This document shows, one piece after another, positions 1 through 64,000 of a stretch of DNA of 64,000 nt. Origin of the DNA: Pyrococcus furiosus DSM 3638 (lineage in GTDB: Archaea > Methanobacteriota_B > Thermococci > Thermococcales > Thermococcaceae). The stretch is taken from assembly GCF_000007305.1 (NCBI RefSeq), contig NC_003413.1, positions 1,297,318 to 1,361,317 on the forward strand, written 5' to 3'. The position numbers and the translations under genes were made by a program. Every line of letters starts with the position of its first letter. Positions within the stretch are counted from its first letter, which is position 1. The notes under the pieces are model-generated. The model was not told the DNA's origin. It worked only from the letters and a program-made list of their open reading frames with translations, and did not search any database.

Positions 1-562
1 ATTCGCCTTTAATTTTATGAGCAAGTTTCCAGTCCCGCACAGCAGTGATATTGCTGATAACATCTCCTACTCCTGCAGCTAAGTACCTCCTGGGAGCGGA
101 TTTTATTATTCTAATGTCTGCAATAACTGCCACCGGAGGCCTGGCCTTGATTGAGGTCTTAGTTCCAAGCCCCTTTATGGAAGCATTTGCGCTTGCTATT
201 CCATCGTGGGATGCGGTAGTTGGAAAACTGACAAATGGTATTCCTGCTCTATAACTGGCCAACTTGGTAACGTCTATAATTGTTCCTCCTCCAACTGCAA
301 TAGCCCATTTTACCTTATTGTCTCTTATTATACCTTCAACCTTTTCAACTTCATTAATTGTTGCTTCCTTAACAATTACAGAATGAACGTCAAATTCTTC
401 TTTAAGAACTCTTTCCACATCCTTCCCAGCTATTTCTTTTGTTTTCGGTCCATAAACCACAAGAACAGGTGAAGAAAAACTCAACCTTTTTGCAACGTTA
501 ACAGTCTCACTAATAACATTCTTACCTAAAATTACCTCTCGCGGGAACTCCATTATGTGCAT
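1..562 (-). CDS. egsA: Glycerol-1-phosphate dehydrogenase (partial, C-terminus off the left edge)
   Basis: Sn-glycerol-1-phosphate dehydrogenase makes the backbone of archaeal membrane lipids from dihydroxyacetone phosphate with NAD(P)H in the cytoplasm. The minus-strand reading begins MHIMEFPREVILGKN and runs about 187 residues without a stop to position 1. It shows the nucleotide-binding AVGGGTIIDVTK block and the FPTTASHDGIASANAS block typical of the iron-alcohol-dehydrogenase-like/G1PDH fold. A second in-frame ATG three codons downstream (553) is an alternative start. The gene lies 46 bp downstream of the tRNA-Met gene on the same strand and may share its promoter. Identification is firm; the metal ligands near the C-terminus are outside the window. 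Confidence 0.93.
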   Translation of the reverse strand, partial: MHIMEFPREVILGKNVISETVNVAKRLSFSSPVLVVYGPKTKEIAGKDVERVLKEEFDVHSVIVKEATINEVEKVEGIIRDNKVKWAIAVGGGTIIDVTKLASYRAGIPFVSFPTTASHDGIASANASIKGLGTKTSIKARPPVAVIADIRIIKSAPRRYLAAGVGDVISNITAVRDWKLAHKIKGE

Positions 563-608
563 TTGTATCCCCTCATTTCTAATACGGTACATGGAGTCAT
601 AAGAATAG

Positions 609-718
609 TGGTGCCGGGGCGGGGCTTCGAACCCCGGATCTCCCGGTTTCTCAGGCTCCCCCTTAACGGGGGAGGGCCCTATGAGCCGGGCGCTTTGACC
701 AGGCTAAGCTACCCCGGC
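609..718 (-). tRNA. tRNA-Met (CAU) with a 32-nt intron and encoded CCA
   Basis: On the minus strand GCCGGGG (718-712) pairs with CCCCGGC (619-613), followed by discriminator A and an encoded CCA (611-609). The D stem is GCTT/AAGC, the T stem CGGGG/CCCCG with loop TTCGAAG, and the anticodon stem CCCGG/CCGGG. The anticodon loop reads CTCATA before the intron, giving anticodon CAT. The intron occupies 648-679, just after the purine 3' of the anticodon. It forms a bulge-helix-bulge: 4-bp helix CTCA/TGAG between 3-nt bulges TAG and AAA, with splice sites after the second bulge base. The spliced molecule is 78 nt with CCA. Whether it is the elongator or the initiator Met tRNA was not resolved by sequence comparison; A-less G-C acceptor pair and intron favour elongator. 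Confidence 0.95.
648..679 (-). other. Archaeal tRNA intron (bulge-helix-bulge)
   Basis: A 32-nt insert in the anticodon loop contains a hairpin CTCCCCC/GGGGGAG. It sits between two 3-nt bulges separated by 4 bp, the substrate of the archaeal tRNA splicing endonuclease. Removing it restores a 7-nt anticodon loop. Confidence 0.9.
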
Positions 719-744
719 ACTACCCGAGTTATCCTCATCCACGG

Positions 745-762
745 AAGACTTTTAAGTCTTTC
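745..762. promoter_or_regulatory. Shared palindromic TATA region between tRNA-Met and the isomerase gene
   Basis: The sequence AAGACTTTTAAGTCTT is a perfect inverted repeat holding a TATA-like CTTTTAAG that reads the same on both strands. It lies about 35 bp upstream of the tRNA 5' end (minus strand) and about 45 bp upstream of the 802 start codon (plus strand), so it could serve as core promoter in both directions. Confidence 0.5.
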
Positions 763-801
763 GCTTGATGAAAATCTCAGAAAAAAGTGAGGTGAATAAT
801 A

Positions 802-1605
802 ATGAAAGTTGGAGTTAGCATATATCCCCACTTTTTAAATGAAAGAAAAACCCTTGCCTCAATTTTAGCAGATATCAAAGTAAAAAATTATGATTTCGTC
901 CAGATATTCCCCCACGCTTTGGGAGTTATTAAAAACGGAACCGTGATAGAAGAAAAGTTGAAAGAAATAGAGACAATACTAAAGGGTGTTGAAATAGATT
1001 ACATAGTTAGAATGCCAGTTTCGTTGAATTTAAGGGACAACGTCTACTACTCAAGACATTTTAAAGTTGCCAAGGCGGTCTTGGATGTTGCTATTAAGCT
1101 TGGAGCAAAAACAATAGTTATGCAAAGTGGAAAAACTGGAAGGTTAGACTTAGAGATTGACTCAATAAAAGCTTTGGCTGATATAGCAGAAAACTTTGGA
1201 ATAAATATTGCACTTGAAAACACGTTTAGTGTTAAGGATACTCTCTACGTAATAGACAACGTGAATAAGGACAACGTTGGATTTGCTCTGGATGTAGCTC
1301 ATGCATTCTTAAGTGCCCAGGGGGATGAAAATAGGCTCTTAGAAGATGTTAGACTAGGAGTCGAGAAAACAATAATCCTTTTAGTCCACGATAATTTTGG
1401 AAAAATGTTCCCCCAGGTAGAGCCAGAAGATGCCCTAGCTTACGGGGTGGGAGATCTACACCTTCTCCCAGGGGAAGGAAAGATACCATTTGGAAAGATA
1501 ATAAGACTCTTCAAAGATATACCAATTCTCCTAAAGGTAAAAGACGTTAAGACTTTTGAAAACCTCCCCTCAAAATCTGATCTGCTTCAGAGATTGATGA
1601 GGTGA
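802..1605 (+). CDS. Sugar phosphate isomerase/epimerase-like TIM-barrel protein
   Basis: A 267-residue protein of the xylose-isomerase-like/AP-endonuclease-2 TIM-barrel family. Motifs in order that fit the family's divalent metal site are ALEN with E139, LDVAH with D164 and H167, LLVHDN with H196, and GEGKIPF with E225. The substrate cannot be told from sequence; members act on ketoses, inositols or abasic-site DNA. The ATG at 802 follows AGTGAGGTGA, a good ribosome binding site. It begins an operon: the next two genes follow at +5 and +0 bp spacing, and the second is a uracil-DNA glycosylase, so a DNA repair role is conceivable but is only inference. Confidence 0.75.
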   Translation: MKVGVSIYPHFLNERKTLASILADIKVKNYDFVQIFPHALGVIKNGTVIEEKLKEIETILKGVEIDYIVRMPVSLNLRDNVYYSRHFKVAKAVLDVAIKLGAKTIVMQSGKTGRLDLEIDSIKALADIAENFGINIALENTFSVKDTLYVIDNVNKDNVGFALDVAHAFLSAQGDENRLLEDVRLGVEKTIILLVHDNFGKMFPQVEPEDALAYGVGDLHLLPGEGKIPFGKIIRLFKDIPILLKVKDVKTFENLPSKSDLLQRLMR

Positions 1606-1610
1606 GAAAC

Positions 1611-1985
1611 ATGCCAGCCAGAGAAATGCGCATGGAAATGTTTCTCAGGGCTCTCTTAAGGAGAGATTTTGATAAAGCGAAATCACACTTAGATAAACTC
1701 CAAAAGCTAGTGAAAGAAGAAGATGAATGGGGAAGAGGATATCTAAAGGCCTTAAATGGCTTCATGAGCGCAATAAAGGATAATGACACCGATTCACTCA
1801 TTATAATGCTTCTAAATAATCCAGACGAAGAGAGAATAAAAGAGTTTCTTAGGAACTTTGAAGAAATAAAGAATCAGGAATTTCGAGATGACTATGAGAA
1901 AGGCTACTACACTGCCTGGGTAGAATTACTGCAAGCTTATCTCTCTCAAGCACGGCTACAACTCAAAGAGAGAAAAGGTGATTAA
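1611..1985 (+). CDS. Small helical protein of unknown function
   Basis: A protein of about 124 residues, rich in charged residues and predicted helices (REMRMEMFLRALLRRDFDKAK at the start), with no cysteines, signal peptide or membrane segment. I do not recognise a family. The ATG at 1611 is preferred because GGTGAG lies 4 nt upstream and overlaps the stop of the isomerase gene; an in-frame GTG at 1602 sits inside that ribosome site. It is immediately followed by the uracil-DNA glycosylase, whose ATG abuts this stop codon, so the two are co-translated. The helical-hairpin pattern resembles TPR-like scaffolds, but this is not demonstrated. Confidence 0.75.
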   Translation: MPAREMRMEMFLRALLRRDFDKAKSHLDKLQKLVKEEDEWGRGYLKALNGFMSAIKDNDTDSLIIMLLNNPDEERIKEFLRNFEEIKNQEFRDDYEKGYYTAWVELLQAYLSQARLQLKERKGD

Positions 1986-2576
1986 ATGTCAAAGCATGAG
2001 CTAATGAAAAAGCTAGAAGAAAAAATACTCACCTGTAAAAAATGCCCATTGTGGAGGCTAAGAACTAATCCCGTTCCCGGGTATGGAAATTATGACGCAA
2101 AAATAATGTTCATTGGAGAAGCCCCAGGGTACTGGGAAGATCAAAAAGGGTTACCATTTGTTGGAAAAGCTGGAAAAGTCTTAGATGAACTATTAGATGG
2201 GATTGGACTAACAAGAGAAGATGTTTATATAACAAATGTGGTTAAATGTAGGCCACCAAACAATAGAGATCCGACAGAAGAAGAAATAAAGGCATGCTCC
2301 CCATATCTTGATCAACAGATAGATATTATAAAGCCAAAGGTTATCGTTACATTAGGAAGGCATTCCACCAATTACATCCTCAAAAAATTTGGATTTGATC
2401 TTGAGCCAATAAGCAAAATTCATGGGAAAGTCTTCAAGGCAAAAACACTTTTTGGTACTCTTTATATCTTCCCAACATATCATCCAGCAGTGGCCCTTTA
2501 TAGACCTCAACTAAAGGAGGAACTAAAGCAGGATTTTGACATCCTAAAAAGCTTGTTAGAAAAACTAGGGATTTAG
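1986..2576 (+). CDS. Type 4 (Fe-S) uracil-DNA glycosylase
   Basis: This enzyme removes uracil from DNA at high temperature, starting base excision repair after cytosine deamination. The 196-residue protein has the family 4 pattern: four cysteines for a [4Fe-4S] cluster at C17, C20, C88 and C104, the active-site block GEAPG at 44-48 with the downstream GLPFVGKAG, and the C-terminal loop PTYHPAVAL near 163-171. Its length matches the family. It is the last gene of the 802-2576 operon. The next gene has its own promoter (AT-rich TATTTATATTTG at about 2589-2600). Confidence 0.93.
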   Translation: MSKHELMKKLEEKILTCKKCPLWRLRTNPVPGYGNYDAKIMFIGEAPGYWEDQKGLPFVGKAGKVLDELLDGIGLTREDVYITNVVKCRPPNNRDPTEEEIKACSPYLDQQIDIIKPKVIVTLGRHSTNYILKKFGFDLEPISKIHGKVFKAKTLFGTLYIFPTYHPAVALYRPQLKEELKQDFDILKSLLEKLGI

Positions 2577-2620
2577 GCAATCGCCGAAATATTTATATTT
2601 GACCAGGAAAATATAACTTC

Positions 2621-3340
2621 ATGCTTGAAAAGGAAAAGAAAATCTTGGCAAAAAGAATTGCTGGTGAGATTGTTTTATCCCCCGACCCAGGAAAGACTAT
2701 GAGAAAATGGAGAGAGATTTTCGGCATAAGCCAAAGTGAACTTGCCGAGTATCTTGGAGTGTCATCTTCTGTTATTAGTGATTATGAGGGTGGAAGAAGA
2801 AAGAGCCCAGGAGCTTCAACTATAAGGAAGTTTGTTGAGGCTCTTCTGGAGATCGATGAGAAGAGAGGAGGAAATGTAATTAGAGCGTTTAGTAGAACCC
2901 TTGGCGGGGATATTCCAACAAGTGCAATCCTTGATATAAGGGAATTTAACATTCCAGTCACGGTAAAGGATATTGTAAATGCCGTTAAAGGCGAAATAGT
3001 AGCCAACCCAGATTTGATAGATAGGAAGATTTACGGATACACTATTGTCGATAGCATTCAGGCTATCCTGGAGATGTCTGCAGAAGAGTTTCTTAAGCTC
3101 TATGGTTGGACGACTGAAAGAGCTCTTGTCTTTACAAAAGTAACAACTGGAAGAAGCCCAATGATAGCAATAAGAGTGCAGGGTTTAAAGCCTGCCATGG
3201 TAGTGCTTCATGGAGTAAAAAGACTCGATGAATTAGCCATAAAAATTGCAGAAAAAGAAAGAGTCCCCTTGGTTGTCTCAAAAGCAGAGAGCGAAAGTGA
3301 ATTAATTATGGGCCTGAGGAAACTAGTCGGGGCATTTTAA
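2621..3340 (+). CDS. Xre-family HTH transcriptional regulator (MJ0621-like)
   Basis: A 239-residue protein with an N-terminal helix-turn-helix at about residues 25-72. The HTH (FGISQSELAEYLGVSSSVIS) ends in the DYEGGRRKSPG segment usual for Xre/cI-type repressors. The C-terminal two thirds (VPVTVKDIVNAVKGE... onward) is a conserved archaeal domain seen in MJ0621-like regulators and may bind a ligand. The targets are unknown. A TATA-like AAATATTTATATT lies about 30 bp upstream of the ATG, which appears nearly leaderless. Its 3' end overlaps the convergent phosphopantothenate synthetase gene by 4 bp. Confidence 0.8.
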   Translation: MLEKEKKILAKRIAGEIVLSPDPGKTMRKWREIFGISQSELAEYLGVSSSVISDYEGGRRKSPGASTIRKFVEALLEIDEKRGGNVIRAFSRTLGGDIPTSAILDIREFNIPVTVKDIVNAVKGEIVANPDLIDRKIYGYTIVDSIQAILEMSAEEFLKLYGWTTERALVFTKVTTGRSPMIAIRVQGLKPAMVVLHGVKRLDELAIKIAEKERVPLVVSKAESESELIMGLRKLVGAF

Positions 3341-4122
3341 ATGTCAAGTTTTTCTTTTTTCCAGATTCCCCCCTCTGCAAGCTTCGTGAGCCTATCTCTA
3401 ATGTGTATGAGAACCTCACTCAAAACTTTTGAGTTATCATAAGTGGCCACTATCTTCTCTAGATCTTCTTTTGGGAGAGACTTCATTTCTTTTGCGAGCT
3501 CTATCATCCTGGGATAAGCCCTAACTATGTTATCCACTATTGTTATATCAGCCATTCTGGCACTTCTCGAGAGCGGGTTTAAATCCACAGTTATTACAAA
3601 TTTTCCCATTCTACATAATGCTTCTGTTCTGTCTCCATCTTCTAAAGGAACCAAAATGACATCAGCTTTCCAGATACCATTTTCATCAACCTTTCCCCTC
3701 TCACTCTCCAATCCTGGAATTCTTTTAGTTGGGTTAATTCCCAGAACCTCATCGGCTCCATTCTCATAAAGGACTTCAGCAATTTTCTTAACTCTCTCTT
3801 CAGTTCTATAAAATAAGTTAATCTCCAATTTTGCGTTCAGAACTTTTGCTAATTCAACTGTTTCTTTAGGAACTAAAGCAGCAACATTGCCGTTTACAGA
3901 AATTACAGGGTGTTTCGCAAGGAGTAATTTAGCAATTGCAGCTCTCATTGCAGTTTCTGCTGGTGGGATTGTTTTTTCTCCAATTAAATAGTCAAATGCT
4001 TCTCCCCTTCCATGGGCAATAAGCCCTGCTTTGGCTGTAATCCCTTTCTCCATCCCCTCAATTATTTTTTCTCTATACAAAAGACTCCAATATCGTGGAT
4101 GAGACTTCGGTATTTTTACCAT
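3337..4122 (-). CDS. Archaeal phosphopantothenate synthetase (4-phosphopantoate--beta-alanine ligase)
   Basis: This enzyme joins 4-phosphopantoate to beta-alanine using ATP, the archaeal route to CoA that replaces bacterial pantothenate synthetase and kinase. The 261-residue protein matches the length of the characterised Thermococcus enzyme (COG1701/DUF137). Recognisable segments are IPKSHPRYWSLLYREKI at the start, AHGRGEAFDYLIGE, and VPLEDGDRTEALCRMGK. The start at 4122 follows a GGTGGT site; extending to 4179 would add a hydrophobic stretch that is upstream DNA and not part of the family. Other CoA genes in this window are panE (12417-13343) and coaBC (51874-53082). Confidence 0.9.
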   Translation of the reverse strand: MVKIPKSHPRYWSLLYREKIIEGMEKGITAKAGLIAHGRGEAFDYLIGEKTIPPAETAMRAAIAKLLLAKHPVISVNGNVAALVPKETVELAKVLNAKLEINLFYRTEERVKKIAEVLYENGADEVLGINPTKRIPGLESERGKVDENGIWKADVILVPLEDGDRTEALCRMGKFVITVDLNPLSRSARMADITIVDNIVRAYPRMIELAKEMKSLPKEDLEKIVATYDNSKVLSEVLIHIRDRLTKLAEGGIWKKEKLDI

Positions 4123-4163
4123 ATCAACCACCAAAAATAAAATCAAAGAGAAAGTTATAAAGC

Positions 4164-4214
4164 TCAGCCTGATGTGCACTCATCACCCTTCAGCATGGGA
4201 TGGAGGCTCATCAT
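4164..4214 (-). ncRNA. C/D box guide sRNA overlapping the 3' end of the OsmC gene
   Basis: On the minus strand all four boxes are present in order: C box ATGATGA (4214-4208), a 14-nt guide, D' box CTGA (4193-4190), spacer AGG, C' box GTGATGA (4186-4180), a 12-nt guide GTGCACATCAGG, and D box CTGA (4167-4164). The architecture and the 3-nt D'-C' spacer are those of Pyrococcus C/D sRNAs that direct 2'-O-methylation. The C box and first guide lie inside the last codons of the OsmC gene, and C' contains its TGA stop. By the N+5 rule the D guide points at A in CCTGATGTGCAC and the D' guide at the second G of CATGGGATGGAGGC. No target was searched. Confidence 0.8.
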
Positions 4215-4614
4215 CGAAAATCTCCAAAGTATATCTAACTATCGTTCCACCCAATTTTAGATGAGCAGAGGCAGAACAATACTTCTCTTGGCTAAGCTCT
4301 ATTGCTCTTCGAGCCTTCTTTTCGTCAACCTTTCCATAGATTTTATAGTGGATAGTTACCTCCTTATACACTCTCGGATGCTCTTCTCGCCTAACTCCCT
4401 CGATTTCCACCCTCAGACCTCTTATAGGTTCTCTCATCTTCCTTAGGATCATCACTACATCATAGGCAGTACATCCTGCCACGCTGAGCAATAAAAGCTT
4501 CATTGGGCTTATTCCGCCTTCTCCTAAAATAACCGAACAGTTTTCCCCTTCTATACCCCCAATGAACTGTTCTCCTTCAACCCACTTTACTATTCCCTTC
4601 ACTATGTTACTCAT
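4183..4614 (-). CDS. OsmC family protein
   Basis: OsmC/Ohr proteins reduce organic hydroperoxides through a pair of cysteines. The 143-residue protein has the two conserved cysteines in the expected contexts, SVAGCTAYDV (C48) and QEKYCSASAH (C113), plus the PMKLLLLSVAGC helix. The ATG at 4614 has GGTGAT 6 nt upstream. The last codons double as the 5' half of a C/D box sRNA. Phosphopantothenate synthetase lies downstream on the same strand, 60 bp away. Substrate unknown. Confidence 0.85.
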   Translation of the reverse strand: MSNIVKGIVKWVEGEQFIGGIEGENCSVILGEGGISPMKLLLLSVAGCTAYDVVMILRKMREPIRGLRVEIEGVRREEHPRVYKEVTIHYKIYGKVDEKKARRAIELSQEKYCSASAHLKLGGTIVRYTLEIFDDEPPSHAEG

Positions 4615-4677
4615 TCCTCCATCACCCTTCTGGATTGACCCTAAAAATTTAAATTAATTTCTCCATTCAAGCATTAA

Positions 4678-5520
4678 ATGAAAATGTACATCAGACCATT
4701 TGACCCCTGGAAATCAAATATGTGCACTTGCCCGTTTAAATACACCCTTAACCCCTACACTGGATGCGATCATGCTTGTGTTTACTGTTACATAACATCC
4801 TACATTCCTAAAGCCTTTAAAGTGAGAATTAAAGAAAGCTTGCTTCCTACGTTAGACAGGGAATTAAGGAAGTTTAATAAGAACTTTATAATTGCGATGT
4901 CATACTCCTCAGATCCCTATCCAACGATTGAAAAGGATCTCACGATAACGAGGAGAGTTCTAGAGCTATTCAAAAAATATGATATAAGATGTTTACTTTT
5001 GACGAAGTCTGATATATTTATAAGAGACCTAGATATAATTAAAGAGCTAAGGTGTGCAGTCGGAATTACAGTAACAACGGTAGATGAAAGAAAGGCTAAA
5101 CTTTTGGAGCCAAATGCGCCTTCTCCTAAAGAAAGAATTAAAGCACTAAAACTTGCAAAGAAAGAAGGCATTCCTGTGTACGCAAGAATAGATCCAATTA
5201 TTCCCTTTTACACCTGGGAAGATTTCGACAAAACTCTAAAAGCATTGAAATTTGTTAGTCATATAACAGTCTCAACCTTAAAACTAAGGCCTGACATTAA
5301 GGCAAGAATGAAAGCAAAATTTCCCGAGCTAATGGAAAAACTAGAGCCCCTATACACCGAAAAATATGAAGGATATTATTACCTCAAAAAAGATCTGAGA
5401 ATGGAGATATTAAGGACAGCGAGGGAAAAAATTGAAGAAGCTGGAATAACATTCGGTTCCTGTAGGGAGGGATATTATTCTTATCCCACTTGTGATGGTT
5501 CTCATCTAGTTCCTAGATAA
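4678..5520 (+). CDS. Radical SAM protein, SplB-like (COG1533)
   Basis: A 280-residue radical SAM enzyme of the spore-photoproduct-lyase-like group. The cluster-binding motif CDHACVYCY gives C30, C34 and C37, preceded by LNPYTGC. A second cysteine pair (MCTCP, C16/C18) and a C-terminal FGSCREGYY segment may bind another cluster. Archaeal members of COG1533 are widespread but mostly uncharacterised, so no photolyase activity is claimed. The ATG at 4678 has no clear Shine-Dalgarno site and lies about 25 bp after an AT-rich TTTAAATTAA, so the mRNA is probably leaderless. The 3' end overlaps the convergent gene by 15 bp. Confidence 0.8.
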   Translation: MKMYIRPFDPWKSNMCTCPFKYTLNPYTGCDHACVYCYITSYIPKAFKVRIKESLLPTLDRELRKFNKNFIIAMSYSSDPYPTIEKDLTITRRVLELFKKYDIRCLLLTKSDIFIRDLDIIKELRCAVGITVTTVDERKAKLLEPNAPSPKERIKALKLAKKEGIPVYARIDPIIPFYTWEDFDKTLKALKFVSHITVSTLKLRPDIKARMKAKFPELMEKLEPLYTEKYEGYYYLKKDLRMEILRTAREKIEEAGITFGSCREGYYSYPTCDGSHLVPR

Positions 5521-6276
5521 CTTTCCTCTAAACTTTTGGACTACAAGTTGTATATCCTCATCGGAAACTATTTGTGAGGCTTCCCTTTCGGCTAATCTTT
5601 TCCTCTTTAATGCAATTGATACCCAGGGCTTAATCTTAGTTGTTATAACTTCAATATCATCCAAAATAGCCTTCAATCCTCTTTCTCTTAGGTATGAGGT
5701 ATATTTCTCTGCTACACCTCTAAGCAACTTTTCTAGCTTATCCTCCTCATATTCACCCACTGGCATTAGAACAACTCTTATTTTAAGAATGTCTTTCACT
5801 AAATATCCTGAAATAACAAGGGTGTCAAAATTTACATTATTGTCAGAAAGGAAGATTGCAATACCCTTGGCAACTCTTTTCACTTCTTTTTCATATTCTT
5901 CAGGCACATCAACAACAATGTTCTGCCGATTCTCTTCTTGCTCTCTACTCATGCTCAATCTAAATTTATCAACATCAATATAAGAGTAATATCCAACAGG
6001 GCGAACCTCTCTTTGGATCTCATCATTTATACTCCTTAAAATTGGACCAATTAGGTGCTTAATTTCCCTCAAGAAAAGACCACTCTTCTCTGAAATTACA
6101 ATCTCCCCTACAATGTACAAGACCATATACCTATTTACAGTAATTTCTCTCCCCCTCAATGAGACTTCATTAATTTTAACCCCCAAAGCCTCGAGAGCTT
6201 CAACTAATCTTGTAAACTTCTGTGAAACTATTTCCCTGAAGATTTCTGGACCATCATAATTTATAATCTCCCTCAT
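5506..6276 (-). CDS. Conserved hypothetical protein
   Basis: A 256-residue protein starting MREIINYDGPEIF, rich in charged residues, with no signal peptide, membrane segment or cysteine motif. I recognise no family. The middle holds hydrophobic strand-like stretches alternating with charged helices (YMVLYIVGEIVISEKSGL), suggesting a two-domain alpha/beta protein. The start at 6276 is chosen because a TATA-like TTTAAATATATCC lies about 30 bp upstream; a longer reading to 6345 would run through that promoter. It stands alone between the radical SAM gene and the RqcH pair. Confidence 0.65.
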   Translation of the reverse strand: MREIINYDGPEIFREIVSQKFTRLVEALEALGVKINEVSLRGREITVNRYMVLYIVGEIVISEKSGLFLREIKHLIGPILRSINDEIQREVRPVGYYSYIDVDKFRLSMSREQEENRQNIVVDVPEEYEKEVKRVAKGIAIFLSDNNVNFDTLVISGYLVKDILKIRVVLMPVGEYEEDKLEKLLRGVAEKYTSYLRERGLKAILDDIEVITTKIKPWVSIALKRKRLAEREASQIVSDEDIQLVVQKFRGKLSRN

Positions 6277-6423
6277 ACCATTGTGTTTTTGGTTGAGGAT
6301 ATATTTAAACTTTTTCCAAGAAATTAAACAAATTTTCACATACAAATTACTATCTTGTAAATTTTATAATTAGATTTGGAAAATTTACAAAACTAATTCG
6401 ATAAAGATTAAAAAATATCCAAA

Positions 6424-6861
6424 TTATGCTACCTCCACCTGCTCATATGGACTCTTGCCTTTTTTATGCTTCAACAATAAATTGTACATAGCCTCCCTAA
6501 GCGAAGAGGACATATTGTCGTCTAATAGGATATCTGCTCCCTTATAGCTTAACTCCTTTGCCACTTGAACTAAGTTATTTATAATAGGCATTACTTCCGA
6601 AATTATAATTCTCACAAGTGAAGGATAAACTTCCTCTTCGATTTCTTCCTCCGCCTCAATTCCCAAATACACTACATATCCAGAGGTTTGTATTGCTAAG
6701 ATGAACTCATTTTCGGAAACCTCAAATATCGAGAAATTTGAAGAAGTTGAAGAAGTATTAGCAAGTAAGACCCCCTTTATTGATAAGGTAACTACATCTC
6801 CATTAATTTCAAAAAGTAAATCCCTTGCAAATTCTCTTGCAAGAGAGTAAAGCTTAAACAT
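6424..6861 (-). CDS. Unknown protein translationally coupled to RqcH
   Basis: A 145-residue acidic protein (EAEEEIEEEVYPSL near residues 73-86) with no recognised domain, signal or membrane segment. Its ATG (6861-6859) shares one base with the stop codon of rqcH in a TAATG arrangement, so its translation depends on ribosomes finishing rqcH. That coupling suggests a role with RqcH or the 50S subunit, which is inference. The N-terminal 70 residues have the alternating pattern of a small beta-sheet domain. The 3' side has 147 bp of AT-rich spacer before the next gene. Confidence 0.7.
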   Translation of the reverse strand: MFKLYSLAREFARDLLFEINGDVVTLSIKGVLLANTSSTSSNFSIFEVSENEFILAIQTSGYVVYLGIEAEEEIEEEVYPSLVRIIISEVMPIINNLVQVAKELSYKGADILLDDNMSSSLREAMYNLLLKHKKGKSPYEQVEVA

Positions 6862-8810
6862 TATTCAACCACCTCCTCAATCTCTCCATGTCCTGGGGGC
6901 AAAACGCTCATTATATCTTCTTCAGAGACCCTATATCCCCATTTTTCAAATATTTTTTGGATTTTCTTTACAAGGTCACTCTTCTTTAATCCTCCAGGCC
7001 TTATCACTACATACTTGTTTGTATGAGCTTTTACCGCATCAACTGGACCACACATGACAAGCTCTTCCCCCTCAACATTAACTATTCCAACCGCAAGTTT
7101 AAGAGGGATCCCATGAATCCAATTTCTCTTCCCATACACCATAAAGGCTCCTTTGGGTAGGTATTCTCCAGCAGGGGCTTGTTTGCTAACTTGCTCTGGG
7201 TAAACCCAGTAAGCATCTGCCGAAGCTAATCCCTCGCTCCATGCTCTACTCATGGCAACGGCAAATTGACAAGCTTCTCTGATCGTTTTTTCACTGGCAT
7301 TTCTACCATTTTTTATAATAACATGAGGAGCCCCCCATATGTCTGCGTGACAATAGATGTCATTTTCATCCATATGCTTTTTAACAACGATTTCATTCGT
7401 TGTAGCATCCTTCCCTCCGATGACCAGAAAACCTTCGCTGCTAATAAACCACCTAAATTTTTCAAACCACTTTTTCTTTTTGCGGGTGATTTTCTTTATG
7501 TTGATTTCTTTACTCTCTCGCTCTATCTCTTTTTCAAGCTCTATTAATTTTCTTTTAGTTTCCTCATATGCTATTTTTGCTCCTTCCAGTTTCTTCTTTG
7601 CTTTTTTCGCCCTCTCATAGTAAAGCTCAGCATTTTCTTCTAGTGATTTTTCAACATCGAGAGAAACTTTTATCCCATCCAAATTGAGCGTTACTTTGTT
7701 GTCGGTTACGTCGATTATCATTTTTGCCCAAGGGTAGCCAGCTTTCTTTCCTTCTTCTATCCTCTTTTTAACTTCTTCAACTCCATATTGCTTTAATGCT
7801 GAGGAAATAACTCTTAAGATTTCATTTACAATGGAATAGTGGGCATAGAGCGCGTCACCCTTTTCCTGATTAGTCATGGCTTCTTTTTCAAATCCTTTTA
7901 TCTGTTCTTCAATTCTCCTTAAAGAAATTTCAAGAGCCTTTCTCCTTTCTTCTAGTTGCTTGGTTTTTTCGAGTCTTGCTTTTTCAATTGTTAGCTTTCC
8001 AAAGTATTCATCCAAAGCTTCGCTAAAAGATTCATAATATCTTTTTGTATATTCCCGATACCATTGTAGATCTATTGGAACGACATCCACCATAACCCCT
8101 TCTTTGTTATATACAATGTTAGGCTTTTTTTCATCGTTTAGAACTGTTAGAAGAGTATCATATACGAGTCTTAATTCTTCTTCACTTAGTTCATCAACCT
8201 TTCTATCTTTATCTATTTTTGCTCTAAGGAGAGTCTCTTCAGAATATAAGCCTCCAATGCTAAAATTTTTCGCAAGCGCTCTCACGATTTCAGTTCCCTG
8301 GGAGTTCAATATTATCTCTTTGAACTCTTCAAAGCTAACTTTTAGGGGGTTAGCTCTAGAAGGGGGAAAAACGTACTTAATTTTTGGTTTTATTGCCCTA
8401 TCTTTAAACTCTTCATATCTAAGAGCCCCAATTATTTCCCAATCTTTAGTTACAAATATAATATTCCCCCTACCAAAAAGTTCGGCGATGAGGAAATATT
8501 CACCAAACGACAAGATAACTACCCTATCGAATTCGTATTGCCTTATATCCTCAAGAAATTTTCCAGACAAATATTTTCGTAAAAGCATCGCGAATGAAGT
8601 TGGCTGTAGATTCTCCTTAACGTAAGTAGTTATGTGGATTCTCTTTCCAGCCTCAATTAACAAATCTACCCTTCCTACTCCCGTCTTGTGAAGTTTAAAC
8701 CTAATTTCATTACCTTCATGATAAATTTTCTCAACCCTCGAACCCACTATCATGTCTTTTAGTTCCTCGGTTATGTATTTTATATCCACACTGCTCATGC
8801 TTTCTTTCAT
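6861..8810 (-). CDS. rqcH: RqcH/NEMF-family ribosome quality control protein
   Basis: RqcH binds stalled 50S-peptidyl-tRNA complexes and recruits tRNA-Ala to add C-terminal alanine tails. The 649-residue protein has the family order: NFACT-N domain (about 1-220) with the diagnostic Asp-Arg pair D95-R96 (YEFDRVV), long coiled coils (about 270-345 and 390-440), and the NFACT-R domain from about 447 (KWFEKFRWFISSEGF) including IYCHADIWGAPHVIIKNG. Archaeal members lack the eukaryotic NFACT-C domain, as here. Its stop overlaps the start of an unknown 145-residue protein. An ATG five codons in (MSSVDIKY) is an alternative start. Confidence 0.92.
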   Translation of the reverse strand: MKESMSSVDIKYITEELKDMIVGSRVEKIYHEGNEIRFKLHKTGVGRVDLLIEAGKRIHITTYVKENLQPTSFAMLLRKYLSGKFLEDIRQYEFDRVVILSFGEYFLIAELFGRGNIIFVTKDWEIIGALRYEEFKDRAIKPKIKYVFPPSRANPLKVSFEEFKEIILNSQGTEIVRALAKNFSIGGLYSEETLLRAKIDKDRKVDELSEEELRLVYDTLLTVLNDEKKPNIVYNKEGVMVDVVPIDLQWYREYTKRYYESFSEALDEYFGKLTIEKARLEKTKQLEERRKALEISLRRIEEQIKGFEKEAMTNQEKGDALYAHYSIVNEILRVISSALKQYGVEEVKKRIEEGKKAGYPWAKMIIDVTDNKVTLNLDGIKVSLDVEKSLEENAELYYERAKKAKKKLEGAKIAYEETKRKLIELEKEIERESKEINIKKITRKKKKWFEKFRWFISSEGFLVIGGKDATTNEIVVKKHMDENDIYCHADIWGAPHVIIKNGRNASEKTIREACQFAVAMSRAWSEGLASADAYWVYPEQVSKQAPAGEYLPKGAFMVYGKRNWIHGIPLKLAVGIVNVEGEELVMCGPVDAVKAHTNKYVVIRPGGLKKSDLVKKIQKIFEKWGYRVSEEDIMSVLPPGHGEIEEVVE

Positions 8811-8950
8811 AAATACCCCCCCTAAGGTTAGTTTTGCAATTTTATAAAGATGGGGTGGTTATTTACATCTCTTACCCAGGACTTACAGTTTTCTATATTT
8901 TATATACATAAAGCATTTTTTAGTAAACAAAGCTAAGATATAGGCAAAAT

Positions 8951-8960
8951 CGTTAAATAC
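8951..8960 (+). promoter_or_regulatory. Probable TATA box of the GH57 gene
   Basis: The CGTTAAATAC element lies about 38 bp before the ATG at 8994, which would place transcription start some 10 bp upstream of the codon. The 183-bp divergent spacer also carries AT-rich stretches for the rqcH promoter on the other strand. No operator repeat stood out. Confidence 0.4.
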
Positions 8961-8993
8961 TCTCTTCATAAATCTTTTCATAGGGAATTAGCC

Positions 8994-10892
8994 ATGAGAG
9001 GATACTTAACTTTTGTCTTACACTCCCATATACCTTATGTAAGAAAGCACGGAAAGTGGCCCTTTGGGGAAGAGTGGGTTTTTGAGGCTATTGCAGAAAC
9101 ATACATTCCTCTACTTATGGAGTTTGAAAAGTTGCGCAACAAAGGTGTAAACTTCAAACTCGTTATAAGCTTCTCTCCAGTGCTATTGGAGCAACTAAAC
9201 GACGAATACATGAAAAAAGAGTTCGAAAAGTATATCACTAGAAAATTAGAGCTTATGAAAGAAGATCTTACAAAATACACGAACGATCAATTGAAAAAAG
9301 CAATAGCCTACATGATAACATACTTTGAAGATGTTTATAGGTATTGGAAGGAAATTAATGGCGACATTATAGGAAAATTTAGAGAATTCCAAGAAGCAGG
9401 TTACCTTGAAATAATAACATCAGCTGCAACTCATGGATACCTCCCACTTTTGGGAAGGGATGAAGCTATCGAAGGTCAAATTGCAAATGCGATAAAGACT
9501 TACGAAAAGTATTTCCAGAGAAGGCCCAGAGGAATGTGGTTACCCGAGTGTGCATACAGGCCTGATGGATACTGGAGAAGCCCGAGTACAGGAGAGGTAG
9601 TTTGGAGGAAGGGAATTGAGCACTTCCTTAAGAAGTATGGGATAGACTACTTTTTCGTGGAGAGTCATCTAATTGACGAAGGACCAGCTACTTCCAAGTA
9701 CGGGGAGATTTTACCCGAAAAAACCAAGAAGTCGACGCTAAGACCCTACTTCCTTAAAAATGGAATTGCCGTTTTTGCAAGAAATAGAGAAACGGGGATT
9801 CAAGTGTGGAGCGCAGACATAGGGTACCCAGGAGACTTCTGGTATAGAGAATTCCACAAGAAGGCCGAGAAAAGTGGAGGACAGTATTGGAGGGTTACAT
9901 CTAAGGAGATTGACCTTGGAGGAAAAGAGCCCTATGTGCCAGAAAAGGCCATGGAAAGAGTTGAAGAACATGCAAGGCACTTTATATCATTGGTATCCTC
10001 CCTTCTAGAAGAATTCAAGAAAAAAGAAGGAGAATATGGAATAGTAGTTGCTCCCTATGATACCGAACTATTTGGACACTGGTGGTTCGAGGGGGTTAAG
10101 TGGTTAGGAAAAGTTTTGGAGCTTGCCGAGAAGCTAGGAATTAAGACTACGACAATATCCGAATTTCTAGACAACTTCGATGGTAAAAGGTATGAAATAG
10201 AGCTACCTGAAGGCTCCTGGGGAATGTTCGGAACTCACTATACATGGTGGAACCCAGAAGTTGAGTGGACATGGCCAATAATCCACTTGGCGGAAGATAG
10301 AATGGTGGCATTAGCTAGCAAATACCTTGGAAGAGACGAGCTAACAGATAGGACATTGGATCAGCTTGGCAGAGAGCTTCTTCTTATTGAATCAAGTGAC
10401 TGGCAGTTCTTAATAACAACAAAGCAGGCAAAGAAATATGCCAAAAAGAGGATTCTCGAGCACGCCCACATTTTCCACAGGCTTGCAAATTCCCTGGAAG
10501 TGTATGTAAAAACTGGGGAATTTCCGGAGATGGAACTTCTCGAAGAAGCAGAAGATAAAGACAATGTCTTCCATCCAATAGTTATAGAGCCATATGTTAG
10601 TGAAGTTCCGCCTGAAGTTCCAGAATACATTGAGCCTCCCCAGATTCCCAAAGAGGAAGAAGATAAAGAGAGAGGAAAATTTTCAAGTGGCCAGAGCATG
10701 GGCAGAGACTTCGAAGAATTTTTGCTCTCCATAAAGGGAATTGGTCCAAAGACCATAGAAAAGCTCAAGAAGGTAGGTATAACGAAGCCTGAAGACTTCC
10801 TTAATTGGAAGATAGAGGAGCTTGCCAAAAAAGCAAGAGTTCCAAAAAAGAGATTAGAAAGGATCTATAGGAGATTAAGAGCTCTTCTTTAG
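8994..10892 (+). CDS. GH57 1,4-alpha-glucan branching enzyme with C-terminal HhH domain
   Basis: It forms alpha-1,6 branches in alpha-glucans (glycogen). The 632-residue protein opens with the GH57 signature TFVLHSHIPYVRKHG. The nucleophile is E185 in MWLPECAY and the acid/base D356 in APYDTELFGHWWFEG; both sit two residues after the characterised Thermococcus kodakarensis TK1436 branching-enzyme residues E183 and D354. The catalytic domain ends near 530. A Pro/Glu-rich linker (VSEVPPEVPEYIEPP) then leads to a helix-hairpin-helix domain at about 575-632 (SIKGIGPKTIEKLKKVGI). It tail-overlaps serA by 18 bp. The gene was long listed as an amylase in related genomes; branching activity is assigned by these residues. 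Confidence 0.88.
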   Translation: MRGYLTFVLHSHIPYVRKHGKWPFGEEWVFEAIAETYIPLLMEFEKLRNKGVNFKLVISFSPVLLEQLNDEYMKKEFEKYITRKLELMKEDLTKYTNDQLKKAIAYMITYFEDVYRYWKEINGDIIGKFREFQEAGYLEIITSAATHGYLPLLGRDEAIEGQIANAIKTYEKYFQRRPRGMWLPECAYRPDGYWRSPSTGEVVWRKGIEHFLKKYGIDYFFVESHLIDEGPATSKYGEILPEKTKKSTLRPYFLKNGIAVFARNRETGIQVWSADIGYPGDFWYREFHKKAEKSGGQYWRVTSKEIDLGGKEPYVPEKAMERVEEHARHFISLVSSLLEEFKKKEGEYGIVVAPYDTELFGHWWFEGVKWLGKVLELAEKLGIKTTTISEFLDNFDGKRYEIELPEGSWGMFGTHYTWWNPEVEWTWPIIHLAEDRMVALASKYLGRDELTDRTLDQLGRELLLIESSDWQFLITTKQAKKYAKKRILEHAHIFHRLANSLEVYVKTGEFPEMELLEEAEDKDNVFHPIVIEPYVSEVPPEVPEYIEPPQIPKEEEDKERGKFSSGQSMGRDFEEFLLSIKGIGPKTIEKLKKVGITKPEDFLNWKIEELAKKARVPKKRLERIYRRLRALL

Positions 10893-11798
10893 TATTTCTA
10901 CAATTTTTTCCGCTACTTCTACTCCCGCTCTCTCCTGGGCTTCGTAAGTTGAGGCTCCTATGTGAGGTGTTAGAACAACATTGTCAAATTTCGTTAGTGG
11001 ATGGTTTTCTGGAAGAGGCTCTTCTTCAAATACATCTAACCCTGCACCCGCAATCCATCCCTCTTCAAGAGCTTTAATTAGGGCCTGTGTATCGACTACA
11101 GCCCCTCTCGAAGTGTTTATTAAAATAGCTGTTCTCTTCATAAGCCTAAGTCTCTCTTCGTTAATGAGGTGATATGTTTCCGGAATTAATGGAACATGAA
11201 TTGTGACTATATCGCTCTCCTTTAGCAGTGTTTCTAGATCCACAAACTTTCCACCGACTTCTTTAGCTCTCTCTTCGTTAGGGTAGGGGTCATAAAGTAA
11301 CAATTTCATGCCTAAAGCTCTTGCAATCTTCGCAACTTGATAGCCAATTCTTCCAAATCCAATTATTCCAAGGGTTTTTCCTTCAAGTTCTATACCCATA
11401 CACTCCTTCTTCGCCCACTTTCCTTCCCTCATCTTTCTATCAGCATAAGCTATCTTCCTAGCAACTGCAAACATCAACCCAACAGCCAACTCTGCAACAC
11501 TTCTAGAACTGGCTGCTGGAGCATTAACAACTTCAATGCCTTTCTCTTTAGCAGCTTCAACATCTATGTTATCCAATCCAACTCCAGCTCTTGCAATTAC
11601 CTTTAATTTTGGAGCATTTTCTATTACCTTTCTTGTAATCTTTGGCTTACTTCTAACTATAATAGCTTCAACATCTCTAACTAATTCTAAAAGCCTATTT
11701 TCCTCCGGATACTCCTCGTAAATAACTTCAAAACCAGCATCTTTTAGTATATTTAGAGCCTTTTCATGAAGAGGGGCAGCTACAAGCACCTTCACCAT
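10875..11798 (-). CDS. serA: D-3-phosphoglycerate dehydrogenase, short form without ACT domain
   Basis: First step of phosphorylated serine synthesis, oxidising 3-phosphoglycerate with NAD+. The protein of about 307 residues has the NAD-binding GIIGFGRIGYQVAK, the catalytic Arg in NTSRGAVVD, and the catalytic His in LTPHIGAST. It stops right after the NAD-binding fold, so the regulatory ACT domain of longer SerA proteins is absent. The ATG at 11798 follows GGAGGTGA with 2-nt spacing. It lies 2 bp downstream of the DUF47 gene, in an apparent panE-DUF47-serA operon. A related hydroxyacid dehydrogenase activity cannot be excluded. Confidence 0.87.
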   Translation of the reverse strand: MVKVLVAAPLHEKALNILKDAGFEVIYEEYPEENRLLELVRDVEAIIVRSKPKITRKVIENAPKLKVIARAGVGLDNIDVEAAKEKGIEVVNAPAASSRSVAELAVGLMFAVARKIAYADRKMREGKWAKKECMGIELEGKTLGIIGFGRIGYQVAKIARALGMKLLLYDPYPNEERAKEVGGKFVDLETLLKESDIVTIHVPLIPETYHLINEERLRLMKRTAILINTSRGAVVDTQALIKALEEGWIAGAGLDVFEEEPLPENHPLTKFDNVVLTPHIGASTYEAQERAGVEVAEKIVEILKKSS

Positions 11799-11800
11799 TA

Positions 11801-12439
11801 TCACCTCCTTTTAACGGCCATAAGCATTATATGGTCTGAAGCATCTTCAGCCCTATCGGCAATATCTCCAATTTTTGTGATAATTTGGTTCCAAATAAGC
11901 TTTGCGTAAGTGGAAATGTTTTCATCTTCAAATATCTTTCTCAGCAAAGAGTATTCTATTTTATCGGCATCCTCTTCTTGAGCTTCAGTGGACTTAGAAT
12001 ATTCAAGTGCTCTATCTACGTCAGTCTCTAAGGATACAACAGCTTCTTTGAGGTACTCAAATGTTTTTAGGGATTCGTTGATTAAAATAAGGATCTTTTC
12101 TTTATATTCCGGGGGAACTGCAGGCTTAGCAAATATTAGGGTATGGGCAGCACTTTCCGCAGCATCTGCAACATTATCTATTAGCTCTACAAGTCTTATG
12201 TAATCCCCTCTATTTGCCGGAATAAAGGCTCCTGAGTAAAGCATAAGCTCTATTTCTCTCCTAAGCTTATCGGCCCGAGTTTCACTCTCCTCGACTTTAG
12301 TTAACAGCTCCTCGGCATTTCCTATGTTTCCCTGCAAATACTGAACAAACATCTCCTTGGTGTATTTTAATGTATCTCCGACCATTGTCAAATGATCCCT
12401 TATTAGTTTAAACACATCATTCTCTTTTGCCCCAAACAT
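11801..12439 (-). CDS. DUF47/TIGR00153 PhoU-like protein
   Basis: A 212-residue all-helical protein of the DUF47 family, related to PhoU and usually linked to Pit-type phosphate transporters as a regulatory partner. Diagnostic segments are LIDNVADAAESAAHTL and the C-terminal IGDIADRAEDASDHIMLM, both Asp/Glu-rich metal-binding motifs as in PhoU. No phosphate transporter gene lies nearby, so its partner is elsewhere. The start at 12439 has GGAGGAG 6 nt upstream; a longer start at 12454 is possible. It overlaps the 3' end of panE by 23 bp. Confidence 0.85.
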   Translation of the reverse strand: MFGAKENDVFKLIRDHLTMVGDTLKYTKEMFVQYLQGNIGNAEELLTKVEESETRADKLRREIELMLYSGAFIPANRGDYIRLVELIDNVADAAESAAHTLIFAKPAVPPEYKEKILILINESLKTFEYLKEAVVSLETDVDRALEYSKSTEAQEEDADKIEYSLLRKIFEDENISTYAKLIWNQIITKIGDIADRAEDASDHIMLMAVKRR

Positions 12440-13343
12440 TTTCCACTCCTCCATGTAACTTTTCCATTCCCTTAATTAACCCCCACAGAAGAAAATTAAG
12501 GGGAGCTTCAAGCCCAACAGATTTGGCATACTCAACTATTTTTCCGTTTATGTAGTCAATTTCAGTCTTTCTCCCCTTTAATATATCCTGGAGCATGGAA
12601 TTGTAATTCTCCCTAGTTTTTTTCAATGTCTGGAATAGCAAATCTATTGGATGAACCTCTAATTTTACTCCATTTTGCGTCGCAACCTTACACCCCTCTT
12701 TCACAACTTCTACTGCTACAGAAAGCAATTCCTCATTGTCTAGAATTGCCCCATTTTTAACCCGTAACAGAGTGCCAATGGGGTTAATAGCAGAATTAAC
12801 AATTGCCTTTGCCCATATCCACCCTTCAATGTTCTCACTTACAATAGTTTCTAATCCCGCTCTATTGAAAATTTCGGAAATTTTGTCAACAAATGTGTGA
12901 CGCCCTTTAGGGTATAAACCAACTACAGTTATTCCTTTTCCCGTCCACTTCACAACCCCTGAGCTCACTAAGATAGCTCCATTTGTAGTTATTCCTCCTA
13001 TAGGCTTTCCCCCGAACTTTCTTATTTCATCTTCATTTCCTATTCCATTTTGAATACTTAATATCCAAGTGTCCTCCACAATCGCTTTAGAGGCTCTAAG
13101 GGCTTCTACTGTAGAGTACGATTTTGTTGCGAGTATTATTAGATCTGGTTTTTCTTCGGGAGGAGAGATTGTAGCAGGAACTTTTATCACCTCTTCTATA
13201 ATCCCAGTTATCCTAAGCCCTCTCTTATTTATTGCATCTACATGGGGCTTTCTGCCAATAAGAACAACATCCTCACCTGCAGCGAAAAGTAGCCCTCCAA
13301 AAAGCGAGCCTATAGCCCCAGCACCCAGAACATAAATTTTCAT
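12417..13343 (-). CDS. panE: 2-dehydropantoate 2-reductase (ketopantoate reductase)
   Basis: It reduces ketopantoate to pantoate in the CoA pathway; in Thermococcus the homologous enzyme uses NADH and is feedback-inhibited by CoA. The 308-residue protein starts MKIYVLGAGAIGSLFGGLL, the Rossmann dinucleotide motif. It also has LATKSYSTVEAL, SIQNGIGNED (conserved Asn) and the catalytic Lys region WIWAKAIVNSAINPI. The start at 13343 is set by homology; a further upstream ATG would add 18 unrelated residues. It forms a divergent pair with the radical SAM gene at 13407 and heads the panE-DUF47-serA cluster. Confidence 0.92.
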   Translation of the reverse strand: MKIYVLGAGAIGSLFGGLLFAAGEDVVLIGRKPHVDAINKRGLRITGIIEEVIKVPATISPPEEKPDLIILATKSYSTVEALRASKAIVEDTWILSIQNGIGNEDEIRKFGGKPIGGITTNGAILVSSGVVKWTGKGITVVGLYPKGRHTFVDKISEIFNRAGLETIVSENIEGWIWAKAIVNSAINPIGTLLRVKNGAILDNEELLSVAVEVVKEGCKVATQNGVKLEVHPIDLLFQTLKKTRENYNSMLQDILKGRKTEIDYINGKIVEYAKSVGLEAPLNFLLWGLIKGMEKLHGGVENVWGKRE

Positions 13344-13406
13344 TCCACATCTCCTCATATTAGTTTGGGGGTAGATATATAAATGCCCTTTGCTCATAAG
13401 GTAGTG

Positions 13407-14453
13407 ATGAGAACAGCACTATATTGGGAGCCCCTAGAGGATGGAAAAGTTAAATGCAAGCTTTGCCCGCTAAATTGCATTATAAACCCAGAAAAAAGAG
13501 GATCTTGTAAAGTTAGGATTAACATAGATGGAAAGCTCTATACCTTAAATTATGGGAAGGTCTCCTCAATAGCCCTCGATCCCATAGAGAAAAAGCCCCT
13601 ATTTCACTTCTGGCCAGGCTCCTGTGCATTTTCAATAGGAACTGTAGGATGTAACATGCACTGTAAGCACTGCCAAAATTGGGAAATTAGTCAAGCGGAT
13701 GAAAGCTTCCCTTACCTTCAAGATGCAACGCCAGAAAGTATAGTGAGGTTAGCAAGACACTACGAATGCGAGAGCATAGCCTACACTTACAACGAACCCA
13801 CCATATGGTATGAGTTCGTTTTGGACACAGCAAAACTAGCTAAGAAGGAAGGACTAAACAATATTCTGGTAACAAATGGTTACATAAATGAGGAGCCATT
13901 TAGAGAGTTAGCAAAATACATAGATGCCATGAACATTGATATAAAAGCATTTAACGACAAATTCTACATGAAAATTTCAAGTGTGCCAAGTGGCGAGCCG
14001 AGCAGAAGAACCGCAGTAATTGCCAAAAAAGAATTTGGAATTCACGTTGAGCTAACATACTTAATAATTCCAACTCTTAATGATAATGAAGAAGAAATTA
14101 GAAGATTTGCCAGGTGGGTTGTGGAAGAGCTCGGAGATGATACCCCAGTACACTTCTCACGCTTCTTCCCACATTACAAACTGTTGAATTTACCTCCAAC
14201 CCCTATACAAACTTTGGAAAAAGCTTATAAGATAGCCAAAGAAGAAGGACTCAAGTTCGTGTACCTCGGAAATGTTCCTGGACATGAAGGAGAAAATACA
14301 TACTGTCCACGTTGTGGAAAATTACTAATAGAAAGATGGGGATTTGAGATATTAAGGTATGAAATAAAAGATGGAAAATGCAAATACTGTGGTGAACAAA
14401 TCCCTATAGTTGGAGAATATCAAAGGAAAACATACAGGGGAATGTGGTGGTAA
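13407..14453 (+). CDS. AmmeMemoRadiSam-type radical SAM protein
   Basis: A 348-residue radical SAM enzyme of the group formerly called pyruvate formate-lyase activating enzyme homologues and now the AmmeMemoRadiSam system. The cluster motif CNMHCKHCQNW gives C82, C86 and C89. An N-terminal cysteine set (C17, C20, C24, C34) and a C-terminal zinc ribbon (CPRCG...CKYCG) flank the barrel. AMMECR1 and Memo partners are not in the window. The ATG at 13407 is chosen because a TATA-like GATATATAAAT ends near 13384, placing transcription start close to it; the ATG at 13383 would overlap that promoter. The exact reaction is unknown. Confidence 0.85.
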   Translation: MRTALYWEPLEDGKVKCKLCPLNCIINPEKRGSCKVRINIDGKLYTLNYGKVSSIALDPIEKKPLFHFWPGSCAFSIGTVGCNMHCKHCQNWEISQADESFPYLQDATPESIVRLARHYECESIAYTYNEPTIWYEFVLDTAKLAKKEGLNNILVTNGYINEEPFRELAKYIDAMNIDIKAFNDKFYMKISSVPSGEPSRRTAVIAKKEFGIHVELTYLIIPTLNDNEEEIRRFARWVVEELGDDTPVHFSRFFPHYKLLNLPPTPIQTLEKAYKIAKEEGLKFVYLGNVPGHEGENTYCPRCGKLLIERWGFEILRYEIKDGKCKYCGEQIPIVGEYQRKTYRGMWW

Positions 14454-14454
14454 T

Positions 14455-15258
14455 ATGGTGCTAATAGAGGCAATTTTTTATATTGAAGTGCTAGGAAATG
14501 ATAAGAAAGCCGTAGAAACTTCTAGCATGGAAATTGAGAAAAAACTAAAAGAAGAGAGAAACGTTAAAATAAAGGGAATATATAGGGATAAAGTCGTTGA
14601 AAATGAAGAAGACGAGAAATTTAAATATTCAACAGTCGTTGAAGCCCATGTAGAGGGAAAACTTGGAAATATCGTTGATTTAGTTTTGAAGTATGGACCT
14701 ACAATAGTTGAAATTGAAAATGTGAAGGGTAACGAGATACATGCAAAAGAGCTTGTTCCAATATTGGGAAGAATAGCATATGTAGTTGGCGCACTCATAG
14801 ATAAGTTTGGCCCTGTAGTAGCTTACCCAAAACTCGATGCTCTGCCAAAACCCAAAATTGGTTATTCTGAAGAAGAAATTGAGAGGATGATCATCGAAGA
14901 AAATCTAATAAGATATAGATTCGCAGTAGAGATTTACGGTAACTCTCTTGGGGAGATAGAAGAAAATTTGAGTAAGGCCCTATTTCTAGAAGGGTGTAAA
15001 ATAAACAAAATTAAGGTAACCGAGAAAGAAAAAATACCACTAGAGGACAATAAAGTTAGAATAAAGGCTTTAGCTGGTGTGGAACTTCTCTCAGATTTAA
15101 AAACTCTTTTTGTTTTAGCTGCCAAATATGCCCCTCTAGCATTTATAATAATTGAACCTGAAATAATAAATATAGACCCGGCAGAGCTTCAATCAACTCT
15201 TTCGGAAATAGCAAGTATAGTCAACGATTTAGTTCATAGACCCTTACTGGCAGAATAG
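14455..15258 (+). CDS. Unknown protein with two tandem related domains
   Basis: A 267-residue soluble protein with no recognised family. The N-terminal half (about 3-115) and C-terminal half (about 145-262) look like diverged copies. Each begins with a beta strand VEI/IEV-x-G, a long helix with KKL or SKAL, a strand with KIKGI or KINKI, a YGPTIVEIEN versus YAPLAFIIIEPE stretch, and ends with a helix ELxxxLxxIAxIV. The start at 14455 lies 1 bp after the stop of the radical SAM gene, so the two are probably co-translated and may work together. No cysteine motif is present, so it is not itself an Fe-S protein. Confidence 0.7.
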   Translation: MVLIEAIFYIEVLGNDKKAVETSSMEIEKKLKEERNVKIKGIYRDKVVENEEDEKFKYSTVVEAHVEGKLGNIVDLVLKYGPTIVEIENVKGNEIHAKELVPILGRIAYVVGALIDKFGPVVAYPKLDALPKPKIGYSEEEIERMIIEENLIRYRFAVEIYGNSLGEIEENLSKALFLEGCKINKIKVTEKEKIPLEDNKVRIKALAGVELLSDLKTLFVLAAKYAPLAFIIIEPEIINIDPAELQSTLSEIASIVNDLVHRPLLAE

Positions 15259-15371
15259 AAATAGATATTATCGGCAAACACCGAAAATTTCATAGACACA
15301 TCATGAAGCTGCTAAAATCTATTACGGCGATTGGCGAGCTTCTTTAATCGTTAGAAAGGGTTTGGAACCGA

Positions 15372-15385
15372 AAAGTATTTATACC
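15372..15385 (+). promoter_or_regulatory. Strong BRE/TATA promoter of the S-layer gene
   Basis: CGAAAAGTATTTATAC combines a purine-rich BRE with TATTTATA. Transcription should start near 15407, giving a leader of about 40 nt that contains GGGAGGTGGAG as ribosome site. The match to the Pyrococcus consensus is close, fitting an abundant surface protein. Confidence 0.65.
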
Positions 15386-15445
15386 CCGCACTGACACACA
15401 TATAGATGAAGCCCGTATGGGCAGATTATTGGGAGGTGGAGAAAA

Positions 15446-17263
15446 ATGAAAGTTAAGAAGATTGCGGCCCTTGCAGTTGGTGCCGCAGTAGCTGGTGCAA
15501 CCCTTGGCTTTGCAAGTGCCCAAGGCGAAGTCCCCGAGATACCAAAGGACTTCTTTGTTAAGGATGGAAAGCCAAACGTTAAGATCGTTGTTGGTAGTGA
15601 AGGAGCTGCTATGGACGTTGTGAGCGCAGCCGATATTGCCGCTGCAATTGGAAGCTTACTCTACACCGAGAAGGATGTTGAAGTTACCGACGCTACAGTG
15701 GTTGCAAGGAAGGATGTAACCGAACCCATTGAAAAGATACCTGTCTTTGACAACTACGACACAAATACAGCTCACAAATACAAGGTTGGAGACAATCTAA
15801 AAGATGTACCAGCCTGGTGGAACGGATCAGACTTTGTAGCTAACTTCTCAACATCAGTTTGGAATGATGGTGTATATGACAAGGCAGTGGAGATCAGGAT
15901 TGACAATATTGGAAGCGTTGGGAGCTATGACCTTGCAGCAAACCTAACACTTAAGGGAATTGCTCTCGACGGCATAACTGACAGTGAAGTTGATGTAATT
16001 GACGACTTTGAGGACTTCACAGTTAACGTAAGTACAGTGGTTGCAAACATATCACTTGTAGTATACAACTATACACTCAAAGGACAACCTACAGTTGACA
16101 AGATAACAAAGGATGAAACAATACCAGAAGTAAACCTAATCACAAACTTGTTCCTTGACAACAGCACACTCGCAAAGTTCTATCCAGACTACGACGGTTA
16201 CACCATAGAGGGAGTTAAGGTTCTTAAGTCAGGAGTTGGTGAAGGAGAAACCCTAAAGATCCTTGACAATGAATATCCAATAGTCTTCATTGGAAAAGAC
16301 ATTCAAGAAACAGCTTGTGGAGATTGCTTCACCTATGGTAAGGACTGGGGCGAGGACTACTACAACCAGGGTGAAACATACAACTTCGGAGACTACAAGG
16401 TCACAATCCTTGATATTGATGTTGCAAGAGACAAGGCATTCATAAAGGTTGAGAGCCCAAGTGGAGATACTGAGACAACTACTCTCGCAGTTGGTGGTAC
16501 AGAGGCACAAACCTTCTTCGACGGAGGCATAAGAATCCAGATAAAGGACACCTTCGTAGGTATCAGCGGTACAAACGCAGTAAAACTCCACGTCTGGACA
16601 GACCTCAAGACAGTAAAGAGTGGAGACGAAATAATGCCTGGATGGATAGCAGAGTTCAAGGTCGACAGTGGAAAGATTATATGGTTCGCCCTTGAAAACA
16701 AGAACACACTCTCCGACAAGAGAGTGCCATTATTCAACACCTACGCTGTAGACTACAAGGCAACGATAAGGAAGAAGAAAAAAGACGATGTAGAGTACGG
16801 TACACTAACAGCCTACATCTACATCGAGCCACTGGAGACACAGTATGAGACAGTAGAGGCAGCAATAGGAGAGTCAATTGATGACTATGAAGTTGTAGAC
16901 GTCAAAGCTGAGGTCAGTCCAGAGGTTGCTTATATTCCACAGAAGCTAACCGCTCCAATCACAGTCCTTGACACCGAAGTCCTTGAGCAAGGACTAGAGA
17001 ACGTAGGCAGCAACCTAATCCTAGTGGGTGGTCCAGTCGTCAACAAGGTAACTGCAGCCTTAGCTGAAGACCTAGGAGTTCCACTCACCTACGAAGAGTG
17101 GGCCGAGAAGTTCGGTACTGGTAAGGAAGGATGGACTATCGTCTACAAGGAGCAGTGCGGCAAGATTGGAGGCTACGGTGTAGTCCTAGTAGCAGGTAGC
17201 GACAGAGAAGGAACCAGAGCAGCTGCAGAGGCATTGCTCGACTACATTGCAAACCTTGAGTGA
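15446..17263 (+). CDS. S-layer protein
   Basis: The main surface-layer glycoprotein that forms the cell wall lattice. The 605-residue preprotein has a signal peptide (KVKKIAALAVGAAVAGATL, cleavage likely after FASA). Then come the archaeal S-layer N-terminal domain with VVGSEGAAMDVVSAADIAAAIG and the S-layer C-terminal domain at about 520-605 (NLILVGGPVVNKVTAAL; GKIGGYGVVLVAGSDREGTRAAAEAL). Many Asn-X-Ser/Thr sites lie in the middle. A Cys pair (ACGDC) is near residue 290. Promoter and ribosome site are strong, and codon use favours C-ending codons more than its neighbours, as in highly expressed genes. Confidence 0.92.
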   Translation: MKVKKIAALAVGAAVAGATLGFASAQGEVPEIPKDFFVKDGKPNVKIVVGSEGAAMDVVSAADIAAAIGSLLYTEKDVEVTDATVVARKDVTEPIEKIPVFDNYDTNTAHKYKVGDNLKDVPAWWNGSDFVANFSTSVWNDGVYDKAVEIRIDNIGSVGSYDLAANLTLKGIALDGITDSEVDVIDDFEDFTVNVSTVVANISLVVYNYTLKGQPTVDKITKDETIPEVNLITNLFLDNSTLAKFYPDYDGYTIEGVKVLKSGVGEGETLKILDNEYPIVFIGKDIQETACGDCFTYGKDWGEDYYNQGETYNFGDYKVTILDIDVARDKAFIKVESPSGDTETTTLAVGGTEAQTFFDGGIRIQIKDTFVGISGTNAVKLHVWTDLKTVKSGDEIMPGWIAEFKVDSGKIIWFALENKNTLSDKRVPLFNTYAVDYKATIRKKKKDDVEYGTLTAYIYIEPLETQYETVEAAIGESIDDYEVVDVKAEVSPEVAYIPQKLTAPITVLDTEVLEQGLENVGSNLILVGGPVVNKVTAALAEDLGVPLTYEEWAEKFGTGKEGWTIVYKEQCGKIGGYGVVLVAGSDREGTRAAAEALLDYIANLE

Positions 17264-17292
17264 TCCCTTCTCTTCTTCTTTAATTCTTCTTC
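17264..17292 (+). terminator. Pyrimidine-rich probable terminator after the S-layer gene
   Basis: TCCCTTCTCTTCTTCTTT followed by AATTCTTCTTCCC is a T-rich tract directly after the stop codon, the form archaeal termination signals take. It precedes the ribosome site of the next gene, so it probably lets only part of the transcripts through. Confidence 0.45.
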
Positions 17293-17307
17293 CCTGGAGG
17301 TTTAAAT

Positions 17308-18048
17308 GTGAGAAAGTATATAGCGGGAATTTTTTTGATTACGATTATTTTAGCAAGTATTGGGATTACTGCATATGGATATGCCAAATTTAACAGCATT
17401 CTTATATCTTCTCCCGATTTTGTTCAAGAAAAGTACATCGTAATTAAATTCCCAAATTCCACGTATGTTGTCCTTTCTCAGAATGAGTATATAGAGGCCA
17501 GATTAAAAGGCTGGAAGCCTCCTGAGGGGAGCATTGGGTACATTATAACTCTCTCTTATAACCCAAAATCTCCTCCCGACTTTGTACTTGAAAAGAGGTA
17601 TGAAGAGTTTACTATAGTGGTAGGATCACCGGAAGTTAAGACTTGCTCAAAAAACCCAGATGAGTTTAAGGGGAGCTGTACTGAGAGAACTCTTGCTGTA
17701 AGCGAAGTAACATTGTTGGTTTCAACACTATTCAAAAGATACTTTTATGCCGAAGCTATAGCTAGGGGGTTAAGTAATGAATCGGCAAAGATGTACGCCT
17801 ACGAAGAGACTATGAAAAGGAGAAACATTAGGTATCTGAGCCTTTTAGTAAAGGCACAAGTAGGCCTTGGGCTTATCGGCAATGAAAAACACTTGGGAGT
17901 TATAATAATGGGACCAGCTGAAGGAGCTAATGAGACGAGTATAATAATTCCCAGGGAGGGCTTAATTATTCTAAAAGGAAAGAGTGACTCCTCACTAAGA
18001 GCCGAAGCCATACTACTAGAAAATTTAGTAGGTCTTCAGTTTTCATAA
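17308..18048 (+). CDS. Membrane-anchored extracellular protein of unknown function
   Basis: A 246-residue protein with one N-terminal hydrophobic segment (about 5-27, IAGIFLITIILASIGITAYGY) followed by a predicted extracellular domain, so it is either anchored or secreted. It carries a possible disulfide pair (KTCSKNPDEFKGSC). No family is recognised. It uses GTG at 17308, supported by TGGAGGTTTAAAT just upstream. Placed 44 bp after the S-layer gene, it probably receives read-through transcription and might act in surface-layer assembly or anchoring, though nothing in the sequence proves this. Confidence 0.7.
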   Translation: MRKYIAGIFLITIILASIGITAYGYAKFNSILISSPDFVQEKYIVIKFPNSTYVVLSQNEYIEARLKGWKPPEGSIGYIITLSYNPKSPPDFVLEKRYEEFTIVVGSPEVKTCSKNPDEFKGSCTERTLAVSEVTLLVSTLFKRYFYAEAIARGLSNESAKMYAYEETMKRRNIRYLSLLVKAQVGLGLIGNEKHLGVIIMGPAEGANETSIIIPREGLIILKGKSDSSLRAEAILLENLVGLQFS

Positions 18049-18093
18049 TTAAGCTTAAAAATAAACTTTCAATACGGAGTTAGGGGAAGAAAA

Positions 18094-18870
18094 ATGAAAG
18101 TAGAGAAAGGAGATGTCATAAGACTTCATTACACTGGAAAGGTTAAAGAAACTGGAGAAATCTTCGACACAACTTATGAGGATGTTGCAAAAGAAGCTAG
18201 AATATACAATCCAAACGGAATCTATGGGCCAGTCCCTATAGCGGTTGGAGCGGGACACGTATTGCCCGGACTAGACAAGAGACTTATAGGGCTTGAAGTT
18301 AAGAAAAAATACGTCATTGAAGTTCCACCCGAAGAAGGCTTTGGATTGAGAGATCCAGGAAAAATTAAGATTATCCCACTTGGAAAGTTCAGAAAATCTG
18401 GAATAATCCCGTACCCTGGGCTAGAAATTGAAGTTGAAACAGAAAATGGGAGAAAAATGAGAGGTAGGGTTCTTACAGTTAGCGGAGGAAGAGTTAGAGT
18501 AGACTTCAATCATCCATTAGCAGGAAAGACTCTCGTATATGAAGTTGAAGTTGTTGAGAAAATTGAAGATCCAATAGAAAAGATTAAGGCACTAATAGAA
18601 CTAAGACTGCCAATGATTGACAAAGATAAGGTTATTATTGAGATTAGTGAAAAAGATGTAAAGCTAAACTTCAAAGACGTTGATATTGATCCAAAGACAC
18701 TAATTTTGGGCGAAATTCTTCTCGAAAGTGACTTGAAATTTATAGGATATGAGAAAGTTGAATTTGAGCCAACCATTGAAGAGTTATTAAAGCCCAAGTC
18801 TGCCGAGGAGCAAGAGTCTCCTAACGAAGAACAGCAAGAGGAGAGTGAGTCTAAAGCGGAAGAATCTTAA
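18094..18870 (+). CDS. FKBP-type peptidyl-prolyl isomerase, long archaeal form
   Basis: A cytosolic prolyl isomerase/chaperone of the SlyD/FKBP type. The 258-residue protein (29 kDa class, as in Pyrococcus horikoshii FKBP29) has the FKBP core split by an IF (insert-in-flap) domain: GDVIRLHYTGKVKETGEIFDTT, GAGHVLPGLDKRLIGLEVKKKY, then the insert region PPEEGFGLRDPGKIKIIPLGKF and the returning DFNHPLAGKTLVYEVEV. A C-terminal domain of about 100 residues ends in an acidic Glu/Gln tail. The ATG at 18094 follows AGGGGAAGAAAA. It opens a row of plus-strand genes leading to the proteasome. Confidence 0.9.
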   Translation: MKVEKGDVIRLHYTGKVKETGEIFDTTYEDVAKEARIYNPNGIYGPVPIAVGAGHVLPGLDKRLIGLEVKKKYVIEVPPEEGFGLRDPGKIKIIPLGKFRKSGIIPYPGLEIEVETENGRKMRGRVLTVSGGRVRVDFNHPLAGKTLVYEVEVVEKIEDPIEKIKALIELRLPMIDKDKVIIEISEKDVKLNFKDVDIDPKTLILGEILLESDLKFIGYEKVEFEPTIEELLKPKSAEEQESPNEEQQEESESKAEES

Positions 18871-18902
18871 GGGATAAAATTAGTTAAATACATGGGAGGA
18901 CC

Positions 18903-19799
18903 ATGAAGAAGATAAAGATACTTGAACAAGACCTCAAGTTGAGACTTCCAGAAAGAAGCATAGGAAAGGCCATAAAGGCAATTTTGACTCTCAAAGATCT
19001 CACCTTTATTCCTTTATCCCCCATTTACCCTCGTGGCTTTCACCCAATAGTAAGGATTAAGAAAAGGTTAGGTGAAGTTGATAAAGAAGTCTTGGTATCG
19101 TTAATGGATTTTTCTATTTTAAATAAAAACAACATTCCTCCATGGAACCGGATATTTGACTTCCATTTGGATACAAACTATATAGAGGAAACTTCAATTC
19201 AGGGAATTGAGACAATTTTAATTGGGGACAGAGAGGCCATCAGAAGGGCTCTCTACTTATTAGATAACCTAATCCCAACCATATTAAGAAAACCCAGAAA
19301 AATTTACACCTTTTTCAATGAGATATACCTTAAATATGGCGAAAATCAATTTATAGGGCTGAAAATTATGGGCTCCATGCTAACATTTAGAAGCCACGGC
19401 ATTCCATTATCGCAATTACCTAAGATCCTGGGAAGAGGAATTTTTGTGCTTAATTCTCTTTTCTATTCAAAAAATGCAGAATTTTACAGGTTACTTTTTG
19501 TTACTTCGCTAGAGACTTTTGGATACTTTTATGAATTCTTCATGAAGCACATTTACCCAAAACTCCCATTAGAACATAGAGAATTCTTAGAGGAAATGCA
19601 TGACTACAAGAATTTTCTTCAACTATTGTATTTTCACCTCTCTAGAATGAGCGTTGACAAAATAAGAGATGAAGTCGGAATATTAATCCGGAGAAGATCA
19701 AGACCTGATAGACCCATTGAATTAGGGATAATATTTAGGGATAGGGGAATCGAAGTAAGAGACAGAATTTCAACGGCTCACATTGATCTTCTAGTTTAA
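18903..19799 (+). CDS. Conserved hypothetical protein
   Basis: A 298-residue basic, helix-rich protein without signal peptide, clear membrane segment or cysteine motif. I recognise no family. It contains [20 protein letters not shown] near the start and a cluster of arginines near the C-terminus ([13 protein letters not shown]), which could contact nucleic acid. The ATG at 18903 follows GGGAGGACC. Stop-to-start distance to trmY is 14 bp, so it is in an operon with this tRNA methyltransferase and a translation-related role is plausible but unproven. Confidence 0.65.
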
Positions 19800-19813
19800 G
19801 GGAGGGAACAAAA

Positions 19814-20422
19814 GTGAGAATATTCATTATAAAGTCCTCTACAGCCCATACTGCTTTTGATTACTCCATTAAAGACATCCCTGGCACAAGCGGAAGGCTT
19901 GACTTGATTTGTAGGTCTCTAAATGCAGCATTTCAACTCTCTCATTCCTTTAGAAAAAATGTTAGAGTATACACAGTTCTATATGGACCACCTGACCCTC
20001 CAAAGACAATTCGCTTTGAAGGTGCAAAAATTAAACCAAAAACTCTGAATCCTGATGAAGTATCTACTGCAAAGCTAATTGGTAAAATACTAAATGCCGG
20101 AAAAGATATAAAGGAGCCAACAAAAGAAAGGGAAGTTCTTCCCGGTATTTATATTAGCAGGATGACATTTGAAGACGTGGTAAGGAAAAACATTAAGTAT
20201 AACTTGTATTTGCTTGAGGAGAACGGAGTAGATATTGAGAAAGTTAAATTCCCACAGGATAACGTGGGATTCATACTAGGAGATCAAAATGGATTCACAG
20301 AGGAGGAGCTCAATTTTCTAGAAGGATTAGTGCCAAAGATAACAATAGGGCCAAAACCCTATCTAACTTCCCATGTTATAGCATTTGTAAACATTTACTT
20401 AGACAGAATTGGCATTCCATGA
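19814..20422 (+). CDS. trmY: tRNA (pseudouridine(54)-N1)-methyltransferase TrmY
   Basis: TrmY methylates pseudouridine 54 to m1-psi in the T loop of archaeal tRNAs, using SAM; it belongs to the SPOUT knot family (DUF358). The 202-residue protein has the expected length and the segments [28 protein letters not shown] and [15 protein letters not shown], with the C-terminal knot region ISIGPKPYL-like (here [15 protein letters not shown]). The start is GTG at 19814 after GGGAGGGAACAAAA. It overlaps nothing and is followed by the proteasome promoter. Confidence 0.9.
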
Positions 20423-20423
20423 A

Positions 20424-20440
20424 GCGAAAGGTTTATATAA
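20424..20440 (+). promoter_or_regulatory. Promoter of the proteasome beta gene
   Basis: GCGAAAGGTTTATATAA is a near-ideal BRE plus TATA box. Transcription should start around 20460, leaving about 50 nt of leader in which CCCAG (about 20457) can pair with CTGGG (about 20491) to form a hairpin ahead of the start codon. Confidence 0.6.
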
Positions 20441-20510
20441 AAGTTTGTGCTTTATCCCAGCTGAGAAGTCTTTTTCTGTTCTAGCTCGCTCTGGGTAATA
20501 TTCAAAAGGG

Positions 20511-21131
20511 GTGTTGCACTTGAAAGAGAAACTTAAGGGAACAACTACAGTAGGCCTAGTTTGTAAGGAAGGAGTAGTACTTGCAGCAGATACAAGAGCT
20601 AGCCTAGGAAACATTATCTACGCAAAGAACGTGACAAAGATTCACAAGATTGACGAGCATTTGGCAATTGCAGGGGCGGGAGACGTTGGAGATATACTCA
20701 ACTTAGTTAGACTCTTAAAAGCCGAGGCAAACCTATACAAATCTACCGTAGGAAAAGAGATGAGCGTTAAGGCATTAGCAACCCTGCTTGCAAACATCTT
20801 GAACGGGTCAAAGTACTTCCCCTACTTGGGATGGTTCTTGGTTGGAGGATACGATGAGAAACCCAGACTGTTTTCTGTTGACATGGTGGGGGGAATAACT
20901 GAAGATAACTATGCCGCTGCAGGTTCTGGAATGGAATTTGCATACTCAATTTTAGATTCCGAATATAGAGAAGAAATGAGTGTAAATGATGGTATCAAGT
21001 TAGCTGTAAAGGCAATTAATGTGGCAATAAAGAGAGATGTGTTCACAGGAGATGGATTGCTCGTTGTAACGATAACAAAAGACGGATACAAAGAATACAG
21101 AGGAGCAGAACTAGAAAAAATGTTAAAGTAG
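20511..21131 (+). CDS. psmB: 20S proteasome beta subunit
   Basis: Catalytic subunit of the 20S proteasome. The 206-residue precursor has a short propeptide (10 residues ending in KG) that is cleaved to expose the nucleophile Thr (TTTVGLVCK). Counting from that Thr, D17 and K33 of the catalytic set are present ([15 protein letters not shown]), and GSGMEFA and GDGL match the Ser129 and Asp166 blocks. This is therefore an active-type subunit. Start is GTG at 20511 after AAAGG; other starts close by are possible and would change only the propeptide. P. furiosus has a second beta gene elsewhere, so this corresponds to one of two paralogues. Confidence 0.92.
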
Positions 21132-21149
21132 TCCAAGGAGGTGACAATT

Positions 21150-23096
21150 TTGATTAAAAGGGAAACCATGGTTGAAGAAATTCTTAAGGAGATAAGAGAA
21201 AAGGTAGCTCAAAAAATACCAAAAGAAGCAAAAATAACCGAAATAGAATTTGAAGGGCCAGAATTAGTCATTTACGTTAAAAATCCTGAGGTTGTAATGA
21301 AAGATGGGGAGCTTATAAAAGAGCTGGCGAAAATTCTAAAGAAGAGGATAAGTATTAGACCAGATCCAGATGTTTTGTTACCTCCTGAAGAGGCTGAGAA
21401 GTTAATTCTGGAAATTGTTCCAAAAGAGGCTGAAATTACGAATATTTCTTTTGATCCATCCGTAGGAGAAGTTCTAATTGAGGCAAAGAAACCTGGGTTA
21501 GTAATTGGAAAAAATGGTGAAACTCTTAGACTAATCACCGAAAAAGTAAGGTGGGCCCCCAAAGTTGTCAGAACGCCTCCACTTCAGAGCCAGACTATCT
21601 ACCTAATCAGACAAATTCTTCAAACTGAAAGTAAGGATAGAAGAAAGTTCCTGAGGCAAGTTGGGAGAAATATCTACAGAAAGCCCGAATATAAAAGCAG
21701 GTGGATTAGAATAACTGGACTTGGAGGATTTAGAGAAGTAGGTAGAAGTGCACTATTAGTACAAACTGATGAAAGTTTCGTGTTGGTTGATTTTGGAATT
21801 AACGTTGCTGCCTTAAATGATCCATATAAGGCATTTCCACACTTTGACGCTCCAGAGTTTCAATATGTATTGAAAGAGGGCTTACTGGATGCAATAGTCA
21901 TTACTCACGCTCATCTTGACCACAGTGGAATGCTTCCATACTTATTCAGATACAATTTATTCGATGGGCCAATATACACAACTCCTCCTACTAGGGATTT
22001 AATGGTGTTACTCCAAAAGGATTTTGTGGAGATTCAACAGAGCAATGGACAGGAGCCATTATACAAGCCTAAAGACATAAAGGAAGTCATTAAGCACACA
22101 ATAACCTTAGATTATGGGGAAGTTAGAGATATATCTCCCGACGTGAGGCTAACACTCCACAATGCTGGCCACATTTTAGGCTCAGCAATCGTTCACTTGC
22201 ACATAGGGAATGGGTTGCATAACATTGCAGTTACTGGAGACTTTAAATTCATTCCAACAAGATTATTAGAGCCAGCAAGTTACAGATTCCCAAGACTTGA
22301 AACTCTAGTCATGGAATCAACGTACGGTGGAGCTAATGATATTCAAATGCCCAGGGAAGAAGCGGAGAAGAGGTTGATAGAAGTCATTCACCAGACCATA
22401 AGGAGGGGAGGAAAAGTCCTAATTCCAGCAATGGCAGTGGGGAGGGCTCAAGAAATAATGATGGTGCTAGAGGAGTACGCAAGAGTCGGAGGCATTGATG
22501 TCCCAATATATCTCGATGGAATGATTTGGGAAGCTACAGCAATTCATACTGCGTATCCCGAATATTTAAGCAAAACACTGAGGGAACAAATTTTCAAGGA
22601 AGACTACAACCCATTCTTAAGTGAAATCTTTCATCCAGTGGCCAATTCGAAAGAGAGGCAGGACATTATTGATAGCAATGAGCCCGCAATAATCATAGCC
22701 TCTTCTGGTATGTTAGTTGGAGGACCAAGCGTAGAATATTTCAAGCAGTTGGCCTCTGATAAGAGAAACTCAATCATCTTCGTAAGTTATCAAGCTGAAG
22801 GAACACTTGGAAGACAGGTGCAGAGTGGAGTTAGAGAGATTCCAATGATAGGAGAAAGTGGAAGAACAGAGGTCATAAAAGTGAACATGGAGGTTCATAC
22901 AATTGATGGATTCTCGGGTCATGCTGACAGAAAAGAACTAATGAATTACGTAGCTAAGGTTAGACCAAGACCCGAGAGGGTAATTACAGTTCATGGGGAG
23001 CCTCAAAAATGTTTGGATTTAGCTACGAGCATTCACAAGAAGTTTGGACTCTCCACTAGGGCTCCAAACAATCTCGACACCATTCGACTGAGGTGA
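21150..23096 (+). CDS. aCPSF1: KH-domain beta-CASP ribonuclease
   Basis: Archaeal CPSF73-like endo/exoribonuclease, a general transcription-termination factor in archaea that cleaves 3' ends. The 648-residue protein has two N-terminal KH-type domains (about 1-145; second has IGKNGETLRLI). These are followed by the metallo-beta-lactamase core with THAHLDHSG (His and Asp ligands at about 253-258), HNAGHILGSA, the beta-CASP insert, and the C-terminal motif DGFSGHADRKEL. The TTG at 21150 is preferred because AAGGAGGTGAC lies 5 nt upstream; the in-frame GTG at 21141 is inside that site. It is 18 bp downstream of the proteasome gene and 4 bp upstream of the next gene. Confidence 0.93.
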   Translation: MIKRETMVEEILKEIREKVAQKIPKEAKITEIEFEGPELVIYVKNPEVVMKDGELIKELAKILKKRISIRPDPDVLLPPEEAEKLILEIVPKEAEITNISFDPSVGEVLIEAKKPGLVIGKNGETLRLITEKVRWAPKVVRTPPLQSQTIYLIRQILQTESKDRRKFLRQVGRNIYRKPEYKSRWIRITGLGGFREVGRSALLVQTDESFVLVDFGINVAALNDPYKAFPHFDAPEFQYVLKEGLLDAIVITHAHLDHSGMLPYLFRYNLFDGPIYTTPPTRDLMVLLQKDFVEIQQSNGQEPLYKPKDIKEVIKHTITLDYGEVRDISPDVRLTLHNAGHILGSAIVHLHIGNGLHNIAVTGDFKFIPTRLLEPASYRFPRLETLVMESTYGGANDIQMPREEAEKRLIEVIHQTIRRGGKVLIPAMAVGRAQEIMMVLEEYARVGGIDVPIYLDGMIWEATAIHTAYPEYLSKTLREQIFKEDYNPFLSEIFHPVANSKERQDIIDSNEPAIIIASSGMLVGGPSVEYFKQLASDKRNSIIFVSYQAEGTLGRQVQSGVREIPMIGESGRTEVIKVNMEVHTIDGFSGHADRKELMNYVAKVRPRPERVITVHGEPQKCLDLATSIHKKFGLSTRAPNNLDTIRLR

Positions 23097-23100
23097 TGCC

Positions 23101-24438
23101 ATGAAATGTCCGAAATGCGGGAGAGAGTGGACTACTTTTATTCCCCCCTTTTGTACTTGTGGGGCTGAACTTGAAATTAGCTATGACTACTCTAAAGTAG
23201 ATGTTAGAAAGTGGAAGAACAGACTTTCTTCTGTATGGAAATATCGAGAGCTTCTTCCCCCTGTAAAGAGAATGATTACACTGCGAGAGGGTGGAACTCC
23301 GTTAATAAAGGCAAGAATTTCAGAAAAAATTGGGATAGATGTGTATATTAAGGATGAAACTAGAAATCCCACAGGTTCATTTAGGGATAGACTAGCTACA
23401 GTTGCCATTTCTTATGGTTTACCTTATGCATCCAACGGATTTATTGTAGCTAGTGATGGAAATGCTGCAGTTTCAGTTGCAGCTTATGCTGCAAGAGCTG
23501 AAAAGGAAGCGTTTGTAGTAATCCCAAGGAAAGTTGACAGGGGGAAGTTAATACAGATGATGGCCTTTGGGGCCAAAATCATTAGATTTGGGGAAAGTGT
23601 TGACGAGGCAATAGAGTATGCAAGGGAAATAGCAAAGCTCAATGGCCTTTATAACGTCACGCCAGAAGATAATATTATTGGACTTGAAGGTCAAAAAACA
23701 ATAGCCTTTGAACTTTGGGAAGAGCTAAATCCCACCCACGTAGTAGTTCCAACTGGTAGTGGAAGTTATATTTATTCAATTTACAAGGGATTTAAGGAGT
23801 TAATGGAAATCGGGGTTCTTGAGGAAATTCCTAATTTGATAGCCGTTCAAACTGATAAATGCAATCCTATAGCATCTGAAGTTCTGGGAACAAAGAAGAA
23901 ATGCACAGAAACAAAAGCTCTCGGCTTGTACGTTAAAAATCCAGTTATGAAAAACAAGGCAGTTAAAGCTATAAAAGAAAGCAAAGGTACTGCAGTAATT
24001 GTAAATGAGGAAGAAATCATGAGAGGAGAAAAATTACTTGCAAGTGAGGGCATTTATGCAGAATTATCCTCAGCCGTAGTCATGCCGGCTTTGCTAAAGC
24101 TTAAAGAAAATGGGTTTATAGAAAAAGGAGACAAAGTTGTACTAGTAGTTACAGGTTCTGGTTTAAAAACTGGAGAAGGTGGAAAAGAGAAATTTTCAAT
24201 TGGACCAACTAAAATTGAGATACTTAGGCTGTTGAAAGAAAGAGAAATGTATGCATATGAGATCTGGAGCTTACTTGGGAAACCTCTAAAGTACCAAGCA
24301 GTCCATCAGCACATTAAGGAGTTACTTGAATTGGGATTAGTTGAACAGGCATATAGAAAGGGAAAGAGGGTATATTACAAGATAACTGAAAAAGGATTGA
24401 GAATTCTACAAAACTTCGAAGACCTAGAGAACATTTAA
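23101..24438 (+). CDS. Threonine-synthase-like protein lacking the PLP lysine, fused to a winged helix
   Basis: The first 360 residues are a fold-type II PLP enzyme most like threonine synthase, with an N-terminal zinc-ribbon-like set (C3, C6, C18, C20), IKDETRNPTGSF, ASDGNAAVSVAAYAARA and a phosphate loop PTGSGSYIYS. At the position of the Schiff-base lysine in the family motif SFKDR there is R95 (SFRDR, codon AGG), so normal PLP catalysis is not expected. From about 370 to 440 a winged helix of the PadR/ArsR style follows (MYAYEIWSLLGKPLKYQAVHQHIKELLELG), with basic wing KGKRVYYKITEKG. The whole suggests a ligand-sensing transcription factor rather than an enzyme. It is 4 bp after aCPSF1. 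Confidence 0.82.
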   Translation: MKCPKCGREWTTFIPPFCTCGAELEISYDYSKVDVRKWKNRLSSVWKYRELLPPVKRMITLREGGTPLIKARISEKIGIDVYIKDETRNPTGSFRDRLATVAISYGLPYASNGFIVASDGNAAVSVAAYAARAEKEAFVVIPRKVDRGKLIQMMAFGAKIIRFGESVDEAIEYAREIAKLNGLYNVTPEDNIIGLEGQKTIAFELWEELNPTHVVVPTGSGSYIYSIYKGFKELMEIGVLEEIPNLIAVQTDKCNPIASEVLGTKKKCTETKALGLYVKNPVMKNKAVKAIKESKGTAVIVNEEEIMRGEKLLASEGIYAELSSAVVMPALLKLKENGFIEKGDKVVLVVTGSGLKTGEGGKEKFSIGPTKIEILRLLKEREMYAYEIWSLLGKPLKYQAVHQHIKELLELGLVEQAYRKGKRVYYKITEKGLRILQNFEDLENI

Positions 24439-24459
24439 AATCGTTACTTCTTAAGGTAA

Positions 24460-25149
<690 letters not shown>

Positions 25150-25389
25150 AAATAGAAAACTTCCAGTGATGTATGGATATGGTCACGAAAGTTTATTTGA
25201 AATGCTCTAATGTGTTCAAGTAGCTATTTATGGCTTAACTTTTTGTTATATTTTTATATTTATTACGAACATTATGATAAATATTATGCCAAAATTTCTA
25301 GCATATTGGGTTAAAAATACCACATCATCGAAAAACTTATAGCTTGAGTACACTTTAGATATTAACTGAAAACTCGAGGTGATGGCCAA
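25150..25389. other. 240-bp intergenic region upstream of the peptide transporter
   Basis: AT-rich spacer without a plausible gene. It holds an imperfect inverted motif ACATTATGATAAATATTATG at about 25269-25288 that could be an operator, and the promoter of the binding-protein gene near 25330-25341 (CGAAAAACTTATAGC). No RNA gene boxes were found. Confidence 0.5.
25328..25342 (+). promoter_or_regulatory. Promoter of the oligopeptide-binding protein gene
   Basis: ATCGAAAAACTTATAG resembles BRE plus TATA, about 55 bp upstream of the ATG at 25390. Transcription would start near 25365, with leader ending in GAGGTGATGGCCAA. Confidence 0.5.
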
Positions 25390-27507
25390 ATGAAGAAAGG
25401 ACTGTTAGCAATTTTGCTTGTTGGAGTCATGGTATTGGGAACTTTTGGAAGTGGATGTATTGGAGGAGGAACCCAAACTCAGACCCAAACACCCACAGAA
25501 ACTGGAAGCCCAACCCAAACAACCACTCCTAGCGGAGTAACCCAAGCAATTTTGGAGCTCGGAAAAGTTACAGTTGTCGATACTGGAACAGCTATCGTTG
25601 TAGTTGGTCCCAAAGGTGAAAAACCAAGCGTTTCAATTCCATCTGGAAAGAAGGTAATTACCGTAACTTATGTGGTGGATGAGCAAAACACTCCAAGCGT
25701 TAAAGAGTTAATGGAGCAAGGTCAGGGATTTGGTGCAATAAACCCAGCATTCTTTAGGGATACAAACGTTGATGCTCTTGTAATAGCTGCCAGAAGAGAG
25801 ACTAATCCGGAAGTAAGAACTGAAATATTCAAGGCTCTCTATATCCTGGGCAACTATTATGTCCCAGAAGTCATACTTGGACAGAACAGGCAACTCCGTG
25901 TCTACTGGGACTGGGTTAAGGGAAGATATTACCACCCGACACTCCCAGAGAGATATGATCTTCTCTGGGAAGACCCCAACGCTCCGGTAGTTGATACAGG
26001 AATTGGAAGCTATAAGAACGACCCAGAAACCTATGTAATAGCTACCATTGGATGGCCCGAAAGCTTTGACCCAGCTTGGACATATGAAACATTTGGATGG
26101 GAGATCTGGCACGAGATTGGAGACACCTTAGTCACTTACTGGAAAGAAGAGACTGAGCAAGTTACCCCCGACTTGGCAGTTGCATGGGCCCACAACAAAG
26201 AGGGCACCGAGTGGTACTTCGTTATAAGGGGAGGAGTTAAGGCTTATGATCCATGGAATGACAAGACTTATCCAATAGATGCAACTGATGTTGTATTCAC
26301 CTTCTGGCGTGTTGCTAGGTTAGGGCACTCAGTTAGTTGGATGGTTACAGAATTCATGAATGTCTCAGCTTCCCAGGCACTCACTGAGGAAGAATTCAAC
26401 AACTACGTTAAGAACAACCCACTTATAGCAGAGTACAATGGAAAGACTGCAGAAATTAAGTCTCTACAAGACTTACTCAACTTCTTCGGATACAACGGTG
26501 AAACTGCCGGAGTATTCAAGCTTGTCCTTCCACACCCATACGCTGCAGTATTAAACATAGTGGCAGATCCATTCCTAAGCGTAGTTCCAATGGAGTACTT
26601 GTTAGGAGACAAGTATGAAGAAGCACTCAAGGCAAGCAACTATGGTAAGAACCCAGACGCTTGGGAGGCTTATGTGCAAGAAGGAGTCGACGATCCAACT
26701 CACCAGTTAATGCACAAGTACCCAGTTGGTACTGGACCATTCTATGTTAAGGAGTACCAAGAGAACTCCTACATAGTCCTTGAATACAATCCATACTATT
26801 GGAATGCAACAAGCAACCCAGGACACAAGAGAGTTATCTACATCATAAACAACGATGCTGTTGCCAGAGTACAACTCTTAACCACTGGAACAGCTGACGT
26901 AGCAGCAATACCAACGGACAAAATTGAAGACGTCCAAGGAGTAACGAAGGATGGATATAAAGTGGTAGTGCAGACCGACATACTCTTGCCAGTTCTAACG
27001 TTCATAGTATTCAACACCCAGAAAGAACCCTTCAACGACGTAAAAGTCAGACAGGCCCTAGCATATGCAATTCCATATGATCAAATAGCAAAAGTAGTTT
27101 ACAACAACCTCCTCGAGAGGAACTGGGGACCAATTCCAAAGCCATGGCCTGGATATACCGAGTACGGAATCATCAAGTACGAATACAACATTGCTAAAGC
27201 CAAGCAAATGTTACAAGAAGCAGGAGTTGATCCAAGTAAGTATTCAATAACCCTCATCTACAACGCTGGTAACACCCAGCGTGAGAAGGTGATGACTCTA
27301 ATCCAAAACGTGTGGAGCCAGCTTGGATTTAGAGTGACAGTTGAATCTTATGAATGGCCAGTTTACCTCTCCAAGACAGAACATGGAGACTACGACGTTT
27401 ACATAGTAGGTTGGGTACCAGACTACCTTGACTCCGACAATTGGGTAGGCCCATTCCTCTATGGAGCTACAGAGTTCTCTGAAATAAACATTGAAGTTTC
27501 TGGATGA
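25390..27507 (+). CDS. Oligopeptide ABC transporter binding lipoprotein with permuted domain order
   Basis: Extracellular solute-binding protein of family 5 (DppA/OppA-like). The 705-residue precursor has a lipoprotein signal (LLVGVMVLGTFGSGC, lipobox Cys at 23) and a Thr/Gln/Pro linker to about 50. The usual N-terminal strand appears only at about 213 (TYVIATIGWPESFDPAW). The usual C-terminal tail sits before it at about 118-195: NVDALVIAARRETNPEVRTEIFKAL, YVPEVIL, VYWDWVKGRYYHP. The protein then ends at GWVPDYLDSDNWVGPFLYGAT plus about 12 residues, exactly where ordinary members continue into that tail. The arrangement reads as a circular permutation. The gene heads an ABC operon; specificity for peptides versus sugars is not known. 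Confidence 0.85.
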   Translation: MKKGLLAILLVGVMVLGTFGSGCIGGGTQTQTQTPTETGSPTQTTTPSGVTQAILELGKVTVVDTGTAIVVVGPKGEKPSVSIPSGKKVITVTYVVDEQNTPSVKELMEQGQGFGAINPAFFRDTNVDALVIAARRETNPEVRTEIFKALYILGNYYVPEVILGQNRQLRVYWDWVKGRYYHPTLPERYDLLWEDPNAPVVDTGIGSYKNDPETYVIATIGWPESFDPAWTYETFGWEIWHEIGDTLVTYWKEETEQVTPDLAVAWAHNKEGTEWYFVIRGGVKAYDPWNDKTYPIDATDVVFTFWRVARLGHSVSWMVTEFMNVSASQALTEEEFNNYVKNNPLIAEYNGKTAEIKSLQDLLNFFGYNGETAGVFKLVLPHPYAAVLNIVADPFLSVVPMEYLLGDKYEEALKASNYGKNPDAWEAYVQEGVDDPTHQLMHKYPVGTGPFYVKEYQENSYIVLEYNPYYWNATSNPGHKRVIYIINNDAVARVQLLTTGTADVAAIPTDKIEDVQGVTKDGYKVVVQTDILLPVLTFIVFNTQKEPFNDVKVRQALAYAIPYDQIAKVVYNNLLERNWGPIPKPWPGYTEYGIIKYEYNIAKAKQMLQEAGVDPSKYSITLIYNAGNTQREKVMTLIQNVWSQLGFRVTVESYEWPVYLSKTEHGDYDVYIVGWVPDYLDSDNWVGPFLYGATEFSEINIEVSG

Positions 27508-27548
27508 CTTCTTTCCTATTTTTCTTTTGTCTTTCTGTCTTTTCATAT
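27508..27548 (+). terminator. Pyrimidine-tract terminator between binding protein and permease genes
   Basis: The stop codon is followed by CTTCTTTCCTATTTTTCTTT and further T-rich sequence. Such tracts end archaeal transcripts. Together with a separate TATA-like AAAATTTTAATGCG upstream of the permease gene, it would give more binding protein than permease mRNA. Confidence 0.5.
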
Positions 27549-27625
27549 ACCGAAGGATTTTTATTTTGTTGACAAAAAAGTTTAGACGAAAATTTTAATG
27601 CGACAATGAACATGGAGGGACATAG

Positions 27626-28624
27626 ATGGCGAACCTCAAGAAATTCTTAATTAGGAGGCTACTAACTTTTATTCCAACAATAATAGGAGTTACAATAATA
27701 GTATTTCTAATAGCATATAAAATACCAGCAGATCCAGCCAAGGCATGGGCAGGAGGAGAGAAAGCAACTCAAGCTGCAATTGAAAGGATAATAAGAGAAT
27801 ATCACCTAGACAAGCCTTGGTATGATCAGTATATCTTTTTAATGAAAGGACTACTTACAAATACAATTATCGACCCCAGAACGTCAAACCCTGTTATGTA
27901 TGACGTTGGAAAAAGATTTCCAGTAACTTTTCAGTTGGCAATAATAGCGTTTGTCTTCATTCTTCTCGTAGGAATTCCACTAGGAATAATCTCTGCCCTT
28001 AAAAGGAATACATGGATAGACACAGTGGTAAGAATATTTGCCCTCCTGGGTGTTTCAACTCCAGCATTTTGGCTAGGATACCTAATGCTGTACGTCTTCT
28101 TTGTGAAATACAGAATTACCACAATAGCAGGTGTCCCACCATTTCCACCAAAGATTACGGGAGTTCCCATGATAGATGCTTTACTAAGGGGCGATTTTGC
28201 ACTGTTTAAGCAACACTTAGCAAGATTCTGGCTCCCAGGCTTCACTCTTGGCTTCCTGGGAATGGGAGTAACAGCTAGATTCGTGAGAAATAGTTTCCTT
28301 GAGGCACTTAGCTCAGACTTTGTTCAGTTTTTGAAGGCCAAAGGAGTACCAAAGCTTAGGCTTTATAGGCACGCCCTAAAGAATGCATTAGTTCCGATAG
28401 TTACTGTGCTCGGCCTCCAATTCGGTGGACTTCTTGGAGGAACACCAATTACTGAGACTGTGTTTGGGCTCCCAGGAATGGGTAGTTATGCGGTACAATC
28501 CATTCAAAACTTAGACTTCCCAGTCGTGGTAGCTATAACTTTCATATACGCTATAATCTACGTGGTAACTAACCTCGTCGTTGATATACTCTATGCTATA
28601 ATAGATCCAAGGGTTAGATACTGA
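27626..28624 (+). CDS. dppB: Peptide ABC transporter permease (DppB/OppB type)
   Basis: Integral membrane subunit of the transporter, 332 residues. It starts with the family's first transmembrane helix (FLIRRLLTFIPTIIGVTIIVFLI). It continues with the long periplasmic-side loop and five further helices, and has the EAA loop that contacts the ATPase (RFVRNSFLEALSSDFVQFLKAKGVPKLRLYRHALKNAL region, about 220-255). It ends with VTNLVVDILYAIIDPRVRY, a very conserved tail. ATG at 27626 follows GGAGGGACATAG. The partner permease follows after 11 bp. Confidence 0.92.
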   Translation: MANLKKFLIRRLLTFIPTIIGVTIIVFLIAYKIPADPAKAWAGGEKATQAAIERIIREYHLDKPWYDQYIFLMKGLLTNTIIDPRTSNPVMYDVGKRFPVTFQLAIIAFVFILLVGIPLGIISALKRNTWIDTVVRIFALLGVSTPAFWLGYLMLYVFFVKYRITTIAGVPPFPPKITGVPMIDALLRGDFALFKQHLARFWLPGFTLGFLGMGVTARFVRNSFLEALSSDFVQFLKAKGVPKLRLYRHALKNALVPIVTVLGLQFGGLLGGTPITETVFGLPGMGSYAVQSIQNLDFPVVVAITFIYAIIYVVTNLVVDILYAIIDPRVRY

Positions 28625-28635
28625 GGTGATTTCAA

Positions 28636-29787
28636 ATGCAGGAAGAGTATAAGAAGTCTATACTTGACAAACTTGCCGATAAATTCGTTTATGGTCTTGG
28701 AAAGTTCATAAGTTTATTTAAAAAAGGCTGGATGGAAAAAAACAGGTCAAAGCTTGAAGAATGGAGATTAATGCTTTATGCCTTAAACAGGTCACCTCCA
28801 GCATTAATAGGACTGTTTCTTGTAATGATTTTTATCTTCCTGGGAATCTTTGGACCGTATCTAGCTCCTTGGAAGTACAACTTCATGCCAACATTATATA
28901 CAAGCAACTATGACCAAGTTTATCTCGTACCCCCTGGGAGTAAAGCGGTGCTAGAGTACTATAATAACGCAGTAATAACTTATCCGTTAGGCTCCGATCA
29001 TTATGGAAGAGATCTATTAAGTTTGATCCTACAAGGAGCAAGGACGAGCTTTGTAATTTCAATAATAGTTATTATCTTGGGAGTCCCCCTGGGAATAATT
29101 TTGGGACTAATTGCAGGATATTACGGAGGAAAGATAGACGAACTAATAATGCGTATAACTGACATGTTCCTGTCTTTTCCAGCGTTAATCTTGGCAATAG
29201 CACTTTCGGCAGTATTACCTGAGAGACTACAAGAGTTTATCTCAGCACATCCTATTCTAGAGAAAATAGTGCTGGCAATCTTTGCTCTAGACCAGAGAGA
29301 AGCAGGGAACCTTGGAAGGTTGCTTGCTGTTATAGTGGCAATGATTATAGTATGGTGGCCAGGATACGCAAGAATCACTAGAGGTTCAACGTTGGCTGAG
29401 AGAGAAAAATTATATATCGAAGCTGCTAGAGCAATTGGCCTTCCAACAAGAACTATACTCTTCAAGCACATCCTGCCAAACATCATTGGGCCAATATTAG
29501 TGTACATAACCCTAGATTTCGGTAGCGTAGTTTTAATGGAAGCTGGACTAAGCTTCCTGGGACTCGGTGCAACACCACCAATTGCAGACTGGGGAAGAAT
29601 AGTATACGATGGAGCCCAGTACTTCCCAAGGTGCTGGTGGCTAGTGTTTTACCCAGGATTGGTAGTTCTCTTAACAGCGCTTGGATGGAACTTACTTGGT
29701 GATGGCCTAAGAGATATCCTGGATCCAAAGACCAGAAGAAGCATAGAGTTCAAGGTAAAGAAGAAGGAGGGTGAGAAAAGTGCCTGA
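28636..29787 (+). CDS. dppC: Peptide ABC transporter permease (DppC/OppC type)
   Basis: Second membrane subunit, 383 residues, longer than usual because of an N-terminal cytoplasmic extension of about 60 residues and a large external insert (about 80-115) before the HYGRDLLSLILQGARTS signature. The EAA loop is present (GSTLAEREKLYIEAARAIGL), and the protein ends with the DPKTRRSIEFK tail normal for DppC. ATG at 28636 follows GAGGTGATTTCAA. It overlaps the ATPase gene start by 8 bp. Confidence 0.92.
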   Translation: MQEEYKKSILDKLADKFVYGLGKFISLFKKGWMEKNRSKLEEWRLMLYALNRSPPALIGLFLVMIFIFLGIFGPYLAPWKYNFMPTLYTSNYDQVYLVPPGSKAVLEYYNNAVITYPLGSDHYGRDLLSLILQGARTSFVISIIVIILGVPLGIILGLIAGYYGGKIDELIMRITDMFLSFPALILAIALSAVLPERLQEFISAHPILEKIVLAIFALDQREAGNLGRLLAVIVAMIIVWWPGYARITRGSTLAEREKLYIEAARAIGLPTRTILFKHILPNIIGPILVYITLDFGSVVLMEAGLSFLGLGATPPIADWGRIVYDGAQYFPRCWWLVFYPGLVVLLTALGWNLLGDGLRDILDPKTRRSIEFKVKKKEGEKSA

Positions 29788-30760
29788 GCCCATCCTCCAA
29801 GTTAGAAATCTAACTGTTCACTTTTATACTTACGCTGGAATAGTTAAAGCCATAGAAAAAGTGTCTTTCGACGTGTACAAAGGAGAGACTTTCGCCTTGG
29901 TTGGAGAAACGGGGTGTGGAAAGAGCGTAACCTCAAGGGCCCTAACTCAACTAATAGAGAGCCCAGGTAGAATAGTTGAAGGTCAAGTTCTATATTACAG
30001 AGATGACGGAAGTGTCGTGGATTTACTAAAGCTAAGCGAAGAAGAGATAAGAAAGATTAGAGGAAACGAAATAGCCTACATATTCCAAGATCCTCATGCT
30101 TCACTTGACCCACTATACACTGTTGGACACCAAATTGCCGAAGCAATGGAAGTACATGGGAAAATCTCGAATATAAAAGAGGGAATTCAAAAGGCAATCC
30201 AAATCCTAAAATCCGTTCTAATACCAGATCCAGAGAGAAGAGTCAAGAATTATCCGCACGAACTCTCAGGTGGAATGAAGCAGAGAGTTGTCATAGGGAT
30301 AGGTGTCTCTAACAATCCAAGAATCTTGATAGCCGATGAGCCAACTACTGCTTTGGACGTGACTGTTCAGGCACAAATTTTGGAGTTACTAGATAAGATG
30401 AAGAGAGAGTACAATGCTACAATAATTCTAATTACCCACAACCTGGGAGTTGTTGCAGAGACGGCTGATAGAGTTGCAGTTATGTATGCAGGAAAAATCG
30501 TTGAAATTGGAAGTGTGGACCAGATATTCAAGAATCCTCTTCATCCCTACACTCAAGGATTATTGAAAGCAGTTCCAAACCCAATGACAAAAATAGAGAA
30601 GTTAGAAGCAATTCCTGGAACAGTTCCAAACCTCATTAATCCACCAAGCGGCTGTAGATTCCACCCAAGATGTCCAAAGGCCATGGAGGTTTGTAAGCAG
30701 AAAGTGCCTGAGCTTAAAGAAATCGAGCCAGGGCATTTTGTTGCATGCCACTTATATTGA
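29780..30760 (+). CDS. dppD: Peptide ABC transporter ATPase (DppD/OppD type)
   Basis: Cytoplasmic ATPase, about 326 residues, energising peptide uptake. It has Walker A GETGCGKSV, Q-loop AYIFQDPH, signature ELSGGMKQRVVIG, Walker B RILIADEPTTALD and the switch His in LITHNLG. The C-terminal oligopeptide domain carries the conserved cysteines (SGCRFHPRCPKAMEVCKQ). The GTG at 29780 is preferred since GGAGGGTGAG lies just upstream; a GTG at 29771 falls inside that site. Confidence 0.92.
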   Translation: MPEPILQVRNLTVHFYTYAGIVKAIEKVSFDVYKGETFALVGETGCGKSVTSRALTQLIESPGRIVEGQVLYYRDDGSVVDLLKLSEEEIRKIRGNEIAYIFQDPHASLDPLYTVGHQIAEAMEVHGKISNIKEGIQKAIQILKSVLIPDPERRVKNYPHELSGGMKQRVVIGIGVSNNPRILIADEPTTALDVTVQAQILELLDKMKREYNATIILITHNLGVVAETADRVAVMYAGKIVEIGSVDQIFKNPLHPYTQGLLKAVPNPMTKIEKLEAIPGTVPNLINPPSGCRFHPRCPKAMEVCKQKVPELKEIEPGHFVACHLY

Positions 30761-30770
30761 GGTGATTCTT

Positions 30771-31760
30771 ATGGAATATGACAGAGACGTTGTGCTGAAG
30801 GTTGAAAACCTCAAAAAGTACTTTCCAGTGAGGGGACTTATAAGGACAATTGGATGGGTCAAAGCTGTAGATGGCGTTAGCTTCGAGATAAGGAGAGGAG
30901 AAACCTTCGGACTAGTAGGGGAGAGTGGGTGTGGAAAGACTACAACAGGTAGAACAATCTTAAGGCTCATCGAGCCTACAGATGGGAAAATCATATTCAT
31001 GGGCAAAGATGTAACTAAGCTTAAAGGTGAAGAACTTAAATGGTTCAGGAGGAAGGCCCAAATAATGTTCCAAGATCCTTATTCTTCATTAAATCCTAGG
31101 CAGACCGTATTTGAGATAATTATGGAACCTGTGAAGTTCCACGGCATTCAGGTGGACGATCCTGAGGAGTTTGTCATTAAACTGTTAGAAAGTGTAGGAC
31201 TTAATGAGACCCACTTATACAGATATCCTCATGAATTTTCCGGAGGTCAAAGACAAAGAATCGCCTTAGCTAGAATACTTGCTTTAAGGCCAGAGTTCAT
31301 AGTTCTAGATGAGCCTACCTCAGCATTAGATGTTTCAGTTCAAGCGAACATCTTGAACATGCTCAAAGACCTGCAGAAGGAATATGGATTCACATACCTC
31401 TTCATAAGTCACGACTTAGGTGTAGTGAAGTACATGAGCAATAGAATAGGAGTTATGTACTTGGGTAAGCTAGTGGAAGTAGGCCCTGCTGATAAACTCT
31501 TTGAAAATCCACTGCATCCATACACCCAAATGCTCTTTTCAGCAATTCCGATTCCAGATCCAGATATAGCTAGAGAAATGAAGAAAAAGAGGATGAAAGT
31601 AACAGGAGAACCACCAAGCCCAATAAATCCACCAAGCGGCTGTAGGTTCCACCCAAGATGTCCATACTTTAAGGCAGGAGTATGTGATAAGAAAGAGCCT
31701 CCTATGGTGGAAGTCGAGAAGGATCACTACGTTGCTTGTTGGCTATATGCAAAAGCTTAA
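30771..31760 (+). CDS. dppF: Peptide ABC transporter ATPase (DppF/OppF type)
   Basis: Second ATPase of the heterodimer, 329 residues. Walker A GESGCGKTT, Q-loop IMFQDPYSS, signature EFSGGQRQRIAL, Walker B FIVLDEPTSALDVS and switch FISHDLG are all present, so both ATP sites should be active. The C-terminal domain again has SGCRFHPRCPYF and a further Cys. ATG at 30771 follows GAGGTGATTCTT. It is the last gene of the transporter operon; the downstream TTAAATTTTCATTTTCTTAA tract may terminate transcription. Confidence 0.92.
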   Translation: MEYDRDVVLKVENLKKYFPVRGLIRTIGWVKAVDGVSFEIRRGETFGLVGESGCGKTTTGRTILRLIEPTDGKIIFMGKDVTKLKGEELKWFRRKAQIMFQDPYSSLNPRQTVFEIIMEPVKFHGIQVDDPEEFVIKLLESVGLNETHLYRYPHEFSGGQRQRIALARILALRPEFIVLDEPTSALDVSVQANILNMLKDLQKEYGFTYLFISHDLGVVKYMSNRIGVMYLGKLVEVGPADKLFENPLHPYTQMLFSAIPIPDPDIAREMKKKRMKVTGEPPSPINPPSGCRFHPRCPYFKAGVCDKKEPPMVEVEKDHYVACWLYAKA

Positions 31761-31784
31761 ATTTTCATTTTCTTAATTTTGTTT

Positions 31785-32174
31785 ATGGTGAGAAGAAAGG
31801 CTATTAAAGCTTTGGATCTTGCATTTGACATCGTTACTGGCATATTAGTAATTCTTGCAATAGTACTTTTAGGAGTCAGTATAATAAATGGTTTCAAATA
31901 CTTATTTGCTGGAAATCTGGAAGGAAGTCTTGAAGAATTTTTAATGGCACTAATCCTCTTAGAAATGTACGAGTTGCTCTCCCTATATCTGAAAGAGCAC
32001 CATGTAAGTATGAGGAGGGTTGCTGAGCTTGGGATCGTGGCAATAATTAGAAAAATCGTCATATCAACTAAAGACACGGAAAAAGCCGATCCACTTGTCT
32101 TATTTGCCTTTGCACTAATGATCTTAGCTCTCGGATGGATATACACTAGGTTGGAAACTATAGAAAAAGATTAA
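31785..32174 (+). CDS. PsiE-like small membrane protein
   Basis: A 129-residue protein with about four hydrophobic segments (about 14-35, 52-72, 105-122 strongest). It resembles the PsiE (phosphate-starvation-inducible) family, with LEMYELLSLYLKEHHVSMRRVAELGIVAIIRKIV as the most conserved-looking part. Function of PsiE proteins is unknown. The ATG at 31785 has no good ribosome site; GTG at 31788 is an alternative. It lies 24 bp after dppF on the same strand but need not be part of the transporter. Confidence 0.65.
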   Translation: MVRRKAIKALDLAFDIVTGILVILAIVLLGVSIINGFKYLFAGNLEGSLEEFLMALILLEMYELLSLYLKEHHVSMRRVAELGIVAIIRKIVISTKDTEKADPLVLFAFALMILALGWIYTRLETIEKD

Positions 32175-32201
32175 TTTTCTAAAATAAGGATTGTATATCT
32201 G

Positions 32202-32252
32202 ATGATGATCCTTCCCCTCAACTGAGAGGTGATGAGCACACCGGTAGGCTGA
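32202..32252 (+). ncRNA. C/D box guide sRNA directly upstream of fen
   Basis: Boxes in order on the plus strand: C ATGATGA (32202-32208), 13-nt guide TCCTTCCCCTCAA, D' CTGA (32222-32225), 3-nt spacer, C' GTGATGA (32229-32235), 13-nt guide GCACACCGGTAGG, D CTGA (32249-32252). This is the canonical archaeal C/D layout for 2'-O-methylation guides. The D box is followed at once by GGTGAT, the ribosome site of the FEN-1 gene, so the RNA either is processed from the fen leader or has its own short transcript. By the N+5 rule the predicted targets are G in TTGAGGGGAAGGA and C in CCTACCGGTGTGC. Confidence 0.85.
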
Positions 32253-32261
32253 GGTGATAGT

Positions 32262-33284
32262 ATGGGTGTCCCAATTGGTGAGATTATACCAAGAAAAGAA
32301 ATTGAGTTAGAAAACCTATACGGGAAAAAAATCGCAATCGACGCTCTTAATGCAATCTACCAATTTTTGTCCACAATAAGACAGAAAGATGGAACTCCAC
32401 TTATGGATTCAAAGGGTAGAATAACCTCCCACCTAAGCGGGCTCTTTTACAGGACAATAAACCTAATGGAGGCTGGAATAAAACCTGTGTATGTTTTTGA
32501 TGGAGAACCTCCAGAATTCAAAAAGAAAGAGCTCGAAAAAAGAAGAGAAGCGAGAGAGGAAGCTGAAGAAAAGTGGAGAGAAGCACTTGAAAAAGGAGAG
32601 ATAGAGGAAGCAAGAAAATATGCCCAAAGAGCAACCAGGGTAAATGAAATGCTCATCGAGGATGCAAAAAAACTCTTAGAGCTTATGGGAATTCCTATAG
32701 TTCAAGCACCTAGCGAGGGAGAGGCCCAAGCTGCATATATGGCCGCAAAGGGGAGCGTGTATGCATCGGCTAGTCAAGATTACGATTCCCTACTTTTTGG
32801 AGCTCCAAGACTTGTTAGAAACTTAACAATAACAGGAAAAAGAAAGTTGCCTGGGAAAAATGTCTACGTCGAGATAAAGCCCGAGTTGATAATTTTGGAG
32901 GAAGTACTCAAGGAATTAAAGCTAACAAGAGAAAAGCTCATTGAACTAGCAATCCTCGTTGGAACAGACTACAACCCAGGAGGAATAAAGGGCATAGGCC
33001 TTAAAAAAGCTTTAGAGATTGTTAGACACTCAAAAGATCCGCTAGCAAAGTTCCAAAAGCAAAGCGATGTGGATTTATATGCAATAAAAGAGTTCTTCCT
33101 AAACCCACCAGTCACAGATAACTACAATTTAGTGTGGAGAGATCCCGACGAAGAGGGAATACTAAAGTTCTTATGTGACGAGCATGACTTTAGTGAGGAA
33201 AGAGTAAAGAATGGATTAGAGAGGCTTAAGAAGGCAATCAAAAGTGGAAAACAATCAACCCTTGAAAGTTGGTTCAAGAGATAA
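32262..33284 (+). CDS. fen: Flap endonuclease 1
   Basis: FEN-1 removes 5' flaps during Okazaki fragment maturation and base excision repair. The 340-residue protein matches the structurally known P. furiosus enzyme. N-terminal GVPIGEI, metal-binding residues D27, D80, E152, E154, D173 and D175, the helical clamp (about 85-130), and the H3TH motif [18 protein letters not shown] are all present. The C-terminus ends in the PCNA-binding PIP box QSTLESWF (331-338). ATG at 32262 follows GAGGTGATAGT. It tail-overlaps trm5b by 11 bp. A C/D sRNA occupies its 5' leader. Confidence 0.97.
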
Positions 33285-34275
33285 CCTTAAAGTCTATTGC
33301 AATGTTATACTGACGCGGTGCATAGTTTCTAACTATTCTCTTTCCCAATATCTCAATTTTAAAGCTAAATTCATTTGCCACTTTCTCGATCTCCTTTATA
33401 TGTTCCCCATAGGGATCACTTTCGGGACCAAACCCATAGTAGTGAATTACGCTCCCAGGTTTAGCGCTCTCAAAGGCATAAGGCAAGAAATCTTTAGCAA
33501 ATTTAGGAAGGTTCATTATTATACGATCAGCTTTTATTAAGCCAGATACTTTTCGAACGTCTCCTAGTATTGGAATCACATTGAAGGACTTGTTTAATCT
33601 AATATTTTCTTCTAGATACTTTATAGCCCAGGGGTTAATGTCACATGCAAAAACAAGCTTTGCTTTCCTTGAGAGAAGAATAGAATATGGGCCAACCCCG
33701 GCAAACATGTCAAATACAACCTCTCCCTCTTTAGCCATGTTGAAAACCCGCATTCTTTCTGTAGCTAATCTCGGAGAGAAATACACTTTTGAAATATCTA
33801 ACTTCAATCGAATCCCATTCTCTTTATGGAGAGTTTCAGTTCTATTTTCTCCAGCTAAGTGGATTAGTTCTCTAACCCTATATTCTCCCACGATTTTGCT
33901 CCCTTTAGCGAAGACACCTCGAATGCCTTTGTGAACTTTAAGAATAGCTTTTCCAATTTCCTTTTCATACCCTTTTAGCTCCTCTGGAATCTCAACTACT
34001 GCAAGATCACCAATTATATCAAATGAAGTGGGAAGATACCTTCTTAACTCTTCGGGGATATTAACGACTTCTTTGTAGCTCCTGGGCCTTATTTCTTTAG
34101 GTTCAAGGTCAGCTTCAATTATCTCAAATCCTTCTATAGGTTCCTTCACAGGAATTAGAAGAAAACCTCCCTCTCTTCTTATTTTATACCTTTCGTCAAA
34201 TTTACCCAATTCGATGAGCTTTCTTCGAACTTGCTCTCCCAACTTCGTTGGAACCTTAACTGCCAACACCATCAT
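33274..34275 (-). CDS. trm5b: tRNA (guanine(37)-N1)-methyltransferase Trm5b
   Basis: Methylates G37 next to the anticodon with SAM, preventing frameshifting. The 333-residue class I methyltransferase has an N-terminal substrate-recognition part, the SAM-binding [29 protein letters not shown], the catalytic-region NLPKF and the C-terminal [16 protein letters not shown] common to Trm5. The NLP form of the motif fits Trm5b rather than the wybutosine-route Trm5a/Taw22 type, which carries a different motif there; this subtype call is moderately sure. Two consecutive ATGs (34275, 34272) could start it. It is the last gene of a four-gene minus-strand cluster. Confidence 0.87.
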
Positions 34276-34283
34276 ACTTGGAT

Positions 34284-34700
34284 TTATCTCCTCTCTTTTT
34301 CAATCTTTATGTTTAGATAGTATTTTACAATGTCTTCCACTTTTCTGAAGTCTCTCTTAGGCAAATTTAAAATTTCCCTTAACCTTTTATTTTCAGCCAT
34401 TAATCCAGAAACTTGAATTGCAAGGTTCCTATTATCTGAAGAGATTTGAAAAAGCTTAAATTTCAAAGATGACCACTTACCCTCGACTTCATATAGCCTT
34501 TTCTCTAGTATCTCAACTTTTTTCTCGAGCTCTTTAATTTCCTTTTCTGTATGCTCTTCAAACTCAATATTTCCTTTTATGAAAATTTCTCTAAGAACTT
34601 TTTCAAGAGAGAAATCAAGCTCGTTAGAAATATTGATAACAAAATCCGAGATTTCAATAGTTATTTTAGCAAATCTACTTTTCTTGAATACTACTTTCAT
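34284..34700 (-). CDS. Coiled-coil protein of unknown function
   Basis: A 138-residue protein with a strongly predicted coiled coil at about 48-115 (EEHTEKEIKELEKKVEILEKRLYEVEGKW). No family recognised. The ATG (34700-34698) overlaps the TGA of the frameshifted upstream gene in an ATGA arrangement, so it is translated by ribosomes that finish that reading frame. It ends 8 bp before trm5b. The cluster with trm5b suggests a link to RNA metabolism only by proximity. Confidence 0.65.
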   Translation of the reverse strand: MKVVFKKSRFAKITIEISDFVINISNELDFSLEKVLREIFIKGNIEFEEHTEKEIKELEKKVEILEKRLYEVEGKWSSLKFKLFQISSDNRNLAIQVSGLMAENKRLREILNLPKRDFRKVEDIVKYYLNIKIEKERR

Positions 34701-34995
34701 TTCTTAGCACGCCCCTTAGTTTTTGAGTTCTCAGCAGAAAGTTCTTCTCTAATTCTCATCAAAAGTTCCTTGTCCACTATGGCCTTCTCTTCGAATATCT
34801 TCAGTTCTTTATAACTTTCTTCAATCTCAGCAAGCTTTCTCTCTAGACTTGCTAATTTTTTTTACATAAAAATTTAAATCTCAAAGAGAGCAAATAAGAC
34901 CTAAACATTTCCCTGTCTTTAAGCAATTCCAAGCCCTTCTCTTTGTTCTTTTTTATTGCTTCAAATTCTTCTTCATTCACCCAGATTTCCATCAT
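34697..34995 (-). pseudogene. Frameshifted small coiled-coil gene (A8 tract)
   Basis: Reading from ATG at 34995 or 34992 gives MEIWVNEEEFEAIKKNKEKG and about 26 more residues, then a stop (TAG) just after a run of eight A (T on the plus strand, 34856-34863). In the -1 frame the reading continues without interruption: LASLERKLAEIEESYKELK through to GRAKK and TGA at 34697, which overlaps the next start codon. Upstream, ATGATG overlaps the TGA of the prenyltransferase-like gene. The neat coupling on both sides argues that both halves belong to one gene of about 97 codons. It is a recent mutation, a sequencing error in the A tract, or slippage-dependent expression; the sequence cannot tell which. 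Confidence 0.7.
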
Positions 34996-35846
34996 AGCCA
35001 CCTTAGCAATATATCAAGGCTTGCCAATGCTCTATAGGTATTCTGAAAGTTTGATATACCTAATTCATAACTTCTCCTAAACCCACCATTTTGATTTTGT
35101 AGAGACCTTATGAACTTAATATGAGCCTCAATGCATTTTGCTTTCCTTCCCAGCAGTTCTAATCCCCTTAGAGCATAGAATGTTGGCTCTATATATGGAG
35201 GTAGTGAATTGGGCACTTCAGTAAAGCCTCCCCAGTCTCCACAAACTTCACAAAGTTCAAAGTGTCTTGTATCTTCCCTTATTCCTAGGAAATCTAGAGT
35301 GTAGAGAGCCTGGTAAGTCATTGTGGTAGTTGGATGTGTTACTCCATATGCATCTCCCAGCTTGAATTTATGCACAAACTCTATGATTCCCTTTCTCATT
35401 TCATTAGAGGGATTGTAGTTTACTGCCTTCATAGCTCTCATTACCCAATAAGTTGCCTCCAAAGGTGTTGCTGTACCAAACTCCTCACTCCCTCCAAGAC
35501 CTACTGCAAACTTATCCTCCATGGGATTATATTTTTTGAACAATAGATTCATTTTCTCCTCTGCCAAGTTCTTAGCTCCTAAAATTGAAAGCGCCTCAAC
35601 TGCCATGGCAATAGCAACAGTAGCAGCCTGTGGTTTGGCTGAGCTATAAAGGAACTCAATTGTCTTTTCTTTTTCTGGAACTTCAATTCCCAGGAGTGAA
35701 TATATCTTTACGGCATAGTAGGTATCATTTATGTTTGTATCATCAAGTTGGGAGACAAAACAGTAACCTCCATCCTCATGACGCCTTTTCTCAATATAGT
35801 TCAAAACCTTTTCCAAATTTATGTACCTAGAGAGCTTCGAGCCCAT
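34992..35846 (-). CDS. Prenyltransferase/squalene-cyclase repeat (alpha-toroid) protein
   Basis: A 284-residue protein made of repeated helix pairs of the prenyltransferase beta-subunit type, with the repeat signature DGGYCFVSQ, DWGGFTEVP and QNGGFRRSYEL marking successive repeats. Eukaryotic relatives bind isoprenoids and zinc. Here the Asp-Cys-His zinc triad is not clear, so enzymatic activity is uncertain. The ATG at 35846 has GGAGGTGGCAAT immediately upstream. Extending to 35936 would run into the GC-rich RNA region and is rejected. It heads the cluster leading to trm5b. Confidence 0.75.
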   Translation of the reverse strand: MGSKLSRYINLEKVLNYIEKRRHEDGGYCFVSQLDDTNINDTYYAVKIYSLLGIEVPEKEKTIEFLYSSAKPQAATVAIAMAVEALSILGAKNLAEEKMNLLFKKYNPMEDKFAVGLGGSEEFGTATPLEATYWVMRAMKAVNYNPSNEMRKGIIEFVHKFKLGDAYGVTHPTTTMTYQALYTLDFLGIREDTRHFELCEVCGDWGGFTEVPNSLPPYIEPTFYALRGLELLGRKAKCIEAHIKFIRSLQNQNGGFRRSYELGISNFQNTYRALASLDILLRWL

Positions 35847-35864
35847 ATTGCCACCTCCCTCAAG

Positions 35865-36002
35865 TTCTACAGAATAGGCGCCATCAGCCTCCCAACGGGA
35901 GGCGGTTCGGCTCGAAGCCCCGGGCGGCGCCATCACCCCAAAGAACCGTGGCCTAACCTACTCCCGTCACCGGTTTCAGTTCATCGACCACGGTTCCACT
36001 CT
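35865..36002 (-). ncRNA. GC-rich structured RNA of unknown class
   Basis: About 135 bp of roughly 60% GC in an otherwise AT-rich region, typical of structured RNA in hyperthermophiles. Helices: GAACCGTGG/CCACGGTTC (35943-35951 with 35988-35996), GCCTCCC/GGGAGGC with a 3-nt loop (35887-35903), and two copies of GGCGCCATCA (35877 and 35926) whose GGCGCC parts can pair with each other. The minus strand is favoured because a TATA-like CTTTTAAAATAA lies about 25 bp before GTGGAACC (36000) and no AT-rich promoter exists on the other side. It may belong to the high-GC Hgc RNAs described in Pyrococcus, but I could not confirm the member. C/D boxes are absent. Confidence 0.55.
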
Positions 36003-36058
36003 TGCTTTCCCCAATTATTTTAAAAGTTTTTAGATTATTAGATCAGAGGGGTGAGAGA

Positions 36059-36754
36059 ATGAAGATAAAAGCAATCTCTTTAGACATTGATGGGACGATC
36101 ACTTATCCGAATAGAATGATTCATGAAGAGGCATTACAAGCAATAAGAAAAGCGGAAAGTCTTGGAGTTCCAATTATGCTAGTAACTGGCAATACGGTTC
36201 AATTTGCGGAGGCTGCAAGCATCTTAATAGGAACTTCTGGACCTGTGGTTGCTGAAGATGGAGGAGCAATTTCTTACAAAAAGAAAAGAATTTTCCTAAC
36301 TAGTATGGATGAAGAATGGATACTTTGGGGTGAGCTAAAGAAGAGGTTTCCCAACGTAAAAACTAGTCACACAATGCCAGACAGAAGAGCAGGTTTAGTG
36401 ATTATGAGAGAGACGATAGATGTTGAAACGGTAAGAAAGCTCATTAAGGAGCTCAACTTAAATTTAGTGGCCGTTGATTCAGGATTTGCAATCCATGTGA
36501 AGAAGCCTTGGATAAATAAAGGAAGTGGAATAGAAAAGGCGTGTGAACTACTGGGGCTAAATCCAAAAGAAGTTGCTCATGTTGGAGATGGAGAAAATGA
36601 TCTTGACGCTTTCAAAGTTGTTGGGTACAGAATTGCCGTTGCCCAAGCTCCGAAAATTCTTAAAGAAAATGCAGATTATATAACACAAAATGAATATGGA
36701 AAAGGAGGAGCAGAGGCAATATACCACATATTAGAAAAATTTGGATACATATAA
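36059..36754 (+). CDS. HAD-family phosphatase (archaeal phosphoglycolate phosphatase type)
   Basis: A 231-residue magnesium-dependent HAD phosphatase of the Cof/IIB class, same length as the known Pyrococcus horikoshii PH1421 enzyme. Motif I is SLDIDGTIT (D8, D10), motif II is MLVTGN, motif III has the Lys in KPWINKGSG, and motif IV is [11 protein letters not shown]. Phosphoglycolate is the usual annotated substrate; the true one may be broader. ATG at 36059 follows GAGGGGTGAGAG. TTTTAAAAG about 40 bp upstream is palindromic and may also serve the RNA gene on the other strand. Confidence 0.87.
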
Positions 36755-36767
36755 AGGGGAGGACTCC

Positions 36768-37228
36768 ATGAACATTAAGTTCCTTCAAGAGAGCAAGAGG
36801 AACCGAAGATATAGATACAATAATTGCCAGAATATCATTTGAAAAATTCAAAAAATTATATAATGACTTCATCTCCTCTAATTTTGAATTCTTAAATGGA
36901 GACAATCCCAAAGACCTTTATGAAATGCTTCAAGAAGGTTTGCCCTTAAGGATATCAAAAAAGGGCAAAATATTCCCAAATCTTGAAGTAAAGTTTCCAA
37001 GAAAATGAAATTCACTTAATAGCCCTGAAAGAAAGGATCCTCGTTAAAGCAGGAAAATTAAACGTTTATATTCCACCAATAGAACTTCAGATAGCATACA
37101 AACTTTATCTAGGAAGTGATAAGGACTATGAAGACGCATATTTCCTTTATGAGCTATTTAAAGATGTTATAGATAGAGAAAAACTCAAAAGATTCTGCAA
37201 AAAATTAGGGGTGAATCCAATTGAATAG
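36768..37228 (+). pseudogene. Decayed AbiEii-like nucleotidyltransferase gene
   Basis: GGGGAGGACTCC precedes ATG at 36768, but the frame closes quickly. From 36802 another frame reads TEDIDTIIARISFEKFKKLY and on to a stop at 37006. A third frame overlapping it from 37001 reads ENEIHLIALKERILVKAGKL and then YIPPIELQIAYKLYLGSDKD, ending at 37228. Joined, these resemble the archaeal AbiEii/DUF1814 nucleotidyltransferase toxin family (TEDID follows the GS..D active site, IELQIAYKLYLGS is near the C-terminus). At least two frameshifts and loss of the N-terminal active site make it non-functional. Confidence 0.7.
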
Positions 37229-37232
37229 AGAA

Positions 37233-38772
<1,540 letters not shown>

Positions 38773-38835
38773 TCATCACCAGGAAATAGTGGATGAGCAC
38801 ACTTTTAACCTTAAGCTCGAAAATGAGCACTTTTG

Positions 38836-38852
38836 TTCGAAAAATTTTCGAA
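38836..38852. promoter_or_regulatory. Inverted repeat upstream of the aminotransferase promoter
   Basis: TTCGAAAAATTTTCGAA has two 8-base arms around one central base. It sits between the trxB stop and the aminotransferase promoter (minus-strand AAGGTTAAAAG at about 38809). Two copies of ATGAGCAC followed by TTTT (38792 and 38823) flank the TATA element. An operator is likely; a terminator for trxB is the alternative. Confidence 0.4.
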
Positions 38853-38876
38853 AAATAAGGAAGACCAGGAGAAGAA

Positions 38877-39869
38877 TTACTCAACATCCTTTTTGTTCCA
38901 GTTCTCTAGGAATTCTTTTGCAGAGTTGGCAGCTATGGCTCCTTGTCCCACTGCAACTGCAATCTGCTTGAAAACATTTGTGATGTCTCCTGCTGCAAAT
39001 ATACCAGGAACCTTTGTCCTCATGTACATATCTACCTTTATATAGCCGTATTCATCAGTGATCCCCAGATGTTTTACAAAGTCTGTCTTTGGCTCGTATC
39101 CGATAAAGATAAACACACCATCAACTTTTTTCTCGAATGTTTCTCCTGTCTTAACGTTCTTCAGAACTACACTTTCCACTTTATCTTTTCCTCTAATTTC
39201 AGTAACAACGGTGTTAAGTATCGCAGGAATTCCTGCCTCCCTAAATCTATCTTGAAGTATCTTATCTGCCCTGAATTTATCTCTTCTGTGAACCAAGGTA
39301 ACTTTAACTCCTATACTGTGAAGATATAGAGCCTCCTGTAAGGCAGTATTTCCTCCACCAACAACAATTACCTCTTTACCAACAAATAGAGGGCCATCAC
39401 AGGTAGCACAGTAGCTAACTCCCCTACCAGTGAACTCTTTCTCTCCTGGGACGTTTAATTTCCTTGGTTCTGCTCCAACGGCTATTATCACAGTTCTCGA
39501 CTTATATTCCATACCGTTTGCAGTCTTTATTGTGAACTTACATGGTCCTTCATAATATGCACATTCGGCTGGGTCAATTCTTACTACTTCATCAAAAATT
39601 ACATCTACCCCATACTTCCTTACTTGCTCGTACATTCTTTTTGAAAGCTCTGCTCCACTTATCCCTTCTGGAAATCCTGGATAATTTTCTATTAGGTCTG
39701 TCAATGCCATATTTCCACCAAGATCTTTTGTGATGATGAGTGTATCAAGTCCAAATCTTGCAGCATAAATTGCTGCTGTGTATCCAGCTGGACCAGCTCC
39801 GATGATAATAACATCCCATACTTTGCTAGTATCAACACTACTCTTTGTTAATCCTCCTAAACTGAACAT
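38877..39869 (-). CDS. trxB: Thioredoxin reductase (NADPH type)
   Basis: Flavoprotein passing electrons from NADPH to thioredoxin/glutaredoxin-like proteins. The 330-residue protein has the FAD motif IIIGAGPAGYTAAIYA, redox-active CATC at 154-157 (SYCATCDGPLF), the pyridine nucleotide motif VVGGGNTALQEAL and the NADPH-type HRRDKFRA. FAD-binding GVFAAGDITN lies near the C-terminus. ATG at 39869 follows GGAGGTGAGGAC. It is divergent from the MBH operon, and the shared 226-bp spacer holds SurR-type sites, fitting co-regulation of redox genes by sulfur. Confidence 0.92.
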   Translation of the reverse strand: MFSLGGLTKSSVDTSKVWDVIIIGAGPAGYTAAIYAARFGLDTLIITKDLGGNMALTDLIENYPGFPEGISGAELSKRMYEQVRKYGVDVIFDEVVRIDPAECAYYEGPCKFTIKTANGMEYKSRTVIIAVGAEPRKLNVPGEKEFTGRGVSYCATCDGPLFVGKEVIVVGGGNTALQEALYLHSIGVKVTLVHRRDKFRADKILQDRFREAGIPAILNTVVTEIRGKDKVESVVLKNVKTGETFEKKVDGVFIFIGYEPKTDFVKHLGITDEYGYIKVDMYMRTKVPGIFAAGDITNVFKQIAVAVGQGAIAANSAKEFLENWNKKDVE

Positions 39870-39949
39870 GTCCTCACCTCCTGCCCTAACTTGGTGGTGC
39901 CTACTTAAAAGCATTTTGGAACATTTGTGAGTAATTCCATAAAACATAT

Positions 39950-39967
39950 GTTATAAACCAAAAGTTA
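39950..39967. promoter_or_regulatory. SurR-type site in the trxB-mbh spacer
   Basis: GTTATAAAC is a perfect GTTn3AAC, and a further GTT follows 6 nt later (39965-39967). It overlaps the element just upstream of TTAAATACC, a plausible TATA box for mbhA. SurR, the sulfur-responsive regulator of P. furiosus, binds GTTn3AAC and activates MBH from upstream positions. Binding is inferred from sequence only. Confidence 0.6.
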
Positions 39968-40048
39968 AATACCTTTATTTTCAATTCAATGCTTCAAAAA
40001 AACCTTTTTAATGTTTCAAAGCCAATACGAATTTGGAGAGAGGAAAAT

Positions 40049-40108
40049 ATGGCACTAAAATACCGTTTCAAACCAAATGTTAAGGAGGTTTGGCGATGTC
40101 CTTCATAA
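40049..40108 (+). CDS. Possible 19-codon upstream ORF overlapping the mbhA start
   Basis: ATG at 40049 with GGAGAGAGG 5-6 nt upstream opens MALKYRFKPNVKEVWRCPS, ending with TAA at 40106-40108, which is 10 bases past the mbhA start codon and in another frame. A ribosome finishing it would stop on top of the mbhA start, so it could couple or control MBH translation. It could equally be chance; no coding bias can be judged at this length. Confidence 0.3.
   Translation: MALKYRFKPNVKEVWRCPS
40065..40081. promoter_or_regulatory. Second SurR-type site just before mbhA
   Basis: GTTTCAAACCAAATGTT fits GTTn3AACn5GTT without mismatch. A related copy, GTTTCAAAGCCAATACG, lies 51 bp upstream at 40014. 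The position, 15 bp before the mbhA ATG, is unusual for an activator site. Confidence 0.5.
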
Positions 40109-40599
40109 CAGCATTTATATGGGCTTACTTCCTCTGGCTTGTTTTAACAGCAGGGAGTAAAGGAATGCTATGGAGTACCCAGGAACTCATAGCTGGACTG
40201 ATATTTGCCTCAATAGTAGGGTATTCAACCAGAAACATTATCGGAGAAAAAGCCTCACGGTTCTTAAATCCAGTAAAATGGATACTATTTGTTGCTTATG
40301 CTCCTGTCCTATTCTGGGGAATGGTAAAAGCAAACTTAGATGTCGCTTACAGAGTTATCACAGGGAAAATAAGGCCCGGAATTGTTAGAGTTCCAGTAGA
40401 GTTAGAGAACGATGCTCAGTACACAATTTTGTCCAACTCAATAACCCTCACCCCAGGTACCCTAACCGTTGAAGCATGCCCAGAGGAGAAAGCTCTCTAC
40501 GTTCACTGGATAAACATTCCAGAAGGTTTAGAATGGCCTGAAAACTCAGAACCCGTCTCTGGACCATTTGAAAAATGGGCTAGGAGGTTAGGGGCATGA
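40096..40599 (+). CDS. mbhA: MBH subunit A (MrpE/MnhE-like)
   Basis: First gene of the 14-gene membrane-bound hydrogenase operon (mbhA-N). The complex oxidises reduced ferredoxin, evolves H2 and exports ions, driving ATP synthesis. MbhA is a 167-residue homologue of the MrpE subunit of Na+/H+ antiporters, with three N-terminal hydrophobic segments, the MVKANLDVAYRVITG signature and the SNSITLTPGTLTVE block of this family. ATG at 40096 follows AAGGAGGTTTGGCG. It overlaps mbhB by 4 bp. Confidence 0.95.
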   Translation: MSFITAFIWAYFLWLVLTAGSKGMLWSTQELIAGLIFASIVGYSTRNIIGEKASRFLNPVKWILFVAYAPVLFWGMVKANLDVAYRVITGKIRPGIVRVPVELENDAQYTILSNSITLTPGTLTVEACPEEKALYVHWINIPEGLEWPENSEPVSGPFEKWARRLGA

Positions 40600-40850
40600 T
40601 ATTCTTTTATGCAACTCTCCTAATAGGAATTGCCGGAATCATAACATTCATCAGACTAGCCTTAGGCCCCACAGTCCCAGATAGAGTTGTTGCGGTCGAT
40701 ACGCTAAACACCCTCATTGTTGCGATAATGCTTCTCCTGGGGGCAGCTTATGAAAGAGCAATATACATTGACATAGCGATAGTATACGCTCTTCTAAGCT
40801 ATGTCGGAACCCTTGTTATAGCAAAATATCTGCAGGGGGGATTGCAATGA
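40596..40850 (+). CDS. mbhB: MBH subunit B (MrpF-like)
   Basis: An 84-residue membrane protein with three helices, homologous to MrpF, part of the sodium-translocating module of MBH. The PTVPDRVVAVDTLNTLIVA segment, with its conserved Asp in the membrane, is typical of MrpF. Start and stop overlap neighbours by 4 bp each, indicating coupled translation. Confidence 0.94.
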   Translation: MIFFYATLLIGIAGIITFIRLALGPTVPDRVVAVDTLNTLIVAIMLLLGAAYERAIYIDIAIVYALLSYVGTLVIAKYLQGGLQ

Positions 40851-41221
40851 TTGCATATTATCTCATAATAGCATTCCTGGGAATTAGTGTTACCTTTAAC
40901 ATGCTTGGGAGCATAGCCCTCCACAGATTTCCGGACGTTTATACAAGGCTTCATGGAGCAACAAAATGTACAACCTTCGGAACGATCTTCGCCGCTTTAG
41001 CTGTCATAACACACGCAATAGTGAAACTTCAAGCCACAGGAAATCCAAAGTACCTCCAGATGGCAATACACAGCTTTGTTGCAATGTTAGCATTGCTATT
41101 AACTAACCCAGTTGGTGCCCACGCAATAGCAAAGGCAGCACACAAGACAGGGTATCTACCAAAGAGAGCTGTTGTTGATGCATATCTCGAAAAAGAAAGG
41201 GGTGAGAAAAATGAATCTTGA
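40847..41221 (+). CDS. mbhC: MBH subunit C (MrpG-like)
   Basis: A 124-residue three-helix membrane protein of the MrpG family, with the conserved GSIALHRFPDVYTRLHGATKCTTFG block and LLLTNPVGAHAIAKAAH. It completes the MrpE-F-G trio at the ion-translocating end of MBH. It starts inside the mbhB stop (ATGA) and overlaps the mbhD start by 11 bp. Confidence 0.94.
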   Translation: MIAYYLIIAFLGISVTFNMLGSIALHRFPDVYTRLHGATKCTTFGTIFAALAVITHAIVKLQATGNPKYLQMAIHSFVAMLALLLTNPVGAHAIAKAAHKTGYLPKRAVVDAYLEKERGEKNES

Positions 41222-41468
41222 CATGATTATTCAGTTCATCGTATTGGGAGGAATTATACTTTCCTCAGTCTTAATGATCGTTACAAGAGACCTCCTTGTT
41301 GCAGTATTGGCTTCTGCAGCCATGAGCCTACTCTTGAGCTTGGAATTCTACATGCTCCACGCTCCAGATGTTGCCATAGCTGAAGCTGCAGTTGGGGCTG
41401 GGGTTGTTACTGCTTTGGTTATGTATGCCATCTCAAAAACAGAGAGATGGGAGCGTGAAGCCCCATGA
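41211..41468 (+). CDS. mbhD: MBH subunit D (MrpA C-terminal-like)
   Basis: An 85-residue membrane protein corresponding to part of the C-terminal region of MrpA (DUF4040), with the signature LHAPDVAIAEAAVGAGVVTALVMYA. The ATG at 41211 is set by GGGGTGAGAAAA upstream; a longer reading from 41172 lacks such a site. It overlaps mbhE by 4 bp. Confidence 0.92.
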   Translation: MNLDMIIQFIVLGGIILSSVLMIVTRDLLVAVLASAAMSLLLSLEFYMLHAPDVAIAEAAVGAGVVTALVMYAISKTERWEREAP

Positions 41469-41764
41469 AAAGAGCTTTAGGATTCCTTTCATTGCTTGTA
41501 ATATTTGCTAGCCTTTTGGTGGCCCTAAGCCCAGAATACGGGATAAAGTTTGGAGTTGGAGGAGAGGACTGGCTAAAATACAGATACACAGACAACTATT
41601 ACATTGAACATGGAATTGAGGAAGTGGGGGGAACAAACATAGTCACGGACATAGTGTTTGACTACAGAGGATACGATACCTTGGGTGAAGCTACTGTTCT
41701 CTTTACGGCCATAGCAGGTGCAGTGGCACTCTTAAGACCCTGGAGGAGGGAGGAGAATGAATGA
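41465..41764 (+). CDS. mbhE: MBH subunit E (MrpA C-terminal-like)
   Basis: A 99-residue protein with an N-terminal helix, an extracellular loop (YYIEHGIEEVGGTNIVTDIVFDYRGYDTLGEATVLF) and a second helix, matching the last part of MrpA. In the paralogous MBX operon this region is fused to the MrpB-like subunit in one gene (mbxF). It overlaps mbhF by 8 bp. Confidence 0.92.
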   Translation: MKRALGFLSLLVIFASLLVALSPEYGIKFGVGGEDWLKYRYTDNYYIEHGIEEVGGTNIVTDIVFDYRGYDTLGEATVLFTAIAGAVALLRPWRREENE

Positions 41765-42203
41765 AGATATGGGAGTTATAGTTAGAACTAACGCGAGGGC
41801 TTTGATACCTTTCATAGGAATATTCGGAGCTTACATAGTTACGCATGGTCACCTTACCCCAGGTGGTGGATTCCAGGGAGGAGCAACTATAGCCGGAGCT
41901 GGAGTGCTATTCCTGATCGCCTTTGGAGTTAAAGCCGCGAAAGAAAAGATAAACAAAAATCTATACTCAGCGCTCGAAGGACTTGGCGGTTTAGTCTTCC
42001 TGGGAGCAGCAATGCTAGGTTTAAGTGTGGCATTCTTCTACAACATTCTATGGCACGAAGGACCCATCTTCAATAGCTCTCCTGGGACTCTTCTGTCTGC
42101 AGGATTCCTCCCCATAATGAACTTGGGGGTTGGGCTGAAGGTGTTCACAGGCCTAGTATCAGCTCTATTTGCCCTCAGCGTATTTAGGAGGTGGAAGTCA
42201 TGA
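41757..42203 (+). CDS. mbhF: MBH subunit F (MrpB-like)
   Basis: A 148-residue membrane protein with four helices, homologue of MrpB: HGHLTPGGGFQGGATIAGAG is the hallmark. It belongs to the ion-translocating module. The ATG at 41757 follows GGAGGGAGGAGA; an ATG four codons on is possible. It shares 4 bp with mbhG. Confidence 0.93.
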   Translation: MNEDMGVIVRTNARALIPFIGIFGAYIVTHGHLTPGGGFQGGATIAGAGVLFLIAFGVKAAKEKINKNLYSALEGLGGLVFLGAAMLGLSVAFFYNILWHEGPIFNSSPGTLLSAGFLPIMNLGVGLKVFTGLVSALFALSVFRRWKS

Positions 42204-42553
42204 TCGCATTTCAATATCTAACGGCAACAATTATGATTTTACTAGGAATTTACGCCTTACTTTACAAGAGGAACTTGATTAAATTAGTACTTGCTCTCAA
42301 CCTAATTGACTCCGGAATACACCTTCTCCTGATAAGTGAAGGATACAGAATGGAAAACGGAATACCTCCAACTGCCCCAATATACACCGGGTATGAAGGA
42401 GGAGCGATGGTGGCTCCAATTCCCCAAGCATTAGTTCTCACAAGCATAGTTATTGGAGTATGTGTGCTATCCTTAGCTATTGCCCTTACTGTCAACGCAT
42501 ACAGGCATTATGGAACTTTGGATGTAACAAAGCTTAGGAGGTTGAGAGGATGA
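42200..42553 (+). CDS. mbhG: MBH subunit G (MrpC/NuoK-like)
   Basis: A 117-residue, three-helix homologue of MrpC and of NuoK of complex I, with DSGIHLLLISEGY and PIPQALVLTSIVIGVCVLSLAIAL. The ATG at 42200 follows AGGAGGTGGAAGTC and overlaps the mbhF stop. It also overlaps mbhH by 4 bp. Confidence 0.93.
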   Translation: MIAFQYLTATIMILLGIYALLYKRNLIKLVLALNLIDSGIHLLLISEGYRMENGIPPTAPIYTGYEGGAMVAPIPQALVLTSIVIGVCVLSLAIALTVNAYRHYGTLDVTKLRRLRG

Positions 42554-44082
42554 CCTGGTTACCATTCATCATTATCATTCCCCTCTTAGGGGCATTTTCA
42601 ATGCCTATAGTGAGCCTACTAAAGGGCAAAGCAAAGGAAATTTGGGCGTCTATGATAAGTTTTGCAACCCTCATTGTCGGAATACAAGTCTTTAGAGAAG
42701 TCTGGAGCAAAGGGACAATAGTCTATACGTTAGGAGCACCAAATCCCTTTGGAAAAGCAACGTTCCCAATTAGAATAGTCTGGGAAGTTGACAAGTTTGG
42801 GGCCCTAATGGTTCTAATAGTGACTTTCGTTAGTTTCCTAGCGGTCATATACTCTATTGAGTATATGAAGCACGACACTGGACTAGAGAAGTTCTACACC
42901 CTAATCTTAATACTAGAGCTTGGGATGCTCGGAATAGCGATAACTGGAGATATATTCAACTTCTATGTCTTCCTAGAGATAATGAGCATCGCAAGCTATG
43001 CACTTGTTGCATTCAGGAATGACACATGGGAAGGAATTGAAGCCGGCATAAAGTACATGTTTGCAGGGTCATTGGCAAGTAGCTTTGTTCTTCTGGGGAT
43101 AGCCCTTCTCTATGGGCAATATGGAACACTTACCATGGGTTATCTTGCTGTAAAGATTGCGGAAAACCCAACAATAGTAGCGAAAGTTGCCCTTGCCCTC
43201 TTCATAGGTGGATTACTCTTCAAGAGTGGTGCTGCTCCAGTTCACATGTGGCTAGCAGATGCACACCCAGCCGCTCCAAGCTCAATCTCAGCAATGCTTT
43301 CAGGTCTCGTAATTAAGATAGGAGGAATTTACGCAATAGCAAGGATAGTGTTCAGCATATTCTCTCCAACGATAAATCTTGGGACAATAGGGTGGATAAT
43401 AATAATCTTCGCATGCATTACTCTAATAGTTGGAAACGCAATGGCAGTTGTGCAAGAAGACTTGAAGAGACTGCTCGCATATTCTTCAGTGGGACAGATT
43501 GGCTACATTCTCCTGGGACTCGGAATAGGAATGGTGGCTTATGGAACTAGAGTAGGTGAAATAGCATTGGCAGGTGCAATATACCACACTGTAAATCATG
43601 CGCTAATGAAGGCACTCCTCTTCCTTGTTGCAGGTGCTGTCATTCACGAAATTGGAACTAGAAACATGAACGAGCTGAGCGGATTGGCAAAGACGATGCC
43701 AAAAACAACCTTTGCCTTTCTGATTGGAGCAGCTGCAATTGTTGGTCTACCTCCTCTAAATGGATTTGCAAGTAAGTGGCTTATCTACGAAAGCTCAGCT
43801 CTGTTCAATCCAATATTAGGTGCAATTGCTGTCATTGGGACAGTGTTTTGTACAGCAGCCTATGTAAGGGCATTATTCACATTCTTCGGAAGGCCAAGTG
43901 AAAAGGTCACGAATGCAAGAGACCCAGGAATAGCTATGATGCTTCCAATGATAATTCTTGTAGTGACAATAATAGTCATGGGCTTCTTCCCATGGCAAAT
44001 AAGTGACAGAATAATGGTTCCAACAGCGAGAGCCCTTTGGGATGTAATTGACTATATTTCATCCTTAATGGGAGGTGGATGA
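42550..44082 (+). CDS. mbhH: MBH subunit H (MrpD/NuoN-like antiporter subunit)
   Basis: The 510-residue antiporter-like subunit with about 14 helices, related to MrpD and NuoL/M/N. The conserved membrane Lys lies in LFKSGAAPVHMWLADAHPAAPS and a helix-breaking region follows; the second Lys is in QEDLKRLLAYSSVGQIGYILLG. It is the candidate for proton transfer linking H2 formation to sodium export. The MBX operon has two such subunits (H and H'), MBH only one. Confidence 0.95.
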   Translation: MTWLPFIIIIPLLGAFSMPIVSLLKGKAKEIWASMISFATLIVGIQVFREVWSKGTIVYTLGAPNPFGKATFPIRIVWEVDKFGALMVLIVTFVSFLAVIYSIEYMKHDTGLEKFYTLILILELGMLGIAITGDIFNFYVFLEIMSIASYALVAFRNDTWEGIEAGIKYMFAGSLASSFVLLGIALLYGQYGTLTMGYLAVKIAENPTIVAKVALALFIGGLLFKSGAAPVHMWLADAHPAAPSSISAMLSGLVIKIGGIYAIARIVFSIFSPTINLGTIGWIIIIFACITLIVGNAMAVVQEDLKRLLAYSSVGQIGYILLGLGIGMVAYGTRVGEIALAGAIYHTVNHALMKALLFLVAGAVIHEIGTRNMNELSGLAKTMPKTTFAFLIGAAAIVGLPPLNGFASKWLIYESSALFNPILGAIAVIGTVFCTAAYVRALFTFFGRPSEKVTNARDPGIAMMLPMIILVVTIIVMGFFPWQISDRIMVPTARALWDVIDYISSLMGGG

Positions 44083-44083
44083 A

Positions 44084-44431
44084 ATGTTTGGATACTGGGA
44101 TCCCCTCTATTTTATCATCGTATTTATCATTGGCCTAATACTTGCATATCTATTGAACTTATGGGCCAAGAAGAGTGGAATGGGAACAAGGGAAGTGGGA
44201 GAAGGAACAAAAATATTCATAAGTGGTGAGGATCCAGAAAAAGTAATCCCAGGATTCGAGCATCTTGAAGGATACTACACAGGAAGAAACACAATGTGGG
44301 GACTTGTAAATGGTGTGAAGAAGTTCTTTGCCACGCTAAAAAATGACCATACTGGATTACTGCCCGATTATGTCAGCTATCTCCTAATGACAACTGCATT
44401 TATCCTCGTTATACTCCTACTAAGGGGGTGA
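44084..44431 (+). CDS. mbhI: MBH subunit I
   Basis: A 115-residue protein with one helix at each end and a soluble loop between, linking the membrane antiporter part to the hydrogenase part. Its pattern (a polar segment with EDPEKVIPGFEHLEGYYTG, an amphipathic stretch, then a final helix) matches the C-terminal extension of MbxH', so it looks like a split-off form of that extension. Start ATG 44084 follows GGAGGTGGATGAA. Confidence 0.9.
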   Translation: MFGYWDPLYFIIVFIIGLILAYLLNLWAKKSGMGTREVGEGTKIFISGEDPEKVIPGFEHLEGYYTGRNTMWGLVNGVKKFFATLKNDHTGLLPDYVSYLLMTTAFILVILLLRG

Positions 44432-44435
44432 TAAT

Positions 44436-44939
44436 TTGACTAACAATTCGGAGAGAAAAAGGTTGGAGAAGAGAATTGCCCAACTATGTAAGTTCATTGG
44501 AAGGTCCCCCTGGGTCTTTCACGTAAACTCAGGTTCATGTAATGGATGTGACATTGAGATAATCGCAGCATTAACTCCAAGATATGATGCGGAAAGATTT
44601 GGAGTAAAGCTAGTGGGAAGTCCAAGACATGCCGACATTCTTTTAGTCACCGGTCCAGTTACAAACCAAAGCCTCGAGAGAGTAAAGCTAGTGTATGAAC
44701 AAACACCAGATCCCAAGATAGTAATAGCCATTGGAGCCTGCCCAACTGGAGGAAGCGTCTTCTATGAAAGCCCATTTACAAATGCCCCACTTGACAGGAT
44801 AATCCCAGTAGACGTCTTTGTCCCAGGATGTCCACCTAGGCCAGAGGCAATTCTCCATGGAGTCGTATTAGCTCTAGAAAAGCTTGCCAAGATGATAAAA
44901 GGTGAAGTTCCGCCTGAGGAAGGTGAGGAAAATGAGTAA
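44436..44939 (+). CDS. mbhJ: MBH small subunit ([NiFe]-hydrogenase small subunit, NuoB-like)
   Basis: A 167-residue cytoplasmic subunit carrying the [4Fe-4S] cluster nearest the active site: C35 and C38 (SGSCNGCDIE), C102 (GACPTGG) and C132 (PGCPPRPE). It starts with TTG at 44436, supported by GGGGTGATAA. The alternative start is unclear because no ATG follows within the family's N-terminus. It overlaps mbhK by 8 bp. Confidence 0.95.
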   Translation: MTNNSERKRLEKRIAQLCKFIGRSPWVFHVNSGSCNGCDIEIIAALTPRYDAERFGVKLVGSPRHADILLVTGPVTNQSLERVKLVYEQTPDPKIVIAIGACPTGGSVFYESPFTNAPLDRIIPVDVFVPGCPPRPEAILHGVVLALEKLAKMIKGEVPPEEGEENE

Positions 44940-45453
44940 AGCTGAAATGGTTGCAAATAAGATAAAGGAGAGGTTTCCAAACGCTGAAGTTGTAGTAAAA
45001 ACCAACAAGTGGGGAAGAGAAAGAGTCTGGGTTAGAATATCTAGAGAGGAATACAAAGAGCTAATGAAATTTATAAGGGAACTTGACCCCGAAGCCCACT
45101 ATTCAATTGGAATCGAGCAAGATTGGGGAGATGAGCTTGGATTTCTGAATCATATCCTCTTATTCTACGACGAGCCCCCTGGGGTATCTCTGCTAATTGA
45201 TGTCCATGCTCCAAAAGATAATCCCGTACTACCAGACACTAGCGATATATTCCCAATATCATTGCAATTTGAAAGGGAAGGAATGGAAATGGTGGGGCTT
45301 GACTTTGAAGGAGCTCCAGATAAGAGAAGACTCTTCTTACCAGACGACTTTCCAGAGGGAATATACCCATTAAGAACTGATGAAAAAGGTGTTCCGGAGG
45401 AGATGGTCAAAAACGCTGGCCACCCATACCTTCTCAGGAGGGAGAAGAAATGA
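44932..45453 (+). CDS. mbhK: MBH subunit K (NuoC-like)
   Basis: A 173-residue soluble subunit equivalent to NuoC, docking small and large hydrogenase subunits. The family core ISREEYKELMKFIRELDPEAHYS is followed by LPDTSDIFPISLQFEREGMEMVGLDFEGAPDKRRLFLPDDFPEGIYPLR in the C-terminal half. ATG at 44932 follows GAAGGTGAGGAAA. Confidence 0.93.
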   Translation: MSKAEMVANKIKERFPNAEVVVKTNKWGRERVWVRISREEYKELMKFIRELDPEAHYSIGIEQDWGDELGFLNHILLFYDEPPGVSLLIDVHAPKDNPVLPDTSDIFPISLQFEREGMEMVGLDFEGAPDKRRLFLPDDFPEGIYPLRTDEKGVPEEMVKNAGHPYLLRREKK

Positions 45454-46733
45454 AGAAGGTCGAATATTGGGTTAAAATCCCCTTTGGTCCCATTCATCCA
45501 GGATTAGAAGAGCCAGAAAAGTTCATCATAACCCTAGATGGAGAGAGAATAGTAAACGTTGATGTAAAGCTTGGATATAACCTCAGAGGTGTGCAATGGA
45601 TAGGAATGAGAAGAAACTACGTCCAGATCATGTATCTGGCAGAGAGAATGTGTGGAATTTGCTCCTTTTCCCATAACCACACATACGTAAGAGCTGTTGA
45701 AGAGATGGCCGGAATAGAGGTTCCAGAGAGAGCAGAATATATCAGAGTTATAGTGGGGGAGCTCGAGAGAATTCACTCCCACCTCTTGAATCTCGGAGTA
45801 GTGGGGCACGACATTGGATATGACACAGTCCTCCATCTAACATGGTTGGCTAGAGAAAGAGTAATGGATGTCCTAGAAGCTGTTAGTGGAAACAGAGTTA
45901 ACTACTCCATGGTAACCATTGGAGGAGTCAGAAGGGATATAGGAGAGAAACAAAAACGACTAATTTTGGATATGATAAAATACTACAGAGAGGTTCTCCC
46001 ACAAATAGAAGACGTTTTTCTCCATGACTCAACAATTGAGGCAAGATTAAGGGATGTTGCAGTTGTTCCAAAAAAGCTTGCAATAGAGATGGGTGCCGTT
46101 GGCCCAACGGCGAGAGGAAGTGGGATTAAAGAGGATTCTAGATGGAGTGAGCAACTAGGAGTTTATCCCGACCTGGGAATAAAACCAGTAACGCCCGAAG
46201 ACGTTACTGGAGAAAAGGCCAGAGGAGATGTTTATGACAGAATGGCCGTAAGAATTGGGGAGCTATGGATGAGTTTAGATTTGCTGGAACATGCACTCGA
46301 TCAGATGCCGGAAGGAAAGATAAAAACATTCCCCAAAGACAATATCTTAGTCGCTAAGCTGAAGCTCCTTGGAGATGGAGAAGGAATAGGAAGGTACGAA
46401 GCTCCTAGAGGAGAGCTAGTCCACTACGTGAGAGGACAAAAGGGAAGAGATGGGCCTGTAAGGTGGAAACCAAGAGAGCCAACCTTCCCGAATCTATTCA
46501 CAATCGCAAAGGCTCTAGAAGGAAATGAGCTTGCGGACTTAGTTGTTGCCATAGCTTCAATAGATCCATGTCTAAGCTGTACAGACAGAGTAGCCATAGT
46601 AAAAGAAGGAAAGAAGGTAGTTCTAACTGAAAAGGATCTATTAAAGCTTTCTATTGAAAAGACAAAGGAGATCAACCCAAACGTAAAGGGAGATCCTACA
46701 CCTACTGGAATTGGATGTTCTAGGGGGGTGTGA
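45450..46733 (+). CDS. mbhL: MBH large subunit ([NiFe] catalytic subunit)
   Basis: The 427-residue catalytic subunit that reduces protons to H2. Its four nickel-iron ligands are intact: C68 and C71 (ERMCGICSFSHNH), C374 and C377 (DPCLSCTDR). The C-terminal residues after C377 (about 50) include PTPTGIGCSRGV and are presumably not cleaved, in line with group 4 hydrogenases. It overlaps mbhK and mbhM by 4 bp or less. The equivalent subunit of MBX has lost the CxxC motifs. Confidence 0.97.
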   Translation: MKKVEYWVKIPFGPIHPGLEEPEKFIITLDGERIVNVDVKLGYNLRGVQWIGMRRNYVQIMYLAERMCGICSFSHNHTYVRAVEEMAGIEVPERAEYIRVIVGELERIHSHLLNLGVVGHDIGYDTVLHLTWLARERVMDVLEAVSGNRVNYSMVTIGGVRRDIGEKQKRLILDMIKYYREVLPQIEDVFLHDSTIEARLRDVAVVPKKLAIEMGAVGPTARGSGIKEDSRWSEQLGVYPDLGIKPVTPEDVTGEKARGDVYDRMAVRIGELWMSLDLLEHALDQMPEGKIKTFPKDNILVAKLKLLGDGEGIGRYEAPRGELVHYVRGQKGRDGPVRWKPREPTFPNLFTIAKALEGNELADLVVAIASIDPCLSCTDRVAIVKEGKKVVLTEKDLLKLSIEKTKEINPNVKGDPTPTGIGCSRGV

Positions 46734-46735
46734 AT

Positions 46736-47701
46736 ATGAAAATTGTATATGGAGTTATTGGCTTAATCCTCATTTACATTTACGTTTCCGTAGTTTCACT
46801 TTTATTTAGTGGTATAGATAGAAAGCTTGTAGCTAGAATGCAGAGGAGAATAGGGCCTCCAATTTTACAGCCCTTCTATGACTTTCTTAAGCTCATGAGC
46901 AAGGAAACAATAATACCTAAGACAGCAAACTTCATGTTTAAGGCAGCTCCAATTTTAATGCTTGCGACAGTAATAGCACTTTTAGCCTACACCCCTCTAG
47001 GATTTCCACCAATATTTGGGACAAAGGGAGATATAATAGTCTTCATATATCTTTTGACCTTAGCTGACTTCTTCTTAGTTGTGGGTGTCATGAGCTCAGG
47101 GAGTCCCTACGGAAGAATAGGTGCCGCAAGAGGGATCGCACTATTAGTGTCAAGAGAGCCAGCGATGATGCTTGGAGTATTTGCGGTAATGTGGGCGATA
47201 TCAAAACTTGGTGTTGAAAAACCCTTCAGCTTATCGAGCCTATATGAACACACCATATGGGATTTTGGTCCAGTCGCTTGGGTCGCTGGAGTTGTATTAA
47301 TATACGTCTTCATGGCTTGGCTAGCCAGCGAGATAGAGGTTGGGTTCTTTAACATACCAGAGGCAGAACAAGAAATTGCAGAGGGGACTTTAGTAGAGTA
47401 CAGTGGAAGATACCTGGGCATAATAAAACTTGCCGAGTCTATTAAAGAGTTTATAGCGGCTTCACTAGTAGTTGCAGTTTTATTCCCATGGCAACTTAAC
47501 ATCCCAGGTGTTCAGGGATACCTAATAAACCTCTTGCTCCACACGCTAAAGGTGTTCATCGTTCTTCTAGTCTCCAAGACGATATTCAGAACTATAACAG
47601 GCAGACTGAAGATCAGCCAAGCAGTAAATCTCCTCTGGACTAGGGTGTTTACCGCGAGTGTTATTGGTGCTCTACTTCTTGCATTGGGGGTGATGCTATG
47701 A
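46736..47701 (+). CDS. mbhM: MBH subunit M (NuoH-like)
   Basis: A 321-residue membrane subunit with about eight helices, homologous to NuoH/HyfC, anchoring the hydrogenase arm. Characteristic segments are MQRRIGPPILQPFYDFLKL and the AEQEIAEGTLVEYSGRYLGIIKLAE region of charged residues in the proton/sodium path. The ATG at 46736 follows GGGGGGTGTGAAT. Confidence 0.94.
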   Translation: MKIVYGVIGLILIYIYVSVVSLLFSGIDRKLVARMQRRIGPPILQPFYDFLKLMSKETIIPKTANFMFKAAPILMLATVIALLAYTPLGFPPIFGTKGDIIVFIYLLTLADFFLVVGVMSSGSPYGRIGAARGIALLVSREPAMMLGVFAVMWAISKLGVEKPFSLSSLYEHTIWDFGPVAWVAGVVLIYVFMAWLASEIEVGFFNIPEAEQEIAEGTLVEYSGRYLGIIKLAESIKEFIAASLVVAVLFPWQLNIPGVQGYLINLLLHTLKVFIVLLVSKTIFRTITGRLKISQAVNLLWTRVFTASVIGALLLALGVML

Positions 47702-48117
47702 TTAGACTTCCGCTCCTCCCAACCGTAATTAAAAACCTCTTCAAGAAACCTGCAACTAATCCTTTCCCAAAGACTGAACCAGTTCCAGTTCCTGAGGATT
47801 TCAGAGGAAAGCTAGTATACAATGTGGATAAGTGTGTAGGATGTAGGATGTGTGTAACAGTTTGTCCTGCAGGAGTCTTTGTTTATCTCCCAGAAATAAG
47901 AAAGGTCACTCTATGGATAGGAAGATGTGTCATGTGTAAGCAGTGTGTTGATGTCTGCCCAACGGCGGCTCTTCAAATGAGCGATGAATTCCTACTGGCC
48001 AGCTACGACAAATATGATGCCAAGCTTATCTACCTAACCCCAGAAGAAGCAGAAGATATTAAGAAAAAGCTAGAAGAAGCGAATAAGGCAAAGGCTGAAA
48101 AGCAAGCTTCTAAGTGA
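47698..48117 (+). CDS. mbhN: MBH subunit N (2x[4Fe-4S] ferredoxin-like, NuoI-like)
   Basis: A 139-residue iron-sulfur protein with two cluster motifs, CVGCRMCVTVCPAG and CVMCKQCVDVCPTA, that takes electrons from ferredoxin to MbhJ. The C-terminal 40 residues form a charged helix (EEAEDIKKKLEEANKAKAEKQASK). It is the last gene of MBH; a T-run terminator follows. Confidence 0.95.
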   Translation: MIRLPLLPTVIKNLFKKPATNPFPKTEPVPVPEDFRGKLVYNVDKCVGCRMCVTVCPAGVFVYLPEIRKVTLWIGRCVMCKQCVDVCPTAALQMSDEFLLASYDKYDAKLIYLTPEEAEDIKKKLEEANKAKAEKQASK

Positions 48118-48120
48118 CAC

Positions 48121-48137
48121 CCCTTTTTTACTATTTT
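48121..48137 (+). terminator. T-run terminator of the MBH operon
   Basis: CCCTTTTTTACTATTTTTC just after the mbhN stop has T6 and T5 runs, sufficient for archaeal intrinsic termination. It also ends close to the 3' end of the C/D sRNA on the other strand. Confidence 0.5.
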
Positions 48138-48185
48138 TCAGATCACCGGTCCTCATCACCGCTCAGATCAGGGAGTTCTCATCAT
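48138..48185 (-). ncRNA. C/D box guide sRNA between mbhN and the PAPS-reductase-like gene
   Basis: Minus-strand boxes in order: C ATGATGA (48185-48179), 12-nt guide GAACTCCCTGAT, D' CTGA (48166-48163), spacer GCG, C' GTGATGA (48159-48153), 11-nt guide GGACCGGTGAT, D CTGA (48141-48138). The geometry is that of Pyrococcus methylation-guide RNAs. Predicted methylation targets by the N+5 rule are G in ATCAGGGAGTTC and C in ATCACCGGTCC. The gene lies opposite to the promoter of the 48229 gene, and its own promoter is not clear. Confidence 0.85.
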
Positions 48186-48195
48186 CTCATCGTTG

Positions 48196-48207
48196 GTTTT
48201 TTATACC
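48196..48207 (+). promoter_or_regulatory. TATA box of the PAPS-reductase-like gene
   Basis: GGTTTTTTATACCC lies about 27 bp before a predicted start at about 48226, giving a nearly leaderless mRNA with ATG at 48229. No ribosome site precedes that ATG, in agreement. Confidence 0.5.
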
Positions 48208-48228
48208 CACTTCTTGATATCTCTTTTG

Positions 48229-49533
48229 ATGTTCAACATAATAGTTAGAGCTAGGAAAGATGCCAAGGCAATACAATACATAAATGAAAGAAACTATGGA
48301 GGATGGTTCAAAGTTTCAAGTTTAGGGGGAGGAAGAAAATTTGAAGAAGTAGTAGATAATCTAAGAGAGGCCCTGGAAAGCTCATACATCCCAATTCTTC
48401 TCTTTGGGGAAAAAGAAAAAGAGCTTGCTGAAGATGTGAGTAGAGAAATTAAAGGACCATACTACACTAGGATTCTTAGGACGAAGAGAGTTAGAAACAT
48501 GAGAGTTGATGAACTATATGAGAACATAGAAGAAATTAAGGCAAGATTTAGGTTGGGTGTGTCCTGGGTAAATAACGGTTACCTCTTTGATCCTCAAAAC
48601 ACAATGGGAATAGAACTTCATCCAGACTATGACATCTACTTTGCCTTTGGCAAGGGATTTAGAAGGAACATGATAAAGCTATTGGGTGTAGACCCAGGGG
48701 ACTTTGCATTAGTGCTGAGAAAGACAATGAACAGGGAAGAATATTATTCAGGGCCAAACAAGATTGCAGAAATCGAGAAAGTTATTGGAAAACCAACAGA
48801 TGTAAAGTGGAGAATCCCCGCAGTCATGCCAGTATCATTAGAAGATTCCCTTACCCTGAACGTGGAATACATAGAGGCATTTGAGAAAGCCAGCATGGAG
48901 TTCCTTTCAAAGTTTCAAGATAAGGATGTAATTGTTCCATGGAGTGGAGGAAAAGATTCAACAGCTGCTCTAATTCTTGCAAGTAAGGTGTTTGACGATG
49001 TTACTGCAGTCTATGTAAAGATGGAATATGAAATGCCTCTAACTGATGAATACATTGAAAAGGTAGCCAAAAAGCTGGGGATAAATCTCATTGAAACAAA
49101 AGTTCCAATGCCAATAGAAAAGTTTGGATTGCCCACCCACTCAAACAGATGGTGTACTAAAATGAAAGTTGAGGCCCTATATAATGCAGTGGCAGAGTTC
49201 AGGGATCCCGTGTTAGTGGTGGGAGATAGAGACTCGGAAAGTGCAAGAAGAAGATTAAAGCCTCCAGTAATTGAGAGAAAAACTCCAGTTGGAAACATTC
49301 TGGAAATCATGCCCATAAAGTTCTGGAGCGGTGCAATGGTTCAGCTCTATATACTCATGAACAAACTCGAATTACATCCCCTATACTGCGAAGGTTTTTA
49401 TAGGCTAGGATGCACAGTTTGTCCAAGCTTAGCTCACTGGGAAATAATTCTCCTCAAAGAGCTAAACTTCTTGCCAAAAATTATGGAAAAGAAATTAAAA
49501 GAATTAGAATCTGCGTCTAAAGACGAGGCCTAG
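48229..49533 (+). CDS. PAPS reductase/ATP-pyrophosphatase family protein
   Basis: A 434-residue protein of the adenine nucleotide alpha-hydrolase fold. An N-terminal archaeal domain of about 220 residues precedes the P-loop-like PWSGGKDSTAALILASK. Then come the CTKMKVEAL and VVGDRDSESARRR blocks, and a C-terminal cysteine set (YCEGFYRLGCTVCPS) that may hold a metal or Fe-S cluster, as in PAPS/APS reductases and thiouridine synthases. Sulfate assimilation is not expected in Pyrococcus, so a thiolation or other sulfur-transfer role is more likely; this is inference. It overlaps the convergent protease gene by 30 bp. Confidence 0.75.
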   Translation: MFNIIVRARKDAKAIQYINERNYGGWFKVSSLGGGRKFEEVVDNLREALESSYIPILLFGEKEKELAEDVSREIKGPYYTRILRTKRVRNMRVDELYENIEEIKARFRLGVSWVNNGYLFDPQNTMGIELHPDYDIYFAFGKGFRRNMIKLLGVDPGDFALVLRKTMNREEYYSGPNKIAEIEKVIGKPTDVKWRIPAVMPVSLEDSLTLNVEYIEAFEKASMEFLSKFQDKDVIVPWSGGKDSTAALILASKVFDDVTAVYVKMEYEMPLTDEYIEKVAKKLGINLIETKVPMPIEKFGLPTHSNRWCTKMKVEALYNAVAEFRDPVLVVGDRDSESARRRLKPPVIERKTPVGNILEIMPIKFWSGAMVQLYILMNKLELHPLYCEGFYRLGCTVCPSLAHWEIILLKELNFLPKIMEKKLKELESASKDEA

Positions 49534-51408
49534 AAGGGACAATGCAACTAGCACCCCAGGACCACAAATTTGTTCTGTAGTTGTAGTAGTTTGTTGAGTA
49601 GTGGTGGTTTGAGTGGATGTTGAAGTGGTGGTAGATGTTGTTATAATCTCCGTTTCTGTTGAAACTTCAGTGTTCTCTTGAGACTTCCAGCTTACGAAAA
49701 TCATTGCTGTTTCCCTAGCGTATTGATAGAATATCATTGCTGTTATAAGATCTTCTAAATCTCCTTTAGCTTCATAGCTTTCAGCAAATTCATAATAGGC
49801 CATTGAAAGTAGAGGAATTGTTCCACCTGACTGTGCTAAGGCAATGGCACCCTTAGCGCTTTCTTTGATGTCTTCAAGCTTTTCCTTAAGGACCGTCACA
49901 TTGTCAATTCCAATTGTGTCAAGAATTACTTCTCCCCTAATTCTCGCCTCCATGGCAGAGAACAAAGCCGCAGAGTACTTTCCATCTTCATAGTAGGCTT
50001 CTCCTTTGTTGAGAGTGTCTACAAGATCTTGAAGATTTTGCTCTCCAAACATTGAAGTGATGTAAGTGACTATTAATCGTGCATTGTCCAATTGAGTTCT
50101 TGCCGCTTTCTTTATAGCTTCCCTCGATATTTCTTCTCCTCTTCCATATTTTTCTCCTAACTCGGCCCAAAGTTCAGCTGTTCTGGCCCTTTCATAAGAG
50201 TATGCCGCATCACCTATTGCATTCCAGTAATCTTGGTTATAATAAGAAATTTGAGCTTCTTTTAGATATTCCTTAGCCTCTTCGATTCTCGTTTCCGCTG
50301 CAGCTACCGCCTGAAGCATTGTTACTCCTCTAATTGTGAGGTTTGAAATATAACTTTCGATTCTGTCAATCTCATCCTTAACTTCAGAGAATATGTCTTC
50401 AATGTCTTTTCCTTCATAGAGGTCTATATACCAATCAACATGTCTAATGACAATCCTAGCTTGAAAGCTGAGACTCATGGCGGTGTAATATTTTCCACTG
50501 TCGAGAGCATTCTTAGCGTTATCTAACGTTGATTTGGCATTGTCTAAAGCAGCCTTTAAATAACTATATGTAGTGTACCCCACTTCACTATTCTTTAGTT
50601 TATTGCTAATTGTATTGTAATATTGGAGGGTTTCTTCATAATCACTTTTTGCTTCTCCCTCTAAGAAAGAAGTGCTTATAACAACATTTTGTGGAGGTTG
50701 AGGCTTTTCAAGCTTGTGCCCAGTAAAGTAGTACACTGCCTCATAAATATCGCTGATTTCAATTACTTTTAATCCCCATCTCTCCTGGGCATATTCCACA
50801 ACATCTACCTTTCTTTGAGTAGTTGTTATCTGAGTAATAGGCCCAATCTGCTTTTTCTGGGTCTCTGTGACAACTTGGATTCTTTGACCCTTTGGAATTA
50901 GAAAAATCTTTGCACCAGCCTGATGAGCGGCAGAGGCTTTTTCTAAAATTCCACCCACTGGTCCTATGCTCCCGTCAGGATTTATCATTCCAGTCATCAT
51001 CACATCACTTCTAACATCCCACCCCATTAGTGCTGCAATTATTCCTACAGTCATTGTTCCTCCTGCAGAAGGCCCTCCAATTATTGGAGAGTCTGCTCTA
51101 ACCTGGATGAAGACGTCGTACTTGCTCATATCCTTTCCAGTCACAACTCCTGCAATCTCTGCAGCTAACCTTGCAGAGGCCTGCATATCCACTTCCGTCA
51201 ATGGCCAAGTTTCAACGTATACATGGCCACTTCCAGGAGCTACTGTTATGACAAATTCAGTTGGTACTCCAATCATTTCCCCGGTTGAGGTCATGGAAAC
51301 TGCTGGTGCTTTGAGAACAACTGTTCTTCCTAGAGAAGGACACTGAGCCGTTGTGGGAAGAGCAAGTAGCGTAAGAACTATTAAAAAAGATAGTATTTTT
51401 CCTCTCAT
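49504..51408 (-). CDS. Secreted Lon-like (S16) serine protease with CGP-CTERM anchor
   Basis: A 634-residue exported protein: signal peptide (about 1-21, ending ALPTTA), an S16/Lon proteolytic domain with catalytic dyad S114 (GGPSAGGTM) and K157 (GGILEKA) spaced 43 residues as in Lon, then long helical repeats (about 230-590). A Thr/Ser/Gln-rich stalk follows, and the C-terminus ICGPGVLVALSLLGLVFRRR is a CGP-CTERM sorting signal peculiar to Thermococcales. No ATPase domain is present. It probably sits on the outer face of the membrane; substrates are unknown. Confidence 0.88.
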   Translation of the reverse strand: MRGKILSFLIVLTLLALPTTAQCPSLGRTVVLKAPAVSMTSTGEMIGVPTEFVITVAPGSGHVYVETWPLTEVDMQASARLAAEIAGVVTGKDMSKYDVFIQVRADSPIIGGPSAGGTMTVGIIAALMGWDVRSDVMMTGMINPDGSIGPVGGILEKASAAHQAGAKIFLIPKGQRIQVVTETQKKQIGPITQITTTQRKVDVVEYAQERWGLKVIEISDIYEAVYYFTGHKLEKPQPPQNVVISTSFLEGEAKSDYEETLQYYNTISNKLKNSEVGYTTYSYLKAALDNAKSTLDNAKNALDSGKYYTAMSLSFQARIVIRHVDWYIDLYEGKDIEDIFSEVKDEIDRIESYISNLTIRGVTMLQAVAAAETRIEEAKEYLKEAQISYYNQDYWNAIGDAAYSYERARTAELWAELGEKYGRGEEISREAIKKAARTQLDNARLIVTYITSMFGEQNLQDLVDTLNKGEAYYEDGKYSAALFSAMEARIRGEVILDTIGIDNVTVLKEKLEDIKESAKGAIALAQSGGTIPLLSMAYYEFAESYEAKGDLEDLITAMIFYQYARETAMIFVSWKSQENTEVSTETEIITTSTTTSTSTQTTTTQQTTTTTEQICGPGVLVALSLLGLVFRRRF

Positions 51409-51461
51409 TAGGATTTCACCCTATGATAAAATAAGGAAAAAAGTTTATACGGATTTCGTGC

Positions 51462-51800
51462 CTAAACTTTTGGAAGGAAATGTTCAGCTAAGTCCCCAGC
51501 TATTGGGAACTTAAACCTTTCTCCTTGATAGGCTTTGACAATACCCACTATCCAAGCCACTATTGCTACAATCTTAATCACAAAATCAAAAACAAAACCA
51601 AATATGGGAATCCAGCCAAGAAGGAGATCTAGAGCTAGAAGTCCTAAAAATGTAACCGTTGACTGCATGGCGTGAAATCTCACAAACTCACTCTCCTTTT
51701 CTAAAATCAACAACACTATTCCACTGATAAATGCCCCTGCATATGCTAGAGCTGCTTCAACATTTTCGTTTAAGCCAAGAGATGTATTTCCGCTTTCCAT
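51462..51800 (-). CDS. Small membrane protein, DUF4870/Tic20-like
   Basis: A 112-residue protein with three hydrophobic segments (AALAYAGAFISGIVLLIL, FLGLLALDLLLGWIPIFGFVF, VIKIVAIVAWIVGIVKAY) and the EFVRFHAMQST loop diagnostic of DUF4870. Function of this family is unknown. The ATG at 51800 follows AGGTGGAAATA; a GTG at 51809 is inside that ribosome site. The protein follows no clear operon; the protease gene lies downstream by 53 bp. Confidence 0.8.
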   Translation of the reverse strand: MESGNTSLGLNENVEAALAYAGAFISGIVLLILEKESEFVRFHAMQSTVTFLGLLALDLLLGWIPIFGFVFDFVIKIVAIVAWIVGIVKAYQGERFKFPIAGDLAEHFLPKV

Positions 51801-51873
51801 TATTTCCACCTCTTTCTAGAATAAAAGCAAAGGTTAATTAAACTTTCGACAATTAATCTTTGAGGGAAGAAAA

Positions 51874-53082
51874 ATGCTTCACCACGTCAAGCTAATCTAC
51901 GCCACAAAAAGTCGAAAGCTAGTTGGAAAAAAGATAGTTCTCGCAATCCCAGGGAGTATTGCAGCTGTGGAATGTGTAAAGCTTGCTAGGGAACTAATTA
52001 GGCATGGGGCCGAAGTTCATGCAGTGATGAGTGAGGCAGCCACCAAGATAATTCATCCTTATGCAATGGAATTTGCCACGGGAAATCCAGTCATAACTGA
52101 GATCACTGGATTTATCGAGCATGTTGAGTTAGCAGGGGAACATGAGAATAAAGCAGATTTAATTTTGGTTTGTCCTGCCACTGCCAACACAATTAGTAAG
52201 ATTGCATGTGGAATAGATGATACTCCAGTAACTACAGTCGTGACCACAGCATTTCCCCACATTCCAATTATGATAGCCCCAGCAATGCATGAGACAATGT
52301 ACAGGCATCCCATAGTAAGGGAGAACATTGAAAGGTTAAAGAAGCTTGGCGTTGAGTTTATAGGACCAAGAATTGAGGAGGGAAAGGCAAAAGTTGCAAG
52401 CATTGATGAAATAGTTTACAGAGTTATTAAAAAGCTCCACAAAAAAACATTGGAAGGGAAGAGAGTCCTAGTAACGGCGGGAGCAACAAGAGAGTACATA
52501 GATCCAATAAGATTCATAACAAATGCCAGCAGTGGAAAAATGGGAGTAGCGTTGGCTGAAGAAGCAGATTTTAGAGGAGCTGAGGTTACCCTCATAAGAA
52601 CAAAGGGAAGTGTAAAGAGCTTTGTAGAAAATCAAATTGAAGTTGAGACAGTGGAAGAAATGCTTTCAGCGATTGAAAATGAGTTGAGGAGTAAAAAGTA
52701 TGACGTAGTTATTATGGCAGCTGCTGTAAGCGATTTTAGGCCAAAAATTAAAGCAGAGGGAAAAATTAAAAGCGATAGATCAATAACGATAGAGCTCGTT
52801 CCAAATCCCAAAATCATTGATAGAATAAAGGAAATTCAACCAAATGTCTTTCTTGTTGGATTTAAAGCAGAAACTTCAAAAGAAAAGCTTATAGAAGAAG
52901 GTAAAAGGCAGATTGAGAGGGCCAAGGCTGACTTAGTCGTTGGTAACACATTGGAAGCCTTTGGAAGCGAGGAAAACCAAGTAGTATTAATTGGCAGAGA
53001 TTTCACAAAAGAACTTCCAAAAATGAAAAAGAGAGAGTTAGCAGAGAGAATTTGGGATGAGATAGAGAAATTACTGTCCTGA
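51874..53082 (+). CDS. coaBC: Bifunctional phosphopantothenoylcysteine synthetase/decarboxylase
   Basis: It couples cysteine to 4-phosphopantothenate and decarboxylates the product to 4-phosphopantetheine (CoA pathway). The 402-residue protein has the flavin-binding decarboxylase half (AIPGSIAAVECVKLA, HVELA with the catalytic His, CPATANTISKIACGIDDTPVTT, and APAMHETMYRHP in place of the PXMNxxM substrate clamp). This is followed by the synthetase half from about 190 (RVLVTAGATREYIDPIRFITNASSGKMGVALAEEA, with the conserved Lys, and AAAVSDFRP). It is the third CoA gene in the window. It tail-overlaps mbxN by 12 bp. Confidence 0.94.
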   Translation: MLHHVKLIYATKSRKLVGKKIVLAIPGSIAAVECVKLARELIRHGAEVHAVMSEAATKIIHPYAMEFATGNPVITEITGFIEHVELAGEHENKADLILVCPATANTISKIACGIDDTPVTTVVTTAFPHIPIMIAPAMHETMYRHPIVRENIERLKKLGVEFIGPRIEEGKAKVASIDEIVYRVIKKLHKKTLEGKRVLVTAGATREYIDPIRFITNASSGKMGVALAEEADFRGAEVTLIRTKGSVKSFVENQIEVETVEEMLSAIENELRSKKYDVVIMAAAVSDFRPKIKAEGKIKSDRSITIELVPNPKIIDRIKEIQPNVFLVGFKAETSKEKLIEEGKRQIERAKADLVVGNTLEAFGSEENQVVLIGRDFTKELPKMKKRELAERIWDEIEKLLS

Positions 53083-53697
53083 TTCCTTCTTTTCTTCCTC
53101 TTGCTGTTTTGTTGTGGGCTGGGGTTTTACTGGAGGCTTAAGTCCATAACCAAGTATTTTGAATTTGAATGTGGTGCCATCTCTTAGGTAGTAGGTTACT
53201 TCCTTTGTCTCTTTGTTGAACTCTATCTTTTCAACTGGGAACTTATAATCTTTGAATTTTTCTTGAATTTCCTTGAACTTTTCCGGTTCTATTGGAACCC
53301 AATCATAAAGCAACAACTCTTCTTCTCTCCAAGTTGTGGTGAGCATGTAAGTCTCTATGAACCCTAGAGCTCCAGTTGGGCAAACATCTACACAGAACTG
53401 GCAGAATGTACATCTACCATAGTCTATCTTTGGATGTGGCCTCTTCTCTCCCTCTATCCAAGTCATCTCTATTGCCCTAGCAGGACATATCTGGCCACAC
53501 ATATTACATCCAATGCACTTCTTCCAGTCCAAGGTATGAAATCCTCTATACCTTGGAGCTGGCTCTATAAATTCATAGGGAATCTTTATAGTGACAGGTT
53601 TCTTGAAGAGATATTTCAGCCCAAACCAAGGCTTGAGGAATGAAGGTTTTTTCTTTACCTTCTCCTCGGGAGCTATTCTAAATGTTACCTCCTCCAT
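53071..53697 (-). CDS. mbxN: MBX subunit N (2x[4Fe-4S] ferredoxin-like)
   Basis: The last gene of the 13-gene MBX (also MBS) operon, encoding the membrane complex that reduces sulfane sulfur/polysulfide with ferredoxin and pumps ions. The 208-residue subunit has two cluster motifs (CIGCNMCGQICPAR and CTFCQFCVDVCPTG) and a longer, charged C-terminal region (about 60 residues ending TKQQEEEKKESGQ) than MbhN. The ATG at 53697 follows GGTGAGGAA; a GTG at 53706 lies in that site. Confidence 0.94.
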   Translation of the reverse strand: MEEVTFRIAPEEKVKKKPSFLKPWFGLKYLFKKPVTIKIPYEFIEPAPRYRGFHTLDWKKCIGCNMCGQICPARAIEMTWIEGEKRPHPKIDYGRCTFCQFCVDVCPTGALGFIETYMLTTTWREEELLLYDWVPIEPEKFKEIQEKFKDYKFPVEKIEFNKETKEVTYYLRDGTTFKFKILGYGLKPPVKPQPTTKQQEEEKKESGQ

Positions 53698-53702
53698 TTT
53701 CC

Positions 53703-54878
53703 TCACCTATCAATGTCTGGAGGACAATTATCAAGACTCATTAATATTGCAGGGACATCAGCTAATCTCGCTCCGACTAAAAGTTGCTCAAGAACTCTTA
53801 CACCATGAGCAATGCTAGGGCCTCTTATGTGCACCCTATATGGCTTATGTCCCCCATCGCTAACAACGTATGCTCCAAAATCACCCTTTGTTGCCTCAAC
53901 ATGAGCAAAGGCCTCGCCTGGCGGGACTTTAAACCTTGGAAGGTTCTTCAGTTTTGGATCTTGAACCTTGTAAGGCCCACTTGGTGGTCCCATATCGAGG
54001 AGCTGCTCAATTATGTAGAGATCTTGCTCAAGCTCATATCTTCTAACTAAAACTCTTGCAAGTGCATCCCCTTCCTTCAACACTGGAATTTCAAAGTCAA
54101 GCTCAGGATACAAAAGGTATGGATCAGATTTTCTAACGTCGTAGGCAACTCCAGTTGCCCTTAGGTTTGGCCCCGTTACCCCCTCTTCTAGTGCAAACTT
54201 CTTGTCCATTACTCCAATTCCCTCAAGCCTCTTGTAAGTTATGTAGTTCTCGAAGAGGACATTATCAAAGTCTTTAAGCTTATCTTTGAGGTATTCCACT
54301 GTATCTCTAACCTGTCTTAACCACTTGTCCCCTGGGATATCCCTTCTTACTCCTCCTGGGATTGTATAAATGTGGTAAACTCTTGCTCCTGTCAATTGCT
54401 CAAATAATGCCATAAACCTCTCTCTGTAAGCAGCAGCCCATTGCCCAGCTGTGTAGACACCTAGCTTAAAGCTCAAACCCATTATCCAGAAGAGGTATGC
54501 TGTTACTCTAGCCATCTCTAACACAAGAGTTCTAATCCACTGGGCTCTCTCTGGCACTTCCCATCCAATTATTTCATCCACTGCCATTGAGTATATTGCC
54601 TCCGGAACGTCGGGCTCTGGGACACAAATTCTAAGAAGGAGAGCTATGTTAGTATACCAAGGCCTATACTCAGCCAACTTTTCGAAACCTCTGTGAAGGA
54701 ACCCAGGATTAGCTATAGCCTTTACAACTCTGTTCCCATCCATCTTTAAGATGATACTAAAGTTTTCAGTTGCCATGTGTTGAGGTCCAAAGAACAACTC
54801 ATAGGTATCTTTATCAATTGGATACAGCTCCATTCCATTTTGTCTCGCTTCCCTAATGAGTTCTTCTTGACTAACCAT
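53703..54878 (-). CDS. mbxL: MBX subunit L (large subunit without NiFe ligands)
   Basis: A 391-residue homologue of hydrogenase large subunits, 26% shorter in its C-terminal part than MbhL. Only one cysteine of each CxxC motif remains: C85 (LLRICVPEPD) and C385 (LDNCPPDIDR). A NiFe site therefore cannot form, consistent with a sulfur-reducing, not hydrogen-evolving, role shown for the P. furiosus complex. The protein ends seven residues after C385. ATG at 54878 follows GAGGTGAGAATT. It is coupled to mbxK upstream (10 bp). Confidence 0.95.
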   Translation of the reverse strand: MVSQEELIREARQNGMELYPIDKDTYELFFGPQHMATENFSIILKMDGNRVVKAIANPGFLHRGFEKLAEYRPWYTNIALLLRICVPEPDVPEAIYSMAVDEIIGWEVPERAQWIRTLVLEMARVTAYLFWIMGLSFKLGVYTAGQWAAAYRERFMALFEQLTGARVYHIYTIPGGVRRDIPGDKWLRQVRDTVEYLKDKLKDFDNVLFENYITYKRLEGIGVMDKKFALEEGVTGPNLRATGVAYDVRKSDPYLLYPELDFEIPVLKEGDALARVLVRRYELEQDLYIIEQLLDMGPPSGPYKVQDPKLKNLPRFKVPPGEAFAHVEATKGDFGAYVVSDGGHKPYRVHIRGPSIAHGVRVLEQLLVGARLADVPAILMSLDNCPPDIDR

Positions 54879-54888
54879 AATTCTCACC

Positions 54889-55413
54889 TCAGATCACATA
54901 CTTATCCTTATCCTCGTCGAATCTATCAAGAATCTTATACTTCTTCTTCACATAGGCAAGCATGTCAAAGTCCTTTCTGTGGGGGTATAGTCCTCTCTCT
55001 GGATCATCTAATATCCAAGGCATCTCCATTTTTTCATTCCCCTCAAAGTAAACTCCGAAAAAGTCATGAACGTCTCTCTCATATGTTTCAGCTGCTGGAT
55101 AAATATCCTTAACAGTTGGCATTCTAGCTTTATCTAAATCTCTGGGAATTCTTGTCTTTACCATGGCATGAGTTCCCAACTCAACGTTAATTAAGTGATA
55201 AACAAGCTCTATTTCCCCCTCCTTTGGCCAGTCAACTGCGGTTATCTGAAGCATTAATGGGAAGTTCGACTCCTTCATAATCCTAAGGAAGTCTCTAATC
55301 TTATCTGCTGGAACTCTAAATTCTAGCCTTCTTTCTCTCCTTACTTTTCCTTCTGCGTATGGAGCTTTCTCTAGTATCTGCTTGACAATCTCTTCTCCCT
55401 TTTCCCACGTCAT
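54889..55413 (-). CDS. mbxK: MBX subunit K (NuoC-like)
   Basis: A 174-residue soluble NuoC-like docking subunit, paralogue of MbhK, with RDLDKARMPTVKDIYPAAETYERDVHDFFGVYFEGNEK matching the family's conserved C-terminal half. It has no cysteine cluster. Its ATG overlaps the mbxJ stop by 4 bp. Confidence 0.93.
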   Translation of the reverse strand: MTWEKGEEIVKQILEKAPYAEGKVRRERRLEFRVPADKIRDFLRIMKESNFPLMLQITAVDWPKEGEIELVYHLINVELGTHAMVKTRIPRDLDKARMPTVKDIYPAAETYERDVHDFFGVYFEGNEKMEMPWILDDPERGLYPHRKDFDMLAYVKKKYKILDRFDEDKDKYVI

Positions 55414-55988
55414 TCTTTAACCTCCTTCCTCTTATCCATTAACCATGGAATCCATTTTCTAGCTTCTTTCTCTCTCCATCCCTCTCCCAATAGCTCATCC
55501 TGATTCTTTCTATACCACTCGTAGTTTTCCTTGTACCTCTTCCATCCATCAGCTTCTCCGTTCTCAATCATTTCCATTAGCTTCTTTATTCCATCCATTA
55601 CAGCCTCGGGTCTTGGCATACATCCAGCTATATATACGTCAACGGGGATGTACTTGTCAAGTTGTTTTATTGCATTATAAGCGTCCCAGTATATTCCACC
55701 GTTAATTGGACAAGAGCCGTGAGCTAGAACGTACTTGGGATCGGGAGCCATTTCATAGGTTATAATTATTCTCTTTAGAGTCTTTGGAGTTACATAACCC
55801 GTTATTAGGAAGAGGTCATACTGTCTTGGGCTGGGATCTGGCATTATACCGAATCTCTCTAAGTCATATCTAGCGGTCATTAGTGGAGGCATCTCTATTC
55901 CACCACATCCGGTACAAAATGCAACAATCCAAAGACTCTTTTTTCTGGCCCAATTAAATAATGGCTCAAATAACCTCCAATCAACCAT
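55410..55988 (-). CDS. mbxJ: MBX small subunit (NuoB-like Fe-S subunit)
   Basis: A 192-residue subunit with the proximal [4Fe-4S] ligands CTGCGGIEM, HGSCPINGG and AGCMPRPEAV. It is longer than MbhJ at its C-terminus (about 40 extra residues, YEWYRKNQDELLGEG). Note GCGG in place of the usual GCDIE after the first Cys pair. The ATG at 55988 follows GAGGTGAGGGGA. It carries electrons from MbxN to the MbxL active region. Confidence 0.93.
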   Translation of the reverse strand: MVDWRLFEPLFNWARKKSLWIVAFCTGCGGIEMPPLMTARYDLERFGIMPDPSPRQYDLFLITGYVTPKTLKRIIITYEMAPDPKYVLAHGSCPINGGIYWDAYNAIKQLDKYIPVDVYIAGCMPRPEAVMDGIKKLMEMIENGEADGWKRYKENYEWYRKNQDELLGEGWREKEARKWIPWLMDKRKEVKE

Positions 55989-55998
55989 TCCCCTCACC

Positions 55999-56928
55999 TC
56001 ACAAGCTAGCCATTATGGCTCCAATTGCAGCTATTATTGTTGGCCACTTCCAATAGAATTTCGCCGCTTGGTCAATTGTGAATCTTGGGAATATCGCCCC
56101 TACAAATATCGCTATTAGCAATACTGCAATCTGCTTAACCAGTAAAACTGCTAAGCTTGCAAGTGTGTTTAGGAGTGGACTGCCGAATGCTGTGACTACA
56201 CCTCCTCCAAGGAATATGTTTGAAAAGAATAGTGTCTCCGCGAACAGTGCCATTGCGTGCTGAATCTGAAGCATTCCCATGTGTTTTCCTCCAAACTCCA
56301 CCATCGGACCTAATGAGATCTCTCCAGGGGCAATCATGATGTCAAATGGTTCCTTTCCAAACATCGCTTGAAGAACAATGTCATAAGCTATTGCAGCCAA
56401 TAGCAATGGTAGGTGGAATATGCTCCATCCCATCTTTTGTTGAGCCATGACTATTTCGTAAGTGCTGAATGTTCCATAGTACTCAGCTACGGCAATTATA
56501 GCGAGTCCTAATGGAACTTGGATTGCTAAGAGTGTTAATAGAGCTCTCTGTGCACCTATCCCAGCATAAGGATTGCCAGAACTCATTGCAGCAAACATTA
56601 TACCAAGCATTGGAATTTCTAAGAGAAAAGTTACTAGGATTAGATCTCCATACGCTCTAAGAACGCTTATTGGCCCTAATGGGATGAACATCAGGGCGAG
56701 TATAGTGGCTCCAACAGCATATATAATTCCAAAGTCGTAAATTAGACCATGAGTTATGTTCTCCTTCTTTCCAAAGAACTTAAGGGTATCAATGATTGGC
56801 TGGTAAATTGGTGGGCCTATTCTCCTGTGTATTCTGGCGGTTACTTTCCTTATGATTCCCATGAATATGAACCCAACAAACGTTGCATAAATAATGATTA
56901 AGAGAGCCCTAAGGAAAACCCCAATCAT
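55999..56928 (-). CDS. mbxM: MBX subunit M (NuoH-like)
   Basis: A 309-residue membrane protein with about eight helices, paralogue of MbhM. RIHRRIGPPIYQPIIDTLKFFGKKE and the acidic KEPFDIMIAPGEISLGPMVEFGGKHMG segment are typical of NuoH. It links the peripheral arm to the antiporter modules. It is 3 bp from mbxH'. Confidence 0.94.
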   Translation of the reverse strand: MIGVFLRALLIIIYATFVGFIFMGIIRKVTARIHRRIGPPIYQPIIDTLKFFGKKENITHGLIYDFGIIYAVGATILALMFIPLGPISVLRAYGDLILVTFLLEIPMLGIMFAAMSSGNPYAGIGAQRALLTLLAIQVPLGLAIIAVAEYYGTFSTYEIVMAQQKMGWSIFHLPLLLAAIAYDIVLQAMFGKEPFDIMIAPGEISLGPMVEFGGKHMGMLQIQHAMALFAETLFFSNIFLGGGVVTAFGSPLLNTLASLAVLLVKQIAVLLIAIFVGAIFPRFTIDQAAKFYWKWPTIIAAIGAIMASL

Positions 56929-56931
56929 CTG

Positions 56932-58788
56932 TCACACCCCCATAGCTACCAATATTAGGAGGATTATTGCTAAGTACCACGCATATGCCTGAATGTTTCC
57001 ATTATACACATAACTCCTCGCCAAATCCGCTAACTCTTCAATCGCCTTCCATATGTCATGATATAACCTGTCAAAGCTCATTTTAAGCCAGAACGCCATT
57101 GCTTCCTTGAGTGGCAAGAAGAAGTTCCTTCTTATGGTTAGGTTGTACTCCATTGTCACTGGGTTACCAGACTGGTAAGTGTCGGTGACTGGAACTTTTC
57201 TAACCCCTGCTCCCATGAAGTAAAGTATTGCTGCAATTATTAGTCCAATGACGAGCCATATTGAGAGTAGTAATCCGTTGTACCTTCCAAAGCCCAAGTC
57301 AAGCTCCCAGATTGTTCCTCCGATCGGAGGATTGCTGAATAGTTTGTTGAGCTCTCTAGCCACAAGTCCCGGAGCAACACCAAAGATAACATTCAGGATT
57401 GCGAGTATCCCCATTCCTATTGCAAGAGGAAGTGGTGCATCTTTAACATCTTCTAGGTCGCTAGGCCTCTGGCCAAACCAAACAGCATATGTGAATCTTA
57501 TAAGGTAGACGAAACCTATCGCACTTCCGAAGAAGACCATTGCGCCTAAAATCGGTAAGTTTCTGCTTATAACTGCTTCAAATATAAGCCACTTGCTTGC
57601 AAATCCAGCCATTGGAGGAATTCCAGCTAGGCTTAATATTGCGACGAAAGCCATTGCAAAGGTTATGGGCATCTTTTCTGCCAATCCGCCATAATCTTTG
57701 AATTCTGTCTTTCCAGTTCTGTAAATTATAGTAGCAACTATGAGGAAGAACAATCCCTTGAAGAGAGCATGGCTTATTGCGTGGTATGTTGCAGCTGCTA
57801 TTCCTAGGGGAGTTCCTATTCCTAATCCTATTAATATGTAACCAATCTGGCTAATACTGGAGTATGCAAAGAGCTTCCTTATATCCTCCTGCAAAGCTGC
57901 TAAAATTCCACCAACCATTATCGTCAATCCACCAAGGAAAGCAATAATGTAGCCAAATGTTGGTGCACTTCTCACATTGCCCAAAGTTATTGCTAGTTTA
58001 CCATACATTAGAAGATACAGCAAGAAGAATCCGTAAACTCCAGTCTTGCTGAGAACTCCACTGAACATTGCAGTATAACTTTGGTTTGTCTCACTGTATG
58101 CATCGGGAGCCCAGACATGAAGCGGAAACATTCCAGCCTTAACACCAAAGGCCACTAGGAACAGAGCGTAGATTAGGAGAGTTTCAGTCTTGGTAAAGAC
58201 TCCTCCTCCACCCATCATTCCCATCATTGCATCCTGCCTAAATATTGCTGAAATTTCTGGGAAGCTGAGACTTCCCGTCTTGGCGTAGATTATTCCTATA
58301 GCCAATAACATTGCATAAGCACCGGCAATGCTCAGCACGAAATACTTTAGTGAAGCATGCCTATTGTACTTAAATACCATCATAAAGCTGGCAAATGTCA
58401 TTATTTCCCAGGAGAGGAAGAATACGACAAAGTCATTTGCCAAGAACACGCCTAGTGCCCCTGCTAGGCTCATTAGAGCAAAGAGCCATTCATTGCTGTC
58501 CTTTGCTGTTGATACTAATCCTAGGACTGCAGAAAGGCCGACAACTGCTGCTATCATGGCAAATATCCAAGATATGTGACTGAGAGCTAAGGTTAGCTCG
58601 AAGCCTCCAACGTTCAAGGAATACCTAATGGGCTCACCCTCTAGAGCAGGATAGAGTTTTATTAGGAAATATAAGGGGATAGCTGAGGAAACTACACCAA
58701 TCGCTTCTCTAATTCCTTTCACTCTAATTAGCCATGCCAATGCTCCACCTATGAGGGGTGATAATAGGATTATAGGAAGCTCGTTCAT
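56932..58788 (-). CDS. mbxH': MBX subunit H' (second antiporter-like subunit, NuoL-type)
   Basis: A 618-residue antiporter-like protein with about 14 core helices and a C-terminal extension of about 130 residues (from about 490, SIWLVIGLIIAAILYFMGAG). The conserved Lys residues are in GVKAGMFPLHVWAPDAYSETNQS and QEDIRKLFAYSSISQIGYIL. The extension ends in a final helix and resembles MbhI and the lateral arm of NuoL. MBH has no counterpart for the core of this subunit, so MBX could move more ions per electron. Overlaps mbxH by 4 bp. Confidence 0.94.
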   Translation of the reverse strand: MNELPIILLSPLIGGALAWLIRVKGIREAIGVVSSAIPLYFLIKLYPALEGEPIRYSLNVGGFELTLALSHISWIFAMIAAVVGLSAVLGLVSTAKDSNEWLFALMSLAGALGVFLANDFVVFFLSWEIMTFASFMMVFKYNRHASLKYFVLSIAGAYAMLLAIGIIYAKTGSLSFPEISAIFRQDAMMGMMGGGGVFTKTETLLIYALFLVAFGVKAGMFPLHVWAPDAYSETNQSYTAMFSGVLSKTGVYGFFLLYLLMYGKLAITLGNVRSAPTFGYIIAFLGGLTIMVGGILAALQEDIRKLFAYSSISQIGYILIGLGIGTPLGIAAATYHAISHALFKGLFFLIVATIIYRTGKTEFKDYGGLAEKMPITFAMAFVAILSLAGIPPMAGFASKWLIFEAVISRNLPILGAMVFFGSAIGFVYLIRFTYAVWFGQRPSDLEDVKDAPLPLAIGMGILAILNVIFGVAPGLVARELNKLFSNPPIGGTIWELDLGFGRYNGLLLSIWLVIGLIIAAILYFMGAGVRKVPVTDTYQSGNPVTMEYNLTIRRNFFLPLKEAMAFWLKMSFDRLYHDIWKAIEELADLARSYVYNGNIQAYAWYLAIILLILVAMGV

Positions 58789-60266
58789 AGTTTCACCCCC
58801 GGAAGTACATTTGCAACATATTTACTAACCTCCACAATATCGCTTCCAGCCTTCGTCACCAAGTTCCAGAATGGCGTTGGATACACTCCTATGACTATGA
58901 TGAGCATCGCCAATAGTAAGAGGACAATTGCAATAGCCCCCTCGGGAATTCTTTCCCCACTCTTTCCTTTGAACCACATTGTGTGAATTAACCTGAAGTA
59001 ATAAACTGCCTCTACTACGCTAGCGAAGAGAACCAAAGCCACAGGCCACAGGTTTCCTTCATGGGCTGCTGCAAGGATAATTCTAAGTTTACTCCAGAAC
59101 ACGTTGAACAATGGAACTCCTACGGTGGCTATTCCTCCAATGGTTAGTGACAAGGACGTTAATGGCATTCTTTTGCCCAAACCCTCGAAGTTTTCAATCA
59201 TTGTTCCACCCAAGGTAATTCCCACATATCCAATGGCCATGAACATCATTGTCTTTACTATGGCGTGGTTAAGCATGTGAAATACTCCAGCACTAACTCC
59301 CTCTTGAGTTCCCAGGGAAAGGGCAAGTGCTATTAAGCCTACTTGGCCTATACTTGAGTATGCAATCATTCTCTTTACGTTCTTCTGCCTCAAGGCTGAT
59401 AGTTCGGCAAATACAACCGTCAACGTTGCCATTGCAATTAATAGCTTAGTTAGAGAAGACCAGCCAGAAACATCTTTGAACAAGTAGAGGATTCTGGCCA
59501 TTGCATATAGGCCCGCTTTAACTACAAAGGCTGAAAACATTACGGTAATTGGGTGAGGAGCTGCTTGATAGGCATCTGGTGCCCAAGCATTCAGTGGGAA
59601 GAGTTCTGCCTCGACTGCCAATCCAAAGATTATCAAAGCCAATCCTACCTGAACAACTGTCGGGTTAATGTCATTAGCAAGCATTGCCAGGTGGGCCATG
59701 TTTAACGTTCCTGTTGCTCCATAGATGAGGGCTACACCTACCAAGAAGAAGCTTGAACCAATTCCTCCCAGGACTATGTATTTCATAGATGCCTCTGCAG
59801 CTTCGCCAGTCTTGTTATACGCAGTTAGTGCATAAGCGGAAATGGCTGTAATCTCCATGAAGACAAAGAGGTTAAAGATATCTCCTGTAGCGATCATCCC
59901 TGTAGCTCCCAGGAGTAAAAGTAGGAAGAGCATTGCATACTTGTCAATTGGCTCAACAGTTACTGCTTTAAAGTTGAAGAGGGCCATTAGAAAGCTCACT
60001 ACCGCAATTACTAATATGAACAACGCCGCAAAGTGACCTATGTATAGGTTAATCCCAATTGGAGGTTTCCATCCACCAGCATAGATTATAATTGGTTTTC
60101 CTGTTGAGTAAACTTGAACAAAGGCCCAGCTAGCAATTAATGTCTGGAGCAAAGTTATTATGACGAGGAATGGCTTAATTAGAGACTTTCCTATCTGCTT
60201 TAATACGGGAACGAAGAATGCACTGATGAGAGGAAGAGCTATCAACAAAGCTGCAACCTGGCTCAT
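58785..60266 (-). CDS. mbxH: MBX subunit H (MrpD-like antiporter subunit)
   Basis: A 493-residue antiporter-like protein, paralogue of MbhH, with AVEAELFPLNAWAPDAYQAAPHPITVM in the proton path, where the usual Lys-containing segment has Glu-Ala-Glu-Leu, and RQKNVKRMIAYSSIGQVGLIAL. It overlaps mbxG and mbxH' by 4 bp each. Confidence 0.94.
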   Translation of the reverse strand: MSQVAALLIALPLISAFFVPVLKQIGKSLIKPFLVIITLLQTLIASWAFVQVYSTGKPIIIYAGGWKPPIGINLYIGHFAALFILVIAVVSFLMALFNFKAVTVEPIDKYAMLFLLLLLGATGMIATGDIFNLFVFMEITAISAYALTAYNKTGEAAEASMKYIVLGGIGSSFFLVGVALIYGATGTLNMAHLAMLANDINPTVVQVGLALIIFGLAVEAELFPLNAWAPDAYQAAPHPITVMFSAFVVKAGLYAMARILYLFKDVSGWSSLTKLLIAMATLTVVFAELSALRQKNVKRMIAYSSIGQVGLIALALSLGTQEGVSAGVFHMLNHAIVKTMMFMAIGYVGITLGGTMIENFEGLGKRMPLTSLSLTIGGIATVGVPLFNVFWSKLRIILAAAHEGNLWPVALVLFASVVEAVYYFRLIHTMWFKGKSGERIPEGAIAIVLLLLAMLIIVIGVYPTPFWNLVTKAGSDIVEVSKYVANVLPGVKL

Positions 60267-60607
60267 CCTCTCAACCTCCTTATCTCTTCTATGTTGAGGG
60301 TTCCATACTTTTCATACAATAGAATAGCAACGCTAAGGGCCATTGCAGTGGTTGCAACACCAATGACTATTGCCGTTAGGACTAATGCTTGAGGAATAGG
60401 ATCAACTGCATTGCTAGCTGTTACACCCTCACTTAGAATTGGCGCAGATTTTCCAGAAACGTATCCAATGCTGATGAGTAGAAGATTAACTCCGGTCTCC
60501 ATGATACTCAGGCCTATAAGGATTTTTAGCAGGTTCTTCTTAACTAGCACGGCATAGAGACCGATGAGAATGAGGCTTATTGCACCGAAATAGTAAGAGG
60601 AGATCAT
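60263..60607 (-). CDS. mbxG: MBX subunit G (MrpC/NuoK-like)
   Basis: A 114-residue three-helix paralogue of MbhG with METGVNLLLISIGYVSG and PIPQALVLTAIVIGVATTAMAL. It overlaps the mbxF stop and mbxH start by 4 bp, so translation is coupled. Confidence 0.93.
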   Translation of the reverse strand: MISSYYFGAISLILIGLYAVLVKKNLLKILIGLSIMETGVNLLLISIGYVSGKSAPILSEGVTASNAVDPIPQALVLTAIVIGVATTAMALSVAILLYEKYGTLNIEEIRRLRG

Positions 60608-61311
60608 TCTTTCACCTCCTCCTTGAGCATGTTGTCCACGATTCCACTGAGCTCCGTTCCCACCTTTATGCCAATCAAAGTGTAAATTATTGGTATGAAT
60701 CCTCCGCTGAAGAGTCTACCTATGTTCTCATGTCCCCATCCCCATGTTTGCCAAATCCAATCAAAGAGGAAGTATCCACCTATTGCCAGACCTATTAGTC
60801 CTGTAATAACATAGCCCATTCCTGCGAGTCCTTCTGTGACTTCAAAGCCCCTGTGTGGGATCTCATAGATTGTGAAAGCCAGATACATCAACAGGAATGC
60901 CGTAGCTATTGTAGCTCCTCCTGGGAATCCTCCACCCGGGGTGAGGTGACCATGAATGAAAATGTACATTCCAAATAACGCTATGAATGGAAATAACAGC
61001 CTAGCTCCCGTCGTTAAGACCACAGAACCTTCCGTCTTCGCTGTTCTTTCCCTCTTCTTCTTCCACAATAAGGCCGCAACTCCAGTAGAAGCTATGAACA
61101 AAACAGTTACTTCACCTAGGGTATCAAGTCCTCTGTAGTTAACCACAACTGCGGTTACGGCATTAACGGCACCAGTCTCTTCTTTTACATGCTCAAGGTA
61201 GTACTTGCCAACAACCATCTTATCCTGGCCAAAAGGAACGTCTGCTAAACCTTGGGCAAGCCAATAACCAATTACAAGGATCGTGAGTATTGCGAGAACT
61301 CTCTTGAGCAT
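60604..61311 (-). CDS. mbxF: MBX subunit F (fusion of MbhE-like and MbhF-like parts)
   Basis: A 235-residue membrane protein. The first 85 residues match MbhE (YYLEHVKEETGAVNAVTAVVVNYRGLDTLGEVTVLF). The rest matches MbhF/MrpB (HGHLTPGGGFPGGATIATAF). The two subunits of MBH are thus one polypeptide here, which explains 13 genes against 14 despite the extra H'. The ATG at 61311 follows GAGGTGGTAGGT, overlapping the mbxD stop. Confidence 0.93.
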   Translation of the reverse strand: MLKRVLAILTILVIGYWLAQGLADVPFGQDKMVVGKYYLEHVKEETGAVNAVTAVVVNYRGLDTLGEVTVLFIASTGVAALLWKKKRERTAKTEGSVVLTTGARLLFPFIALFGMYIFIHGHLTPGGGFPGGATIATAFLLMYLAFTIYEIPHRGFEVTEGLAGMGYVITGLIGLAIGGYFLFDWIWQTWGWGHENIGRLFSGGFIPIIYTLIGIKVGTELSGIVDNMLKEEVKE

Positions 61312-61313
61312 AC

Positions 61314-61598
61314 CTACCACCTCACCCACCAACCAAGTTTCTCCTCTTCCTCGGTCTCGTATCTGTAGGTTCTTTTAATCGCAAATATGAAGACCGCAGC
61401 GCTCAAAGCAGCACCTATAGCTGCTTCAGTCATTGCAACGTCTGGAGCTTGAAGGAAGAAGAACAAAATTGATGCGAAAAGGCTCACTGCAGCCATGCCA
61501 ACCGTTGAGGCTAAAAGGTCTCTCCACTCGACTGCTAAAATTGCTGAAATTATCATGAGGGCGACAATTATATATTCAATACAAACTATACAGTTCAT
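61314..61598 (-). CDS. mbxD: MBX subunit D (MrpA C-terminal-like)
   Basis: A 94-residue membrane protein with LQAPDVAMTEAAIGAALSAAVFIFA, paralogue of MbhD. An ATG five codons from nothing else competes; the start at 61598 overlaps the mbxC stop by 4 bp. Confidence 0.92.
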   Translation of the reverse strand: MNCIVCIEYIIVALMIISAILAVEWRDLLASTVGMAAVSLFASILFFFLQAPDVAMTEAAIGAALSAAVFIFAIKRTYRYETEEEEKLGWWVRW

Positions 61599-61969
61599 TC
61601 TTGCTCACCCTCCTCCTTTTTCTTTCTTTCAAGATGCTCCTTGTACTTATCCACGACACTTCCTTCCCAGAGGGGAATTCCTGACTTGTAAGCTGCCCTA
61701 ATCAATGCATGAGCGCTAATTGGGTTTGTTAAGAGTAAAAATGCTGCAATCACGATAGCCTTAGTCAGCCATGCAACGCTGAACCCTTCTCCCAGGGCCC
61801 AAATTCCAGTCCCAATTATTACGCCAAGAGAACCTAAGGTTGCGCTCTTAGTTGCAGTCTGCATTCTATTGTAAACATCTGGCATTCTAATTAGACCAAG
61901 CGTTGAGAGAAGGTAAAATACCGTCCCAAAAAGTACTAGGAGTTCTCCTATTAATGAGAGAACACTCAT
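61595..61969 (-). CDS. mbxC: MBX subunit C (MrpG-like)
   Basis: A 124-residue membrane protein with LGLIRMPDVYNRMQTATKSATLGSLGV and LLLTNPISAHALIRAAY, paralogue of MbhC. It starts within the mbxB stop codon. Confidence 0.93.
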   Translation of the reverse strand: MSVLSLIGELLVLFGTVFYLLSTLGLIRMPDVYNRMQTATKSATLGSLGVIIGTGIWALGEGFSVAWLTKAIVIAAFLLLTNPISAHALIRAAYKSGIPLWEGSVVDKYKEHLERKKKEEGEQE

Positions 61970-62220
61970 AGGCCTCCCTCCAAGTATCTAGCGAAGGCTA
62001 TAACTCCCGCAAATGACAATATCGCGTATACTAAAGCAACATCCAGAAAGATTATCCTCCTGTAGTATAAGGCGAAGAGAACCATTAGCCCCACTGTTAT
62101 GGTGGTCATAATATCTACAGCCACTAACCTATCAACGGTTGTTGGCCCTCTAAATACCCTGTACATGCTGAGAAGTGTTGCTACTCCAATTAGGAGGAGA
62201 TATATGTTAACCCCTATCAT
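61966..62220 (-). CDS. mbxB: MBX subunit B (MrpF-like)
   Basis: An 84-residue three-helix protein with GPTTVDRLVAVDIMTTITVGLMVL, paralogue of MbhB. It overlaps mbxA and mbxC by 4 bp each. Confidence 0.93.
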   Translation of the reverse strand: MIGVNIYLLLIGVATLLSMYRVFRGPTTVDRLVAVDIMTTITVGLMVLFALYYRRIIFLDVALVYAILSFAGVIAFARYLEGGL

Positions 62221-62723
62221 TCAAAAATCACCCTTAAGAATTTTTCAAAAGGTTTAGTTATGTGCTCAGAAGCTCCCTCAACGGAGGAATCTTTGACATC
62301 TATCCAGTGAATAAAGTACTTATCTCCATCAACATCTAGAGTTATTGTTCCTGGAGTCAGGGTTATCGAATTTGCCAACGCCATCTTGCCCACGTTGTTG
62401 GTGAGCGTTGTCTTACACTCCACTATTCCTGGGTTTATGGGCCTCTTTGGGTGGAGCACTCTGTATGCTACATCTAAGTTTGCCATAATCATGGCCCACA
62501 AGAAGTAAGGAATATATGCAATAAAGTAGAGGACTCTTTTAGGATGAAGATTTGCCAATCCCCTAGTTGTGAAGATTTCATATGTGAAGAGTGCAGCTAT
62601 TGCAGAGAACAAAGCTCCAATTGTCAGTTCTTGAGGATCAAGACTTGCTGTCAAGAATAGCCAAATTATGAACAGGACTATGAAAGTGTACAGATACCTG
62701 CTAATTGAACTTGCTTCCTCCAT
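62217..62723 (-). CDS. mbxA: MBX subunit A (MrpE-like)
   Basis: First gene of the MBX operon. The 168-residue MrpE-like protein has three N-terminal helices, MIMANLDVAYRVLHPKRP and ANSITLTPGTITLD, paralogous to MbhA over its length. ATG at 62723 follows GGGGGGCTGTGA. The promoter, with TATA at 62791-62798 and a SurR-type site downstream of it, lies in the 205-bp spacer. Confidence 0.94.
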   Translation of the reverse strand: MEEASSISRYLYTFIVLFIIWLFLTASLDPQELTIGALFSAIAALFTYEIFTTRGLANLHPKRVLYFIAYIPYFLWAMIMANLDVAYRVLHPKRPINPGIVECKTTLTNNVGKMALANSITLTPGTITLDVDGDKYFIHWIDVKDSSVEGASEHITKPFEKFLRVIFE

Positions 62724-62767
62724 TCACAGCCCCCCTAGTTTTGAATGAAAAATTTTGCAATAATTTA

Positions 62768-62784
62768 CACCATTGGTTAACAAC
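62768..62784 (-). promoter_or_regulatory. SurR-type site over the MBX promoter
   Basis: GTTGTTAACCAATGGTG matches GTTn3AACn5GTT with one mismatch (last T to G). It lies between the TATA box and the predicted transcription start of mbxA, the position of a repressor, in agreement with SurR repressing MBX when sulfur is absent. Confidence 0.6.
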
Positions 62785-62790
62785 GAAATC

Positions 62791-62798
62791 TTATAAAT
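62791..62798 (-). promoter_or_regulatory. TATA box of the MBX operon
   Basis: ATTTATAA on the minus strand, about 26 bp before a predicted start near 62768. The leader before mbxA would be about 45 nt. Confidence 0.55.
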
Positions 62799-62817
62799 GT
62801 TTGCCTTTGTCCGTCTT

Positions 62818-62826
62818 GTTTTAAAC
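62818..62826. promoter_or_regulatory. Further SurR-type half site
   Basis: GTTTTAAAC fits GTTn3AAC. It is placed upstream of the MBX TATA box and about 60 bp upstream of the TATA box of the radical SAM gene (TTTTATAG, 62889-62896), so it could affect either gene. Confidence 0.35.
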
Positions 62827-62888
62827 ATGAGATTATGAAATCAAAATTTCATACATATGAAAATTTAGTTTCAAATATAGGCAAAACC

Positions 62889-62896
62889 TTTTATAG
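62889..62896 (+). promoter_or_regulatory. TATA box of the Tes/MJ0619-like gene
   Basis: AACCTTTTATAGGG about 36 bp before the ATG at 62929; start of transcription near 62918. A ribosome site is weak (CAGGTGG, 62918-62924). Confidence 0.5.
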
Positions 62897-62928
62897 GGAG
62901 AAGGGGGTATAGGTCTTCAGGTGGTAAC

Positions 62929-64000
62929 ATGGCTGAGAATTTAAGTGCTGGGGAAGTTCCGAGTGGTGAGAAAGAGTTCGAAGCACTAACTAAAAGAATG
63001 CGGGAAATAATAGAATTTCCCGAGATAAGTGAAGAGGAATTTGAAGAAATGCTAAAAAATGCAAATCGAGGTTACGGAGAACCACTCCCCCATAGAACCT
63101 ACTCACTCTGTCCTGAGAGTAGGAGAGTAGTTCCCGCAGTCGTTTGGGAAAAGGATGGAATGGTCTGGATAACGAAGAAGTGTCCCGAAGGTATAATTAC
63201 AGACTTATATTCTGAAGATGTTGACTTATATTATAGATTTCTACGATGGAAGTTCGAAGATAAAAAGCTATTCTCAGTAAATGTTCCTAATACTGGAATT
63301 AACTGTCCCTTTGACTGTGGCCTTTGTGCAAGACATAGATCTCACACAAACCTTCTCAACATAGTCCTCACAAACAGGTGTAATCTTAGCTGCTGGTACT
63401 GCTTCTTCTATGCAAGAGAAGGAGAACCAGTATACGAGCCAACTCTAGAGCAAATAAGGATGATGCTAAGAAATGCAAAGAAGGAAAACCCAATTGGAGC
63501 AAACGCAGTCCAGTTCACTGGAGGAGAGCCCACTTTAAGAGACGATTTAATTGAAATAATAAAGATAGCCAAAGAGGAAGGATACGACCACGTTCAGCTA
63601 AACACCGATGGAATAAGACTAGCATTTGAGCCTGAATTAGTTAAGAAGATAAGAGAAGCAGGAGTAAACACTCTATACTTGAGCTATGATGGAATGACGC
63701 CTCAAACTAACTGGAAGAATCACTGGGAGATTCCACTGATATTTGAAAACGTGAGAAAAGCCGGTGGCCCCGGAATAGTTCTAGTCCCAACACTAATTAG
63801 AAATGTCAATGACCACGAAGCTGGGGCTATAATAAACTTCGGACTTAATCATCTTGACATAGTTAGAGGAGTAAACTTCCAGCCAATATCCCTAGTTGGT
63901 AGGGTACCCAAGAAGGAGAGGCAGAGGTTCAGAATAACGATTGCAGGAGCAATTAAGAAGATAGAAGAGCAAACAAATGGGGCTATATCTAGAGATGACT
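62929..64000 (+). CDS. MJ0619/Tes-like radical SAM protein (partial, C-terminus off the right edge)
   Basis: The reading frame starts at ATG 62929 and is open to the edge (357 codons). The radical SAM motif CNLSCWYC gives C151, C155 and C158. It is preceded by another cysteine group CPFDCGLCARH and an N-terminal rubredoxin-like pattern (SLCPESRRVVPAVVW ... KKCPEG), followed by TGGEPTLRDD and NTDG. This multi-cluster layout is that of MJ0619 and its relatives, including the tetraether lipid synthase Tes/GDGT-MAS that couples biphytanyl chains. Membership of the Tes clade cannot be decided from the part seen, so a lipid function is likely but not proven. Confidence 0.75.
   Translation, partial: MAENLSAGEVPSGEKEFEALTKRMREIIEFPEISEEEFEEMLKNANRGYGEPLPHRTYSLCPESRRVVPAVVWEKDGMVWITKKCPEGIITDLYSEDVDLYYRFLRWKFEDKKLFSVNVPNTGINCPFDCGLCARHRSHTNLLNIVLTNRCNLSCWYCFFYAREGEPVYEPTLEQIRMMLRNAKKENPIGANAVQFTGGEPTLRDDLIEIIKIAKEEGYDHVQLNTDGIRLAFEPELVKKIREAGVNTLYLSYDGMTPQTNWKNHWEIPLIFENVRKAGGPGIVLVPTLIRNVNDHEAGAIINFGLNHLDIVRGVNFQPISLVGRVPKKERQRFRITIAGAIKKIEEQTNGAISRDD

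Follow-up and report, generated by a model that had tools for sequence, protein, structure and literature searches.

Organization of the Locus

The window, i.e., the whole stretch of 64,000 nucleotides from the genome of Pyrococcus furiosus DSM 3638 analyzed in this study, contains an intact gene for a predicted solute-binding lipoprotein, followed by four Dpp/Opp-like transporter genes. The features of this locus, in window coordinates, were as follows.

25390..27507, + strand, permuted family-5 solute-binding lipoprotein, DppA/OppA-like, 705 amino acid residues (intact open reading frame)
25390..25458, + strand, signal peptide and lipobox GSG/C, Cys23 (sequence)
25459..25539, + strand, Thr/Gln-rich linker, residues 24–50 (sequence)
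25540..25740, + strand, second part of the connector, residues 51–117 (joined without a break to the C-terminal connector part where the cut is of type B or C)
25741..25974, + strand, canonical C-terminal tail, residues 118–195, here near the N-terminus (profile comparison, doubled profile)
25975..26025, + strand, new tail-to-head junction, residues 196–212 (sequence)
26026..27468, + strand, canonical head and middle, residues 213–693, with SBP_bac_5 at 257–693 (Pfam, head profile)
26809..26823, + strand, loop opened by cut type B in relatives, residues 474–478, uncut in the window
26956..26958, + strand, window residue 523, at which relative L006 is cut (type C), intact in the window
27469..27507, + strand, first part of the connector and stop codon, cut type A (comparison of row ends)
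27626..28624, + strand, DppB/OppB-like permease (BPD_transp_1)
28636..29787, + strand, DppC/OppC-like permease (BPD_transp_1, OppC_N)
29771..30760, + strand, DppD/OppD-like ATPase (ABC_tran, oligo_HPY)
30738..31760, + strand, DppF/OppF-like ATPase, start codon uncertain (ABC_tran, oligo_HPY)

Between the transporter genes and a FEN-1 gene at 32262, which matches PDB entry 1b43 over its full length, lies what we take to be a gene for a small PsiE-like membrane protein (31779–32174). The first 32 residues of the window protein were the same as those printed for P. furiosus PF1408, whose N-terminus is given as MKKGLLAILLVGVMVLGTFGSG/CIGGGTQTQT in Table 3 of PMC3824201. That paper reports 30 unique peptides of the PF1408 product, at 52% coverage, from mass spectrometry of the culture supernatant and argues that it is a lipoprotein (PMC3824201). 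Every cut type included relatives with low-complexity linkers like that of the window protein, although some rows had none.

Similar to the window, loci L001, L005, G006, G007, G078 and G090 as well as the edge of L006 had Dpp/Opp-like genes downstream of the receptor gene, and so did the Thermoproteota loci L177 and L279. No match to the dpp genes of the window was found in the ~3 kb downstream of L278 (G322, cut A'), whose receptor may work with a transporter encoded elsewhere. In L279 (G465), stretches similar to Dpp ATPases occurred on both sides of the cut-B receptor gene (~671–2637 and from 5471 onward), as if there were two adjacent transporter operons.

Order of Segments in the Window Protein

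The Pfam model SBP_bac_5 (PF00496) matched residues 257–693 of the window protein with an E-value of 4.8e-71. As only 12 residues follow residue 693 in this protein of 705 residues, it has no normal C-terminal tail, in agreement with the initial annotation. That annotation had also placed the canonical tail near residues 118–195, before the canonical start, and profile comparison bore this out. The tail profile from 97 family rows aligned in hhalign to columns 467–546 of a 568-column canonical profile with a probability of 97.7 and an E-value of 2.1e-12, and the head profile aligned to columns 60–151 of the same profile. The canonical profile was built from 58 canonical-order proteins, i.e., those of the 71 loci L009–L079 that had a usable open frame and a match.

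The order of segments was called with a doubled (circular) profile whose period is 653 positions. With this profile, the tail followed the middle domain in 32 of the 58 canonical proteins and preceded it in none; in the other 26, the tail had no match at the threshold used. In the window protein, the order was connector, tail, head, middle and end, making one turn, and head, middle and tail were each present once, as judged from both the doubled profile and hhalign. Compared with the period of 653, the aligned spans were 659 for the window protein, 654 for L005, 655 for L006, 652 for L182 and 650 for L187. The identities between the window protein and canonical-order relatives were ~31–37% over the aligned stretches; thus, its own first permutation can no longer be traced step by step.

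The single-sequence comparison of the tail was weak (−1.7 bits in phmmer), and Pfam and NCBIfam searches of the window protein left the displaced tail unsignaled. The window protein scored 126.3 bits with the NCBIfam model DppA_dipep (NF043070) and did not reach its curated cut-off of 1005 bits. Rotating the protein into canonical order as a means of raising its NCBIfam and PDB scores had hardly any effect (126.3 to 126.8 bits for the DppA model), probably because an insert of ~70 residues, the connector, precedes the tail. At the level of sequence, the window protein is shown to be a circular permutation of the family-5 fold: its original termini are joined to each other, and its present ones fall within the connector that precedes the tail. 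According to the initial annotation, the present termini would come to lie in the middle of the large lobe. Its predicted signal peptide, lipid anchor and linker are likewise shown to remain at the front.

Cut Types and Their Distribution

The window order is shown to be one of several rotations of the same gene. Five cut sites, designated A, A', B, C and D, were found in one family from Thermococcales, Thermoproteota and one Thermoplasmatota contig. In all five, the tail was joined to the head, and the anchor was N-terminal wherever the locus reached the N-terminus. As read from the sequences, the connector has a helix-like stretch that is preceded by cut A and followed by cut A', and cut D comes after the next strand-like stretch. 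Cut B lies in the loop at window residues 474–478 and cut C at residue 523. L265 was treated as D-like from its ends, and L178 and L179, which lack the helix-like stretch separating A from A', were assigned to A' by their place in the tree. In types B and C, Pfam split SBP_bac_5 into two stretches, of which the better one was at the front of the protein and matched the back of the profile (residues 61–275 of L005 to positions 149–365; residues 54–235 of L006 to positions 177–364).

Among 94 Thermococcales genomes searched, 64 held the family: 56 had cut A, the cut of the window protein, three had cut B (G002, G006 and G007) and five had broken or partial copies (G019, G033, G068, G082 and G094). 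The three B copies were 87–89% identical in protein and differed by ~0.11, 0.05 and 0.48 at first, second and third codon positions, respectively, a pattern that purifying selection would produce. No further family members came up when the whole phylum of G001 was searched (115 genomes; query residues 57–330, E ≤ 1e-14). In Thermoproteota, 39 of 398 genomes held the family, with 10 cases of cut A', 21 of cut B, 8 of cut D and one partial copy (G481) that ends like cut B; G249 had two family loci. The family was found in one of 292 Thermoplasmatota genomes (G003, cut C). The searches of Thermoproteota and Thermoplasmatota were centered on G003 and G004, which were already known, and the tallies of Thermococcales and Thermoproteota were made by hand from the search matches. 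No second genome with cut C was found, the order of G003 consisting of one genome, and five matches in another order of Thermoproteota (45 genomes) revealed no new cut type. None of the 97 family rows combined the N-terminal region of the window protein with a normal tail.

By eye, 7 of the 23 B rows carried "KP" at both ends. Indel-rich loops clearly predicted the cut site for cut B only, which was in the top 2% of positions; cut C ranked in the top 13%, the cut of the L269 family (see below) in the top 21%, D in the top 29% and that of L209 in the top 30%.

Two further observations concern gene copies in Thermococcales. G012, which belongs to the clade of the window, had two cut-A copies that are ~40 kb apart and not in tandem (C1:1818134-1820275, and one across contig ends at 1860542-1861318 and 2-1363). 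In three other genomes, the binding-protein gene was split or interrupted by stops (L140 of G019, L169 of G033 and L168 of G082), suggesting that the gene can be lost.

Phylogeny of the Rotations

The tree was built from 53 rows rotated to one frame, two of which were canonical; near-identical rows had been dropped. L266 was left off for its aligned length, and L008, L140, L167, L267 and other partial copies were not included. On this tree, the six states (canonical, A, A', B, C and D) needed at least six changes, compared with five if each had arisen once; thus, at least one cut arose more than once. When A, A' and D were lumped, ~5 changes were counted by eye on the same 53-row tree. Adding the three other lineages described below brings the number of rotations to about eight or nine.

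The three Thermococcales B rows (support 100/100) were nested inside the Thermococcales A rows (8 rows, 100/100). Constraining all B rows to group together was rejected (AU p = 6.8e-6), and so was constraining all A rows (AU p = 3.2e-5). Within Thermococcales we lean toward a change from A to B; repeated changes from B to A are possible. The C-terminus of the Thermococcales B proteins (..KEYGYKP) resembles that of Thermoproteota B proteins and was found in none of the Thermococcales A rows compared. In L006, the corresponding loop (..KELGYD..) is uncut, so such a loop also exists in uncut form. Whichever the direction, this is a rotation within the order Thermococcales. Judging by the tree and by those loci that carry names (L001, L002 and L005), the A and B relatives belong to a single genus, apparently Thermococcus.

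Rotation in Place

Rotated-order relatives were found at orthologous loci in G007/G090, L005/L001 and G365/G295. G007 (cut B) and G090 (cut A) were collinear for ~5 kb ending with the signal peptide and linker, were swapped within the gene (7031–7706 = 7662–8337, then 7752–9002 = 6400–7650) and were collinear again past it, across the dppBCDF-like genes and beyond. The same swap within collinear flanks was seen between L005 and L001 and between G006 and G090. In the comparison of permuted G365 with canonical G295, both flanks were collinear and the two pieces met at one alignment base. The unaligned bases at the cut numbered 11 in G090 vs. G007 and 14 in L296 vs. L209. L209 had only the upstream flank in common with its canonical sister, the downstream flank being not conserved. 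Rotation happened in place in Thermococcales and in another archaeon. Profile comparison, relatives and gene-level collinearity all uphold the circular permutation that the initial annotation had proposed.

Permuted Proteins in Other Archaeal Subfamilies

Three further permuted archaeal lineages were found outside the family: L268, L209 and the L269 family. L268 (G365) was rotated relative to four canonical-order sisters with amino acid identities of 70–78% and a fifth with 56%, and L209 (G690) relative to canonical sisters that were up to 88% identical. At the DNA level, the identities of both to their canonical sisters were ~71–80%. In L268, the cut is flanked by a Tyr on either side. Cut C, L209 and L268 are each known from one contig.

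In G690 (L256, reverse complement 6966–8714), the recently permuted L209 is followed on its strand by a MATE-like gene and no transporter gene, and upstream lies a divergent operon for peptide transport that includes a binding protein of its own. The L269 family was permuted in all three genomes that hold it, of 12 genomes in its order, and has a CARDB domain between anchor and receptor. In L280, L281 and L282, a domain (CARDB by Pfam in L280) lies between the membrane anchor and the permuted receptor; it is perhaps a spacer replacing the flexible linker. Similar short stretches also occur at three separate tail-to-head junctions, i.e., EDPNAP at residues 196–212 of the window protein, KDPNAT in L209 and KAPDAK in L268.

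Comparison With Known Systems

DppA/OppA-type solute-binding proteins are labeled cluster C. Similar to these proteins (PF00496), the window protein has the same middle domain, adjoining transporter genes, the plan of an anchored receptor and the canonical segments once each. Different from them, it is rotated, possesses an extra connector of ~70 residues between middle and tail and has its new ends inside this connector.

TpMglB-2 (Tp0684) of Treponema pallidum is a permuted sugar-binding lipoprotein that is reported to bind glucose and to change shape on binding (PMC4990184). Similar to the window protein, it is an anchored solute-binding protein that was circularly permuted in nature and is encoded beside transporter genes; it has a Type I/cluster B fold and one permuted topology, and its permuted part is 13% identical to the counterpart (PMC4990184). 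The present family, in contrast, is of the peptide type (family 5), is archaeal and has several cut types as well as in-place rotations that are visible in DNA. By sequence matches, the window protein is not of Type Ic/Cluster Bc, as its best matches were PF00496 and HbpA/DppA chains. The initial annotation knew of no described case of such a protein. This holds for family 5 among the open-licence papers listed in searches on circular permutation but not for lipoproteins of other clusters, TpMglB-2 having been published (PMC4990184).

Saposin/swaposin and the DNA methyltransferases are also natural circular permutations but not anchored receptors, and for the methyltransferases a review cites documented duplication intermediates (PMC3320104). 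Among the papers listed in searches of the open-licence literature on circular permutation, neither a permuted family-5 receptor nor a repeatedly rotated solute-binding protein was found. We know of no locus of the saposin or methyltransferase type with several cut points among close relatives and with collinear flanks.

Origin and Function of the Rotated Receptors

We consider it probable (about 0.7) that the gene encodes the receptor of a Dpp/Opp-type peptide importer that was permuted by tandem duplication in place and trimming, and that the tether point is of little weight. The mature part would have been duplicated in tandem at its own locus, and subsequent loss of one 5' part and one 3' part would have left a single turn. 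The product would most likely be an ordinary anchored receptor that binds peptides between two lobes and docks on the permeases. With a flexible linker, the attachment point of the folded part would matter little; for this reason, rotations that preserve the fold would be tolerated and recurrent. Duplication and trimming in place would explain both the kept flanks and the small shared pieces at both ends. Against this explanation, the linkers of some permuted proteins are short (~10 residues in L209; also short in L204 and L198), the L269 family has its CARDB domain where the linker would be, and L278 is without nearby dpp genes. Moreover, no partly duplicated intermediate was found in the 97 family rows, the largest span being 666 compared with the period of 653. 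As the start and end of the rotated genes coincide almost exactly, the duplication route then needs selection against leftovers.

As intermediates were lacking and the ends matched so closely, the rotations may instead have taken a single-step route, in which a circular DNA copy of the mature part, or a reverse-transcribed circular RNA, was opened anew and reinserted at its own locus. Ends that meet at one base in G365/G295, or with 11 and 14 bases between them in G090/G007 and L296/L209, would fit such a step, and the upstream flanks were kept in all three comparisons. We nevertheless regard it as improbable: no machinery for it is known, the small repeats shared by the two ends agree with duplication, the edges of alignments are accurate only to within a few bases, permuted genes have short unaligned ends of their own and the downstream flank of L209 is not conserved. 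Fission and fusion, in which two half genes are joined in different orders, is with duplication one of the two classical models described in a review (PMC3320104). The gene of G019, which lies in two adjacent frames (window residues 3–416 and 464–704), might look like such a pair of halves, but we read it as broken, and other split copies have stops or sit at contig ends (G033, G082 and G068). Given that the permuted genes retain the same anchor, linker and upstream flank, we find this model quite improbable. A chimera that gained a tail-like fragment at the front and lost its true tail, without rotation, is very improbable; it would suit the weak single-sequence similarity between the window tail and canonical tails, but types B and C keep the tail-head join with the cut elsewhere, always in one turn, and L268 and L209 are rotated at 71–80% DNA identity to canonical sisters. 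The chance of an assembly or annotation artefact is next to negligible, although type C, L209 and L268 each come from a single contig. Type A was found in 56 Thermococcales genomes and type B in 21 Thermoproteota and 3 Thermococcales genomes, one of the latter on a 1.86 Mb contig, and peptides of PF1408 have been observed by mass spectrometry (PMC3824201).

The tether point would carry more weight if the rotations were adaptive, i.e., if they moved the tether to another face of the receptor and thereby altered the way in which the cleft faces the transporter or S-layer, or the surface exposed to viruses and vesicles. The initial annotation had likewise suggested that the unusual anchor site may reorient the cleft over the membrane or S-layer. 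Few cut sites are used, and at least one of them recurs, since a single clade was rejected both for the A rows (AU p = 3.2e-5) and for the B rows (AU p = 6.8e-6). A tethering idea was raised by the authors of the TpMglB-2 work (PMC4990184). In addition, OppA is described as the major protein of Thermococcus membranes and vesicles (PMC6524685) and as the putative receptor of a Sulfolobus virus (PMC10117752), though these OppA proteins may not be of this family. However, long flexible linkers should uncouple the tether point, and cut-A and cut-B orthologues precede the same dppBCDF-like genes. Adaptive re-anchoring appears unlikely to us. That the mature receptor in archaea is a circle re-opened in place in one step, through circular DNA or RNA, with the opening selected for the face hung on the membrane, is a long shot.

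Implications

Usually, circular permutations are inferred from distant relatives, at a time when the event itself is long past. In the present case, orthologues of close relatives, apparently within Thermococcus, differ by rotation inside collinear blocks of >10 kb, and canonical and permuted sisters occur at ~71–80% DNA identity in other archaea. With these close-relative rotations and sister pairs, the permutation route and the importance of the tether point are directly testable. These proteins are also a warning that canonical-order models can miss or misjudge parts of permuted proteins. The family is a natural laboratory for protein rearrangement.
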